A DNA stretch of 49,267 bases from Bacillota bacterium. Lineage in GTDB: Bacteria; Sysuimicrobiota; Sysuimicrobiia; Sysuimicrobiales; Segetimicrobiaceae. A program made the position numbers and the translations under genes. Within the stretch, counting starts at the first letter, position 1. Every line of letters starts with the position of its first letter. The stretch lies in the NCBI GenBank assembly GCA_021324295.1, contig JAJPJJ010000104.1:1-49267 (forward strand), given 5' to 3'. This document shows, in pieces, positions 1-49,267 of the stretch. Under the pieces are notes generated by a model that did no database searches, had not been told where the DNA came from, and saw nothing but the letters and a program-made list of their open reading frames with translations.

Positions 1-1
1 T

Positions 2-109
2 GCGGCGGGGACCTCCGTCACACCGCTCGAGCTGGCGCGCCAGTGGGCGCGCCTCCTCGCGCAGGGGCTCAGCAAAGCCCTTCCGGACGCGAGCTTCCAC
101 ACGTTCTAA
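2..109 (+). CDS. C-terminal end of an unidentified protein (partial)
   Basis: The left edge cuts this gene. The frame is open from base 2 and ends at a TAA at 107-109. The 35 visible residues end in the segment ALPDASFHTF and look like real coding sequence: balanced residues and an amphipathic stretch around ELARQWARLLAQGL. I do not recognise the family from so short a tail. It converges on the DUF192 gene, whose stop codon lies at the same place on the other strand, so the two 3' ends meet without a spacer. Confidence 0.45.
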   Translation, partial: AAGTSVTPLELARQWARLLAQGLSKALPDASFHTF

Positions 110-549
110 CCCGGCCTCTCATCCAGGGGGTGGGCGCCCCGGGACGGTGCCCGGTCGAGGTGATCGCCCGGGGCGATGCCGGCCGCCGTCCCGGCTGGAA
201 GCTCGCACACCTCCGTCACCCCCGGTCCGCCCACGAGCCGGCCCGGGGGCAGGGCGACCAGCACGCGCCGGACCTCCCCGCAGCGACCCAAGAGCACGAC
301 GTCGATCGCGGCCTCCATGCCGATCGTGTGCACCGCCGCGCACGGGCGCAGCCACAGCGCCTCGCCCCGGCCCGGCCGGTGCCCGATCCATCCGCGCAGC
401 CGCGCCCAGAACGTCTGCGCGAGGCGGCAGCGGGATGCGAGCACGCGGCCGGACTCCCGGTGGCGTAGGATGTATACTGGGGGTCGTTGGCCGCGGATCT
501 CGCGAGGGCGCTTCGGAGGCGCGGACCCGCCCGTCGCGGCCGGCGTCAT
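106..549 (-). CDS. DUF192 family protein
   Basis: The 147-residue product matches the DUF192 fold from about residue 28 to 131. Recognisable pieces are a trimming region RLRGWIGHRPGRGEALWL, the core AAVHTIGMEAAIDVVLL, and the ending ELPAGTAAGIAPGDHL, which matches the family pattern ELPAG..a..gi..GD.l. The molecular function of the family is not established. DUF192 genes are often found beside Tad pilus or type II secretion genes, and here the ATG overlaps the tadC stop in an ATGA junction, so it is the last gene of the pilus operon. The first 27 residues are basic and Pro-rich and may not belong to the mature domain. The family call is firm; any role in pilus assembly is inference from position. 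Confidence 0.85.
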   Translation of the reverse strand: MTPAATGGSAPPKRPREIRGQRPPVYILRHRESGRVLASRCRLAQTFWARLRGWIGHRPGRGEALWLRPCAAVHTIGMEAAIDVVLLGRCGEVRRVLVALPPGRLVGGPGVTEVCELPAGTAAGIAPGDHLDRAPSRGAHPLDERPG

Positions 550-1445
550 CTCAGCAGCCCACCGGGCCCCAGCAGCCGCAGCGCCACCGGCCCGAGGCCG
601 ATGATGAAGACCTGAGGGAAGATGAACACGACGAGGGGCAGTACGAGCCGGGTCGAGAGCTGCCGCGCGCTCTCCTCGGCGCGGCGCAGCGCGAGCGACC
701 TCGCGTGCGCAGCCTGTTCCTGGAGGATCTCGGCAAGCGGCGAGCCGAGGCGGAGGCCCTGGAGGAGCGCGGCCGAGGCGACCACGAGATCTTCCGTGGG
801 ATACCGCCTCACCATCTCGGCCAGGCCGTCCTCGGGCGTCCGGCCGAGCGCCAGGTCCGCGAGATACCTCCGGAACGCCTCCCCGGCGATGCCGGATGCG
901 CTCCGCGCGTATTCGGCCACGGCGGCGTGCAGACCGAGCCCGGCGCGCAGGCAGATCGCCAGCACGTCGAGCGCGTCCGGCAGCGCCCGCTGGAACTCGC
1001 GCCGCCGCGCACCGGCGCGGCGGCCCACCCAGACCCCTGGGCCCAGATAGCCGAGCGCACCCGCCAGCGCCGCCCATCCCAGCAACCCTCCGGGCAGGCC
1101 GCCGGAGGCGGCGACCGCCCCGGCCCCTGCGCCGGCGGCCGCGCCTGCGATCCTCAGCACATCGAGCAGAGCCGGATCCCACTCCAACCCCGCCCGCGCC
1201 AGGAGGTCGGCGTCCCGGCGCCGCCGCGCACCGGAGCCGAGCGCCCGCAGGAGGGAGGCGGCGTGGACGAGGGCGCCGGCGAGCGCCGCGGCGGGAGACG
1301 GGCGGGGCGCGGAGGCGGCCGGCCGGCGGGCCACGTGAGCCCACAGCCGTCGATCCGCCCCCGAGGGCGGGCGGTCGCGGCACACGACCGTCCACAGGGC
1401 GGCATCGGCCGCCGCGAGGGCGGCGGTGCCCCACCAACCGCTCAC
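546..1445 (-). CDS. tadC: Tad pilus inner-membrane platform protein TadC
   Basis: A 299-residue protein of the type II secretion F (T2SSF) family. TadB and TadC form the inner-membrane platform on which the TadA ATPase acts to polymerise Flp pilin. An N-terminal hydrophobic segment is followed by a helical cytoplasmic domain (about residues 130-260) with the family pattern LPDALDVLAICLRAGLGL and EEIL-like helices. The C-terminus has the hydrophobic pair LVLPLVVFIFPQVFIIGLGP. The start is a GTG at 1445, chosen because it overlaps the tadB stop (GTGA) and because longer in-frame starts would run back over tadB. It is coupled downstream to the DUF192 gene. TadC rather than GspF is indicated by operon position after tadA and tadB. 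Confidence 0.9.
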   Translation of the reverse strand: MSGWWGTAALAAADAALWTVVCRDRPPSGADRRLWAHVARRPAASAPRPSPAAALAGALVHAASLLRALGSGARRRRDADLLARAGLEWDPALLDVLRIAGAAAGAGAGAVAASGGLPGGLLGWAALAGALGYLGPGVWVGRRAGARRREFQRALPDALDVLAICLRAGLGLHAAVAEYARSASGIAGEAFRRYLADLALGRTPEDGLAEMVRRYPTEDLVVASAALLQGLRLGSPLAEILQEQAAHARSLALRRAEESARQLSTRLVLPLVVFIFPQVFIIGLGPVALRLLGPGGLLR

Positions 1446-2407
1446 TGCTCGACGCTCCGGATCATCCCGTGGATCACGCGCCAGCCCACAATCTCCATCA
1501 TCGCGGCGATCACCAGCAGCGCGCGGCCGGGCCCGGGCGCGAGCATCGGCGAGAGGAACGCCGGGCTCAGCAGGAACATCGCCGCCGCGACGCCGAGCGG
1601 CAGCAGTGTCAGGATCACCGCGGTGCAGCGCGCGTGCGCCGTCAAGGCCCTGACCTCCTGCAGGAACGCCACCTGGCTGCGGACGATGCCCGCCTGCCGG
1701 GCGAGGAGCTCGGCGAGGTTGCCGCCGGTTCGGTCGCTCACGAGGATCGCCGTCGCGACCGCCCCGAGGGGTCGACTGCGGGTCCGGTGGCGCAGCCCCT
1801 CGAGGGCCTGCTGGAGGGAGGCGCCGATCCGGACCTCCTCCACCACGCGCGAGCACTCGCCGCGCAACGGCTCCGCGAGCCGCTGCGCGACCTCCGTGAT
1901 CGCCTCGGCGGCGGAGCGGTGCGCGCGGAGGTGCGCGATCAGCAGGTCCAGGGCCGCAGGGAGCTGAAGGTCGAGGCGCCGAAGCCGCCGGTCACGCATC
2001 GCCGCGAGGCCCCACCGCGCCACGGCGAGCCCGACGGTCGCGGCGAGCACCCCGGCGGCCGGCCCGCGCACGGCAGCGGCTGCCCCACCGATCGCCGCCG
2101 CGCCGACCCCGGCGGCCAGGATCGCCTCCGACACGGTGAGCGGCAGCCCCGCGTCCCGGAGATCCCGCTCAAGCGCTGCAGCCGCGCGGGCCCCGAGGAG
2201 CCGACGGTCGAGCGGACTCGATCCCGAGAGACGGCGCAGGCCGTGACCGGCCGGCCGGCGGAGGCGGGCCGGCGCGGCGCGGCGCGCGACATGCTGCGCA
2301 AGCCGCGAGGCGGCCCGCCCGGGTCCGGCGCGGCGCCGCGCCCGCGCGCTGAGACAGACCTCCGCCCAGACGCACGCGATCAGCGCGGCGAGCAGGACGA
2401 GCGTCAT
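1442..2407 (-). CDS. tadB: Tad pilus inner-membrane platform protein TadB
   Basis: A 321-residue T2SSF-family membrane protein, partner of TadC. It has an N-terminal transmembrane segment (TLVLLAALIACVWAEVCL), a second hydrophobic region near residues 85-115, a helical T2SSF domain in the middle (pattern LPAALDLLIAHLRAHRSAAEAI), and paired C-terminal membrane helices ending MMEIVGWRVIHGMIRSVEQ. A start 24 codons further upstream is possible. The ATG at 2407 is preferred because a purine-rich GGGAGGGG ribosome site lies just upstream of it. About 106 bp separate it from tadA, the largest gap in the operon. Confidence 0.9.
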   Translation of the reverse strand: MTLVLLAALIACVWAEVCLSARARRRAGPGRAASRLAQHVARRAAPARLRRPAGHGLRRLSGSSPLDRRLLGARAAAALERDLRDAGLPLTVSEAILAAGVGAAAIGGAAAAVRGPAAGVLAATVGLAVARWGLAAMRDRRLRRLDLQLPAALDLLIAHLRAHRSAAEAITEVAQRLAEPLRGECSRVVEEVRIGASLQQALEGLRHRTRSRPLGAVATAILVSDRTGGNLAELLARQAGIVRSQVAFLQEVRALTAHARCTAVILTLLPLGVAAAMFLLSPAFLSPMLAPGPGRALLVIAAMMEIVGWRVIHGMIRSVEQ

Positions 2408-2513
2408 CGTCCCCTCCCGGCCTGCGAATGCGCTGCCGGGCGTCCGCCGCGTCGCATTCGCGTCCCCGCACCGGCCCATCCCGCGCGACCCGGATGCCGG
2501 CGCCGGGCGCGGC

Positions 2514-3773
2514 TCATCGCGCCGCGCCCGGCGCCGGGAGGACCGGCGGCTCGAGGCCGAGGCGCCGCAGCCTCTCCCAGAGGCGAGGCGGCACCCCGGT
2601 CCAGTGGAACGCGTCGTCTCGCCGGCTGAAGCGGAAGAGCGTCTGTGTCCGGACGCCCTCCCGGTCGGCGCCCACGACCTCGACGACCTCGGCCGCTACG
2701 CGGCGCCCGCCGGGCAGCCGCTCCAGGTGCACGATCGCCTCGAGCCCCGCGCCGATGAGCCGGCGCACCACATCGCCCGGCAGCCCGGAATCCCACCGCG
2801 CGAGCACCTCCAGCCGATCGAGCGCCTGCCCCGGGCTGCTCGCGTGCAGCGTGCTCATGCTGCCGTCGTGGCCGCTGCTCATGGCCTGGAGCATGTCGAG
2901 AGCCTCGCCGCCGCGCACCTCTCCCACGATGATGCGGTCGGGGTTCTGCCGCAGGGCGTGGCGCAGCAGATGCGTCTGCGTGATCTCCCCCTTCCCCTCG
3001 ATGTTGGCCGGGCGCGTCTCCCAGCGGATCCAGTTGGCGACCGGCAGGTGCAGCTCCGCGGCTTCCTCGATCGTCAGCACGCGCTCGTCCGCCGGGATGG
3101 ACGCCGCGCACGCGTTCATCAGGCTCGTCTTGCCGGCCCCGGTCCCGCCGGTAAACAGGAGGTTCGCGCGATGCCGCACCGCGAGCGTCAGGTAGCCGGC
3201 GATCTCGGGGCTGAGCGTCCCGTGCGCCATCAGCGCCTCCATCGTCATCGGGGACGCGGGGAACAGCCGGATCGCCAGGCACGGCCCGTCCACGGCGACC
3301 GGAGGCAGCGCGGCGTGCGCGCGAAAGCCCTGCGGCATCCGGGCATCCACCATCGGAGTCGAGGCGTCGATCCGGCGCCCGGCCTGCTCCGCGATCCGGC
3401 CGATGATGTACCGGAGGTGGGCCTCGTCCCGGAACCGCACGGCGGCCTCCATCTTGATGCCGCGGCGCTGCACGTACACGCGATCGTAGCGGTTGACCAT
3501 GATGTCCGTGATCGTCGGATCGCGCAGCAGGGTCTCGAGCGGTCCGAAGCCCACGATGTCGTCACAGAGGTCCCGGACGATCCGCTGCGTCTCCGCCTGC
3601 GACAGGTGCGGGTAGTCGCGCAGGTATCCGGCGAGCGTCTCCTCGAGGTAGGCGCGGAGGGCCCCGCGGTCCTGGCCGGCCAGCGCGTGCTTCTCGACAT
3701 CCTGGAGCAGGCGCTCGTGGAGCGCGGAGCGGATCTCGGACGGCAGCAGGTGCCGCGCGGACGGCGCCGCCAT
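2514..3773 (-). CDS. tadA: Tad pilus assembly ATPase TadA/CpaF
   Basis: A 419-residue secretion NTPase of the TadA/CpaF (type II/IV secretion VirB11-like) family. It hydrolyses ATP as a hexamer at the inner membrane to drive Flp pilus assembly. The N-terminal domain (about 1-195) includes the family stretch IVGFGPLETLLRDPTITDIM and the Arg-rich region around residues 145-170. The ATPase core has a Walker A GGTGAGKTS at 209-217, an Asp-box/Walker B region RIIVGEVRGGE at 280-290 and the His-box MSTLHA at 306-311. All catalytic motifs are intact and the length is usual for CpaF. It starts 7 bases after the tadZ stop. Confidence 0.96.
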   Translation of the reverse strand: MAAPSARHLLPSEIRSALHERLLQDVEKHALAGQDRGALRAYLEETLAGYLRDYPHLSQAETQRIVRDLCDDIVGFGPLETLLRDPTITDIMVNRYDRVYVQRRGIKMEAAVRFRDEAHLRYIIGRIAEQAGRRIDASTPMVDARMPQGFRAHAALPPVAVDGPCLAIRLFPASPMTMEALMAHGTLSPEIAGYLTLAVRHRANLLFTGGTGAGKTSLMNACAASIPADERVLTIEEAAELHLPVANWIRWETRPANIEGKGEITQTHLLRHALRQNPDRIIVGEVRGGEALDMLQAMSSGHDGSMSTLHASSPGQALDRLEVLARWDSGLPGDVVRRLIGAGLEAIVHLERLPGGRRVAAEVVEVVGADREGVRTQTLFRFSRRDDAFHWTGVPPRLWERLRRLGLEPPVLPAPGAAR

Positions 3774-3780
3774 GGGTCAC

Positions 3781-4935
3781 TCACGCCGCCGGGTGTCCGA
3801 GCATCGTCCGGACGTCGTCCCTGCGGCGGGATGCCACCTCCTCGGCCAGGCGCGCGATCGCGTGGGGCCACGCCCCGGCATCCGCCCCCGCGAGCAGCTC
3901 GCCGCGGTCCAGGCAGCGCCGGAGCGCGGGGATGTGCGGCAGGACCGCGGCGAACGGCTGGCCGAGCGCGGCGGCGGCCTGCTCGGCCGTGTACGACTCA
4001 TCGCCATCGCAGCGATTCAGCAGCGGCAGCAGCCGGGTGCTGCTCCCCGGATCCGCCGCGAGGAGATCGACCAGGTGGCGGAGGTTGCGCAGCGCGAGCA
4101 GGTCGAGCGTCGCCACCGCGACGACGGCCGCAGCCCTGCGCAGCAACACACGTTGCGGCGGGAGCACCGGCCGCCCGACGTCGATGATGACGAACGGGTA
4201 CATCGCGAGCAGCGTATCGAGGGCGAGCGGCACCGCGTCCTCCGCCTCCTGCAGCTCGGCAGGCGCGCTCCACAGCGGGAACACGGTGAACCCGGCCGGA
4301 TGCATCACGGCGGCACGGCGCAGCACCGGGGGCTCGATCGGCAGGCGCTGGCGCAGCAAGCCGGCGATGCTCGCGCCCGGATCGAGATCGCCGGCCGTCG
4401 CCACCGTCCCGAACGGCGGCGCGTCGCCGTCGAGGACCGCCACGTCGCCGTGCGAGGCGAGCGCCGCGGCCAGGTGCACCGCGATCGCGGTGCATCCCAC
4501 CCCGCCCTTCCCCGCGGCGACGGCGATCGCGCTGCCGCGCACCGGCCCCGCGCCGCCCGCGCGCTCGGCGAGCACCTCGTGCACGGCGTCCCGGCAGGCC
4601 GCCGGATCGATCGGCAGCGGTAGCACGTCCCGCACCCCGATCCGGATCAGGGCGCGGGCCTCCTCGAACGACAGCCCTTGGGCGAGCACGAGGATCCTGG
4701 TCGCCGGGTACGCCGCCGCGATCCGGCCGAGGGCGGCACGGGTGGGGCGATCGGATGGGGCGTCCACGATCAGGCACGTCACCGCCGACAGCGCCAGCAG
4801 GTCGATCGCCTGCGCGAGGCTGTGCACGCCGTCGACGTGCCCGGTGGACGCGAGGGCCTCGGCGAGGCGCTCGCGGCCGGCGGCATCGTGGTGGCACACG
4901 ATGATGTGGGGCGCCTGGCCGTCGGAGCGTGTCAT
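3781..4935 (-). CDS. tadZ: Pilus assembly protein TadZ/CpaE (receiver-like plus MinD/ParA ATPase domain)
   Basis: A 384-residue protein with an N-terminal receiver-like domain (about 8-125) and a MinD/ParA-type ATPase domain from about 135. TadZ/CpaE proteins place the Tad machine at the pole. The P-loop reads GKGGVGCT, so the lysine normally found in the second half of a deviant Walker A (GKGGVGKT) is a Cys. Atypical Walker A motifs are known in TadZ proteins, so this is not a sign of decay. The receiver-like domain keeps an acidic centre (LIVDAPSD) but is not clearly phosphorylatable. The ATG at 4935 overlaps the tadG stop by one base; a GTG one codon earlier is an alternative. Confidence 0.88.
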   Translation of the reverse strand: MTRSDGQAPHIIVCHHDAAGRERLAEALASTGHVDGVHSLAQAIDLLALSAVTCLIVDAPSDRPTRAALGRIAAAYPATRILVLAQGLSFEEARALIRIGVRDVLPLPIDPAACRDAVHEVLAERAGGAGPVRGSAIAVAAGKGGVGCTAIAVHLAAALASHGDVAVLDGDAPPFGTVATAGDLDPGASIAGLLRQRLPIEPPVLRRAAVMHPAGFTVFPLWSAPAELQEAEDAVPLALDTLLAMYPFVIIDVGRPVLPPQRVLLRRAAAVVAVATLDLLALRNLRHLVDLLAADPGSSTRLLPLLNRCDGDESYTAEQAAAALGQPFAAVLPHIPALRRCLDRGELLAGADAGAWPHAIARLAEEVASRRRDDVRTMLGHPAA

Positions 4936-5825
4936 CACCAGTCTCCGTCGTCGAGGACCGGTCCTTCGTCGGGCGGCGCGTCGCCGCCGGGGCCCGACTG
5001 CATCGCGCCGAAGCCCATCGCCGAGGTCAGGTCGCCCTGGAACGGCCCGGGAGCGCCCGGCGTGATCCCCATGCGCTCCAGGGCGTCCCGGGCCGCCTGC
5101 GGGTCGCCCGCGGCGATCGCATCGCAGTTACACGGCCCCATCGCATCGGCCTGACCGGGCGCCTGCACGTCGGTCTGGGCCTGCGGCCCCGCGGAGCCGG
5201 AAGGCTGCGTCGCGCCTGCCCCGGCCCTCCGGTCTCCCCGGTCGCCTCCCTCGACCGCCGGCACGCCCTGGGGCGGCATGCCGGCCGCACCACCCCCGGC
5301 GCCGCCCGCGCCGCCCACGGACGGGCCCGCCGGGATGTCCCACAGCGGCGCTTCCGCCTGTGCCCGCGGGACCCAGAACGGGATGCCGAAGAGCCCGAGG
5401 AAGAACGTCGGCACGCGGGCCCGCGCTGCGACCAAAAGACGCCCGGCTCCGAGCGTCACCGAGGGGCTGGAGATCGCCTCGATCCCCTGGGCCGCGAGAT
5501 CCCGCCGGACCACCTGCATCGCCTCCACCGCCGCGCCGCTCGCGATCGCGGCAGGGCTCGCCCCCGGCCCGTCGTCGATCTGGACGCCCCAGCGCCGGGC
5601 CGAGAGCGCGCCGTCGTCGACCGCGTGCTGCAGCATCGCGCGGACCACGTAGCCGTTGCGGACATCCACGGCGAGCCCGGCACATCCCAGCAGGGCACCC
5701 ATCAGCAGCGCCACCAGCAGCAGGATGCTCCCCCGCTCGCCGGCGGCGATCCCGGGCAGGCTGGTCCTCTGTGGGATCGCACCGACCTTCCAGATCTCGT
5801 GGAGATGCTCCCGCCTCACGCTCAT
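4935..5825 (-). CDS. TadG-like pilus-associated membrane protein
   Basis: A 296-residue protein with one N-terminal transmembrane segment (about residues 32-55) preceded by GIAAGERGS, matching the TadG N-terminal (putative Flp pilus-assembly) domain. That domain is followed by AVDVRNGYVVRAMLQHAVDDGAL, split here by family pattern into the anchor and the first extracytoplasmic helix. The rest is extracytoplasmic, with a Gly/Ala/Pro-rich low-complexity middle (about 165-235) and an acidic C-terminus ending in VLDDGDW. TadG-like proteins are thought to be minor or accessory pilus components. There is no von Willebrand domain, and the C-terminal half has no recognised fold. The ATG overlaps the cpaB stop (ATGA). 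Confidence 0.75.
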   Translation of the reverse strand: MSVRREHLHEIWKVGAIPQRTSLPGIAAGERGSILLLVALLMGALLGCAGLAVDVRNGYVVRAMLQHAVDDGALSARRWGVQIDDGPGASPAAIASGAAVEAMQVVRRDLAAQGIEAISSPSVTLGAGRLLVAARARVPTFFLGLFGIPFWVPRAQAEAPLWDIPAGPSVGGAGGAGGGAAGMPPQGVPAVEGGDRGDRRAGAGATQPSGSAGPQAQTDVQAPGQADAMGPCNCDAIAAGDPQAARDALERMGITPGAPGPFQGDLTSAMGFGAMQSGPGGDAPPDEGPVLDDGDW

Positions 5826-6868
5826 CGCACCCCCCGGTTCGGCTCGGCTGGCTCATCACCGGGCGCCGGCGTCCCGCTGAGCCGCGGCACTTCCTGGACG
5901 GATCGCTCTGCGCCCGCGATGACCTCGACGGCCCAGGCAGGCCTCCGAGCCGGGCGCGGGACGAGCGCCGCGGACCCGGAGCGAGACGGCGGAGCGGCTC
6001 GGGCGCCACCTCCGCGGTCCGCCGCGGGCGGGCGGAGCACCGGCGGCCATGCCGGCGGCGCCACCGCGGGGACGGGCGGCGCGACGGGCGGCAGGCCGAG
6101 GTATCGCCGGACAGTGAGGCTACCGGACGGCGCAGGGTGGACGGCCTCCCGAGCAAGCGGGTGAACGGCGACGAGGATCCGGCCGAACGCCTGCGCGAGC
6201 GCCACCTCTCGCTCGCGGTCTTGCGGCACGGCCACCTCGAGCTCTACGAGCGAGCCCCGCCCGTCAAAGTCTCCAGCCCCGGCTACGCCTGGGCGTGCGG
6301 CCGCCGCGCCGTGCGCCGGGGAGGCCCGCAACACGACCCCGGTCGCCAGCAGCGCGGATGCGGCGCGTTCCTGCCCGAGATCGAACGCCCCGAGCAAGTC
6401 GACGCGGCTGAGCGGCGCGAGCTCGCCGCCGAACATCGAGGAGGACGGGACCACGAGGTTGAGTGCGCGCATGCCGCGCGGGACCCGCGCCGCGACCCCG
6501 TAGTACCGGAGAACCGGAACCGTGTTCTCGGCCGTCACCGCCTCGCCGGCCGCGATCGGGTGTGCGGCGACCCGGCCGGATGCGGCGTCGATGCGCGTGA
6601 ACGACCCCGGTACCGGCGGCGTCGCCTCCGGGGTCGCGAGCGCGAGATCCCGGGGCCGCACCGGCTCACCCGTGTGCAGCGTGCGCCGCGCGACGACGAC
6701 CGGGACGAGGGACGCGCGAGGGGCGCTCCGGCGCACCTGCACGAGCGCGGAGGCGGCGGTCAGGCACGCCAGCGCGATCGCGAGGCCCCGCATCCACCTG
6801 CGGCGCCCGGCGAACGGCGCGCGGGACCCGGGCCCGAGGCGGCCGATCCTCGGATCAGCGCGCTCCAT
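5822..6868 (-). CDS. cpaB: Flp pilus assembly protein CpaB/RcpC (SAF domain)
   Basis: A 348-residue protein with a single N-terminal membrane anchor (about residues 26-44, LAIALACLTAASALVQV) and an SAF domain (about 54-115). The SAF part contains VPVVVARRTLHTGEPVRPRDL and the later GRVAAHPIAAGEAVTAENTV, the pattern of CpaB/RcpC proteins. A second conserved block follows at about 120-215 (MRALNLVVPSSSMFGGEL). RcpC proteins work with the RcpA secretin at the outer part of the Tad apparatus. The last third is Pro/Ala/Arg-rich and probably disordered. The ATG at 6868 gives a 14-base overlap with the tadE-like gene; an upstream start would add 25 Arg-rich residues with no similarity. Confidence 0.86.
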   Translation of the reverse strand: MERADPRIGRLGPGSRAPFAGRRRWMRGLAIALACLTAASALVQVRRSAPRASLVPVVVARRTLHTGEPVRPRDLALATPEATPPVPGSFTRIDAASGRVAAHPIAAGEAVTAENTVPVLRYYGVAARVPRGMRALNLVVPSSSMFGGELAPLSRVDLLGAFDLGQERAASALLATGVVLRASPAHGAAAARPGVAGAGDFDGRGSLVELEVAVPQDREREVALAQAFGRILVAVHPLAREAVHPAPSGSLTVRRYLGLPPVAPPVPAVAPPAWPPVLRPPAADRGGGARAAPPSRSGSAALVPRPARRPAWAVEVIAGAERSVQEVPRLSGTPAPGDEPAEPNRGVR

Positions 6869-7586
6869 CGCCGATCGCGTCCGCGCCGATCGGGCCCGGC
6901 GGCCAGGCCCCGGTGGTACGGAGCGCCGCCTGCCACTGCCCATAGTAGTAGCTGGAGGCGGACACGAGCCGGGCGATCTCCGCCTGCTGCGCCGCGAGCT
7001 GCGCCGCCTCCTGGTTGTACGCGGAGGTCAGGGAGGCGATCTGCGCCTGTTGGGACGCGATCTCCGCCTGCTGCGCCCGTACCTGGTCGGCCTGACCCCA
7101 CCAGGGAGGCGGGAGCTCTTCGACCGCGCTCGCGGCCTGCCCGGTCAGCCAGCGGCCCCCGAGGAGCGGCGCGAGCCAGGGGGTCAGCGCCGCCACCGGG
7201 TACCGGATCGAGACGGCGAGGGTCCGCATCCGGCCTGTGCAGGCCGGCTCCAGATACTCGATCGCGATGGACAGCCGGGCGGCATCCAGGCTCGGGGCCG
7301 CCGCGCGCGCCGCGGTCTGAGCCGACTCGGCGTACGCGGCCGGCGGGGCGCCCGCGCAGTGGCCCGCACCGGTGTCCTCAATCGCGACGGCACGCTGCGC
7401 GGCCTCGGCCGCGGCGGCCACCAGCCCGGCCTGGTGAAACGCCCACGCCCCGTCGATGATCGCGCTCGCGACCGCCAGGAGGACCGGCAGCGCGAGGGCC
7501 AGCTCGACGAGGCCCTGCCCGGCCTCGCTCCCCGAGAACGGGGCCCACGCGGGCCCCCGGGATCCCAGTTCCGCACGCGCGGGCAT
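6855..7586 (-). CDS. TadE-like pseudopilin with C-terminal coiled coil
   Basis: A 243-residue protein with a type IV prepilin-like start. The run EAGQGLVELALALPVLL has a Gly before the likely cleavage point and a Glu at +5, followed by a hydrophobic helix, as in TadE/TadF pseudopilins processed by TadV. After the TadE domain (about 20-150) there is an unusual C-terminal part (about 165-220). It is rich in QAEIA/QQAQIA repeats with heptad spacing, so a coiled coil of roughly 45 residues is likely. Two Cys residues lie in the extracytoplasmic part. It stands between the Flp prepilin and cpaB genes. Confidence 0.82.
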   Translation of the reverse strand: MPARAELGSRGPAWAPFSGSEAGQGLVELALALPVLLAVASAIIDGAWAFHQAGLVAAAAEAAQRAVAIEDTGAGHCAGAPPAAYAESAQTAARAAAPSLDAARLSIAIEYLEPACTGRMRTLAVSIRYPVAALTPWLAPLLGGRWLTGQAASAVEELPPPWWGQADQVRAQQAEIASQQAQIASLTSAYNQEAAQLAAQQAEIARLVSASSYYYGQWQAALRTTGAWPPGPIGADAIGDGAR

Positions 7587-7600
7587 CGGCGGCCGGGCGA

Positions 7601-7777
7601 TCAGTACTGGCCGAGCGTCGTCGAGATCTGCGTGAAGATGCGGTTCAGGTTACCCGACAACGCGGACAGCACTGCCACCGCGCCGACGATGATGATACCG
7701 CCGATGATCGCGTACTCGAGCATCCCCTGTCCGCGCGTGTCACCTCGCAGTGCCTGCAGCCAATCGAGCAGCCTCAT
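7601..7777 (-). CDS. flp: Flp-type prepilin, major Tad pilus subunit
   Basis: A 58-residue gene, short enough to be missed by ordinary ORF cut-offs. The product has a basic leader (MRLLDWLQALRGDTRG), the Flp prepilin peptidase motif G-QGMLEY (cleavage after Gly16 places Glu at +5 and Tyr at +6) and a hydrophobic helix AIIGGIIIVGAVAVLSAL. A short polar tail ends in GQY. This is the classic Flp pilin layout, and the predicted mature subunit is 42 residues. The ATG overlaps the secretin stop (ATGA), and a GGAGG ribosome site sits upstream inside the end of that gene. A high-output pilin would usually need more mRNA than its neighbours; I see no separate promoter. Confidence 0.95.
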   Translation of the reverse strand: MRLLDWLQALRGDTRGQGMLEYAIIGGIIIVGAVAVLSALSGNLNRIFTQISTTLGQY

Positions 7778-9639
7778 GGCGTGACCTCCTCTCGCGGGAT
7801 GGGCGGCGGGGCGCCGCCCGAGTCGGCGAGGACCGGGGTGACGAAGATCACCAGGTCGCTCTCCTCATGCTGGAACGTGCGCGAGCGAAACAGCGGCCCG
7901 ATGATGGGGAGATCTCCCAGCACGGGGATCCTCTGCACGAGATCCGCATCCTGGCGCTGGAGGAGGCCTCCCAGCACGAGGGTCTGTCCCGGCCGCATCG
8001 AGACGACCGTCTGGGCCCGGCGGACGCGCAGGGTCGGGATCGTGAACCCGCTCACCTTGATCGCGCTGCTGAAGTCCAGCGTGCTGACTTCAGGCGCGAG
8101 CCGCATGAAGACCTGGCCGTCGTCCTGGTAGTCGAGGCGGGCGTTCAGGATCACGCCGAAGTCCTTGTAGTCCAGCGTGACCGTGCCGTTGGGGCCGGCC
8201 ACCGGGATGGGCACCTGCCCGCCGAGCAGGAGCGATGCCGGCTGCCCCGCCAGCACGACGAGGCTCGGCTCAGCCAGGAGGTGGGCGAGCCCCCGCTGCG
8301 TGAGCGCCTCGAGCTGGGCGATGAGAAGGTCCAGACCGGCCACGCCGACGGCCGGCGCGGTGAGCACCTGGAGGGTGTACACGCCGCCGCTCAGCGAGGG
8401 GCCAGCTCCCGGCACCTGCTGGCCGCCGCCCCACGTGATCCCGAGCGACTGGAGCGCGCTGCGGCTGAGCTCGATCACCCGGACCTGAAGCTTGAGCTGG
8501 ACGGGCCGGCGCACGCTCACGAGGTCGACGATGCGGGACGCAAACGCGCGCGCGACCTCTTCGAGCCTCCGGCGGTCCATCTGGGTATCGACCGCACCGC
8601 TGAGGATGAGCGTGCTCCCGGCGCTGGAAGCCGACGCATCGGGCGCCGGCGGTGCGCCGGCTGCGGCCGGCGGCGGGTAGGATCCGGGACCGCTCGCACG
8701 GAGCGCGCCCGGCGTCGCGGGACCGGCCGGAGCGGAGGGCGGCGTGGTGGCAGCGGCCGCGACCGGCGCGGAGGACAGGGGGGACGCCACCTCGGTCACG
8801 GCGATCGCCGCGCTCGGGAACAGCGCGGCGAGCAGGCGGCGGAGCTCGGCCAGGTGGTCCGTCGCAGCGGAGACTTCCACCGTGTACACAAGGAGGCGGT
8901 GCGGCCCTTCCCACACATGCATCGTGGTGCGGCCGGGGGCGCGGCCGGTCACCAATAGCTCCCGGCTGCTCACCGGCACGGTCCCAACGACCTGTGGATC
9001 GCCGACGGCGACACGCACGAGCCCATCGATCTCGAGCACCCGGCCCGCCCCGATCTCCAGCCTGAGCGTGCGTGGGATCACGGCACGCCCGGCCACCGTC
9101 TCCCGCCCCCGCCCGGGGGGCGCGGGCAGCGAGGCCGGCGCCGGAGACGGCACAGTGGCCGCGGACGCCTCCGACGCGACCGCGCGGCCGCCGGGATGCG
9201 GCCCCGGCGGTCCCGCGTCCCGCGGCGCCAGGCGTACTACGAGCGACTCCCGGTCGAGAAACGACTCCGCGACACTGAGGGGTACCCGGGTCGTGACCAC
9301 GACCTCGGCCCGCGCCGGCCCCCCGTGAAGAGGGCGGACCGTGATCCCGGTCACCGGCCCGATCGCGAGGTGGTGGATGGCTGGCGCGGCCACGATCCCG
9401 TCCAGCGCGACGACGATGCGATCGGGATACGGGCTCACCATATAGTGGACGGGGCCGGATATCGTGATCCGAATCCGCGCGCCCGCGCCGTCCGGCGCCA
9501 CGACCATGCCGACGAGCGTTCCAGGGGCTGCCCCGGCGAGCGCGGGCGGCGCGATCGCGACCAGGGCGCAGGCGAGCAACGCGGCGCCGCGCAGCCGCGC
9601 GGAGATCCCGCTCTGAGCGCAGTGGCGTCCCGGCTCCAT
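7774..9639 (-). CDS. cpaC: Tad pilus outer-membrane secretin CpaC/RcpA
   Basis: A 621-residue secretin that should form the outer-membrane channel for the Flp pilus. In order: a signal peptide (about 1-36, LLACALVAIAPPALA), an AMIN-like beta domain (about 40-135), a Pro/Ala-rich linker, the secretin N-terminal pilus domain (about 190-255, GRVLEIDGLVRVAVGDPQVV), a second linker, and the secretin core (about 360-605). The C-terminal hallmark is MRPGQTLVLGGLLQRQDADL followed by IPVLGDLPIIGPLFR. The ATG at 9639 was chosen because it begins the signal peptide; a start 42 codons upstream would run through the AT-rich promoter. An outer-membrane secretin implies a two-membrane envelope or a secretin-like use in an atypical one. 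It is the first gene of the pilus operon. Confidence 0.93.
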   Translation of the reverse strand: MEPGRHCAQSGISARLRGAALLACALVAIAPPALAGAAPGTLVGMVVAPDGAGARIRITISGPVHYMVSPYPDRIVVALDGIVAAPAIHHLAIGPVTGITVRPLHGGPARAEVVVTTRVPLSVAESFLDRESLVVRLAPRDAGPPGPHPGGRAVASEASAATVPSPAPASLPAPPGRGRETVAGRAVIPRTLRLEIGAGRVLEIDGLVRVAVGDPQVVGTVPVSSRELLVTGRAPGRTTMHVWEGPHRLLVYTVEVSAATDHLAELRRLLAALFPSAAIAVTEVASPLSSAPVAAAATTPPSAPAGPATPGALRASGPGSYPPPAAAGAPPAPDASASSAGSTLILSGAVDTQMDRRRLEEVARAFASRIVDLVSVRRPVQLKLQVRVIELSRSALQSLGITWGGGQQVPGAGPSLSGGVYTLQVLTAPAVGVAGLDLLIAQLEALTQRGLAHLLAEPSLVVLAGQPASLLLGGQVPIPVAGPNGTVTLDYKDFGVILNARLDYQDDGQVFMRLAPEVSTLDFSSAIKVSGFTIPTLRVRRAQTVVSMRPGQTLVLGGLLQRQDADLVQRIPVLGDLPIIGPLFRSRTFQHEESDLVIFVTPVLADSGGAPPPIPREEVTP

Positions 9640-9659
9640 GCCGCCAGATGTCCGGAAGA

Positions 9660-9692
9660 ATGATAGTATCAATGTATATCTGTCTAGATATA
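9660..9692 (-). promoter_or_regulatory. AT-rich promoter region of the Tad operon with an 18-bp operator-like palindrome
   Basis: This is a conspicuous AT island in GC-rich DNA just upstream of cpaC. On the minus strand a candidate -35 TAGACA (9686-9681) and -10 TATCAT (9665-9660) are separated by 15 bases. The -35 lies inside a perfect palindrome, TATATCT-N4-AGATATA (9675-9692). That arrangement suits a repressor or activator binding over the -35 box. The promoter spacing is short and the assignment is tentative; the palindrome is seen directly. Confidence 0.5.
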
Positions 9693-9866
9693 TATATGCA
9701 CCTGGACCGGGTGTCAAGCCCGAACGTGCGTCCAGGCGCCGGACGCCGCGAGCCGGCGGTCGCATCGCGCTGCGCGGCCCGGCGCGGACACCCGCGCGCG
9801 GCCAAAGGGAATGGCCCGCGCGGCAGCGAAGCTGACTGGCCGAATCCGCCCCTCAGAGGGGATGCG

Positions 9867-10316
9867 ATGCCGAACGCCCTCCCGGCGAACACGCAGACGG
9901 TGCTTGCGGCCGTCGCCGGCGCGTGGGGCCTCCTCACCTTCGTCGCTGTCGTCCTCGCCCAGCGGACGCGCCGCGGGAGAGAATTGACGGGGGAGGAGGG
10001 CCTCCGCCGCGAGCTCGCGGCGGTCGGCCGGCGGCTGGCGGCCCTGGAGACGAGCATGGCGCAGATCGCAGAGGCGCTCCCCCGATCGATCCAGGGCGTG
10101 GGCGTGCTTCGCTACACCCCCTTCCCGGAGGTGGGCGGGAACATGAGCTTCAGCCTAGCCCTCCTCGACGGCCACGCCAGCGGCGTCGTGATCAGCGTGC
10201 TCAACGACCGGAACGGCTCGCGCGTGTACGGGAAAGCGATCGAACGGGGCACGTCCGCATCCCCGCTCTCCGAGGAGGAGCGGCGGGCGGTCGCCCTGGC
10301 GCGCGGGGACCGGTGA
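9867..10316 (+). CDS. DUF4446 family membrane-anchored protein
   Basis: A 149-residue protein with one N-terminal transmembrane helix (about 9-29, TVLAAVAGAWGLLTFVAVVL). A short charged coiled segment follows (about 38-66, ELAAVGRRLAALETSMAQIA). A soluble domain ends the protein (about 70-140) with the DUF4446 pattern VGVLRYTPFPEVGGNMSFSL, ALLDGHASGVVISVLNDR and SRVYGKAIERG. DUF4446 proteins of Bacillota often lie near parB/noc and the replication origin; their function is unknown. The ATG at 9867 has a GAGGGG site upstream. It reads divergently from the Tad operon across a 227-bp gap. Confidence 0.85.
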   Translation: MPNALPANTQTVLAAVAGAWGLLTFVAVVLAQRTRRGRELTGEEGLRRELAAVGRRLAALETSMAQIAEALPRSIQGVGVLRYTPFPEVGGNMSFSLALLDGHASGVVISVLNDRNGSRVYGKAIERGTSASPLSEEERRAVALARGDR

Positions 10317-10383
10317 CGGGGGCGGCGCGGGGCGCACGGTGGTGGGAGGCGGCGCGGGTCCCACGGCGCGGCGAGGAGTCCAG

Positions 10384-11034
10384 ATGCGGTTCCGAGACCG
10401 GCGGGACGCCGGCGAACAACTGGCGCGCGAGCTGCAGACGCTCGCCCCCTCCCCGGCTACGGCGCTCGCGATCCCGCGCGGCGGCGTGATCGTGGCCGAA
10501 GCGATCGTGCAGGCGCTCGGCTGGCCGCTCGACGTCGTCGTGCCGCGCAAGCTTCGGGCCCCGCGGAATCCTGAGCTGGGCATCGGCGCCGTGACGGGCG
10601 ACGGCACCGTGTACCTCGATGCCGGACTCGCCCGCTCGCTGGGCGTCGACGACCGCTACCTGCGCGAGGAGATCACCGCGCAGATCGCCGAGATCGAGCG
10701 CCGCGCCGCCGTCTACCGGAGCGGCCGGCCCGCGCCGGACCTGCGGGGGCGGACGGCGGTCCTCGTCGACGACGGCCTCGCCACCGGTGCCACGGCGATC
10801 GCATCGGTCCGCATGCTGCGGCACATGCTCGCGCGCGAGGTGGTCCTGGCGATCCCCGTCGGGCCGCCGGACGCGGTGAGGCGCCTCGAGCGCGAAGCCG
10901 ACCACGTCGTGTGCCTACTGCGCCCCCCGACGTTCATGGCGGTGGGGGAGTTCTACGACGACTTCACCCAGACGACCGACGAGGAGGTCGTCGCGGCGCT
11001 CGCGCGCGCGTGGCGGCAGGTGAGGGCATCGTGA
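10384..11034 (+). CDS. Phosphoribosyltransferase-family protein
   Basis: A 216-residue type I phosphoribosyltransferase-like protein. The PRPP-binding loop reads VLVDDGLATGAT at about 126-137, and the N-terminal PRGGV (about 31-35) is typical of the group of stand-alone predicted phosphoribosyltransferases. These often occur with dienelactone hydrolase or erythromycin esterase domains, but neither is present here. The substrate is unknown. The ATG at 10384 is preceded by GAGGAG; a start 15 codons earlier lacks a site. It lies 68 bp after the DUF4446 gene and 99 bp before gcvT, and could belong to either unit. Confidence 0.82.
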   Translation: MRFRDRRDAGEQLARELQTLAPSPATALAIPRGGVIVAEAIVQALGWPLDVVVPRKLRAPRNPELGIGAVTGDGTVYLDAGLARSLGVDDRYLREEITAQIAEIERRAAVYRSGRPAPDLRGRTAVLVDDGLATGATAIASVRMLRHMLAREVVLAIPVGPPDAVRRLEREADHVVCLLRPPTFMAVGEFYDDFTQTTDEEVVAALARAWRQVRAS

Positions 11035-11133
11035 TGCGGGACGGCGCTGGGCCATCGCCCGCGGCGCATCCGCCGCGGCGCTCGGCCCGGACCGCGGCCA
11101 CAGGACGCCGGTGGGCCGGGGCGGTGTAAGACG

Positions 11134-12252
11134 ATGGATGGAGTCGGAACACTCAGGCGCACGCCCCTCTACGAGGTCCACCGTGCGGCGGGCGCGCGGA
11201 TGGTACCCTTCGGCGGGTGGGAGATGCCCGTCCAGTACTCCGGCATCATCGAGGAGCACCTGGCGGTGCGCACGCGCGCCGGCCTGTTCGATGTCTCGCA
11301 CATGGGCGAGGTCGAGCTCGCCGGGCCGGGCGCGCTGGCGCTGGCCCAGCGGCTGGTCACCAACGACGTCGCCCGCCTCGCCGTGGGGCAGGCGCTCTAC
11401 ACCCCGATGTGCACGCCGGAAGGCGGCATCATCGACGACCTCCTCGTCTACCGGCTGGACGACGCGCGCCTCATGCTCGTGGTCAACGCCACGAACACGC
11501 AGGAGGACCTCGCCTGGATCCGCGCGCACGCCGCAGACGACGTCCGGGTGATCGACCGCACGGCCGAGGTCGCCCTGCTCGCGCTCCAAGGTCCGCGCTC
11601 CCTGGCGATCCTGCAGCGCCTCACGCCGACCCCGCTCGAGACGGTGCCGTACTACCGGTTCCGCGACGGGGTGGAGGTCGCGGGGCGCCGGACGCTCGTG
11701 TCGCGGACCGGGTACACGGGCGAGGACGGGTTCGAGGTGTACTGCGCCCCGGGCGACGCCCCGCACCTGTGGAGCGCGATCCTCGAGGCCGGGCGCCCGG
11801 ACGGTGTGCTGCCGGCGGGGCTCGGCGCCCGCGATACGCTGCGCCTCGAGGCCGGGTATCTGCTCCACGGCAACGACATGGACACGGCGACGACCCCGCT
11901 CGAAGCTGGGCTCGGCTGGACGGTGAAGCTCCAGAAGGGCGAGTTCATCGGCGCGGACGCCCTCCGCCGGCAGAAGGCCGTGGGAATCTCGCGGCGTCTT
12001 GCCGGGTTTACGCTGGAGGAGCGCGCGATCGCGCGGCACGGGTTTGCGATCCTCCACGAGGGGACGCCGATCGGCCGTGTGACCAGCGGCACCTTCGGGC
12101 CCAGCGTAGGGAAGAGCATCGGGCTCGGCTACCTGCCCCCGGAGCACGCGGAGCCGGGCCGGCGAGTCGCGGTCGAGATCCGCGGCCGTGCGGTCCCTGG
12201 CGTCGTCACCAAGCTTCCCTTCTACACCCGGCCGCAGCCCGCGCCGGCGTGA
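11134..12252 (+). CDS. gcvT: Aminomethyltransferase, glycine cleavage T protein
   Basis: A 372-residue T protein of the glycine cleavage system. It transfers the methylene group from the aminomethyl-lipoyl arm of GcvH to tetrahydrofolate and releases ammonia. The family start is clear ([33 protein letters not shown], then [12 protein letters not shown]). The folate-binding region holds [15 protein letters not shown], and the C-terminal barrel has [19 protein letters not shown]. Length is normal. It is the first of four contiguous gcv genes. The 99 bp upstream show no recognisable glycine riboswitch, so regulation is unclear. Confidence 0.97.
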
Positions 12253-12303
12253 GCCGCGGCGCCGGGAGAGCGCCTGCCGGAGATCCGGCCACGGGAGGGT
12301 GAT

Positions 12304-12690
12304 GTGTACCCGAAGGACCTGCGGTATTCCAAGGAGCACGAGTGGGCCCGGACGGAGGGCAACCGGGTGCGCGTGGGCATCACGAAGTTCGCCGCGGACC
12401 GCCTCTCGGACGTCGTCTACGTCGAGCTGCCCCAGGTCGGCGCGGAGGTCTCGTTCATGCAGCCGTTTGGGGTCGTGGAGTCGGTGAAGGCGGTGAGCGA
12501 CCTCTACGCCCCCGTCTCGGGCAGGGTCGCGGAGATCAACCGCGCACTCGTCGAGAAGCCGGAGCTCATCAATACGGACCCCTACGGGGAGGCCTGGATG
12601 ATCGTCGTTGAGCCGCGCGACCTCGCCGAGCTCGACCGGCTCATGGACGCCGCGGCGTACGCGGCGATGGTGGGGGAAGCGACGTCATGA
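12304..12690 (+). CDS. gcvH: Glycine cleavage system H protein
   Basis: A 128-residue lipoyl carrier protein that shuttles the aminomethyl group from the P protein to the T protein and is then reoxidised by the L protein. The lipoylation site is Lys62 in [15 protein letters not shown], and the N-terminus [15 protein letters not shown] is typical. The start is the GTG at 12304 with a GGGAGG site upstream; the ATG two bases earlier is out of frame. Its TGA overlaps the ATG of gcvPA (ATGA), so translation is coupled. Confidence 0.96.
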
Positions 12691-14030
12691 AGTACATCCC
12701 GGCCACAGCGGCCGAGCGGGCCCGGATGCTGGAGGCGATCGGCGTTCCCGACGTCGAGGCGCTCTTCCGCGACGTCCCCGGCGAGGTGCGGCTGCGGCGG
12801 CCGCTCGACCTGCCGCCGGCGATGGCGGACCAGGACCTCCTCGCGCACATGCGACGGCTCGCCGAGCGCAATGTCGACTGCGACCGGCTCGCCTGCTTCC
12901 TGGGGGCCGGGGCGTACGACCACTTCGTCCCGAGCACGGTGCCGCACCTGGCCCTGCGGCCGGAGTTCCTGACGGCCTACACGCCCTATCAGGCGGAGCT
13001 GATGCAGGGCGAGCTGCAGGCGATCTACGAGTACCAGAGCATGATGTGCGAGCTGCTGGCCATGGACATCGCGAACGCCTCGATGTACGACGGGGCGAGC
13101 GCGACCGGCGAGGCGGCCAGCATGGCGGCCGACCTGACGCGGCGCTCGGACGTGCTGGTCAGCACCGCCGTGCACCCCGAGTACCGGCAGGTCCTGCGCA
13201 CGTACACGAGCCACCTGCCGATCACGATCCGCGAGATCCCCGCCTCCGGCGGCGTGACCCCCGCCGAGGCGGCCCGGACGATGATCACCGACGCCACCGC
13301 GGCACTGATCGTTCAGTCGCCCAACTTCTTCGGGTGCCTCGAGGACGGCGCGGCCCTCGCCCGGGCCGCGCACGACCGCGGCGCGCTGCTCGTCGTCGCG
13401 ATCTCCGAGCCGGTGAGCCTGGGGCTCGTTACGCCGCCCGGCGAGTACGGCGCCGATATCGTGACCGGCGAGGGCCAGGCGCTGGGCAACGCCCTCAACT
13501 TCGGCGGCCCGTACCTCGGCATCATCGCGACGCGCCAGGAGTTCGTCCGGCGGATCCCGGGCCGCCTGGTGGGCCGCACCGTGGATACGGAGGGACGGCC
13601 CGGCTACGTGCTCACGCTCCAGACGCGGGAGCAGCACATCCGGCGGGCGCGGGCGACGAGCAACATCTGCACAAACGAGTCGCTCAACGCGCTCATCGCG
13701 GCCGTGTACCTCGCCACGCTCGGGAAGCAGGGCATCCGCGAAGTCGCCGAGCTGTGCGCCCGCAAGGCACACTACGCCCGGGAGCGCATCGCCGGCCTCC
13801 GCGGGTACCGGATCGCGTTCGAGGCGCCCACGTTCAACGAGTTCGTCGTCCGCTGCCCGATCCCGCCCGCGGAGATCAACCGGCGCCTCCTGGAGCACGG
13901 GATCCTCGGCGGGCTCGCGCTCGGCCGCTTCTATCCCGACCTCGCCGACGCCTGGCTCCTGTGCGTGACCGAGAGGCGCACGCGCGAGGAGATCGACCGC
14001 CTCGTGGACCATCTGGAGGCCCTGCAGTGA
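12687..14030 (+). CDS. gcvPA: Glycine dehydrogenase (decarboxylating) subunit 1
   Basis: A 447-residue N-terminal half of the split P protein, as found in many Gram-positive bacteria, archaea and Thermotoga relatives. With GcvPB it forms the PLP-dependent glycine decarboxylase. Visible signatures are [17 protein letters not shown] at the start, then [33 protein letters not shown] and [16 protein letters not shown], plus the later [20 protein letters not shown]. This half has the aspartate-aminotransferase-like fold but no PLP lysine, as expected. It starts in an ATGA overlap with gcvH and ends in a GTGA overlap with gcvPB. Confidence 0.97.
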
Positions 14031-15592
14031 GCGCGCGGAAGCGCACCCCCACGCACGAGACGCCCGGGGCCGGCGCAGAGGCTGGGGCACGCGGGGAGCG
14101 CGTGGAGCCGGCCCGAGCCGCCCGGGACCTCCGCCGGCGGCCCGTCCCCGTGATCTTCGAGCGCGGGGCGCCGGGCCGGACCGGGTACAGCCTGCCGGCG
14201 AGCGACGTGCCCGACGTTCCGCTCGACGCGATCGTCCCGCCGGCCTACCGCCGGGCGCAGCCGGCGGCGCTGCCCGAGGTCAGCGAGCTGGACGTCGTGC
14301 GGCACTACACCGCGCTCAGCCACCGGAACTTCTCGGTCGACGAGGGGTTCTACCCGCTCGGCTCGTGCACGATGAAGTACAACCCCAAGATCAACGAGGA
14401 CGCGGCGCGCCAGCCCGGGTTTGCCCGTCTCCACCCCTACGCGCCGGAGGAACTCGTCCAGGGCGCGCTCCAGCTCCTGTGGGAGCTCGAGCGCGACATG
14501 GCGGAGATCACCGGGATGGACCGCGTGACGTTCCAACCCGCGGCCGGCGCCCACGGCGAGCTCACCGCGCTGCTGATGATCAGTCGCTACTTCGAGGAGA
14601 AGGGAGAGCGGCGCACCACGGTCGTCGTCCCCGACTCCGCCCACGGCACCAACCCGGCCTCCGCCGCGCTCGCCGGCTACAAGGTCGTCGAGGTCCCGAG
14701 CGACCGCCGCGGCAACATCGATCTGGAGGCGCTGCGGGCGGTCCTCACGCCGGACGTCGCCGTCCTCATGTTCACCAACCCCAACACGCTCGGGCTGTTC
14801 GAGGAGCAGATCACGGAGGTCGCCCGGGCCGTGCACAACGTCGGGGCGCAGCTGTACCTCGACGGCGCCAACTGCAACGCGATCCTCGGCATCACCCGGC
14901 CGGGCGATCAGGGGTTCGACGCGCTGCACCTGAACCTGCACAAGACGTTCACGACGCCCCACGGCGGCGGCGGGCCGGGCGCCGGGGCGGTCGGCGTCAA
15001 GGCCCACCTCGTCCCCTACCTGCCCGTGCCCACGGTGGAGCGCGATGGCCAGCGCTTCCTGCTCGACGGCGACCGGCCGAAGTCGATCGGCAAGGTGCGC
15101 GCGTTCTACGGCAACTTCGGCAACCTCGTGCGCGCGTACACCTACCTGCGGACGATGGGCGCAGCGGGACTGCGCGAGGCCGCGGAGATCGCCGTGCTCA
15201 ACGCCAACTACCTGCTGAGCCGTCTGCGCGAGCACTACGATCTCCCCTACGACCGGGTCTGCAAGCACGAGTTCGTGCTCTCGGGCCGCCGGCAGCGCGA
15301 CCGCTACCGGGTGACGACCAAAGACATGGCGAAGCGCCTGCTCGACTACGGCTTCCACGCGCCGACGATCTACTTCCCGCTGATCGTCGAGGAAGCGATC
15401 ATGATCGAGCCCACGGAGACCGAGAGCCTGCAGACGCTGGACGCGTTCGCCGAGGCGATGATCGCGATCGCGCGGGAGGCGGAGGCCGACCCGGAGCTCG
15501 TCCGCACGGCGCCGCACGAGACGCCGGTCGGCCGGCTGGACGAGGTGACGGCGGCCCGGAAGCCCAACTTGAGGTGGCGCCCCGAGACGTAG
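14027..15592 (+). CDS. gcvPB: Glycine dehydrogenase (decarboxylating) subunit 2
   Basis: A 521-residue catalytic half of the split glycine decarboxylase. The PLP lysine is Lys306 in [17 protein letters not shown]. Other family landmarks are [48 protein letters not shown] and MIEPTETES. The start is the GTG at 14027 overlapping the gcvPA stop. This adds a charged, probably disordered 35-40 residue N-terminal extension before the family core begins near [17 protein letters not shown], so a later start is possible. No lpd gene for the L protein is in the window. Confidence 0.96.
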
Positions 15593-15644
15593 GGCGGTGC
15601 CCCGCGGGCTCCCGGCACGCCGTGCCCCCTCCGCGGCTGCGGCG

Positions 15645-15986
15645 CTACAGGGGCCGGCCAGGGGTGATCCGCACCGGCAGCCCCTCGCCCCATCCGTACT
15701 TGTCGCGCGCGAGCCGCTGCGCGGTCCGCCACTCCTCGGCGTCGCGCGCCGGGTCGAGGATCGCCGCGACCGCCTCGCGCTCCTCGCCCTCCACGCGGAC
15801 CCGCACCCGCGGGTTGCGCGCGATGTTCCGGACCCACTGCGCGCTGTGGAAGCGCTCGGCCAGCACGTAGAGCCGGCCCCCGTGGGACACAAACCAAATC
15901 TCGATCTCGCGGGGGAGGCCGGTCTTCCGGCCCGTCGTGGTCAGGTAGAGGTACGGCGCCTGCCCCAGACGATCCGGGACCGTCAT
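15645..15986 (-). CDS. Ddn-like nitroreductase / deazaflavin-dependent oxidoreductase family protein
   Basis: A 113-residue small split-beta-barrel protein. The opening YLYLTTTGRKTGLPREIEIWF is the signature of the deazaflavin (F420)-dependent nitroreductase family typified by mycobacterial Ddn. It is followed by RLYVLAERFHSAQWVRNIARNP, matching the family's second half. Substrates of most members are unknown. It follows the LLM-class oxidoreductase gene after only 8 bases, which supports a shared operon and perhaps shared F420 chemistry. The ATG at 15986 begins just before the conserved core; a start 15 codons upstream would overlap the neighbour. Confidence 0.82.
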   Translation of the reverse strand: MTVPDRLGQAPYLYLTTTGRKTGLPREIEIWFVSHGGRLYVLAERFHSAQWVRNIARNPRVRVRVEGEEREAVAAILDPARDAEEWRTAQRLARDKYGWGEGLPVRITPGRPL

Positions 15987-15994
15987 GGGCGCCT

Positions 15995-17011
15995 CTACCC
16001 GCCGTGGAACGCCCGGACCATCCGCCCCCACCCCTCGCGATTCTCGAGCGTGAACGGCCAGTAGGACGCGACGCGGTCCACGAGGCCTTCGTAGCGGCGG
16101 CGCAGCTCCCGGCCGATCTCGGCGTACGACCCGCGCACGACGATCGCGTCGAGCACCGCGTCCGGCACCTGCGCCGCAAGCTCCTCCATCCGCCGCTCCC
16201 GCACGAGCCGGTTGAGCCGGTCGGCCACCTCGCCGTGTCCCAGGATTTCCAGCAGCGGGCGGTAGGTCGGCGTGGACCCGTAGAACCCGATGCGCGCCCG
16301 CGCCCGCGCGAGGGCCGCGGCGAGCTCCTCCCGCGTCTCGCCGGGCGCGATGATCACCGGCGCGTAGATCTGGACGTCGCTACGGCTCCTGCCCGACCGC
16401 GCCAGACCGTCGCCGATGTGCGGCAGCACGAGCTCGCGGATATACGTGACCGAGTGGATCGGGTGCACGATGAACCCGTCCGCGATCTCGCCCGCGAGGC
16501 GACAGAGGCCCCTGTTCACGCCCGCGACCATGATGGGGATCGAAGGGCGGGGGTTTGGCCCGGGGTTGAAGAACGGCCCCATGAGGCTGAGCCGGTAGTA
16601 CGTGCCCTCCACGCGCAGCGGGGCGCCCTCCTGCCACGATCGCCAGATCGCGCGGACGGCGCCGATGTACTCCCGCAGCTTCGGCACCGGCGGATCCCAC
16701 GGCATCCCGAACCGCCGCTCGATGTGCGCCCTGACCTGCGTCCCGAGCCCCAGGATGAACCGCCCGCCCGAGAGCCGTCCGAGGTCCCACGCGGTCTGCG
16801 CGGTGACCATCGGGCTCCGCGAGAAGGCCACCGCGATGCCGGTCCCGAGCTGCATCCGGGTCGTGCGCACCGCGGCGAGCGCCAGCGCCACGAACGGGTT
16901 GTGCTTGGTGTCGTTGGCCCACAGACCCTGAAACCCCGCCGCCTCCGCGGCCCGGGCGACGTCCGGCGCCTCTTCGAGGGCGTCCATCGCGAGCGCACAG
17001 TCCAGCTTCAC
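15995..17011 (-). CDS. LLM-class F420-type oxidoreductase
   Basis: A 338-residue luciferase-like monooxygenase fold (TIM barrel). The segments AAEAAGFQGLWANDTKHNPF, TTRMQLGTGIAVAFSRSP, LGRLSGGRFILGLGTQ and IPIMVAGVNRGLCRLAGEIA are those of the actinobacterial-type F420-dependent group. FMN-dependent members share the fold, so the cofactor is inferred, helped by the adjacent Ddn-like gene. The start is a GTG at 17011, the natural beginning MKLDCALAMDALEEAP of this subgroup. It lies 64 bp after the metallo-hydrolase gene in the same orientation. Confidence 0.87.
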   Translation of the reverse strand: MKLDCALAMDALEEAPDVARAAEAAGFQGLWANDTKHNPFVALALAAVRTTRMQLGTGIAVAFSRSPMVTAQTAWDLGRLSGGRFILGLGTQVRAHIERRFGMPWDPPVPKLREYIGAVRAIWRSWQEGAPLRVEGTYYRLSLMGPFFNPGPNPRPSIPIMVAGVNRGLCRLAGEIADGFIVHPIHSVTYIRELVLPHIGDGLARSGRSRSDVQIYAPVIIAPGETREELAAALARARARIGFYGSTPTYRPLLEILGHGEVADRLNRLVRERRMEELAAQVPDAVLDAIVVRGSYAEIGRELRRRYEGLVDRVASYWPFTLENREGWGRMVRAFHGG

Positions 17012-17075
17012 CGGGATCCTCCGCGCCGCCCCCGCCCCCGCGTCCGCGGGATGCGGCGCCGCGTGCCGCGCATCC

Positions 17076-17732
17076 CTACATCCGCCTCATCACCCACGTC
17101 TCGGTCTCCCGGGGCACCGCGCTCTTCTCCACCGTCACCGTGTGACCGACCTGCCTGGGCGTCCGCGCGGAGGCGAGAAACGCGTCGACGGTACCGATCG
17201 GCCAGCCGGCGTTCACCTCCGTCTTGTAGTGCATCGGGATGACGACCCCGGGCCGCAGGCGCGCCACCACGCCGTGGGCCTGGGCGGCGTCGATCGTGTA
17301 GTGCCCGCCGACGGGAACCATCAGCACATCCGGCCGGCCGATCGCCTCCGCGGTCGCGTCGTCGAGGGGGTGGCCGAGGTCGCCGAGGTGGACGACCCGC
17401 AGCCCCTCGGCCTCTACGATGAACACGGTGTTGAGCCCGCGCTCCTTGCCCTGGGCGGGGTCGTGATACGTGGGCACCGAGGAGACCACGGCCCCATCGA
17501 CGGTCTCCTTCACGGAGTGCCACTTCCCACCGGTGAGCCCGCGGATCACGCGGGGGTGCCCTGCGGCCATCGCGAGGTTGTTGTGGTCGCCGTGTTCGTG
17601 GCTCACCAGCACCACCGACGCCTCCAGCCGGGGGACCGGGTATCCGACCTTCTCATCGTACGGATCGATCAGGATCCGGGTGCCGCCGGTCTCCAGGAGA
17701 AAGGCCGCGTGCCCGAGGTAAGTGATCTTCAT
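17076..17732 (-). CDS. MBL-fold metal-dependent hydrolase (UPF0173/UlaG-like)
   Basis: A 218-residue beta-lactamase-fold protein. The metal motif HEHGDH is at residues 45-50 (SHEHGDHNN). Further ligands are likely His in VVHLGDLGHPL and in VIPMHYKTE. The small size and the N-terminus MKITYLGHAAFLLETGGTRI match the UPF0173/UlaG-like group, whose substrates are mostly unknown. The ATG has an AAGGAGG site upstream. It is the second gene of a four-gene minus-strand cluster (SDR, this gene, LLM oxidoreductase, Ddn-like). Confidence 0.85.
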   Translation of the reverse strand: MKITYLGHAAFLLETGGTRILIDPYDEKVGYPVPRLEASVVLVSHEHGDHNNLAMAAGHPRVIRGLTGGKWHSVKETVDGAVVSSVPTYHDPAQGKERGLNTVFIVEAEGLRVVHLGDLGHPLDDATAEAIGRPDVLMVPVGGHYTIDAAQAHGVVARLRPGVVIPMHYKTEVNAGWPIGTVDAFLASARTPRQVGHTVTVEKSAVPRETETWVMRRM

Positions 17733-17828
17733 CGCGCACCTCCTTCGCGCAGCGTCGCCCCGTCCGGCTTCTCCGCCGTCGAGAGGTCTCCTACTGCACG
17801 GGGGGCCGCGCCCAGCGGGGCCGCGGGC

Positions 17829-18602
17829 TCAGGCCCGGCGGCCCGCGGTCATGCCGCCGTCGATGATGAAGGGCGCGCCGGTCACGAACGCGGCATCGTC
17901 CGACGCCAGATAGAGGGCGGCCGCGGCGATCTCCTCGGGACGAGCGAGCGTCCCGGTGAGCTGGCGCTGCTTGAGCCTCTCGAGCGCGGCCTCCGGGTCC
18001 GTGTAGGATGTCCGCAGATAGCGCTCCACGAACGGCGTGTAGACGGTGCCCGGGCACAGGGCGTTCACGCGGATGTGGTGGTCGGCATAGTCGACGGCCA
18101 TCGCGCGCGTCAGCGCGAGCACGGCGCCTTTCGTCGCCGAGTAGGCCGCGCGCCGCTCGAGGCCCAGGAGTGCCGCGCCGGAGGACATGTTGATGATGCA
18201 CCCGCCGCCCTGGGCGATCATGTGGGGCACGGCGTACTTCGCCATGAGGTACACGCCCCGCACGTTGACCGCCATGACGCGATCCCACTCGTCCTCGGGG
18301 ATCTCGTGCAGGACGCCCACGTTGCTGATGCCGGCGTTGTTGAACAGGATGTCGAGCCGGCCGCGCCACCCGGCCACCGCGTCGGCCGCCCGCCGCGCGT
18401 CCTCGGCCACGCTCACGTCGGCGTGGACCCACAGCGCTTCGCCCCCGACAGCCGCGATCGTCCGCACGGTCTCCTGGCCCGCCGTCTCATCGATATCGAC
18501 CACGGCCACGCGCGCCCCCTCCTGGGCAAACAGCAGCGCCGTCGCCTGGCCGATCCCGGACGCGGCGCCGGTGATCAGCGCGACCCGTCCCGCCAAGCGC
18601 AT
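17829..18602 (-). CDS. Short-chain dehydrogenase/reductase (SDR)
   Basis: A 257-residue classical SDR that should oxidise or reduce an alcohol/ketone with NAD(P). The Rossmann motif TGAASGIG is at 11-18 and Asp37 at the end of strand 2 (VAVVDID) favours NAD. NNAG is at 88-91, and the catalytic set is Ser140/141, Tyr154 and Lys158 (YSATK). The ending VTGAPFIIDGGMTAG is typical. The substrate cannot be told from sequence. An AGAAGGAGG ribosome site lies upstream of the ATG at 18602, immediately next to the tandem-repeat block. It heads the minus-strand cluster. Confidence 0.93.
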   Translation of the reverse strand: MRLAGRVALITGAASGIGQATALLFAQEGARVAVVDIDETAGQETVRTIAAVGGEALWVHADVSVAEDARRAADAVAGWRGRLDILFNNAGISNVGVLHEIPEDEWDRVMAVNVRGVYLMAKYAVPHMIAQGGGCIINMSSGAALLGLERRAAYSATKGAVLALTRAMAVDYADHHIRVNALCPGTVYTPFVERYLRTSYTDPEAALERLKQRQLTGTLARPEEIAAAALYLASDDAAFVTGAPFIIDGGMTAGRRA

Positions 18603-18622
18603 CGCTTCGATCTGCCTCCTTC

Positions 18623-18803
18623 TCTAAAGGCCCGGGCCCCCAGCGGCCGCAGCACGCTGCTTCGCGTCCCCTGCCGTCTCCCCACGTCGCGCTGCCCGGG
18701 TCTAAAGGCCCGGGCCCCCAGCGGCCGCAGCACGCTGCTTCGCGTCCCCTGCCGTCTCCTCACGTCGCGGTGCCCGCGGTCTAAAGGCCCGGGCCCCCAG
18801 CGG
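18623..18803. repeat. Tandem repeat of a 78-79 bp unit (2.3 copies)
   Basis: Copies begin at 18623, 18701 and 18780, each with TCTAAAGGCCCGGGCCCCCA. The first two are almost identical over 78-79 bp and the third stops matching after 24 bases. Each unit contains the palindrome GGCCCGGGCC. It is non-coding: the open frames across it are low-complexity. It sits directly upstream of the SDR gene and far upstream of lexA. A copy of a dispersed genomic repeat is possible but cannot be judged from one window. Confidence 0.85.
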
Positions 18804-19160
18804 GCCGATACAGCTCACTTCAGTTCCAAAGCTGCAATGCCGCTGGGTCTGGCCGCGATACCCGTGATTTCAACGACCGGGCCCCGGAGCGGAGCCAAGC
18901 ACCCGCTCCAGTTCCGTGAGCCGCCACATCGCGATGCCGACGACCCGAGGGCGGGCCTCCTGCCCCTCGGGCCGCGGGCCGCCGAGACAGCCCCCATCGG
19001 CGAGGCGCGCCGTCCTCTTCGGCACTCCGGGTATCCGCCCCTCGCCGCATCCTCCGGCGAGGGGCGGGCCACACCAACAGCGAGCAACGGCATCCCACGG
19101 GGCGCTTCCGGGAGAAAAACCGCGCCAGGCGGAGATAAACGAGGGTCCAGGCTGCAGAGA
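18804..19160. other. Non-coding DNA between the SDR gene and lexA
   Basis: Together with the tandem repeat this makes up most of a 678-bp interval without a gene. Both strands are open for long stretches only because the DNA is GC-rich; no frame gives a recognisable protein. It holds one strong hairpin (annotated separately) and, at its right end, the lexA control region. Confidence 0.5.
19035..19067. repeat. Perfect 12-bp inverted repeat (stable hairpin)
   Basis: The arms CCGCCCCTCGCC (19035-19046) and GGCGAGGGGCGG (19056-19067) are exactly complementary and separated by 9 bases. There is no T-run on either side in either direction, so it is not a standard intrinsic terminator. It could still stop or protect RNA, or act on DNA. 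It lies between divergently read units, where no terminator is needed. Confidence 0.6.
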
Positions 19161-19167
19161 GCTGAGG

Positions 19168-19181
19168 CGTACATACGTTCG
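19168..19181. promoter_or_regulatory. LexA operator-like site 1 upstream of lexA
   Basis: CGTACATACGTTCG matches the Gram-positive SOS box CGAAC-N4-GTTCG with one substitution in the left half (T for A). It is 112 bases upstream of the lexA start and 21 bases from a second site with the same left-half substitution. Confidence 0.7.
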
Positions 19182-19194
19182 ATCAATTGACAGA

Positions 19195-19223
19195 TTGATA
19201 GGCGTACAATAGTTCGATAAGAT
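19195..19223 (+). promoter_or_regulatory. lexA promoter with LexA operator-like site 2 in its spacer
   Basis: A -35 TTGATA (19195-19200) and a -10 TAAGAT (19218-19223) are 17 bases apart. The spacer holds the SOS-box-like CGTACAATAGTTCG (19203-19216), so bound LexA would cover the promoter. This is the arrangement expected for LexA autorepression. Another -35-like TTGACA at 19187 has no well-spaced -10. The transcript would have a leader of about 50 bases with GGAGGG before the GTG start. Confidence 0.65.
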
Positions 19224-19280
19224 TGCCGCGGAAGCGCTCAGAGCCGAACTCTCGGGAGCTCTCTCTTTGAGGAGGGACTC

Positions 19281-19907
19281 GTGAAGAGGCACGGGCTGAC
19301 GCCCAGGCAGCAGCAGATCCTCGACTACCTCGTCAGAGAGGTTCAAGGGAAGGGGTATGCGCCGTCTGTCCGCGAGATCGCGGAGGCCCTCGGGCTCCGC
19401 TCCCCATCGACGGTCCACCAGCACCTGGCTGCCCTCGCGCAGAAGGGCTACATCCGGCGCCATGGCGACCGCATGCGGGCGCTCGAGGTCGTCGACAAGA
19501 CGCTGTTGAGCAGAGGCGACGCGGTCCCGCTCCCGCTTGTGGGCCGGGTGTCTGCCGGGCCCCCGTCTCTGGCATCGGAAACCATCGAGGACCGCATCGA
19601 GGTCCCCCGCGCGCTGCTCGGCGACGTGCGTGGATGCTTCCTCCTCCGGGTCCGCGGAGACAGCATGATCGGAGTCGGCATCATGCCCGACGACATCGTT
19701 GTGGTGCGTCCGCAGCCGACAGCATCCGCAGGGCAGGTGATCGTCGCGCTGCTCGACGAGGATGCCACGGTGAAGACGCTCGCCGTGGAGGACGGCCGCC
19801 CCGTCCTCCTGCCTGCGAACCCCGCGTACCAGCCGATCCGGGAGCCGTTCCAGATCATTGGGCGCGTGATCGGGCTCATGCGCGCGTACTCCGGGGTGCA
19901 CACGTGA
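19281..19907 (+). CDS. lexA: SOS response repressor LexA
   Basis: A 208-residue LexA. It has an N-terminal winged helix (about 1-68) with LTPRQQQILDYL and SVREIAEALGLRSPSTVHQ. The self-cleavage site is Ala92-Gly93 in GRVSAG. The S24 peptidase domain has nucleophile Ser128 (RGDSMIG) and Lys165 (DATVKTL). All catalytic residues are present, so RecA-stimulated self-cleavage is expected to induce the regulon. The GTG start at 19281 follows a GGAGGG site. Two operator-like boxes upstream support autoregulation. Its TGA overlaps the GTG of the next gene. Confidence 0.97.
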   Translation: MKRHGLTPRQQQILDYLVREVQGKGYAPSVREIAEALGLRSPSTVHQHLAALAQKGYIRRHGDRMRALEVVDKTLLSRGDAVPLPLVGRVSAGPPSLASETIEDRIEVPRALLGDVRGCFLLRVRGDSMIGVGIMPDDIVVVRPQPTASAGQVIVALLDEDATVKTLAVEDGRPVLLPANPAYQPIREPFQIIGRVIGLMRAYSGVHT

Positions 19908-20200
19908 TCGCGGGTTTCGCTGCGCGCCCCGCGCGCTCGACCTCGGCGCCGCGTCGCCCCGACCAGCAGGCGCGGTGGTCGCAGCGGACGTCTGGGGCCG
20001 GGGGGATCTGGTATGCGCCGGCGGTCCGGATTCCGCGGCGCCCTCCGGCCCTCGCAGCGCGGCGTCGACCCGCGGGGCGAGTACGGCTCAGCCGGCTGTG
20101 GGAGCGTTTCGCAGACGACCGCGACCTGGTGCGCCTGAAGCTCATGATGCTGGCGGGGCTCGTCATTCTGACAGCGGCGGCGGAACGGTGGCACCGATGA
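19904..20200 (+). CDS. Small protein with a C-terminal membrane helix, coupled to lexA
   Basis: A 98-residue reading frame that starts at a GTG overlapping the lexA stop (GTGA) and ends in an ATGA overlap with the next gene. The first 70 residues are very basic and Arg/Pro-rich. The C-terminus holds a hydrophobic stretch LKLMMLAGLVILTAA followed by ERWHR, so a tail-anchored membrane protein is plausible. I recognise no family. The double overlap is the main evidence that it is translated. Co-transcription with lexA would make it SOS-inducible; small single-helix proteins near lexA in other bacteria inhibit cell division, but there is no sequence similarity here to support that role. Confidence 0.55.
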   Translation: MIAGFAARPARSTSAPRRPDQQARWSQRTSGAGGIWYAPAVRIPRRPPALAARRRPAGRVRLSRLWERFADDRDLVRLKLMMLAGLVILTAAAERWHR

Positions 20201-20688
20201 GCGCACAGCCATCGCGAGCGCACGCCAGGTCCGTCCACGCGTACGTGGCGGCGGCCGCGCCGGTCGACGGCCGGGCAGGAACGGGCGTGGTGTTCGTGGA
20301 CGCGCAGGGACGCGTGCTCCGGCGGGTCGGACGGACGCTGCCTGGGGTGACCACCCGGGAGCTCGCGGCATTCCGCGGGATCCTCTACGCGCTGTGGAAC
20401 TCGCGCCGGCTCGGGTCGCCCTGGGTCGTCGTTCACAGCGACGACCCGGGCGTGGTGGACCGGATCAACGGAGCGCGCGAGGTCGAGCCGCCGCTCGTCG
20501 GGCCGTACCTCGAGGTGCGCGCGCTCCTGCACGCCTACCGCGGCGCGCGCGTGACCGCCGGGGAGACGCCCTGGGGCCGCGAGGCCGCCGCCATCGCGGA
20601 GGCGGCCCGGGAGCGCGATACGAGCGACGACATCGAGGACCTGCCCTTGTGGGGCGGGCAGCAAGCGGCGGAGTTGTCCTCAGCGTAG
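20197..20688 (+). CDS. RNase H-fold protein, probably not catalytic
   Basis: A 163-residue protein resembling the RNase HI/reverse-transcriptase-like RNase H fold. A first beta hairpin holds GVVFVDAQGRVLRR, a helix starts TTRELAAFRGILYAL (Glu of the catalytic set) and a strand reads WVVVHSDDPGVVDRI (second Asp). The first strand has YVAAAA where active enzymes have an Asp (Y.DG), and the C-terminal helix (WGREAAAIAEAA) lacks the last Asp. Two of four metal ligands therefore seem to be missing, suggesting nucleic-acid binding rather than cleavage. The alignment was made by eye. It is the third gene of the lexA unit, starting in an ATGA overlap. Confidence 0.6.
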   Translation: MSAQPSRAHARSVHAYVAAAAPVDGRAGTGVVFVDAQGRVLRRVGRTLPGVTTRELAAFRGILYALWNSRRLGSPWVVVHSDDPGVVDRINGAREVEPPLVGPYLEVRALLHAYRGARVTAGETPWGREAAAIAEAARERDTSDDIEDLPLWGGQQAAELSSA

Positions 20689-20816
20689 CTGCGGTCCCCT
20701 GCCCCGCCCGGCGCGAGGCGACCTCGGAGGAACTGCTCGCGCCACCTTCGAACCACGCAGCAGGAGAGGACCGTGCGGCCGCCCGCCGCCGCGCGGCCGC
20801 GCGACCGCCAGCCACG

Positions 20817-21362
20817 ATGAGCGCTCAGGACCCCACCACGCTACTCACCGAAGGAGAGGCGCTGCTCGCCGCCGGGGATTGGGATGGCGCGGCCGCCGTG
20901 CTCCGCAGGGCCGTCGAGGCGGCACCCGCATCCGCGCTGGCGCACAGCAAGCTCGGGGTCGCCTACGTGCACAAGCGGCAGTGGGACGATGCGTTCGCCG
21001 AGTTCTCCAAGGCGATTCAGCTCGACCCGCGCTACGCACCGGCGTACAGCAACCTCGGCAACGTCTACCGCGAGCGCGGGCAACTGGACGAGGCTGTCGC
21101 CTGCTACCAGAGGGCGATCGCCGCCGATCCCGACTATTGGATCGCCCACCAGAACCTCGGCGTCGTCTACAAGCAGCAGGGACGCGTCGGCGATGCCGTG
21201 CGGGAGTTCAAGACCGCGACGCGGCTGTCGCTGCGCGCGCCGCGCACGGGAGAGCCCGGCCTGCCTCGCGCGGCGCGCGGGGGGCCGCGGATGGGCTGCC
21301 TGAGCGCGGGCGGCGTGGCGGTGTTGCTGGCCATCGCGCTCGGCGCCCTGCGCAGACCCTGA
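20817..21362 (+). CDS. TPR-repeat protein with C-terminal membrane helix
   Basis: A 181-residue protein with three to four tetratricopeptide repeats between about residues 8 and 140. Typical units read ALAHSKLGVAYVHKRQWDDA, AYSNLGNVYRERGQLDEAVA and AHQNLGVVYKQQGRVGDAVR. After a short Arg/Pro linker a hydrophobic C-terminus (LSAGGVAVLLAIALGAL) probably anchors it in the membrane. TPRs mediate protein contacts; no partner is evident. The ATG at 20817 lacks a strong ribosome site, and an upstream in-frame start would add Ala/Arg-rich sequence. A 128-bp gap separates it from the lexA unit. Confidence 0.8.
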   Translation: MSAQDPTTLLTEGEALLAAGDWDGAAAVLRRAVEAAPASALAHSKLGVAYVHKRQWDDAFAEFSKAIQLDPRYAPAYSNLGNVYRERGQLDEAVACYQRAIAADPDYWIAHQNLGVVYKQQGRVGDAVREFKTATRLSLRAPRTGEPGLPRAARGGPRMGCLSAGGVAVLLAIALGALRRP

Positions 21363-21509
21363 GCGCGCTCCAACGAACGGTTGCACGGTCCGTCTCTCGG
21401 GCAGCACCGTCGATACGCCCGTCCGCGGGAATAAAAGGAATGCGCAGAGGGTTGTACCGGCGTGTGGAGCGAGTCATTCGCTTATTGAGGAAGGAGAGGA
21501 GACGAGGCA

Positions 21510-21848
21510 ATGGCAGCGAAGCCGCAGGCTGTGACGGAGCAGACGTTCGACCCTGAGGTGCTCAAGTCGCCGACCCCGGTGCTGGTGGACTTCTGGGCGA
21601 CGTGGTGCGGTCCGTGCCGGATGATCGCCCCGATCGTCGAGCAGCTCGCCGAGGAGTACCAGGGGCGGCTCAAGGTCGTGAAGGTCGACGTCGACGAGAA
21701 CGGCACCGTCGCCGCCCGGTACAGCATCATGAGCATCCCGACGCTCGGGATCTTCAGGGGCGGAGAGCTGATCGAGCGGATCGTCGGCTACATGCCGAAG
21801 GAGCAGCTCAAGAAGCGGATCGACGCGGCGCTGGCGTCCCGGGTCTAG
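21510..21848 (+). CDS. trxA: Thioredoxin
   Basis: A 112-residue thioredoxin with the active site WCGPC (Cys33, Cys36) in VLVDFWATWCGPCRMIAPIV. The cis-Pro region SIPTLGIFRGG and the C-terminal helix KEQLKKRIDAAL are also present. It should reduce protein disulfides in the cytoplasm using thioredoxin reductase, which is not in the window. The ATG follows a strong AAGGAGAGGAG ribosome site. A hairpin terminator follows it directly, so it is the end of its transcription unit. Confidence 0.96.
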   Translation: MAAKPQAVTEQTFDPEVLKSPTPVLVDFWATWCGPCRMIAPIVEQLAEEYQGRLKVVKVDVDENGTVAARYSIMSIPTLGIFRGGELIERIVGYMPKEQLKKRIDAALASRV

Positions 21849-21870
21849 GCGCGTAGCCGGCTCCGCGTCC

Positions 21871-21899
21871 AGCCGGGCCCCCAGGGCCCGGCTCTTGTG
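21871..21899 (+). terminator. Hairpin terminator after trxA
   Basis: AGCCGGGCCC (21871-21880) pairs perfectly with GGGCCCGGCT (21884-21893) around a 3-base loop, and the stem is followed by the T-rich CTTGTGT. The stem is strong and the U-tract weak, a common form in GC-rich genomes. It separates trxA from the heat-shock promoter. Confidence 0.7.
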
Positions 21900-21933
21900 T
21901 GCCGGGTCCTTGACAATACCATTGGTAGATGTC

Positions 21934-21962
21934 TTGACAAAGGAAATGGCACCGGTTATAGT
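21934..21962 (+). promoter_or_regulatory. Near-consensus promoter of the hspR-hsp20-dnaK block
   Basis: TTGACA (21934-21939) and TATAGT (21957-21962) are exactly 17 bases apart: a -35 with a full match and a -10 with one or two differences from TATAAT. The heptamer CTTGACA occurs twice, at 21909-21915 and 21933-21939, 24 bases apart. No CIRCE element and no full HAIR inverted repeat (CTTGAGT-N7-ACTCAAG) are visible; the direct CTTGACA repeats and the small palindrome TACCATTGGTA between them are the nearest candidates for HspR binding. Confidence 0.75.
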
Positions 21963-22020
21963 CCGGAATGGAACACGAGGAGCATCCCGAACACGCGGGC
22001 GGGCGGGAGAAGACGGTGCG

Positions 22021-22377
22021 GTGAAGCAGCGAGGACCCGATACCCCGGTGTACGTGATCAGCATCGCCGCCGACTTGGCGGGCTGCCACCCCCGGACGCT
22101 GCGCATCTACGAGGAGCGCGGGCTCCTGTCGCCGGTGCGGCGGCATCGCATCCGACTATACTCGGAGAGGGACATCCAGCGGGTGCGGCTGATCAGGTAC
22201 CTGACCGAGGAGAAGGGCCTGAACCTCGCGGGCGTGCGGCTCCTCCTGCAGATCCAGGAGCACTACCGCGAGGAGCTGACCTGGGTCTTCGAGGAGGATG
22301 CCGACGCGAGGCTGGACGATGCGCGGGCACGCAGTGCCGACGAAGAGAGACCACGCAAAGGAGGGCGAGGACGATGA
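22021..22377 (+). CDS. hspR: HspR, MerR-family heat-shock repressor
   Basis: A 118-residue MerR-family regulator of the HspR type. The winged helix reads YVISIAADLAGCHPRTLRIY then EERGLLSPVRRHRIRLYSE, and a short dimerisation region follows with LTEEKGLNLAGVRLLLQIQE. HspR proteins repress dnaK-type operons with DnaK as co-repressor. Gene order (hspR first, chaperones after) supports autoregulation of this block. The start is the GTG at 22021 with GGGAGAAG upstream; starts further upstream would lie close to the promoter -10. The TGA overlaps the hsp20 ATG. Confidence 0.9.
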   Translation: MKQRGPDTPVYVISIAADLAGCHPRTLRIYEERGLLSPVRRHRIRLYSERDIQRVRLIRYLTEEKGLNLAGVRLLLQIQEHYREELTWVFEEDADARLDDARARSADEERPRKGGRGR

Positions 22378-22841
22378 GCATCATGCGGTGGGACCCCTTC
22401 GAGGAGGTGGGCACGCTGCGTCGGGCGATGGATCGCCTCTTCGACGACTTCTTCTCGCCGGTCCGCCGTTCGACGCGCGAGCTGGCGGCGCGGGGCCTGG
22501 CGGCCATGGAGTGGGAGCCGGCGGTCGAGATGTACGAGACGGACCACGAGGTGGTCGTGCGGGCGGAGATGCCCAACATCGATCCGAAGAGCGTGGACAT
22601 CAGCGTCACCAGCGACGCGATCACGCTGAAGGGCCAGACGAAGTCCGAGGAGGAGCAGAAAGACCGGAACTACTATCGGCGCGAGCTGCGCTACGGGGCA
22701 TTTGTCCGTACGTTGTCCCTGCCCACCGAGGTGAAGAGCGCGGAGGCCAAGGCCACGTACAAGGACGGGGTCCTCGAGGTGAAGATCCCGAAGTCCGAGC
22801 GAGTGCGGCCGACCTCGGTGAAAGTGCAGGTCGCGCCGTAA
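22374..22841 (+). CDS. Hsp20/alpha-crystallin small heat-shock protein
   Basis: A 155-residue small heat-shock protein. The N-terminal arm opens IMRWDPFEEVGTLRRAMDRL, typical of the class. The alpha-crystallin domain (about 42-145) includes EMYETDHEVVVRAEMPNIDP, DISVTSDAITLKGQ and the consensus block VKSAEAKATYKDGVLEVKIP. It acts as an ATP-independent holdase that passes clients to DnaK/ClpB. AAGGAGGGCGAGG precedes the ATG, which overlaps the hspR stop, so the two are coupled. Confidence 0.95.
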   Translation: MSIMRWDPFEEVGTLRRAMDRLFDDFFSPVRRSTRELAARGLAAMEWEPAVEMYETDHEVVVRAEMPNIDPKSVDISVTSDAITLKGQTKSEEEQKDRNYYRRELRYGAFVRTLSLPTEVKSAEAKATYKDGVLEVKIPKSERVRPTSVKVQVAP

Positions 22842-22854
22842 CGCCAGGAGCCGC

Positions 22855-22888
22855 GCGGTCGGTACCCGGCACAGCGGGTACCGACCGC
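22855..22888 (+). repeat. Perfect 13-bp stem-loop between hsp20 and dnaK
   Basis: Bases 22855-22867 (GCGGTCGGTACCC) pair with 22876-22888 (GGGTACCGACCGC) around an 8-base loop. No T-run follows. It lies in the only sizeable gap between the first chaperone genes (90 bp). A partial terminator or RNA-processing and stability element that adjusts dnaK relative to hsp20 is plausible. Confidence 0.7.
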
Positions 22889-22931
22889 CATACCCACCAC
22901 GCGGCGCACGGCGCTGCCGGGAGGAAGCAGC

Positions 22932-24842
22932 ATGGCAAAGGTTGTGGGAATTGACCTGGGCACCACGAACTCCGTGATCGCGGCGATGATCGGCGGCGAG
23001 CCGACGGTCATCCCGAACGCCGAGGGCAGCCGGCTCACACCGTCGGTGGTCGGGTTCACCAAGACCGGGGAGCGGCTGGTCGGCCAGATGGCCCGCCGGC
23101 AGGCGATCCTGAACCCGGAGAACACCATCTACTCGATCAAGCGGTTCATGGGCCGCCGCTACGGCGAGGTGGAGACCGAGCGCAAGATCGTCTCCTACAA
23201 GGTCGAGGAGGGCAGGAACGGCGCGGCGGTGGTGAACATCCCGGCCGCCGGCCGGACGTTCACGCCCGAAGAGATCTCGGCGATGATCCTCCAGAAGCTC
23301 AAGACCGACGCCGAGGCGTACCTGGGGGAGAAGATCGAGCAGGCGGTGATCACGGTCCCCGCCTACTTCAACGACGCGCAGCGCACAGCGACCCGCAACG
23401 CCGGCGAGATCGCCGGCCTCAAGGTGCTGCGCATCATCAACGAGCCGACGGCTTCGTCCCTCGCCTACGGCCGCCAGCTCGAGCAGAAGCACGCCAAGAC
23501 GATCCTCGTCTTCGACCTGGGCGGCGGCACGTTCGACGTCTCGATCCTGGAGATCGGCGAGGGCGTCTACGAGGTCAAGGCCACGAGCGGCGACACGCAC
23601 CTCGGTGGGGACGACTTCGATGAGCGGATCGTCAACTGGCTCGCCGACGAGTTCCGCAAGCAACAGGGCATCGACCTGCGGCAGGACCGGCAGGCCCTCC
23701 AGCGGCTGCGGGAGGCGGCAGAGCGGGCGAAGATCGAGCTGAGCACCGTGGTGCAGACGTCGATCAACCTGCCGTTCATCACGGCGGACGCGACCGGCCC
23801 GAAGCACCTCGACATGACGCTGACGCGCGCGAAGTTCGACGAGCTGACCGCCGACCTGGTGGAGCGGTGCATCGGCCCGTTCAAGCAGGCGCTCGCGGAC
23901 GCCAAGCTGAGCGAGCGGGACCTCGACGAGGTGATCCTCGTCGGCGGCGCGACACGGATGCCGAGCGTCCAGGAGCTGGTGCGGCGCCTCACCGGCAAGG
24001 AGCCCAACAAGGAGGTGCACCCGGATGAGGTCGTGGCCGTGGGCGCGGCGGTCCAGGCCGGCGTGCTCGCGGGCGAGGTACGGGAGGTCGTGCTGCTCGA
24101 CGTCACGCCGCTGTCGCTCGGGATCGAGACGCTGGGCGGCGTCAACACGATCCTGATCCCGCGGAACACCACGATCCCGACGCGGAAGACGGAGACGTTC
24201 AGCACAGCCGATGACGGGCAGACGGCGGTCGACATCCACGTCCTCCAGGGCGAGCGGCCGATGGCCCGGGACAACCGGACGCTCGGCAAGTTCATCCTGG
24301 ACGGCATCCCGCCGGCGCCCCGGGGCGTGCCGCAGATCGAGGTGACGTTCGACATCGACGCGAACGGCATCCTGAACGTCTCGGCACGCGACAAGGCGAC
24401 CGGACGCGAGCAGTCGATCAAGATCACCGGCACCGGGACGCTCGACAAGAGCGAGGTGGACCGGCTGGTAAAAGAGGCCGAGGCCCACGCCGAGGAGGAC
24501 CGGCGGAAGCGGGAGGCCGCGGAGATCCGGAACCGCGGGGACAGCCTGGCGTACCAGACCGAGCGGATGCTCAAGGAGGTCGGCGACAAAGTCCCCGCCG
24601 ACGAGCGGAGCAAGGTCGAGGCGGCCCTCGGCGAGCTGCGCGAGGCCCTCAAGGGGGGCGACAGCGAGCGCATCAAGCGAGCGACCGACGCCCTCCAGCA
24701 GGCCAGCTTCAAGCTCGGGGAGGAGATGTACCGGCGGTCGACCGCGGCGGCGGGCGCGGGCAGCGCCGGCGCCCAGCCCGGCGGCGGCAAGGGCGGCGAG
24801 GACGTGATCGACGCGGAGTTCAAGCCGTCCGACAAGTCCTAG
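22932..24842 (+). CDS. dnaK: Chaperone DnaK (Hsp70)
   Basis: A 636-residue Hsp70 of normal length. The nucleotide-binding domain begins [14 protein letters not shown] and holds the phosphate loops and signatures [13 protein letters not shown] and [17 protein letters not shown]. The conserved [14 protein letters not shown] lies near residue 340. The peptide-binding domain ([15 protein letters not shown] onwards) and helical lid follow, with a Gly/Ala-rich tail ending [15 protein letters not shown]. It folds and protects clients with DnaJ and GrpE and may also act as HspR co-repressor. GGGAGGAAG lies before the ATG. Confidence 0.98.
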
Positions 24843-24861
24843 CCCCTGGGGAGGCTGAGGT

Positions 24862-25494
24862 GTGAGGATGACGCGCGAATACAGCGAACGCCCCGAGGCC
24901 GAGGGAGCGCCGGAGTCCGTGGCACCCGAAGGCGGGGCGCCGGAGGCATCGGCGGCGGAGGCCGATGACCTGAGCGGCCTCCCGGTCGAGGAGCTCCGCC
25001 GCAGGGTGCGTGAGGCGCAGGAGGAGGCGCAGCGGAACTGGCAGCACTTCCTCCATTCCGCGGCGGATCTCGAGAACTACAAGAAGCAGGCCGCGCGGGA
25101 CCGGCAGGACGCGGTGGAGCGGACCCGCCGCCAGATGCTCGGTTTCGTGCTCGGCGTCGTCGACAACCTGGAGCGCGCGCTCGCCTTCGGCGAGGCGCAG
25201 GCGCAGGCGCTCGTGGAGGGGCTGCGGATGACGCACCGGCAGATCCTCGACCAACTTGCGGCGATCGGCGTCCGCCCGATCGACGCGGTCGGGAAGCCGT
25301 TCGACCCCCGTCTCCACGAGGCCGTCGGCGTCGCGGCGCCGGGGGCCGCGCAGGCGCCGGGGACGGTGGCCGTGGAGGTGCTCCGGGGCTACCTCCTCAA
25401 CGACGACGTGCTCCGGCCCGCCCGGGTCACGGTGGTGGCCGAGCACGCAGAGCACCGGCAGGAGCCGTCAGGCGATGGAGGAGCGGAGCGGTAG
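24862..25494 (+). CDS. grpE: Nucleotide exchange factor GrpE
   Basis: A 210-residue GrpE that releases ADP from DnaK. An acidic, disordered N-terminus (1-40) is followed by the long coiled coil with NWQHFLHSAADLENYKKQAA. The C-terminal beta-wing part has GVRPIDAVGKPFDPRLHEAV and TVAVEVLRGYLLNDDVLRPA. The GTG at 24862, 6 bases after GGGGAGGCTGAG, is preferred; an ATG two codons later is possible. It lies 19 bp after dnaK. Confidence 0.95.
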   Translation: MRMTREYSERPEAEGAPESVAPEGGAPEASAAEADDLSGLPVEELRRRVREAQEEAQRNWQHFLHSAADLENYKKQAARDRQDAVERTRRQMLGFVLGVVDNLERALAFGEAQAQALVEGLRMTHRQILDQLAAIGVRPIDAVGKPFDPRLHEAVGVAAPGAAQAPGTVAVEVLRGYLLNDDVLRPARVTVVAEHAEHRQEPSGDGGAER

Positions 25495-25528
25495 CGGGCC
25501 CAGTTCCGCGCTGCCCGGCGGGTGAGTG

Positions 25529-26515
25529 ATGGAGTTCAAGGACTACTACAAGATCCTGGGGGTGGACAGGAGCGCCGATCAGAGGGCGATCAGCCAGGCG
25601 TTCCGGAAGCTCGCGCGCCAGTACCATCCCGACGTCAACCCGGGCAACGCGGCGGCCGAGCAGCGCTTCAAGGAGATCAACGAAGCCTACCAGGTCCTGG
25701 GCGATCCCGGGCGCCGGGCGAAGTACGATCAGCTCCTCGACCTCCGCCAGCGCGGCGGTAACTGGGAAGACCTGCTGCGCCGCGGCGGCCGCGACGGCGG
25801 TACGTTCACGGTCTACGGATCGCCGGGGGACCTCGGGGAGTTCAGCGAGTTCTTCCAGCAGTTCTTCGGCGACCTCGGCGGCGGGATCTTCGGAGGCCCG
25901 TTCGGACACGGGGGGCGAGGCCGCGAGGGGCGGGGCCGGGCCGACGTGTTCGGCTTCGACGAGCTCCTGCGACGCCGGGCCCGGGGACCCCAGCCGGCAG
26001 GCCAGGACGTCGAGGGGACCGTGGAGATCTCGCTCGAGGAGGCGTACCACGGCACGCGCCGCGCCGTGACGGTCGAGGCCGACGGCGGGCCGGCGCGCAC
26101 GATCGAGGTGACGATCCCGCGCGGCGTCGAGAGCGGCCAGCGCATCCGGGCCGCCGGGCAGGGCCGCGATGGAGACCTCTACCTGACCGTGCAGATCCGG
26201 CCGCATCCGCGGTTCGCGCGGCAGGGCGACGATGTGCTCTGCGAGGTCGACGTCCCGGTGTGGGTCGCGGCGCTTGGCGGGGAGGTCGAGGTGCCGACAC
26301 TCCGCGGACCGGTCACGATGAAGGTGCCCGCCGGCACGCACGCCGGGCAGACGTTCCGGCTGCGCGGGCAGGGGATGCCCCGCCTGCGCGGCGAGGGATT
26401 CGGCGACCAGCTCGTCAAGGCCCGGCTCACGCTGCCGCACCCGCTGACGCCGCGCGACCGCGAGCTGCTGGAGGAGATGCGGCGGCAGCACGAGGTCCAG
26501 CGGGTGCGGACATAG
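25529..26515 (+). CDS. DnaJ-family co-chaperone without zinc finger (CbpA type)
   Basis: A 328-residue J-domain protein. The J-domain (about 1-70) contains the HPD motif in [12 protein letters not shown] Gly/Phe-rich region follows (about 85-140). Two C-terminal substrate-binding domains hold [19 protein letters not shown] and [20 protein letters not shown]. The CxxCxGxG zinc repeats of classical DnaJ are absent, which makes it a class II (CbpA-like) protein although it takes the dnaJ position in the operon. The ATG at 25529 is chosen; a GTG one codon earlier is equally possible. Confidence 0.92.
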
Positions 26516-26571
26516 GTGCCGGAGCGAGCCGCGCTGCCCGAGAAGACGATAGAGGGACGAGGCGATCCGAG

Positions 26572-29190
26572 ATGGCGATGAAGTTCGATCGGTTCACGGA
26601 GAAGGCGCAGGAAGCCCTGGCCGGCGCCCAGGCGCTGGCCCGGGAGCACCGCCACAGCCAGATCGAGCCCGAGCACCTGCTGCTTGCGCTGCTCCAGCAG
26701 CCGGACAGCATCCCCGGCACGGTGCTCGGCCGGATCGGTGCGCGTGTCGCGGCCCTGCGCACGCACCTGGAGCAGCACCTCGCGCAGCAGCCGAAGGTCT
26801 ACGGGACCGACGAGGTGTACCCGTCCGCCGCGTTCCGGCGGGCGCTCGAGGCCGCGCAGGCGGAGGCGCAGCGCCTCACGGACGAATACCTCAGCACGGA
26901 GCACCTGCTGCTGGGGATCCTCGCCGACCGGACCACCCCGGCCGGGCGCCTCCTGGCGCAGGCGGGGGTCGACCGGGAGAAGGTGTACGCGGCGCTACAG
27001 GCGATCCGGGGCGGTCAACGTGTCACGGACGCCTCGCCGGAGACCAAGTACCAGGCGCTGGAGCGATATGGCCGGGACCTGACCGCGATGGCGCGCGAGG
27101 GGAAGCTGGACCCGGTGATCGGCCGGGACGACGAGATCCGCCGCGTCGTCCAGGTGCTCGCCCGCCGGACCAAGAACAACCCGGTGCTGATCGGTGACCC
27201 CGGCGTGGGCAAGACCGCGATCGTGGAGGGGCTGGCGCAGCGCATCGTCCGCGGAGACGTACCCGAAGGCCTCCGCGGCAAGCGCGTGGTCCAGCTCGAC
27301 ATGGGGGCCCTCGTCGCCGGCACGAAGTACCGGGGCGAGTTCGAGGACCGGCTCAAGGCCGTGCTGCGCGAGATCACGGAGGCGGCCGGGGAGATCATCC
27401 TCTTCATCGACGAGGTGCACACGGTCGTCGGCGCGGGCGCGGCCGAGGGCGCGATGGACGCGAGCAACATGCTGAAGCCGATGCTGGCGCGCGGCGAGCT
27501 GCACGCGATCGGCGCCACCACCCTCGACGAGTACCGCACGCACATCGAGAAGGACCCGGCCCTCGAGCGCCGCTTCCAGCCGGTGTTCGTCGATCAGCCG
27601 ACCGTCGAGGAGACGATCTCGATCCTCCGCGGCCTCAAGGAGAAGTACGAGGTCCACCACGGCGTGCGGATCACGGACGGCGCCGTGATCGCGGCCGCGA
27701 CGCTCTCGGACCGGTACATCAGCGGCCGGTTCCTGCCGGACAAGGCGATCGACCTGATCGATGAGGCGGCGGCCCGCCTGCGGATGGAGATCGACAGCAA
27801 GCCGGCTGCGCTCGACGAGGCGGACCGGCGGATCATGCAGCTCGAGATCGAGCGGGAGGCGCTGCGCAGGGAGACCGACCCGGCGGCGCGGGAGCGCCTG
27901 GACCGCCTCGAGCGGGAGCTCGCGGAGCTGCGGGAGCAGAGCCAGGCGCTGCGGGCCCGGTGGGAGCAGGAGAAGGCGCTGCTCGCCGAGCTGCGGGCGA
28001 CGCGGCAGCAGATCGACGAGACGCGGATCGCGATCGAGCAGGCCGAGCGCGCGGCGGACCTGGAGCGGGCCGCCCGGCTCCGGTACGGCACGCTGCGCGA
28101 GCTGGAGGAGCAGCGCCGGGCGCGGGAGGCGCGCCTCGCCGCGCTCGGCGAGGGGCGCCTGCTCAAGGAAGAGGTGGACGCCGAGGAGATCGCCCAGGTC
28201 GTGAGCCGCTGGACCGGCATCCCGGTGACGCGCCTCATGGAAGGCGAGATGGCCAAGCTCCTGCGGCTCGAAGACCGGCTCCACGAGCGCGTCGTCGGCC
28301 AGGACGACGCGGTGCGGGCGGTCGCCGATGCGATCCGGCGGTCGCGGGCGGGGCTGGCCGACCCCCGGCGGCCCGTGGGCTCGTTCATGTTCCTCGGCCC
28401 CACGGGCGTCGGCAAGACCGAGCTCGCGCGTGCGCTTGCCGCGCTCCTCTTCGACAGCGAGGAGGCGATGGTGCGGATCGACATGTCCGAGTACATGGAG
28501 AAGCACACCACGAGCCGCCTCGTCGGCGCGCCGCCGGGCTACGTGGGCTACGAGGAAGGGGGCCAGCTCACCGAGGCCGTGCGCCGGCGGCCGTACCGCG
28601 TGATCCTGTTCGACGAGATCGAGAAGGCGCACCCGGACGTGCAGAACATCCTGCTGCAGGTCCTCGAGGACGGGCGCCTCACGGACGGGCACGGCCGGAC
28701 GGTCGACTTCCGGCACGCGATCATCATCATGACGAGCAACATGGGCAGCCAGTACCTGCGCAACCTGGACCCCGAGGACCGGCCGGCGCTCGAGCTGGTG
28801 CGCGTGCAGATCATGGAGGAGCTGCGGCGGACGCTGCGTCCGGAGTTTCTCAACCGGATCGACGAGATCATCGTCTTCCGACCGCTCACGCGCCGCAACC
28901 TGGAGCAGATCGTCGATCTCCAGATGGCGAGCCTCACCAGCCGCCTGCGCGGCCTCCGCGTCGGCCTCGAGGTGACGCCGGAGGCGCGGGCTTACCTCGC
29001 GCGCGAGGGCTACAACCCCGACTTCGGCGCGAGACCCCTGCGGCGCCTGATCCAGCGGGCGGTCGAGAACCCGCTGAGCCGCGCGCTGCTCGCCGGGGAG
29101 TTCCGGGAGGGCGACACGGTCGTCGTCGATGCCCGGGCCGGCGACATCGTGCTGCGCAAGGCCGCGCGGGCGCCGGTCTCCCCGGTCTAG
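26572..29190 (+). CDS. clpB: ATP-dependent disaggregase ClpB
   Basis: An 872-residue Hsp100 disaggregase. It has the N-terminal Clp repeat domain (about 1-145), AAA-1 with Walker A GDPGVGKT at 208-215 and [10 protein letters not shown] downstream. The long middle coiled coil (about 400-530) with [20 protein letters not shown] separates ClpB from ClpA/ClpC. AAA-2 has Walker A GPTGVGKT at 609-616 and [15 protein letters not shown]. No ClpP-binding loop is evident. It works with DnaK, DnaJ and GrpE to dissolve aggregates. The ATG at 26572 begins the family N-terminus [13 protein letters not shown]. It lies 56 bp after the dnaJ-type gene and probably belongs to the same heat-shock unit. Confidence 0.97.
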
Positions 29191-29505
29191 TGCATGCTCC
29201 CCAACACCTGAGGGGGGCGGCAGCGAGAGGGATCGGCCGCGGGGGTGCCCCGCGCGTCCGGCCGGGGAACGGCGCCCCATCCCAACCAACCGCGGGAGCA
29301 CGGCGATGCGTTCGGGCCCCGGGAGGGCGCCGCGCAGGCCCGCCGCGTCCCCTCGTCGAAACTGCGCGACGCTGCACCAGCACGCCATCGCGCGAGCCCG
29401 GCGGCATGTGCGCCGCCGGCTGTCGCGCCCGGGCACGCGGCAGCGGATCGGGAGGGCGCAGCGGCGGGGAGCGCGCGCGGTCCCCGGCGCATCCCACGGG
29501 CGGCC
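29191..29505. other. Gap between clpB and the spermidine-synthase-like gene, no gene seen
   Basis: These 315 bases are extremely GC-rich. The open frames present are Arg/Pro-rich without ribosome sites. A weak CCCC/GGGG hairpin lies directly after clpB without a T-run. I see no promoter that stands out. Confidence 0.4.
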
Positions 29506-30993
29506 ATGCTTGAGCTGATCGTCTTCGTCAGCGGGGGCGTCTTGCTCGCGCTCGAGATCGTCGCGAGCCGCGTCGTGGCGCCGTACTTCGGAAACTCCGT
29601 CTACGTCTGGGGGAGCCTGATCGGGGTCTTCCTGGCCGCCCTCAGCCTCGGATACTTCCTCGGCGGGCGCGCCGCCACGCGCTGGCCGGCGTGGGGGCCG
29701 TTCCTGGCGCTCGTGTTTGCGGCCGGCGCGTGCATCTATCCGATTCCGCACATCGCCGGCGAGATCCTGGGCGCGATCGCGATCCGGGACTACGGGCCCC
29801 GCGCCAACCCGCTGCTCGGCAGCACCGCGCTGTTTTTCCTGCCCAGCGTGCTCCTCGGGACCGTGTCGCCGTACGCGGTGCGGCTGCGCACGCAGTCCGT
29901 GGAAAGGGTAGGGAGCGTCGCCGGGATGCTGTACGCGCTCAGCACGCTCGGGAGCATCGCCGGCACGCTACTGGCCGCGTTCGTGCTGATCTCGGCCGTC
30001 GGTGTGCACGCGATCATCCAGCTCCTCGGGGCGACCGAGATGGGCCTCGCGCTCGCCGGATGGCTGTGGGCGAGGCGCATCGGCGCCGCCGCCGGGACGT
30101 CGGTGCTCGTGGCCGCCGTGCTGGGCCTCGGCAGCGCGGTGCCGCCCGAGGGCGCGGGCGTCATGTACGCCCGCGACACGATCTACCACCGCATCACCGT
30201 GAGCGACGAGGGCAGCGTGCGGTACCTCAAGCTGGATCGGTATTGGCAGAGCGCCCGCGACCGGAGCGCGCCGCTGCGGACCGTCTTCCCGTACACAGAC
30301 TACCTCCACGTGCCGGTTGTGCTCCACCCGGAGACCCACCGCGTTCTGTTCGTCGGCATGGGCGGCGGCACCGCTCCGAGCCGTTTCTACCACGACTACC
30401 CGGCGACGCGCATCGACGTCGTCGAGATCGATCCGGGCGTGGTGGAGGCGGCCCGGCGGTTCTTTGCCCTCCCGGACAGCCCGCGCCTAGCGGTCCACGT
30501 GCAGGACGGGCGCCAGTGGATACGCCGCACGCGGGATCGCTACGATCTGATCGTGCTGGACGCGTACCTCATCGATACGATCCCGTTCCACCTGGCGACG
30601 CGCGAGTTCTACAGCGAGGCCGCGGCGCACCTCGCGCCCGGCGGTGTCGTCGCGAGCAACGTCATCGGCGCGCTCCGGGGGCCCCAGAGCCGCCTCTTCC
30701 GGGCGATCTACAAGACGTTCGGGGCGGTCTTCCCGCAGGTCTACGTCTTCCCGGTCGGCGGCAGCGCGCCCGACGCCCTGCAGAATATCATCCTCGTCGG
30801 CACGGCGGGACCGCGGCTCGGCCGCTCCGAACTGCTGCGGCGGGCCAGCCGGGCAGTGCGGGACGGGCGGGTCCGCATCGACGGCTTCGTGCGCGACGTG
30901 GCGGACGTCTACGAGGGCCCGATCGAGACGCGCGACGTCCCGCTGCTGACCGACGACTACGCGCCGACCGACCTCCTGATCGCATCGCGGTGA
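29506..30993 (+). CDS. Membrane-fused spermidine-synthase-like protein
   Basis: A 495-residue fusion of an N-terminal membrane part and a C-terminal spermidine synthase-like Rossmann domain. About six or seven helices lie between residues 1 and 215, beginning LIVFVSGGVLLALEIVASRV. The SAM/dcSAM loop reads VLFVGMGGGTAPSRF (about 281-295), followed by the acidic VVEIDPGVVEAARRFF and YDLIVLDAYLIDTIPFHL. Such fusions are common in environmental bacteria, and aminopropyl transfer is not shown for most of them. The product could be a polyamine, or another SAM-dependent reaction could be used. No polyamine genes are near. Confidence 0.82.
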   Translation: MLELIVFVSGGVLLALEIVASRVVAPYFGNSVYVWGSLIGVFLAALSLGYFLGGRAATRWPAWGPFLALVFAAGACIYPIPHIAGEILGAIAIRDYGPRANPLLGSTALFFLPSVLLGTVSPYAVRLRTQSVERVGSVAGMLYALSTLGSIAGTLLAAFVLISAVGVHAIIQLLGATEMGLALAGWLWARRIGAAAGTSVLVAAVLGLGSAVPPEGAGVMYARDTIYHRITVSDEGSVRYLKLDRYWQSARDRSAPLRTVFPYTDYLHVPVVLHPETHRVLFVGMGGGTAPSRFYHDYPATRIDVVEIDPGVVEAARRFFALPDSPRLAVHVQDGRQWIRRTRDRYDLIVLDAYLIDTIPFHLATREFYSEAAAHLAPGGVVASNVIGALRGPQSRLFRAIYKTFGAVFPQVYVFPVGGSAPDALQNIILVGTAGPRLGRSELLRRASRAVRDGRVRIDGFVRDVADVYEGPIETRDVPLLTDDYAPTDLLIASR

Positions 30994-31093
30994 AGGCCCC
31001 GACGATCCCCCCTCCTATCCTGGGCCGGGATCCGGTGCCGATCCCGTCCCCCGCGCCGGGACCGCGGCCGGGCTGACGGAGCGGAGCGCTGGC

Positions 31094-31330
31094 ATGCCCG
31101 TGCTCAAGCTGCTCATCGGCGACGTCGTCCGGACGCGCAAGACGCATCCTTGCGGGAGCGACCGGTGGGAGATCGTCCGCCTCGGCGCGGACATCGGCAT
31201 CCGCTGCCTCGGATGCGGCCGGTACGTCCTCATGCCGCGCGGCAAGCTGGAGCGCCGGATCAAGGAGTTCGTCCGTCGAGGCCCGGACCCCGGCAGCGCC
31301 CCGACGGGAGAACCGCCGCGGGAAGTCTAA
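31094..31330 (+). CDS. DUF951 family protein
   Basis: A 78-residue protein with the DUF951 core LLIGDVVRTRKTHPCGSDRW and IVRLGADIGIRCLGCGRYVLMPRGKLERRIKEF. The three Cys could bind a metal. The function is unknown. The gene is widely found next to ychF and rpsF in Bacillota, and that neighbourhood is kept here apart from the inserted GGDEF gene. The last 15 residues are a polar extension. Confidence 0.92.
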   Translation: MPVLKLLIGDVVRTRKTHPCGSDRWEIVRLGADIGIRCLGCGRYVLMPRGKLERRIKEFVRRGPDPGSAPTGEPPREV

Positions 31331-31452
31331 CCCGGCGCCGAAGTTGGCATCTCTATGTGGCAGCGTGCGGCCCGCCCCGGCCCGGGTGCGCCGATCCGCC
31401 GAGGTCGCGCCCGGCGGCGCAGACGCCGAATCCGGCGACTCTGGAGCTGTGT

Positions 31453-34400
31453 GTGGACAACCGTCCCCCGAGACGATGGTCCTGGCTCGCAACCTGGGTC
31501 TCCCCGCTGGGAGCGGTGGCGCTGCTGCTGGTCGCCGGACGCGGCGTGGCGCTTCCGCCGCTCCCGCCCATCGTGCTCTTCGCGGCACTCGCGCTCGTGG
31601 CCGAGGGGATCGCGGTCCCGCTGGCCTACGGCGGCTACCAGACGTTCGGCGCGCTCGTCGCGCTGCCGGCGATGGTGCTCTTCGGCCCGATCCCGGCCGC
31701 GCTGCTCGCGGCGCTCGGCCTCTCGGTCGGCAACGGGCTCCTCCGGCGCCGGCCCCCCGGGACGATCTGGTTCAACGCAGGCCAGCGCGCGGTCTCGGTG
31801 CTCCTGGCCGGGTACGCGTGGAGCGCGCTGCTCGGGGCCCGCCCCTCCCTCGCGCACCCGACGCTCGGGGTGTCCGGCCAGCGGATCCTTCCGGCGTTCC
31901 TCGCCACGATCCTGACGTACACGGTGGCCACGACGCTGCAGGTGAGCGTCCGCATCGCGGTCCGGCGCCAGCAGCCGCTGAGCCACGTGCTCCGCGCCAA
32001 CGCCCCCTGGCAGGGCCTCACCCACCTCGTCCTCGGCGCCTCCGGGCTGGCCGTCACGCTCCTCGCCCAGGGACGGCTGCCGCGGGAGGACGCCGGCGCC
32101 CTCGTCCCGGGCCTGATCGGCACCTTCGTCTTCCTGCTGTATATGGCGCGGCGGCAGGCGAGCTCCGAGTTCGCCGTGCTCCACCGCGCCGTCACCGACC
32201 TGCTGCAGACGCTGGACCCCTCGGAGGTCCTGAACCGCCTGGCCGACAAGCTCGAGACCCTGACGGAGCCGGACATGTTCTGGGTCGAGCTGCGAGGGGC
32301 GGGGGCGGCGTGCGAGATCCCGCTGGCCCGCGGCGTCGAGGTGGAGACGCTGCGACCGCTGGCTGCCTCCGGGCTCACGCAGGGAGCCGCGGCATGGGTG
32401 ATCGAGCAGCGGAGGCCGCTGCGGATCACCGACTACCCGCGCTACCCGCACCGGAGGCCCGAGGTCGATCAGGTCCTCGGGCCCGGGCGCGTGCGCGCCG
32501 TGATGCTCGTTCCCCTCGTCGCCGGCGACGAGCCGCTCGGGATCGTCGCGCTCACCAAGGGGATCCCGGACTACTTCACGCCCTACCAGGAGCGGATCGT
32601 CACGGTTCTGGCGGCGCAGGCCGCGCTCGCCGTGCACAACGCCCGGTTGTACGAAGCCTCCCAGCGTGCGCTCGCCCGGGTGGAGGCGCTGCAGCAGGTC
32701 GCCCGGATCGCCGCGTCCGAGGAGGACCTCCGGGCCATCCAGCAGACGATCGTCGACCTCTCCGTCGGAACGCTGGGGGCCGACCGCGGGGTGCTGGCCG
32801 TCTACGACGACGCGCGGCGAGCCCTGCGCGGCGTCGCGTTCCACAACGTCCCCCCCGAGGACGCCGCCACCTGGCAGACGCCCGTCCCGGCGTCCGACTG
32901 GCGATTCCAGGCGTCCGCCCGCGCCGTTCTCGAGATGCGGCCCATCCAGGTGAACGACCGGAGGGCGCTGCCCGGCGCGCCCTCCGTGTTGCCCGGCAGC
33001 GCCTCGCGGTCGGTGCTGGCGGTGCCGATGTCGGTGCAGGGCCGTCCGCTCGGCACCATCGTGGTCGGGCGCGCCGCGCTCCACACCTGGACCGCCCAGG
33101 AGATCGACCTCCTGCAGACGCTCGCTAACGAAGGGGCGGTCGCGATCGAGCACGCCAGGCTCTTGCGCTCGACGAAGGAGCAGCTCCAGCGGATGAAAGC
33201 CCTGGAGACGATCTCCGAGCGCATCAACTCGCAGCACGACCTCAACGCGATCTTCGACGTGATCGCGGACAGCGCCCGGGAGGTGCTGGGGGCGGACCGT
33301 TGCGGCATCTACCTGGGGAGCGAGGACCTGGGGGTCGTGCAGACGTTTGCGCGCGGGCTCCGGGACGACTACGTGCGCGCGGTCGCGGCGGGCATGCGGG
33401 CGGCGCAAGGGCTCGGCAGCCTGACGATCCGCCACAAGGAGCCGATCGTGATCCTCGATGCCTCCAGCGACCCCCGGGCGAAGCAGGGCTGGGCCAGGAC
33501 GATCGGGTACCGGACGATCGCGACATTCCCGCTCATGTTCCGCGACACCCCGGTCGGGGTCCTCGCCCTGTACCACGACACGGTCCGCCCGTACGGGCCG
33601 GACGAGCTGTCGCTCGGCGGCGCGTTCGCCAACCAGGCGGCGATCGCGGTGCAGAACACCCGCCTCCTGCAGGAGGCCGAGCGCCGCGCCCACCAGCTCG
33701 GCCTGCTGAACCGGATCGTCGCGCGCGTGGCCACGACGCTCCGGCCGGAAGACCTCTACGAGGCCCTCGTCGACGAGCTGCACACGACGCTCGGCTACCC
33801 CCTCGTCTCGATCCTCGTCGCCGACGCGGACCGGCTGCGCGTCGCGGCCTACCGCGGCTACGCCGATCATCCCGCGGTGATGTCGTTCACGCGCGGCGTC
33901 ATCGGCCGGGTCGCGCGCACCCGCCAGGCGGCGCTCGTCGAGGACGTCTCGCGCGACCCGGACTACGTCACGGCGGACCCGAGGGTCACCCAGGAGGCGT
34001 GTGCCCCGATCTTCGAGGACGGCCGGCTCGCCGGCCTGCTCAACGTCGAGGTCATCGAGCCCACCCTCACGCACGCCGATCTGGACCTCCTCATCACGCT
34101 CGCCGGCCAGGTGAGGGCGGCCATGCGCAACGCCGCCCTGTTCGCGGAGGTCCAGCAGGCCCGGGACGAGCTGCGGGCGCTGTACGAGTGCGTCCAGGCC
34201 CTGAGCGCGTCGCTGGAGCTCTCGACCGTGCTCGAGACGGTGGTCGCCGTCACCTGTCAGCAGTTCGGGTACGATCGCGCGGCGATCCTGCTCCTCGATC
34301 CCTCGGGCGATCTCATCGTCCGCGCAACACACGGCGTGCCCGTCCCCGTCGATCGCGTCCCGCTCGGCCACGGCGCCGAAGGACGGGCCGCGCGCGACGG

Positions 34401-35142
34401 TCAGCCGGTGCTCACCGCGGAGGTCTCGGAGGACGCGCCGCACACCACGGCGCCGCTCCTGGCGGGCGCGACGCTGGCCGTGCCGCTGGTCCGGGACGGC
34501 CGCGTGATGGGCGCGTTCAGTGTCGGCACGGCCCGGCCCGGCGCCCTCGGGGAGCGCGACCAACGCATCCTCACGACGCTCGCCGGCTACGCCGCGATCG
34601 CGATCGAAAACGCGAGACTGTACGAGCAGGCGCGTCACCTCGCCTCCACCGACGGCCTCACCGGCCTGCTGAACCACCGCGCGTTCCGGCAGGCTCTCGA
34701 CCGGGAGCTGGAGCGCGCGAAGCGCTACGCCCTTCCGCTGTCGCTCGTCATGATCGAAATCGACCACTTCAAGCGGTACAATGACACCTACGGCCACCTG
34801 CAAGGGGACGAGGTGCTGCGACTCGTCGCGCACGTGCTCCAGAAGGAGCACCGCAAGAACGTGGACACCGTTGCGCGCTACGGCGGCGACGAGTTCGTGG
34901 TGCTCCTGCCGCACACGACGAAGGCAACGGCCGGCGAGGTCGCGGAGCGGATCCGGCGCACCGTCGAGGCCACGCCGTACATCGTGGGCCAGCAGGTCAC
35001 CTCGGTGACGCTGAGCCTCGGCGTGGCCGCGCACCCCGATGATGGAGACACGATCGATGCGCTCGTGGACATCGCGGATCGCCGGATGTATGCGGCGAAG
35101 GTCGCCGGAGGCAACGCGGTGGCGCTCGTGACGACCTTCTGA
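31453..35142 (+). CDS. Membrane multi-GAF diguanylate cyclase (GGDEF)
   Basis: A 1229-residue signalling protein that should make cyclic di-GMP. A hydrophobic N-terminus of about seven helices (10-230) is followed by five consecutive GAF-like modules, each beginning with a helix such as AVTDLLQTLDPSEVLNRLAD or ERINSQHDLNAIFDVIADSA. The GGDEF domain (about 1065-1225) has the intact active site YGGDEF at 1143-1148 and the substrate motif DHFKRYNDTYGHLQGDE. The inhibitory I-site position before GGDEF reads KNVD rather than RxxD, so product inhibition may be weak. The GTG start at 31453 is the first sensible start before the membrane part. The gene separates DUF951 from ychF, an unusual insertion into a conserved neighbourhood. 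Confidence 0.88.
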   Translation: MDNRPPRRWSWLATWVSPLGAVALLLVAGRGVALPPLPPIVLFAALALVAEGIAVPLAYGGYQTFGALVALPAMVLFGPIPAALLAALGLSVGNGLLRRRPPGTIWFNAGQRAVSVLLAGYAWSALLGARPSLAHPTLGVSGQRILPAFLATILTYTVATTLQVSVRIAVRRQQPLSHVLRANAPWQGLTHLVLGASGLAVTLLAQGRLPREDAGALVPGLIGTFVFLLYMARRQASSEFAVLHRAVTDLLQTLDPSEVLNRLADKLETLTEPDMFWVELRGAGAACEIPLARGVEVETLRPLAASGLTQGAAAWVIEQRRPLRITDYPRYPHRRPEVDQVLGPGRVRAVMLVPLVAGDEPLGIVALTKGIPDYFTPYQERIVTVLAAQAALAVHNARLYEASQRALARVEALQQVARIAASEEDLRAIQQTIVDLSVGTLGADRGVLAVYDDARRALRGVAFHNVPPEDAATWQTPVPASDWRFQASARAVLEMRPIQVNDRRALPGAPSVLPGSASRSVLAVPMSVQGRPLGTIVVGRAALHTWTAQEIDLLQTLANEGAVAIEHARLLRSTKEQLQRMKALETISERINSQHDLNAIFDVIADSAREVLGADRCGIYLGSEDLGVVQTFARGLRDDYVRAVAAGMRAAQGLGSLTIRHKEPIVILDASSDPRAKQGWARTIGYRTIATFPLMFRDTPVGVLALYHDTVRPYGPDELSLGGAFANQAAIAVQNTRLLQEAERRAHQLGLLNRIVARVATTLRPEDLYEALVDELHTTLGYPLVSILVADADRLRVAAYRGYADHPAVMSFTRGVIGRVARTRQAALVEDVSRDPDYVTADPRVTQEACAPIFEDGRLAGLLNVEVIEPTLTHADLDLLITLAGQVRAAMRNAALFAEVQQARDELRALYECVQALSASLELSTVLETVVAVTCQQFGYDRAAILLLDPSGDLIVRATHGVPVPVDRVPLGHGAEGRAARDGQPVLTAEVSEDAPHTTAPLLAGATLAVPLVRDGRVMGAFSVGTARPGALGERDQRILTTLAGYAAIAIENARLYEQARHLASTDGLTGLLNHRAFRQALDRELERAKRYALPLSLVMIEIDHFKRYNDTYGHLQGDEVLRLVAHVLQKEHRKNVDTVARYGGDEFVVLLPHTTKATAGEVAERIRRTVEATPYIVGQQVTSVTLSLGVAAHPDDGDTIDALVDIADRRMYAAKVAGGNAVALVTTF

Positions 35143-35170
35143 CGGCCGATTCGCCCCCGCGCGATCGCTC

Positions 35171-36259
35171 GTGCCCCTGACCGCCGGCCTCGTCGGAATG
35201 CCCAACGCCCGCAAGTCCACGCTCTTCCGCGCGCTCACCGCCGCGGAGGCTGAGGTCGCGCCGTACCCGTTCACGACGATCGCCCCCAACGTGGGCATCG
35301 TGCGGATCCCCGATCCCCGCCTCGCTGAGATCGCGCGGGCCACACAGGCCGAGCGGATCGTCCCTGCCGCCCTCGAGGTGGTGGACATCGCCGGGCTCGT
35401 GCGCGGCGCCCACCGGGGGGAAGGGCTCGGCAACCAGTTCCTGGCGCGCATCCGCGAGGTGGACGCGATCGTGCACGTCGTCCGGTGCTTCCGCGGCCCC
35501 GCGGCGCACGTCGAGGGGCGCGTCGACCCCGGACGCGACATCGAGGTCGTCGACACGGAGCTGTTGCTCGCGGACCTGGCCACCGTCGAGCGGGCCCGTG
35601 CCCACGTGGCGCCGCGCGCCCGCGCGGGAGACCGCGCGGCCCGTGAGGAGGACGCCGCCCTGGCCGCGCTGGAGGCCCACATCGCCTCGGGTCGGCCCGC
35701 GCGCGCGTTCGCCGGCGGGCCCCCGTCGCCGGGGACCGTCGCCCGCCTGCACCTGCTCACCGCACGCCCGGTCGTGTACGCGGCGAACCTCGACCAGGGA
35801 GACCCCGAGGGGGCGTCCTGCCTCCGGGCCGTCGAGCAGCGCGCCGCCGCGGCGGGCGCCGCGGCCGTGGGGATCGATGCCAAGCTCGAGCTGGAGCTCT
35901 CGGAGCTCACGGAGGACGAGGCGGCGGAGTTCCTGGCCGCCCTCGGGGTATCGGAGCGCGGGCTCCCCCGCCTGCTCCGGGCCGTGTACGCGGTGCTCGG
36001 GCTACGCACGTTCTTCTCGATCGCCTCACAGGAAGTGCGCGCCTGGCCGGTGCCTGCGGGGACGCGGGCGCCTCAGGCCGCCGGGCAAATCCACACCGAT
36101 ATGGAGCGGGGGTTCGTGCGGGCCGAGGTCGTCTCGTATACGGACCTCCTGGCATGCGGGTCCATCGCCGCAGCACGGGAGCGCGGGCTGCTGCGCCTCG
36201 AGGGGAAGCAGTACGAGGTGCAGGACGGCGATGTCATCACGTTCCGGTTCACCGCGTAG
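35171..36259 (+). CDS. ychF: YchF/OLA1-family GTPase-like protein with altered P-loop
   Basis: A 362-residue Obg-related P-loop protein of the YchF family (ATPase binding ribosomes; redox and stress links in other bacteria). The G3 region DIAGLVRGAHRGEGLGNQFL and the TGS-domain end APQAAGQIHTDMERGFVRAE are typical, as is the final YEVQDGDVITFRF. The P-loop reads GMPNARKS (residues 9-16): the invariant Gly before Lys is Arg14, where the family has GLPNVGKS. The codon is CGC (35210-35212), one base from GGC. The G4 region has NLDQ instead of the usual NxDE-like run. Binding of nucleotide may therefore be changed, or the base may be a sequencing error. GTG start at 35171. Confidence 0.93.
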   Translation: MPLTAGLVGMPNARKSTLFRALTAAEAEVAPYPFTTIAPNVGIVRIPDPRLAEIARATQAERIVPAALEVVDIAGLVRGAHRGEGLGNQFLARIREVDAIVHVVRCFRGPAAHVEGRVDPGRDIEVVDTELLLADLATVERARAHVAPRARAGDRAAREEDAALAALEAHIASGRPARAFAGGPPSPGTVARLHLLTARPVVYAANLDQGDPEGASCLRAVEQRAAAAGAAAVGIDAKLELELSELTEDEAAEFLAALGVSERGLPRLLRAVYAVLGLRTFFSIASQEVRAWPVPAGTRAPQAAGQIHTDMERGFVRAEVVSYTDLLACGSIAAARERGLLRLEGKQYEVQDGDVITFRFTA

Positions 36260-36388
36260 GCCGCGTCCCGGCGGCGGGACCCGGACCGCGTCCGCGCCGG
36301 GCCCGCAGCCGCCGCGCGGCGCGCCCCGGTGCCGGGGCCGCGAGCCACCCGGACGGACCCGGGTGGACGTGCGGCGCTGCGTCAATTG

Positions 36389-36397
36389 TGGTATAGT
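36389..36397 (+). promoter_or_regulatory. Extended -10 promoter of the rpsF operon
   Basis: TGGTATAGT gives the extended -10 form TG-N-TATAGT in an AT-richer patch of GC-rich DNA. No good -35 is seen at 16-18 bases upstream, which extended -10 promoters tolerate. The transcript would have a leader of about 120 bases before rpsF. Confidence 0.55.
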
Positions 36398-36435
36398 GGG
36401 GTGAGCGCGGGTGATGTGACGCTGCGGCCTTCCTG

Positions 36436-36473
36436 CCCTGCCCGTGGCCCCTCCGGGGCCGCGTGGGCCAGGG
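36436..36473 (+). promoter_or_regulatory. Stem-loop in the rpsF leader, possible S6:S18 autoregulatory element
   Basis: CCCTG (36436-36440) pairs with CAGGG (36469-36473), and inside it GGCCCC (36446-36451) pairs with GGGGCC (36455-36460) around TCC, with internal loops between. Ribosomal protein S6:S18 is known to bind a structured rpsF leader in many bacteria. The position fits, but I cannot confirm the conserved bulge motif of that element. Confidence 0.35.
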
Positions 36474-36525
36474 CCGCCGGGATCAGATCCCTGACCCGAT
36501 CAGTCCAGAGGAAGGAGAGTGCCGA

Positions 36526-36936
36526 GTGCACACCTATGAGATCGTGGCCGTCCTCCGTCCGGACCTCGATGAGGAGGCGCTGGGCGCGGCGATCGAGCGG
36601 ATCCAGCAACGCGTCGTCGAGCACGGCGGGACCATGGTGGCATCGGAGCGCTGGGGCAAGCGCCGGACGGCGTATCCGATCCGCAAGTATCGCGAGGCGT
36701 ACTACGTGCTGCTCGTCGTCTCCCTCGACGCGGGGCAGGTGACGCCGCTCCGCCAGACGCTGCGGCTTCACGAAGACCTCCTGCGGTTCACCCTTGCGAG
36801 CCATTCTCCCTCGCCCGCCGGAGCGACGCCCTCGGCGGGGACAGCCGCCCCGGCCGCCGGCGCCGCACCCGGGCCGGCGTCTCCAGGGCCCGAGGGAGGC
36901 CCACCGGCGGCATCGATGGAGGGGGCACATGTATAA
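36526..36936 (+). CDS. rpsF: 30S ribosomal protein bS6
   Basis: A 136-residue S6 protein. The core HTYEIVAVLRPDLDEEALGA, then WGKRRTAYPIRKYREAYYVL, is unmistakable. The last 45 residues form an Ala/Pro/Gly-rich tail that ordinary S6 proteins lack. The start is the GTG at 36526 after GGAAGGAGAG. The stop overlaps the ssb start by 8 bases. S6 binds S18 in the platform of the small subunit, and both genes flank ssb here. Confidence 0.95.
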   Translation: MHTYEIVAVLRPDLDEEALGAAIERIQQRVVEHGGTMVASERWGKRRTAYPIRKYREAYYVLLVVSLDAGQVTPLRQTLRLHEDLLRFTLASHSPSPAGATPSAGTAAPAAGAAPGPASPGPEGGPPAASMEGAHV

Positions 36937-37324
36937 CAGAATCATCCTCATCGGGCGGCTTACGCGGGATCCCGAGCTACGGTACGTGCCGAGCGGCGCA
37001 CCGGTGGCGAGCTTCACGCTGGCCGTCGACCGGCCGTTCCGGGACCAGCAGGGCAACCGGGAGACCGATTTCATCGACGTCGTCGCGTGGCGCAGGCTCG
37101 CGGAGCAGGTCAGCCAGTATATGTCCAAGGGACGGATGGTCGCCGTCGAAGGCCGGCTGCAGATCCGCTCGTACGAAACGCAGGACGGGCAGAAGCGGAA
37201 GGTGGCGGAAGTCGTCGCCGACGGCATCCGTTTCCTGGACAAGGCGCGGCCGGGCGCGGCCGAGGCCGCGGTGCCGGCCGAAGAGCCGGTGGCGGGCGGG
37301 ACCGACGACGACGTTCCCTTCTGA
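36929..37324 (+). CDS. ssb: Single-stranded DNA-binding protein
   Basis: A 131-residue SSB with the OB-fold opening MYNRIILIGRLTRDPELRYV and FIDVVAWRRLAEQVSQYMSK. The acidic C-terminal tip is DDDVPF, which recruits replication and repair partners. The spacer between fold and tip is short (about 20 residues). The ATG lies within the end of rpsF and has GGAGGGGG upstream. No SOS box is seen before this operon, unlike dnaB. Confidence 0.97.
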   Translation: MYNRIILIGRLTRDPELRYVPSGAPVASFTLAVDRPFRDQQGNRETDFIDVVAWRRLAEQVSQYMSKGRMVAVEGRLQIRSYETQDGQKRKVAEVVADGIRFLDKARPGAAEAAVPAEEPVAGGTDDDVPF

Positions 37325-37348
37325 TGGACCCAGGCGCGGAGGAGAGCG

Positions 37349-37609
37349 ATGCCTGAGACGAAGGAACGGGAGGCGCGGCCCCGTCGCGACTACCGGCGGC
37401 GGCCGAAGCGGAAGGTCTGCACCTTCTGTGTCGAGAAGGCCACGTACATCGACTACAAAGACGTCAACCGCCTGCGGCGATTCGTGACGGAGCGCGGCAA
37501 GATCCTGCCGCGCCGCGTCTCCGGCAACTGCGCCAGGCATCAGCGGGCGCTGGCGGTCGCGATCAAGCGGGCGCGCCAGCTCGCGCTCCTCCCGTACGCG
37601 GGAGAGTGA
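37349..37609 (+). CDS. rpsR: 30S ribosomal protein bS18
   Basis: An 86-residue S18 with core [20 protein letters not shown] and [20 protein letters not shown]. The N-terminal CTFC pair together with Cys/His in NCARH suggests the zinc-binding form of S18. A GGAGGAG site precedes the ATG. Confidence 0.97.
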
Positions 37610-37702
37610 TGCCGGAGCGCCGCGTGGTCGTTATCGCGGGTCCAGACGTGCGGCGGGGTGCGGGCGCCCGGCGGGACCCGCGCGGCCGGCTGTGAGACGA
37701 CG

Positions 37703-38791
37703 ATGGTGAAATCGACACGGCGGCAGGCAACGCGCGGCCTCACCGAGGGCGCGCTCCTCGCCGCGCTTACGGTGATCGTGGGCGCGGTCGGGCTCGTCGC
37801 GCCGTTCGTCGGCATTCTGCTCGCCCCGCTGCCGATCATGCTCCTCGTGATCCGGTGGGGGCTGCGGACAGCCGTGCTCGCCTCGGTGGTTGCTGCCCTG
37901 ATCCTCCTGCAGTTCTTCGGACCGCTGAACGCGGTATCGATCACCGCGATGTTTGCGCCGCTGGGCCTCGCGCTCGGCTGGGGTGTGTGGCGCGGCATCG
38001 GCGCGCAGTTCACGGTGTTCCTGGGCGCTGCCGCGTTCCTGGTGTCGACGATCGCCGCGCTCGCCACGACCACGTTCGTGCTGCACCAGGACCTGGTCGG
38101 CCAGTTCATCACGAGCCAGGTGCAGGCGATGCAGATGGCGCTCAGCCTGCAGCAGAAGCTCGGGGCACCGGCGCAGCACATCGAGGAGATGCGCAGGACG
38201 ATCGCCGCGCTCCCGCAGTTCCTGCACACGGCGCTGCCGGTCATGTTCGCGCTGGGTGCGCTCGTGTGGTCCTATCTCTGCTACGCCCTGGCGCGCGCGG
38301 TCCTCCGGCGGGTGGGGCATCGGTTGCCCGGCGTGCCGCCGATCCTGAGCTGGCGCGTCCCTCCGCCGCTCGCGGCCGCGCTGCTCTGGGCCGCCGCTGT
38401 GCTGGCGCTCGCGGCCCTGCGTGTCCACCAGCTCAGCGGCGCCGCGCTGGACGCGCTGATCGTGAACGTGTTTGTCTTCGGGTTCCAGGGAGCCCTCGTC
38501 GGCATCGCCTGGGCGAATCGTCGGCAGATCCCCCGGATCGCCCAGGTGCTCGCCGGCGTGCTCGTGCTGACCGCCGGCCTGTTGCCGATCCTGGCCCTCA
38601 CGGCTCTGGGGATGCTCGATACCTGGTTTGACTACCGGCGGCTCACCGGAGGCCCGGGCTCGCCCGCCTCCGGCCTCGACGCCTCGGAGACGCAGGACCG
38701 GCCGCACGCGTCGCGCGCCGGCGGGAGGCCGCCGGGGAAGGGCGCGGACACTCTGCGGATCGAGCCCGCGGAGGCGGCGCGCCCGCAGTGA
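37703..38791 (+). CDS. DUF2232 polytopic membrane protein
   Basis: A 362-residue membrane protein with about eight hydrophobic helices between residues 12 and 310, beginning LTEGALLAALTVIVGAVGLV. A polar loop at about 130-165 holds QAMQMALSLQQKLGAPAQHI. The position between rpsR and rplI/dnaB is the usual place of DUF2232 (YybS-like) genes in Bacillota. The function is unknown; a substrate-binding membrane role has been suggested for related folds. The last 50 residues are polar and cytoplasmic. The ATG at 37703 is chosen as the start before the first helix. The stop overlaps the rplI GTG. Confidence 0.85.
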   Translation: MVKSTRRQATRGLTEGALLAALTVIVGAVGLVAPFVGILLAPLPIMLLVIRWGLRTAVLASVVAALILLQFFGPLNAVSITAMFAPLGLALGWGVWRGIGAQFTVFLGAAAFLVSTIAALATTTFVLHQDLVGQFITSQVQAMQMALSLQQKLGAPAQHIEEMRRTIAALPQFLHTALPVMFALGALVWSYLCYALARAVLRRVGHRLPGVPPILSWRVPPPLAAALLWAAAVLALAALRVHQLSGAALDALIVNVFVFGFQGALVGIAWANRRQIPRIAQVLAGVLVLTAGLLPILALTALGMLDTWFDYRRLTGGPGSPASGLDASETQDRPHASRAGGRPPGKGADTLRIEPAEAARPQ

Positions 38792-39234
38792 AGGTCATCC
38801 TGATCAAGGACGTCCCGTCCCTCGGCCGGGCCGGAGAGGTCCGGGAGGTCAAGGACGGGTACGCGCGCAACTATCTGCTGCCCCGCGGCTTCGCCGCACC
38901 GGCGACCGATCGCAATCTCCAGGCACTGGCCCACAGCCGGCAGGCACAGCAGCAGCGTGAAGCGCGTGCCGTGCGGGAAGCCGACGCGGTCAAAAAGCAG
39001 CTCGAGTCGCTCGTCGTGGCCGTGCACGCACGAGCCGGCGAGGGAGGACGGCTCTTCGGCTCGGTGACGGCCCAGGATATCGCCGACGCGATCACGCGGC
39101 AGGGCATCGAGGTCTCGAAGAAGCAGGTCGAGCTGGACGAACCCATCAAGACCGCGGGCTTCTACAAGGTGTCGGTCCGGCTCCACCGTCAGCAGACGGC
39201 GATGGTGGAGGTCAACGTCATCGGGACGCGCTGA
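38788..39234 (+). CDS. rplI: 50S ribosomal protein bL9
   Basis: A 148-residue L9. The N-terminal domain MKVILIKDVPSLGRAGEVRE and DGYARNYLLPRGFA is canonical. The long connecting helix (about 45-75) and C-terminal domain with GRLFGSVTAQDIADAI follow. The start is a GTG overlapping the end of the DUF2232 gene (GTGA). Confidence 0.97.
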   Translation: MKVILIKDVPSLGRAGEVREVKDGYARNYLLPRGFAAPATDRNLQALAHSRQAQQQREARAVREADAVKKQLESLVVAVHARAGEGGRLFGSVTAQDIADAITRQGIEVSKKQVELDEPIKTAGFYKVSVRLHRQQTAMVEVNVIGTR

Positions 39235-39273
39235 GCGCCACCGCCCCGGTCGGAAGGACCTCGGTGCCGGAGC

Positions 39274-39450
39274 TCACTCGCCGAACTCGTGCAATCCCCC
39301 GTGATCGTCGTGCTCCGCGGCCGACGGGTCCGGCGCCGCAGCCGGGGTCCCCCGCGGCGGATCGGGATCGCCCACGCCGCTCAGCACGTGGGTGATGCGC
39401 CTGAGCAGGCCGAGGTGCCTGAGAACCGGTCTGCGGTAGAGCTTCTTCAC
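39274..39450 (-). CDS. Small protein with lasso-RiPP leader signature
   Basis: A 58-residue gene on the strand opposite to its neighbours. The start is a GTG at 39450 with a strong GGGAGGG ribosome site 7 bases upstream. The N-terminus reads YRRPVLRHLGLLRRIT, which fits the lasso-peptide leader spacing Y-x2-P-x-L-x3-G-x5-T exactly; in lasso systems this part is bound by the PqqD-like (RRE) protein. The remainder is Gly/Pro/Ala-rich and ends in a His/Asp/Glu-rich tail (EHDDHGGLHEFGE). The residue after Thr-His is Val, not the Gly usual at the first core position, and no lasso cyclase, protease or RRE gene is in the window. It may be an orphan precursor or a member of the non-lasso proteins that carry this leader. 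Confidence 0.6.
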   Translation of the reverse strand: MKKLYRRPVLRHLGLLRRITHVLSGVGDPDPPRGTPAAAPDPSAAEHDDHGGLHEFGE

Positions 39451-39457
39451 GTCGGTA

Positions 39458-39464
39458 CCCTCCC
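39458..39464 (-). promoter_or_regulatory. Ribosome binding site of the small leader-type gene
   Basis: GGGAGGG on the minus strand stands 7 bases before the GTG at 39450. It supports translation of an otherwise unremarkable 58-codon frame and fixes its start. Confidence 0.6.
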
Positions 39465-39561
39465 ACGAGCTCGAAGGTCTCGGTCACCGGTCGCGATCGG
39501 GGCAACCGCTAGTCCCGTACTTTGAGCGCGGACTCCGCACCTTCGGTCGAAAGCCTCCTTT

Positions 39562-39581
39562 GTGAACGTCGTTAGGTTCAC
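39562..39581. promoter_or_regulatory. Operator-like inverted repeat GTGAAC-N8-GTTCAC
   Basis: Two 6-base arms, exactly complementary, with centres 14 bases apart. The site is 112 bases upstream of the minus-strand small gene and about 350 bases upstream of dnaB. It resembles a dimeric regulator site but differs from the CGAAC-N4-GTTCG boxes in spacing. Confidence 0.4.
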
Positions 39582-39637
39582 CCGAAAGCGTGCCGTCCCG
39601 GTCAATCGCGCGCGGTTCGTCGCCGGATCGGTCCCCG

Positions 39638-39852
39638 GCCCACAACCGCTCCACAACCTATCTACAAGCTGTCGACCCCTCGGGCGCAGCCCGCGCACAG
39701 CCTACCCCGGCCAGCCCGGGGCGTTCTCCACAAGAAATTGACCAGCAAGACCCAATTGCCCCACAAGGGATCCAGAAACCGGCTGCAGCATACTTAGGCT
39801 CGCCAGCAGGCCGTTTCTCTCCGCCGGATGCGGTCTCCGCGGGCTTGCACAG
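39638..39852 (+). other. Cluster of DnaA-box-like motifs upstream of dnaB
   Basis: This part of the rplI-dnaB interval contains no gene. Same-oriented motifs resembling TTATCCACA recur: GCCCACA (39638), GCTCCACA (39648), TATCTACA (39659), TTCTCCACA (39724-39732), TGCCCCACA (39757-39765) and TTGCACA (39845). Only the fourth is within one base of the consensus. Base composition is lower in GC here than in the genes. It could be a DnaA-regulated promoter region or part of an origin; neither is proven. Confidence 0.35.
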
Positions 39853-39867
39853 GGATATCGCAGTATG

Positions 39868-39881
39868 CGAACATATGTTCG
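39868..39881. promoter_or_regulatory. Perfect SOS box upstream of dnaB
   Basis: CGAACATATGTTCG is a full palindromic match to the Gram-positive/actinobacterial LexA operator CGAAC-N4-GTTCG. It ends 47 bases before the dnaB GTG start. It is a better match than either box in front of lexA in this window. Confidence 0.8.
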
Positions 39882-39928
39882 ACTGAGCGCGCCCACTCCC
39901 TGAACGTCTGCGCCGGAGGCCCACGATC

Positions 39929-42781
39929 GTGAGCATCGCGCAGCAGATCGAGCGCGTTCCACCGCAGAACCTGGAGGCAGAACAAGGCGTCCTCGGCTCC
40001 ATGCTGCTCGACCGCGACGCGATCGCCAGGACGGTCGAGGCGCTGCGGCCCGAGGACTTCTACCGCGACGCCCACCGCATCATCTTCTCGGCCATGCTCG
40101 ACCTGTTCGAGCGCGGAGAGCCCGTCGACCTGATTACCGTCACCAACCGCCTCGCCGGGATGGGCAAGCTCGACGACGCCGGCGGGGCCACGTACCTCGC
40201 CTCGCTGCCTAACGTCGTGCCCACGGCCGCGAACGTCGACTACTACGCCGGCATCGTGCTCGAAAAATCGATGCTGCGCGCCCTGATCAACGCCGGCACC
40301 CACATCGCCTCGTTGGGCTACGACGGCGCGGACGATGTCGCGGCGTTGATCGACCAGGCCGAGCGGCTGGTCTTCGGCATCGCCGCGCGCCGCAACGTCC
40401 AGGACTTCCAGCCCATCAAGGAGATTCTCAAGGAGAGCTTCGAGCGAATCGACAAGCGCTACCAGGAAAAGGGCACGGTGACGGGCATCGCGACCGGCTT
40501 CACCGATCTCGACATGCTCACCTCCGGCCTTCAGCCCTCAGACATGATCATCGTGGCGGCGCGCCCGTCGGTCGGGAAGTGCCTCAGCGCCGACTCGGAG
40601 ATCGTGCTGGAGGACGGCACCATCGCCACGATCGAGGAGATCGTCCAGCGCAGGCAGGCCCGGCTCCTGACCCTGGGACGGGACGGGAAGTTCAGGGTGA
40701 CAGAGCCATCTGCGTTCGTGGATGACGGGATCAAGCCCGTGTTCCGGGTGACGACGAGCCTGGGCCGGACGGTCGAGTGCACGGCGATTCACCCGTTCCT
40801 GACGATCGAAGGGTGGCTGCCTCTCGCGTCGCTCCGCGTTGGAGATCGCATCGCTGTCCCCCGCAGAATCGCGGTCTTCGGCAGCGCGCCGCTGCGCGAG
40901 TGTGAGATCAAGCTGCTCGCGTACCTGGTTGGAGACGGCTCGCTCGGCGGCGGCAAGGTTTCACGCACCAACGGCCACGCGCGCATCATCGAGGACTTCG
41001 CGGAAGCAGTCCGGGCATTCGGTGGCGCGCGAGGTCGACGGGAACGCGACCGTAGCGGATGGCGGGCACCGGCGCTCGCGATCACCGGCGACCCCTTCTT
41101 CATCAAGAGGCATCGACAAGCGTTCCCCCGGGCACTCCGGGCTCCTCTGGGGCGGGTGCGCGGGTCCCCAGGCCGATTGGCGCGAGCACGAGGAGCGAGC
41201 CCCGCCAGCGTGACGCGCCGGACGAGCGGAGCCAGCGGCCCGACCGAAGCGGTGTTCCGCCGACTGTGGAGAGTGCTCACCGTGCCGCCCGAGGCGCGGG
41301 CGCCACATGGCCTCGCCACGATCGGCAGAGGCAGCAAGAACCCCGTCGTCCTGTGGCTCATGGGACACGGATTGTGGCGGAAAGACGCCGGTGGCAAAGA
41401 GATCCCCGCAGCCGTCTTCACCCTCCCCCGCCCCCAGCTTGCGCTCTTCTTGAATCGCCTGTTCGCAACCGGCGGGTGGGCGACCGCCAAGCGAGAACGG
41501 CGGGCCGCGCAGGTCGGCTATGCGACGGCAAGCCGGCGGCTAGCCCGCCAGGTCCAGCATCTCCTTCTGCGCTTCGGGATCATCGCCCGGCTCCGGACGC
41601 GCGCAGTCCGCGACAACGGGACCCAGCGGGCCGCGTGGCACGTGGAGATCACCGACCCGGCGTCGCTGGAGACGTTTGCGCGAGACATCGGCATCTTCGC
41701 CCAGGAGGCCCGGCTCGCGCGCGTCCTCGCGGCCGTCGCGGCGAGAGCCCGAAGGCCACACACGGATGGGATCCCGCCCGGGATACGGCCGGCCATCGCG
41801 GCCGCGAAAGGCGCAGCGTCGTGGGCTCGCACGGCGCGGCGGGCGGGATTCGCTGGACCGTCCAGCCCTCACGCGGGAATTCGGATGCTGTCCCGGGATC
41901 GGTTGCGCCCAATTGCGCACGCCGTGCAGAGCGCATCCCTGCGCCGGCTCGCGATGAGCGATGTCTGTTGGGACCGGATCGTCGCCATCGAGCCGGTCGG
42001 GGCAAGGCAGGTCTATGACCTGACTATCGTCGAGACCCACAACTTCGTCGCGAACGATGTGCTCGTCCACAATACCACGTTCGCTCTCAATATCGCCCAG
42101 CACGCGGCGCTCGCGCACAGGGTCCCCGTCGCGATCTTCAGCCTGGAGACGAGCAAGGAACAGCTCGTCCAGCGCATCCTCTGCTCGGAAGCGCAGGTCG
42201 ACAACACCAAGCTGCGCACGGGGTTCCTCGCCGACGAGGACTGGCGGAAGCTCGCGCGCGCGATGGGCGGCCTGAGCGAGGCGCCGATCTTCATCGACGA
42301 CTCGGCCACGCTGTCGGTCATCGAGATGCGCGCCAAGGCGCGCAAGCTCAAGGCCGAGCACGGGCTCGGCCTGATCGTCATCGACTACATCCAGATGATC
42401 CAATCGTACAAGCGGGCGGAGAACCGCACGCAGGAGCTGAGCGAGATCGCGCGCGGCATCAAGTCGCTCGCCAAGGAGCTGGACGTTCCGATCATCGCGA
42501 TCTCGCAGCTCAGCCGGGCCGTCGAGGCGCTGGGCCAGAAGCGCCCGATGCTGAGCCATCTGAGGGAATCGGGCGAAATCGAGCAGGTGAGCGATCTCGT
42601 CATCTTCCTCTACCGCGAAGACTACTACGACCTCGAGAAGGCGCAGCGGGAGAACAAGGAAAACATCTGCGAGGTCATCATCGCCAAACATCGCAACGGC
42701 CCGATCGGGGTCGTCGAGCTGTACTTCCACAAGGAGTACAGCCGATTCGCGAACCTCGAGACACGGCGACGAGGCTCGTGA
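39929..42781 (+). CDS. dnaB: Replicative DNA helicase DnaB, intein-containing precursor
   Basis: A 950-residue precursor. The two extein parts (217 and 235 residues) join to a 452-residue DnaB, a normal length. The N-extein holds the N-terminal domain ([18 protein letters not shown], then [16 protein letters not shown]) and the first half of Walker A, ARPSVGK. The C-extein resumes [12 protein letters not shown] and has [26 protein letters not shown] and [20 protein letters not shown]. The helicase unwinds DNA at the fork as a hexamer. The insertion splits the P-loop, so the protein cannot bind ATP before splicing. The GTG start follows CGGAGG. A perfect SOS box lies upstream. Confidence 0.96.
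40580..42073 (+). other. DnaB intein with degenerate LAGLIDADG endonuclease
   Basis: A 498-residue in-frame intein placed between the Walker A Lys and Thr. It starts with Cys1 ([15 protein letters not shown]), has the block B TxxH (CTAIHPFLT), block F ([19 protein letters not shown]) and the terminal His-Asn, with Thr as +1 residue. All splicing residues are present. The first endonuclease motif is intact ([12 protein letters not shown]). The second reads [12 protein letters not shown], with Gly (codon 41471-41473, GGC) where the catalytic Asp is expected. Cleavage activity is therefore probably lost while splicing is kept. An Arg-rich stretch at about 41135-41265 also looks degenerate. Confidence 0.92.
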
Positions 42782-42868
42782 GGTCCGCCGGCCGGTGGCG
42801 GATCACCCGCCGGGGATACCGTCCGGTGGATCGGCAGCGTCGGCGGCTGGCCAAGCGGCATCGTCGCC

Positions 42869-43783
42869 TCAGAGCGTCGGCAGCCGGGTCGGACGGCGCA
42901 CGGCGGCGAACAGGTCGCCGCGCCTTTCCAGGCGCGCGAGGACCGTCTCGATCGTAAACTCCTCCGGCCGCACGCGGCCGGAGGAGATCTCGCGCCACGT
43001 CAGCGGGGTGCTCACGGGCGCTCCCGGCTTCGCGCGGACGCTGTAGGGGGCAACGATGCTCTTCGCTTCGGCGTTCTGCGCATAATCGACGAGCACTTTG
43101 CCCGCCCGGCCGGCGAGGTGCTTGTCGAGCGTCAGCTCGCCCGGGTGCGCCGCGGCCACGCGGCGCAGGAACTCTTTCAGCCAGCCGCGCACGGTTTCGA
43201 ACGTATACCGTTGCTCGATCGGGACGAAGATGTGGACGCCGCGGCTCCCGGTCGTCTTCGGCACTCCCGGCAGGCCCGCCGCCTCCAGGGCGTCCCCGAT
43301 CCGGCGCGCGACGCGCAGGATCTCGGCAAAGGGCAGGCCCGGCGCCGGGTCGAGGTCGAACACCATCCACGTCGGGCGCGCGGGGCGCCGGATCGTGGAC
43401 GTCCACGGATGCATTTCGATGACGCCCTGGTTGGCGACCCAGACGAGCTCCGCGGGATCGTCCACGACCAGCATCTCCGCCACCCGCCCGGTGCCGTGGA
43501 CGCGGTAGCGGAACCGTTCAAGCCACGTCGGGGCGTACGCGGGCACCCGCCATCTGTAGAAGCTCCCGCCCTCGATGCCGTCCGGCCACGCGCGCATGAT
43601 GAAGGGACGATCCTCCATGTAGGGGAGCAGCACCGGCGCCACGGCTCGGTAGTAGCGGAGGAGGTCGCCCTTCGTGAAGCCGGACTCAGGCCAGTAGATC
43701 TTCCGCAGGCGGGTGACATCGACGCGCCGGCGTCCCAGGATCCAGCGCTCACGATCGCGGCCGTCGCGTGCGGTGGACGGCAT
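42869..43783 (-). CDS. LigD-type polymerase domain protein (stand-alone)
   Basis: A 304-residue protein equal to the polymerase (PolDom, archaeo-eukaryotic primase fold) domain of LigD. The opening LRKIYWPESGFTKGDLLRYY, the middle GVIEMHPWTST, and the catalytic Asp pair in WMVFDLDPAPG are all present, as are GSRGVHIFVPIE and KVLVDYAQNAEAKSIVAPYS. These enzymes add ribonucleotides at DNA ends in non-homologous end joining with Ku. Neither Ku nor a ligase domain is in the window. GGAGG precedes the ATG at 43783. It converges on dnaB with 87 bp between the stops. Confidence 0.92.
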   Translation of the reverse strand: MPSTARDGRDRERWILGRRRVDVTRLRKIYWPESGFTKGDLLRYYRAVAPVLLPYMEDRPFIMRAWPDGIEGGSFYRWRVPAYAPTWLERFRYRVHGTGRVAEMLVVDDPAELVWVANQGVIEMHPWTSTIRRPARPTWMVFDLDPAPGLPFAEILRVARRIGDALEAAGLPGVPKTTGSRGVHIFVPIEQRYTFETVRGWLKEFLRRVAAAHPGELTLDKHLAGRAGKVLVDYAQNAEAKSIVAPYSVRAKPGAPVSTPLTWREISSGRVRPEEFTIETVLARLERRGDLFAAVRRPTRLPTL

Positions 43784-43955
43784 CGGGCGAATCCCTCCAG
43801 GTCGTTCATGCACCGGCGGGGCTGCGTGGTCCTCCTTCCTGCGGCATCGACTGCCCGACTGCCGCGCAGCCGGCGCGGGGCCCCCCACGCCCCGAGGAGG
43901 GGGACGCCGGTGCGCCCCGAACAAGACCGTGACCCCTGGCCGATAAGGGGCGGAC

Positions 43956-44543
43956 GTGACGCCCGAGCACCGGTTCCACAAGTTCGATCCGTCGAACGCC
44001 GAGCGCCTCCTCTCGGAGGAGCGGGCGGAGCTCCATCCTCCGCAGCGGGTGCTCGCGCTGCTGGATCTCCGCGCCGGGCAGGTCGTCGCCGACGTCGGGT
44101 GCGGTCCCGGGTTTTTCACCCTGCCCATCGCCCGCGCCGTGCAGCCCGGCGGCCGGGTCTTCGCCCTCGACATCGTGCCCGAGATGCTGGACCGGCTGCG
44201 CGGACGTCTGGGCGCGCACGGCGTCTCGAACGTCGACCCGCTGCTCTCGCAGGAGTCGTCCCTGCCTCTCGGTGACATGTCCTGCGACCGGCTCCTGGCC
44301 GCGTTTCTCCTGCACGAACTCGCCGATCCGGCCGCGTCGTTGAGCGAGATGCGGCGCGTGCTGCGTCCGCACGGAAGCGGCGTGGTCGCGGAGTGGTTCG
44401 CCCGCGAGAGTCCGGTGGGGCCGCCGCTCCGAGTCCGCGTGCCGCCCCACCGCGCGGCCGCCTGGCTGCGGGCGGCGGGCCTCACCCCGGAGCCCCCCGT
44501 CACGCTCGGCCCCTACAGCTACGTCATCGCCTTCCGGCGCTGA
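43956..44543 (+). CDS. Class I SAM-dependent methyltransferase
   Basis: A 195-residue methyltransferase. Motif I reads VVADVGCGPGFFTLPIA (about 46-62), followed by the acidic VFALDIVPEMLDRL and the later LAAFLLHELADPAASLSEM, typical of the UbiE-like class. The substrate is unknown. The GTG at 43956 has AAGGGGCGG upstream. It is divergent from the LigD-type gene across 172 bp, which should hold both promoters. Confidence 0.88.
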   Translation: MTPEHRFHKFDPSNAERLLSEERAELHPPQRVLALLDLRAGQVVADVGCGPGFFTLPIARAVQPGGRVFALDIVPEMLDRLRGRLGAHGVSNVDPLLSQESSLPLGDMSCDRLLAAFLLHELADPAASLSEMRRVLRPHGSGVVAEWFARESPVGPPLRVRVPPHRAAAWLRAAGLTPEPPVTLGPYSYVIAFRR

Positions 44544-44592
44544 TCGAGCGGCGTGCCCGACTTGGGTCGACGCCATAGAGACTACTCGCTGA

Positions 44593-44775
44593 AACGGCTG
44601 CGAGACGGCCGCTGAGCTCCTGATCGATACCGGGGCGTTCGTCGCCTTGCTCGATCGGAGCGAAGCAAGACGCTCGGAGCGTGTAGCGGTACGATCGCAG
44701 TCGAGCGGCCGCATCCTCACACCCGAGGCCGTGGTCACCGAGACAATCCAGCTCGTTGGTCCAGCCTGTCGGAGG
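44593..44775 (+). pseudogene. Remnant of a PIN-domain (VapC-like) gene
   Basis: The translated run ELLIDTGAFVALLDRSEAR and ILTPEAVVTETIQLVGPA matches the start and first conserved helix of PIN-domain ribonuclease toxins (first catalytic Asp in IDTGAF, Glu in VVTE). There is no usable start before it (a TGA lies at 44590-44592). After about 60 codons the frame turns into Arg/Ser-rich sequence unlike the family. The rest of the domain and any antitoxin gene are missing. Confidence 0.55.
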
Positions 44776-44914
44776 TCACGCGGCAGAGTCTCGCGGCGGA
44801 CCGTGCGCGTTCCCGGCGCCTCACAGCCGGTTTTCGCCCGCGCGCAGGCAGGGAAAACTGGTATGAGACCGGTCCTGCACCAGGACTTCCACGTGAAGGG
44901 TGCGTGAGGCGCAC
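44776..44914 (+). other. Spacer before the radical SAM gene with a 14-codon ORF
   Basis: This stretch finishes a 371-bp interval with no intact gene of normal size. An ATG at 44863, weakly preceded by AGGGAAAA, opens a 14-codon frame (MRPVLHQDFHVKGA) that stops at 44905-44907, 7 bases before the radical SAM ATG. Whether it is translated is unknown. Confidence 0.3.
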
Positions 44915-45913
44915 ATGGAGCTCCCGGGGTACGTGCAGATCGAGCCCGTCGGACAATGTAATCTGAGGTGCCAGATGTGCGCGATCCAGTTCCGGCGGGA
45001 CGGCCCCGCCGATGGCCCGCCGGCCTTCATGTCGTTCGAGACCTTCACCCGCGTGCTCGACCAGTTCACCGGGGTGCGGGAACTGCACCTCCAGGGCCTC
45101 GGCGAGCCGATGATGCACCCACGCTTCTTCGACATGGTGGCGTACGCAGCCGGCAAGGGGATCGTGGTGACGACCAACTCGAACCTGACGCTGCTCACCC
45201 CCAGGCGGGCCGAGCGCTGTGTCACGAGCGGCCTCCATAGTCTGCACGTCTCGATCGATGGGGCGACCGCCGAGACGTACGAGCGGATCCGTGCGCGCGC
45301 CCGCTTTGATCAGGTCGTCCGCAATGTGAGACTCGTGGTCGATGCGCGGCGCCGCCTGGGCGGCCGGCTCCCGCATCTGCACATGGTGACGGTCGTGATG
45401 CGCCAGAACCTGGCGGAGCTCCCCGAGATCGTGCGGCTCGCCCACCGTCTCTCCCTGGAGTCGCTGTTCGTCCAGCATCTGTGCCACGACTTCGGCGAGT
45501 CGACGCTCCCGGCCCAGTACGGCCCCATGCGCGAGTTCGTTCAGGACGAGAGCCTGCTCGAAGAGGACCTGGAGCGCGTCGAGCATTACTTCAGCCGGGC
45601 CCGGGCCGTGGCGCGCGAGCTCGGGTTCCCCGTGCGGCTGCCGCGTGCGCGCCCTCGCCGGCACGCGCCCGGGACACCCGGTCCGCAGCGATGCGACTGG
45701 CCGTGGCGGGGCGCCTATCTGGACTACCGGGGCTACGCGATGCCGTGCTGCATGGTCTCCACGGCCGACAGGATCCACTTCGGCAATATGGCGGAGCAGG
45801 GCGTCGAGCGGATTTGGAACGGTACAGCGTACCAGGCATTTCGCGACCGGCTGGCCTCCGATGTCCCTCCCGAGATCTGCGCCTCCTGCTCTGTCTACCA
45901 CGGGATATTCTAG
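44915..45913 (+). CDS. Radical SAM protein with SPASM domain
   Basis: A 332-residue radical SAM enzyme. The [4Fe-4S] motif CxxxCxxC is CNLRCQMC near residue 14. The barrel shows LHLQGLGEPMMHPRFFDMVA and SLHVSIDGATAETYERIR. The C-terminal SPASM region has Cys in RCDWPWRGAYLDYRGYAMPC, in CMVST and in the final CASCSVYHGIF, enough for auxiliary cluster ligands. SPASM enzymes often modify peptides or enzymes, but many of this type are uncharacterised. The ATG at 44915 with GTGAGG upstream is used; a GTG five codons earlier is possible. The substrate is not evident. Confidence 0.87.
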   Translation: MELPGYVQIEPVGQCNLRCQMCAIQFRRDGPADGPPAFMSFETFTRVLDQFTGVRELHLQGLGEPMMHPRFFDMVAYAAGKGIVVTTNSNLTLLTPRRAERCVTSGLHSLHVSIDGATAETYERIRARARFDQVVRNVRLVVDARRRLGGRLPHLHMVTVVMRQNLAELPEIVRLAHRLSLESLFVQHLCHDFGESTLPAQYGPMREFVQDESLLEEDLERVEHYFSRARAVARELGFPVRLPRARPRRHAPGTPGPQRCDWPWRGAYLDYRGYAMPCCMVSTADRIHFGNMAEQGVERIWNGTAYQAFRDRLASDVPPEICASCSVYHGIF

Positions 45914-45955
45914 CCCGTTGGGAAGCACGGCGCTCCGCAGCACCGGAAGCCACGA

Positions 45956-46972
45956 TCAGTAGTGCGCACCCTCTCCAAGCACCACCCGGCCGGCGAACGC
46001 CCGGTAGACCACGATCTGGTAGATGGCAAGCAGGAGCACCCCGGGGATCGTCCACAGGAGCCCCGCGAGCAACGCCCCCGGCGGCGCGGCCGCGTTCGCG
46101 ACGGTCAGACTCCGGGAGGCGTCGAGGGACGACGGCAGCAACTCCGGGTAGAGGCCCGCGGCGGTCGACGCCAGCAACCCGACGATGACGGCGGCGGAGC
46201 ACAGGAACGCGGCGCGGTCGGCGCGCCGGCGGTGATACCACGGCGCGAGCGCCAGCCCGGCCAGGGCGAGCGCGGGAAGGACCGCCAGCGCCGGCAGCGC
46301 CTGGAAGTTGCGCGCCATCGCGGGGCGCACGGCAAACGTTGCCGCGGTGAGCGCAACGGCGAGCAGCGCGGTGGCCGCCCACAGGACCGCGGCGCAGCGG
46401 TGCGCGCGCTGGTAGAGGACGCCCTCGGCCTTCAGGCACAGGTAGCGGGCGCCGTGGCCGCTGAGGACCGCCAGGCTGAACAGGCCCACGAGGAGGGCGT
46501 AAGGGTTCAGCATCCACTCGAAGAGCCCTTGAAAGTACCCCCGTGTATCGAAGGGCACCCCCGCCACGACGTTGCCGGCGGCCACGCCGTAGAGGAGCGC
46601 CAGCAGGAGGCTGCTCACCGAGAACACGACGTCCCAGGGCCCCCGCCACAGCGGGTCCTGGACGTGGTGGCGGAACTCGATCGCCACCCCGCGGCCCATG
46701 AGCAGCCACAGGACGATCGTGAGCGGCAGGTAGAAGCCGCTGAAGGCGACCGCATACACCCTGGGGAACGCCAAGAACAGGGCCGCGCCCCAGGTGATGA
46801 GCCAGACCTCGTTTCCGTCCCAGACCGGCCCGATGGCGCCCAGCCCCACCCTCCGCTCCTCATCGGTGCGGGCCACCCAGAGGTGGAGCGCGCCCACTCC
46901 GAGGTCGAACCCGTCCAGCACCGCGTAGCCGATGAGGAGCCCGGCGAGGATCGCGAACCAGACGGTGCCCAT
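45956..46972 (-). CDS. cydB: Cytochrome bd-type ubiquinol oxidase subunit II
   Basis: A 338-residue polytopic protein. The start MGTVWFAILAGLLIGYAVLD and GFDLGVGAL is the CydB hallmark, followed by GPVWDGNEVWLITWGAALFL and FAFPRVYA-like sequence. About nine membrane helices are expected. With CydA it forms a terminal oxidase reducing oxygen at the expense of quinol. The ATG at 46972 is 13 bases past the cydA stop, in the same operon. The stop lies 42 bp from the end of the convergent radical SAM gene. Confidence 0.95.
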   Translation of the reverse strand: MGTVWFAILAGLLIGYAVLDGFDLGVGALHLWVARTDEERRVGLGAIGPVWDGNEVWLITWGAALFLAFPRVYAVAFSGFYLPLTIVLWLLMGRGVAIEFRHHVQDPLWRGPWDVVFSVSSLLLALLYGVAAGNVVAGVPFDTRGYFQGLFEWMLNPYALLVGLFSLAVLSGHGARYLCLKAEGVLYQRAHRCAAVLWAATALLAVALTAATFAVRPAMARNFQALPALAVLPALALAGLALAPWYHRRRADRAAFLCSAAVIVGLLASTAAGLYPELLPSSLDASRSLTVANAAAPPGALLAGLLWTIPGVLLLAIYQIVVYRAFAGRVVLGEGAHY

Positions 46973-46985
46973 CACGCTCTCCCGG

Positions 46986-48350
46986 TCACTGCCCGGCGGG
47001 CACGGCATGGGCCGCGCCCGCCGGCCCGGCCGGGGCGTCCGCCGGGCCCGCCGCCACGACGCGCAGGACGAGATACAGGAAGACGAGCCCCAGCAGGGCG
47101 TACATCCCGGCGAAGCCGAGCAACGTGAAGATGGTCTCCGCCGCGACGACCGTGGGGGACGCCCCCTCGGCCGTGCGCAGGAGGCCGTAGACCAGATAGG
47201 GCTGCCGGCCCACCTCGGTCACGGTCCACCCCGCTTCGTTCGCGATGTACGGAAACGGGAGCTGGGCCAGGAGGATCCAGAGAAACCACCGGCACCGCGC
47301 GAGCGCGCGCCGCCACCAGAGCAGGATCCCGAGCAGGAAGACGGCGATGAAGATGGTCCCGAGCCCCACCATGATGTGGTAGGCATAGTAGGTGATCTGC
47401 ACCGGCGGCCAGAGATCGCGCGGATAGTCGCCAAGGCCCCTGACCGTGGCGTGGAAGTCCCCGTAGGTGAGGAAGCTCAGGAGGTCAGGCACGATCACGG
47501 GATCCAGCAGCCGCCCCCGCGTCGTATCCGGCATCCCGATGATCGCGAGCGGTGCACCCGGCCGGGTCCGGAACAGCCCCTCCATGGCGGCGAGCTTGAG
47601 AGGCTGGTAGACGAGGACGTTCCGACTGTTGAGATCGCCCGTGGGGAAGAGCTGGGTGAGCGCGAAGACGGCGCCGACGACGACCCCGAGCGTGACCGAC
47701 AGGCGGCCGAAGGCGACGTGCGTCCCCGCCAGGAGGTAGTAGGCGCCCGTGGCGGCGACGACGATCGCCGCCGTCAGGATCGCGCCGTTGATGACGTGCG
47801 CGTACTGCCACCACGCAAACGGATTCCCCACCAGCGCCCAGAAGTTGTCCAGGTGGACGGTGCCCTGGGGGCCGACCGCGTACCCCACCGGGTGCTGCAT
47901 CCAGGCGTTCGTCGCCGTGATGAAGAACCCCGATATGAGCGCGCCCGCGGCCACGAGGATGGACGACAGCCAGTGGAGACGCGGGCTCACGCGGCCTTCG
48001 CCGAAGAGCAGGATCCCGAGAAACGACGACTCCAGGAAGAACGCGAACACTCCCTCGAGCGCAAGCGTCTGCCCCACCACGCCGCCGGCGAACGCCGAGA
48101 ACGTCGCCCAATTCGTGCCGAACTGGAACTCCATCGGGATGCCCGTCACGACGCCCATCGCGAAGTTCAGCGCGAAGATCCGGGTCCAGAAACGGGCCGC
48201 TGCCGCCGACAGCGCGTCACGACGGACGAGATGGAGGGTCTTGAGGGCAGCGATCAGGGGCGCGAGGCCCATCGTCAGGATAGGGAAGAGGTAGTGGTAC
48301 ATGACGGTGAACGTGAACTGCACGCGGTCCGCGACAACGGCATCCGTCAT
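46986..48350 (-). CDS. cydA: Cytochrome bd-type ubiquinol oxidase subunit I (short Q-loop)
   Basis: A 454-residue CydA. The heme ligand His19 lies in FTVMYHYLFPILTMG. The core includes FALNFAMGVVTGIPMEFQFG and ALEGVFAFFLESSFLGILLF. The later GWTVTEVGRQPYLVYGLLRT is typical of the CIO-like, short Q-loop branch, which often lacks heme d and resists cyanide. The branch assignment rests on motif and length only. TAGGGG stands before the ATG at 48350. The 154-bp gap upstream has no clear promoter. Confidence 0.95.
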   Translation of the reverse strand: MTDAVVADRVQFTFTVMYHYLFPILTMGLAPLIAALKTLHLVRRDALSAAAARFWTRIFALNFAMGVVTGIPMEFQFGTNWATFSAFAGGVVGQTLALEGVFAFFLESSFLGILLFGEGRVSPRLHWLSSILVAAGALISGFFITATNAWMQHPVGYAVGPQGTVHLDNFWALVGNPFAWWQYAHVINGAILTAAIVVAATGAYYLLAGTHVAFGRLSVTLGVVVGAVFALTQLFPTGDLNSRNVLVYQPLKLAAMEGLFRTRPGAPLAIIGMPDTTRGRLLDPVIVPDLLSFLTYGDFHATVRGLGDYPRDLWPPVQITYYAYHIMVGLGTIFIAVFLLGILLWWRRALARCRWFLWILLAQLPFPYIANEAGWTVTEVGRQPYLVYGLLRTAEGASPTVVAAETIFTLLGFAGMYALLGLVFLYLVLRVVAAGPADAPAGPAGAAHAVPAGQ

Positions 48351-48504
48351 GGCGTACCCCTACTGTCCGCCGAGACGTCGCGCCCCGCGCGGACGACGCC
48401 GGCGCCCTCCCCGGCGCACGCGACGCGGTGCGCGACGGCACGCTTCTCCGAGGGTGCGCCCACGCACCTTCCTCGATCCCCACGCGGTGAGCCGGCGCGT
48501 GCGT

Positions 48505-49267
48505 CTACGAGATCCGCCACCGCCACTCGAAGGGCACCCGCTTCGCCGCGACGGCCGGCACCCACCGGTACGCCAGCACGTACGCCAGGACGAGCGCCGC
48601 GGCCGCGATCAGCATCGCGCCGGTCCGCGCGGCGGCGGCCATGCCGGACCAGACTCCGCCCACCAGGGCCGCCACGCCGGCGTTGCTCAGCCACAACACG
48701 ATCCGTCCCGGGCGGGGATGGTAAGGGGCCGGCTGGCGCGGGATGGCCAGCACGTCGGGAATCGTCGCGCGATAGTACCACATCAGGAACGGCGTGATCT
48801 TGTAGAGCTGCCCGATGATCGCCTGCGTCACCCACCCGAGCAGGAACACCACCACAGCACACGCTCCCAGCCGGTCACGAGGCGCCGTGCGCAGCACCCC
48901 GGCCGCCCACCCCGTGCCCATGCCCGCCAGGACGAGCGAGTAGGCCACGACCGCGTGCCAGTGCGCGACGTTCAGGTCCGGGGCCCGGCTGCGGCGGTGC
49001 GCGAGGACGTGCAGGACCTCCCAGCTGAACAGCGCCAGCCCGGCCGCCGCGCAGAGCGCCGCCGCCCGAAACATCCACCCTGCGCCGGCCGCGACCCCGG
49101 CCAGCGTCTCCCCGATGGCGAGCACGCCGAGCGCCAGGATGATCCACCCGCGCCGCGCGCTCGCCACCCGCGCACCGTGCACGAGCGGCACCAGACGATA
49201 GAAGGTGCCCACGACCATCAGCCCGAGGAAGCCGCCGAGCCCCAAGCTCAGGTGGACGAGGAGCCCA
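48505..49267 (-). CDS. Oxidase-subunit-I-like polytopic membrane protein (partial)
   Basis: The gene runs off the right edge and its true start is not visible. The 253 residues present form about seven hydrophobic helices. The edge segment reads GLLVHLSLGLGGFLGLMVVG, then TFYRLVPL; other pieces are NVAHWHAVVAYSLVLAGMGT and QLYKITPFLMWYYRATIPD. The spaced His residues in helices resemble heme-copper oxidase subunit I-like and NnrS-like proteins, but I cannot settle the family. It is oriented like cydAB and lies upstream of them, suggesting a respiratory neighbourhood. Confidence 0.5.
   Translation of the reverse strand, partial: GLLVHLSLGLGGFLGLMVVGTFYRLVPLVHGARVASARRGWIILALGVLAIGETLAGVAAGAGWMFRAAALCAAAGLALFSWEVLHVLAHRRSRAPDLNVAHWHAVVAYSLVLAGMGTGWAAGVLRTAPRDRLGACAVVVFLLGWVTQAIIGQLYKITPFLMWYYRATIPDVLAIPRQPAPYHPRPGRIVLWLSNAGVAALVGGVWSGMAAAARTGAMLIAAAALVLAYVLAYRWVPAVAAKRVPFEWRWRIS

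Follow-up and report, generated by a model that had tools for sequence, protein, structure and literature searches.

Lasso leaders are processing signals, and lasso cores with a first residue other than Gly exist, as in the caulonodins. Outside the lasso peptides, dispersed RiPP precursors are known from the prochlorosins, where one enzyme set with ProcM serves precursors encoded elsewhere in the genome. Mining for lasso peptides starts at gene clusters containing the B and C genes. The residues by which B1 and B2 recognise a lasso precursor are Tyr-17, Pro-14, Leu-12 and the penultimate Thr of the leader (PMC10368454); the rings are of 7–9 residues as a rule (PMC8498205), and the longest lasso in a 2026 review has 33 aa (PMC13352647). 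Some steps of the pathway are separable or additional. PadeB1 and PadeB2 together cleave the paeninodin precursor without the cyclase (PMC5067487). BsfK, with help from B1, phosphorylates its precursor at Ser3 and tolerates Thr3 there (PMC10368454), and PsmN is connected with the attachment of a hexose to phosphoserine (PMC9266682).

The window (the whole stretch of 49,267 nucleotides that was analysed) carries a 58-codon frame in the interval between rplI and dnaB, with the minus-strand translation M(GTG)KKLYRRPVLRHLGLLRRITHVLSGVGDPDPPRGTPAAAPDPSAAEHDDHGGLHEFGE from 39450 to 39274 (Table 1). The GTG is the start of the gene, and upstream of it there is no further in-frame start. The gene runs towards rplI, which ends at 39234, and away from dnaB, which starts at 39929. 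Residues Y5, P8, L10, G14 and T20 fit Y-x2-P-x-L-x3-G-x5-T exactly, and with T20 set at -2 they become Y-17, P-14, L-12, G-8 and T-2. The G-8 position was taken from the motif of the earlier note and from the TbiA leader, and the other positions from PMC10368454. T20 stands before His21 as the penultimate residue of the predicted leader, and the paralogue described below has the same arrangement. The earlier note had proposed an overlooked minus-strand gene of 58 codons, with an exact fit to the leader motif behind a well-placed GGGAGGG. The gene is borne out by the paralogue and by coding-like G+C, the five residues do match, at a count above chance, and the GGGAGGG was found at 39464-39458, seven bases before the GTG. 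The hairpin in the 39-bp convergent gap is not stronger than those of shuffles (z -1.0 and -0.6). A second site, AAAGGAGG, lies at 39561-39554 and is followed by an 18-codon frame. The two had been taken to hint at a leader transcript; both are present in the sequence, but a function for them gained no support, and no promoter- or terminator-like site was found when one was sought there. An Rfam scan of the window gave no match. On the dnaB side, the intein runs from window position 40580 to about 42080 on the plus strand and sits in the ATP-binding loop; the same intein sequence is present in dnaB of a same-family genome (L047).

Table 1. Features of the peptide gene, its surroundings in the window and the related frame on contig C115.
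Feature	Position	Strand	Sequence	Basis or remark
Precursor peptide gene, 58 codons	39274..39450	-	MKKLYRRPVLRHLGLLRRITHVLSGVGDPDPPRGTPAAAPDPSAAEHDDHGGLHEFGE	ORF, paralogue, synonymous divergence, codon-position G+C
Ribosome-binding site	39458..39464	-	GGGAGGG	7 nt before GTG, read directly
Predicted 21-residue lasso-type leader	39388..39450	-		Exact motif fit; predicted cleavage after His21
Predicted 37-residue core/follower	39277..39387	-	VLSGVGDPDPPRG... then Pro/Ala-rich stretch, His/Asp-rich tail	Translation
rplI (ribosomal protein L9), left neighbour	38788..39234	+		ORF; orthologues in 10 same-family genomes, 63-69% identity
Convergent gap between rplI stop and peptide-gene stop, 39 bp	39235..39273	.		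Hairpin-forming, without T-run
dnaB with intein, right neighbour	39929..42781	+		ORF; in relatives, DnaB N-terminus downstream of rplI
Leader-type ORF, 31 codons	C115 31039-30944	-	MKRASQKPVPRKLGPISRITQTLTPPSISTA	AAGGAGG site; directly upstream of B1

The motif occurs once in the six frames of the window, where 60 Markov-1 simulations gave a mean of 0.017, and the degenerate DNA pattern of GLLRRIT likewise has a single occurrence, with none seen in any of 100 shuffles. The G+C content by codon position (0.76/0.51/0.86) is coding-like and resembles that of the real genes here. A degenerate DNA pattern for the leader, run on about 122 Mb of sequence from 43 genomes of the order, gave 16 matches, and its reversed control gave 2. 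The 16 comprise two leader peptides, which are the window gene and a paralogue in the same genome, 11 occurrences of one conserved protein, and 3 singletons. The 11 (in L065-L070, L072-L074, L077 and L078) are a family protein with YxxPxLIxLGTLPIFT and are not leader peptides, and the match in G038 lies inside a longer ORF that by eye resembles carboxymuconolactone decarboxylase. The YxxPxLIxLGTLPIFT protein fits the lasso leader pattern by coincidence and as such is a trap for pattern-based leader mining.

The paralogue is encoded on contig C100 of the same genome. It has 58 aa, VRATYTKPVLMKHGLLRRITQVLSSTEGADPPRGHHSGQDDPGPGHHGHGHAYGLGKE, and is 47% identical to the window peptide (E 2.8e-8). 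The two are alike in total length, in the 21-residue leader and in a 37-residue core that starts V-L-S and has Asp9; DPPRG in the core is common to both, and both C-termini are rich in His (EHDDHGGLH in the window, GHHGHGHAYG on C100). Both copies keep open frames, ribosome sites and all the leader residues, and a strong hairpin lies 3' of the C100 gene. Within the first 34 codons there are 20 identical residues, 11 of which are encoded by different codons (for example, Ser by AGC versus TCG). Since the flanks, moreover, are without DNA similarity, the divergence is old and took place under constraint at the protein level. The paralogue is the strongest evidence against chance, and on the strength of such sequence comparison we conclude that the 58-residue frame is a real gene. 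Recent duplication or spread by a mobile element was rejected because the flanks of all three leader genes, counting a shorter one on contig C115, lack DNA similarity. The orphan of the earlier note is therefore not alone, given the C100 paralogue and the shorter C115 frame.

Among family models, NF033528 (lasso_cyano) is the best match for both full-length peptides, but the scores fall below its cut-off of 33 bits. The window peptide reaches 13.6 bits, and the paralogue reaches 25.5 bits (E 9.5e-6) over the leader and the first core residues. A lasso leader HMM search had been suggested as a check on the window peptide, and the match was weak, since none of the lasso precursor models gave a score that reached its curated cut-off. 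In the PDB, the sole match of the leader profile is weak (E 0.37), and it is to the TbiA leader bound in 5v1u. The core of the window peptide has Val1, Ser3, Asp7 and Asp9. An acidic ring acceptor at core positions 7–9 is thus available as Asp7 or Asp9, the latter in common with the C100 paralogue; a Val at the first position, where mostly Gly is usual, and a predicted length of 37 aa do not conform to a lasso core. The description of the core as nonstandard stands as to the unusual Val1, but the core is less odd than it seemed, with Ser3 and Asp9 recurring in the paralogue.

The lasso protease is present in only one of the 12 genomes of the family, the source genome itself, and no leader peptides were found by profile or by pattern in the other genomes of the family. 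Between rplI and dnaB, the leader motif is absent in 8 same-family genomes having both genes, and in 2 partial stretches. The same-family genomes compared belong to other genera, with rplI 63-69% identical. Because these relatives are of other genera and also lack the protease, the absence of the frame speaks for lineage-specific gain or loss and not for a spurious ORF; conservation in this interval had been proposed as a check, and the frame is indeed missing from relatives, but for the same reasons this does not refute the gene. Profile matches at E 0.01-1 in the family genomes were not leader peptides in the best cases, which were inspected, nor were the G328 matches to a two-row profile. 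Searches of genome_contigs, viral_contigs and plasmids, of limited sensitivity for a 58-residue query, returned no homologue from outside the genome. In L046-L053, rplI and dnaB are separated by anything from about 0.2 to 1.3 kb, so that the interval seems prone to insertions.

A standard lasso peptide with local enzymes was dismissed, as no such enzymes were recognised in the window, and no B and C genes clustering with the precursor were recognised among its listed ORFs. The observation that maturation genes are not near thus holds within the window, but not genome-wide, where B1 and B2 are found on contig C115. The genome has exactly two PqqD/RRE (B1-type) proteins, both on C115, and exactly one lasso protease (PF13471, Transglut_core3; 63.6 bits), also on C115. 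In its true frame, the protease scores 62.5 bits against NCBIfam lasso_biosyn_B2 (NF033537, cut-off 33). The best PDB match of the B1 protein is TbiB1 of 5v1u, at 46.5 bits. The genes on the minus strand run in the order leader-type ORF, PqqD, B2, HprK-like kinase and NTP_transf_5, followed further down by the other PqqD, another HprK-like protein and a pair of family-2 glycosyltransferases; the plus strand has a further NTP_transf_5 and a GlcNAc-epimerase-like gene. PsmN is, we presume, a member of the NTP_transf_5 family. Read by eye in the translations, the two HprK-like proteins show H...G-x2-G-x-GK[ST]...DD, as does BsfK. The first scores 58.7 bits against HprK_rel_A, below the 200-bit cut-off, and the second has no Pfam match. 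Catalytic-looking motifs are kept in B2 and in the kinases. A search of genome_contigs with B2, using a query with a few incorrect N-terminal letters, gave no match. The locus is interior to a 112-kb contig, and over about 21.5-31.1 kb, its tailoring set is doubled around one protease (two each of PqqD, HprK-like, NTP_transf_5 and family-2 glycosyltransferase, besides the GlcNAc-epimerase-like gene), without a cyclase.

The leader-type ORF on C115 differs from the two full-length precursors. At -17 and -12, where those have Tyr and Leu, it has Ser and Pro, and its core starts T-L-T and is without Asp or Glu. Past its TAG, the frame resembles the Pro/Ala-rich DPPRG-TPAAAPDPS of the window peptide, so this ORF may be a shortened precursor. 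When a three-row leader profile was run on the genome, the only confident matches were the three leader ORFs, all of them its own members. Divergent from the leader ORF, at C115 31204-32394 on the plus strand, is a gene without a Pfam or NCBIfam match, parts of which resemble an ATP-grasp ligase by eye; a ligase of that kind would be an alternative ring-closing enzyme.

A lasso cyclase (the asparagine-synthase-like C protein) was sought with PF00733 throughout the assembly (96% complete, in 129 contigs) and was not found; on C115 the model had no match at all. Two full matches, on C57 and C82, were rejected, as they lie in polysaccharide-gene neighbourhoods, have the CGI glutaminase start and keep the catalytic Cys; of two partial matches, one looks like an NAD synthase and the other like a PP-loop protein. 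The genome-wide check for a PqqD-like RRE, a lasso protease and a cyclase that the earlier note had suggested thus produced two PqqD proteins and one protease, but no lasso cyclase. The other three proteases of the order scoring over the cut-off (in G014, G026 and G038) adjoin asparagine-synthase- or glutaminase-type ORFs. There is a possible but small chance that a cyclase was missed through assembly loss.

Enzymes on another contig, a second stray copy and the want of a recognisable ring-closing enzyme point to an unusual modified-peptide pathway that is probably fed from a distance. We think it fairly probable that the window gene supplies an orphan precursor to a lasso-type RiPP system (B1, B2 and kinase) acting in trans, and the corresponding proposal of the earlier note, an orphan leader-bearing peptide gene in a replication locus modified in trans by way of an RRE protein, is supported to that degree. 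Acting in trans, the B1 of C115 would bind the window and C100 leaders, the HprK-like kinase would phosphorylate a hydroxyl residue of the core before cleavage, for which Ser3 (present in both orphan peptides) would be the best candidate, and B2 would cut after residue 21. Up to leader removal, then, the window peptide is predicted to act like a lasso precursor. As the search for a cyclase found none, the system is likely to yield a linear peptide of 37 residues that is phosphorylated, possibly carries sugar and has a His/Asp-rich tail; it is probably not a standard lasso. Metal binding as its role is a guess from the His content. With leader, B1, B2 and acidic core residue in place, and cyclase, clustering, length and first residue out of keeping, we do not file it as a lasso peptide. 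Several points weigh against this reading. The enzymes sit on another contig, so that the reading presumes linkage, co-expression and recognition. With Ser-17 and Pro-12 in the C115 leader ORF, a tag other than that of the window peptide may be the one preferred by the B1 of that locus. No lasso precursor model scores the window peptide as high as its curated cut-off, an assembly of this completeness could lack a cyclase that the organism has, and homologues beyond the genome were not found in searches of limited sensitivity.

If the frame were an antisense ORF that arose by chance and fits the motif by accident, it would join the long spurious ORFs that abound in genomes of high G+C, and its absence from the rplI–dnaB interval of relatives would follow. 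This is hardly credible. The diverged paralogue with conservation at the protein level already contradicts it, the motif count is far above chance in the simulations, the shuffles and the order-wide pattern, and the frame co-occurs with the lasso protease in 1 of 12 family genomes. In a true lasso precursor, cleavage would be followed by ring closure between the amine of Val1 and Asp9 (or Asp7), with the long tail threaded, the cyclase being lost from the assembly or shared from another locus. Asp9 in both orphan copies, the rule of 7-9-residue rings (PMC8498205), the unfinished state of the genome and the asparagine-synthase-like neighbours of the order's other lasso proteases all lend this some weight. 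We nevertheless consider it unlikely, since no cyclase was found in the C115 locus, which is interior to its contig, and since both full asparagine synthases belong to polysaccharide loci and retain the catalytic Cys. Asp and Glu are, moreover, absent from the core of the C115 leader ORF, the longest listed lasso has 33 aa (PMC13352647) against the 37 residues of this core, and Val1 is unusual.

The leader might instead serve as the docking tag of a small protein that is not a RiPP, whose Pro/Ala-rich, His/Asp-rich part stays uncut, perhaps binds metal, and is brought as a partner to the RRE protein or to its enzymes. The His-rich C-termini of both copies, a core unlike standard lasso cores and the missing cyclase are consistent with this. 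It is quite unlikely, given that the cleavage Thr is present at -2, that the genome has a lasso leader protease, and that lasso leaders are known as processing signals. Decay offers another account, in which a lasso-type system came by transfer and lost its cyclase, leaving scattered precursors to degenerate. The confinement of the system to one genome of the family and the failure to find a cyclase fit a relic, as does the C115 precursor ORF, a short frame from which Tyr-17 and Leu-12 have been lost and which is followed past its stop by a frame resembling part of the window peptide. A relic is very unlikely, given the open frames, ribosome sites, complete leader residues and many synonymous differences of the window and C100 copies and the catalytic-looking motifs of B2 and the kinases.

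Returning to the in-trans precursor reading, we tentatively raise the possibility of a cyclase-less offshoot of the lasso systems, in which scattered precursors with lasso leaders would be bound by an RRE, phosphorylated, decorated with glycans and cut by the protease to give linear His/Asp-rich peptides, so that leader, B1 and B2 would form a general peptide-processing module. If B1 and B2 act in trans, lasso leaders are a portable tag, and B1/B2 can be used without ring closure. Because mining starts from B/C clusters, the orphan precursor, the second copy and the cyclase-less enzyme locus would all be missed.

Of the known systems, the split B1/B2 lasso system of TbiA and TbiB1 (PDB 5v1u) is like this one in leader residues and spacing, in a B1 of the PqqD type and in having a lasso B2 in the genome, and 5v1u is the closest solved relative of both the window leader and the C115 B1. 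Compared with TbiA/TbiB1-type precursors, the window gene differs in being unlinked to its enzymes, in the cyclase not having been found, in Val1 and in the 37-aa core. Paeninodin (Pade), pseudomycoidin (Psm) and the Bradymonas bsf system likewise have an HprK-like kinase, NTP_transf_5 (PsmN-like) and split B1/B2, and BsfA has Ser at core position 3, as does the window peptide. Those clusters contain a cyclase and a linked precursor, whereas here the precursors are scattered, no cyclase was found, and the tailoring genes are duplicated (two PqqD, two HprK-like and two NTP_transf_5). The likeness to the prochlorosins and ProcM lies in one enzyme set with precursors elsewhere in the genome, an arrangement that is predicted here; the prochlorosins are lanthipeptides with Nif11-type leaders and many precursors, whereas this genome has two full precursors with lasso leaders.
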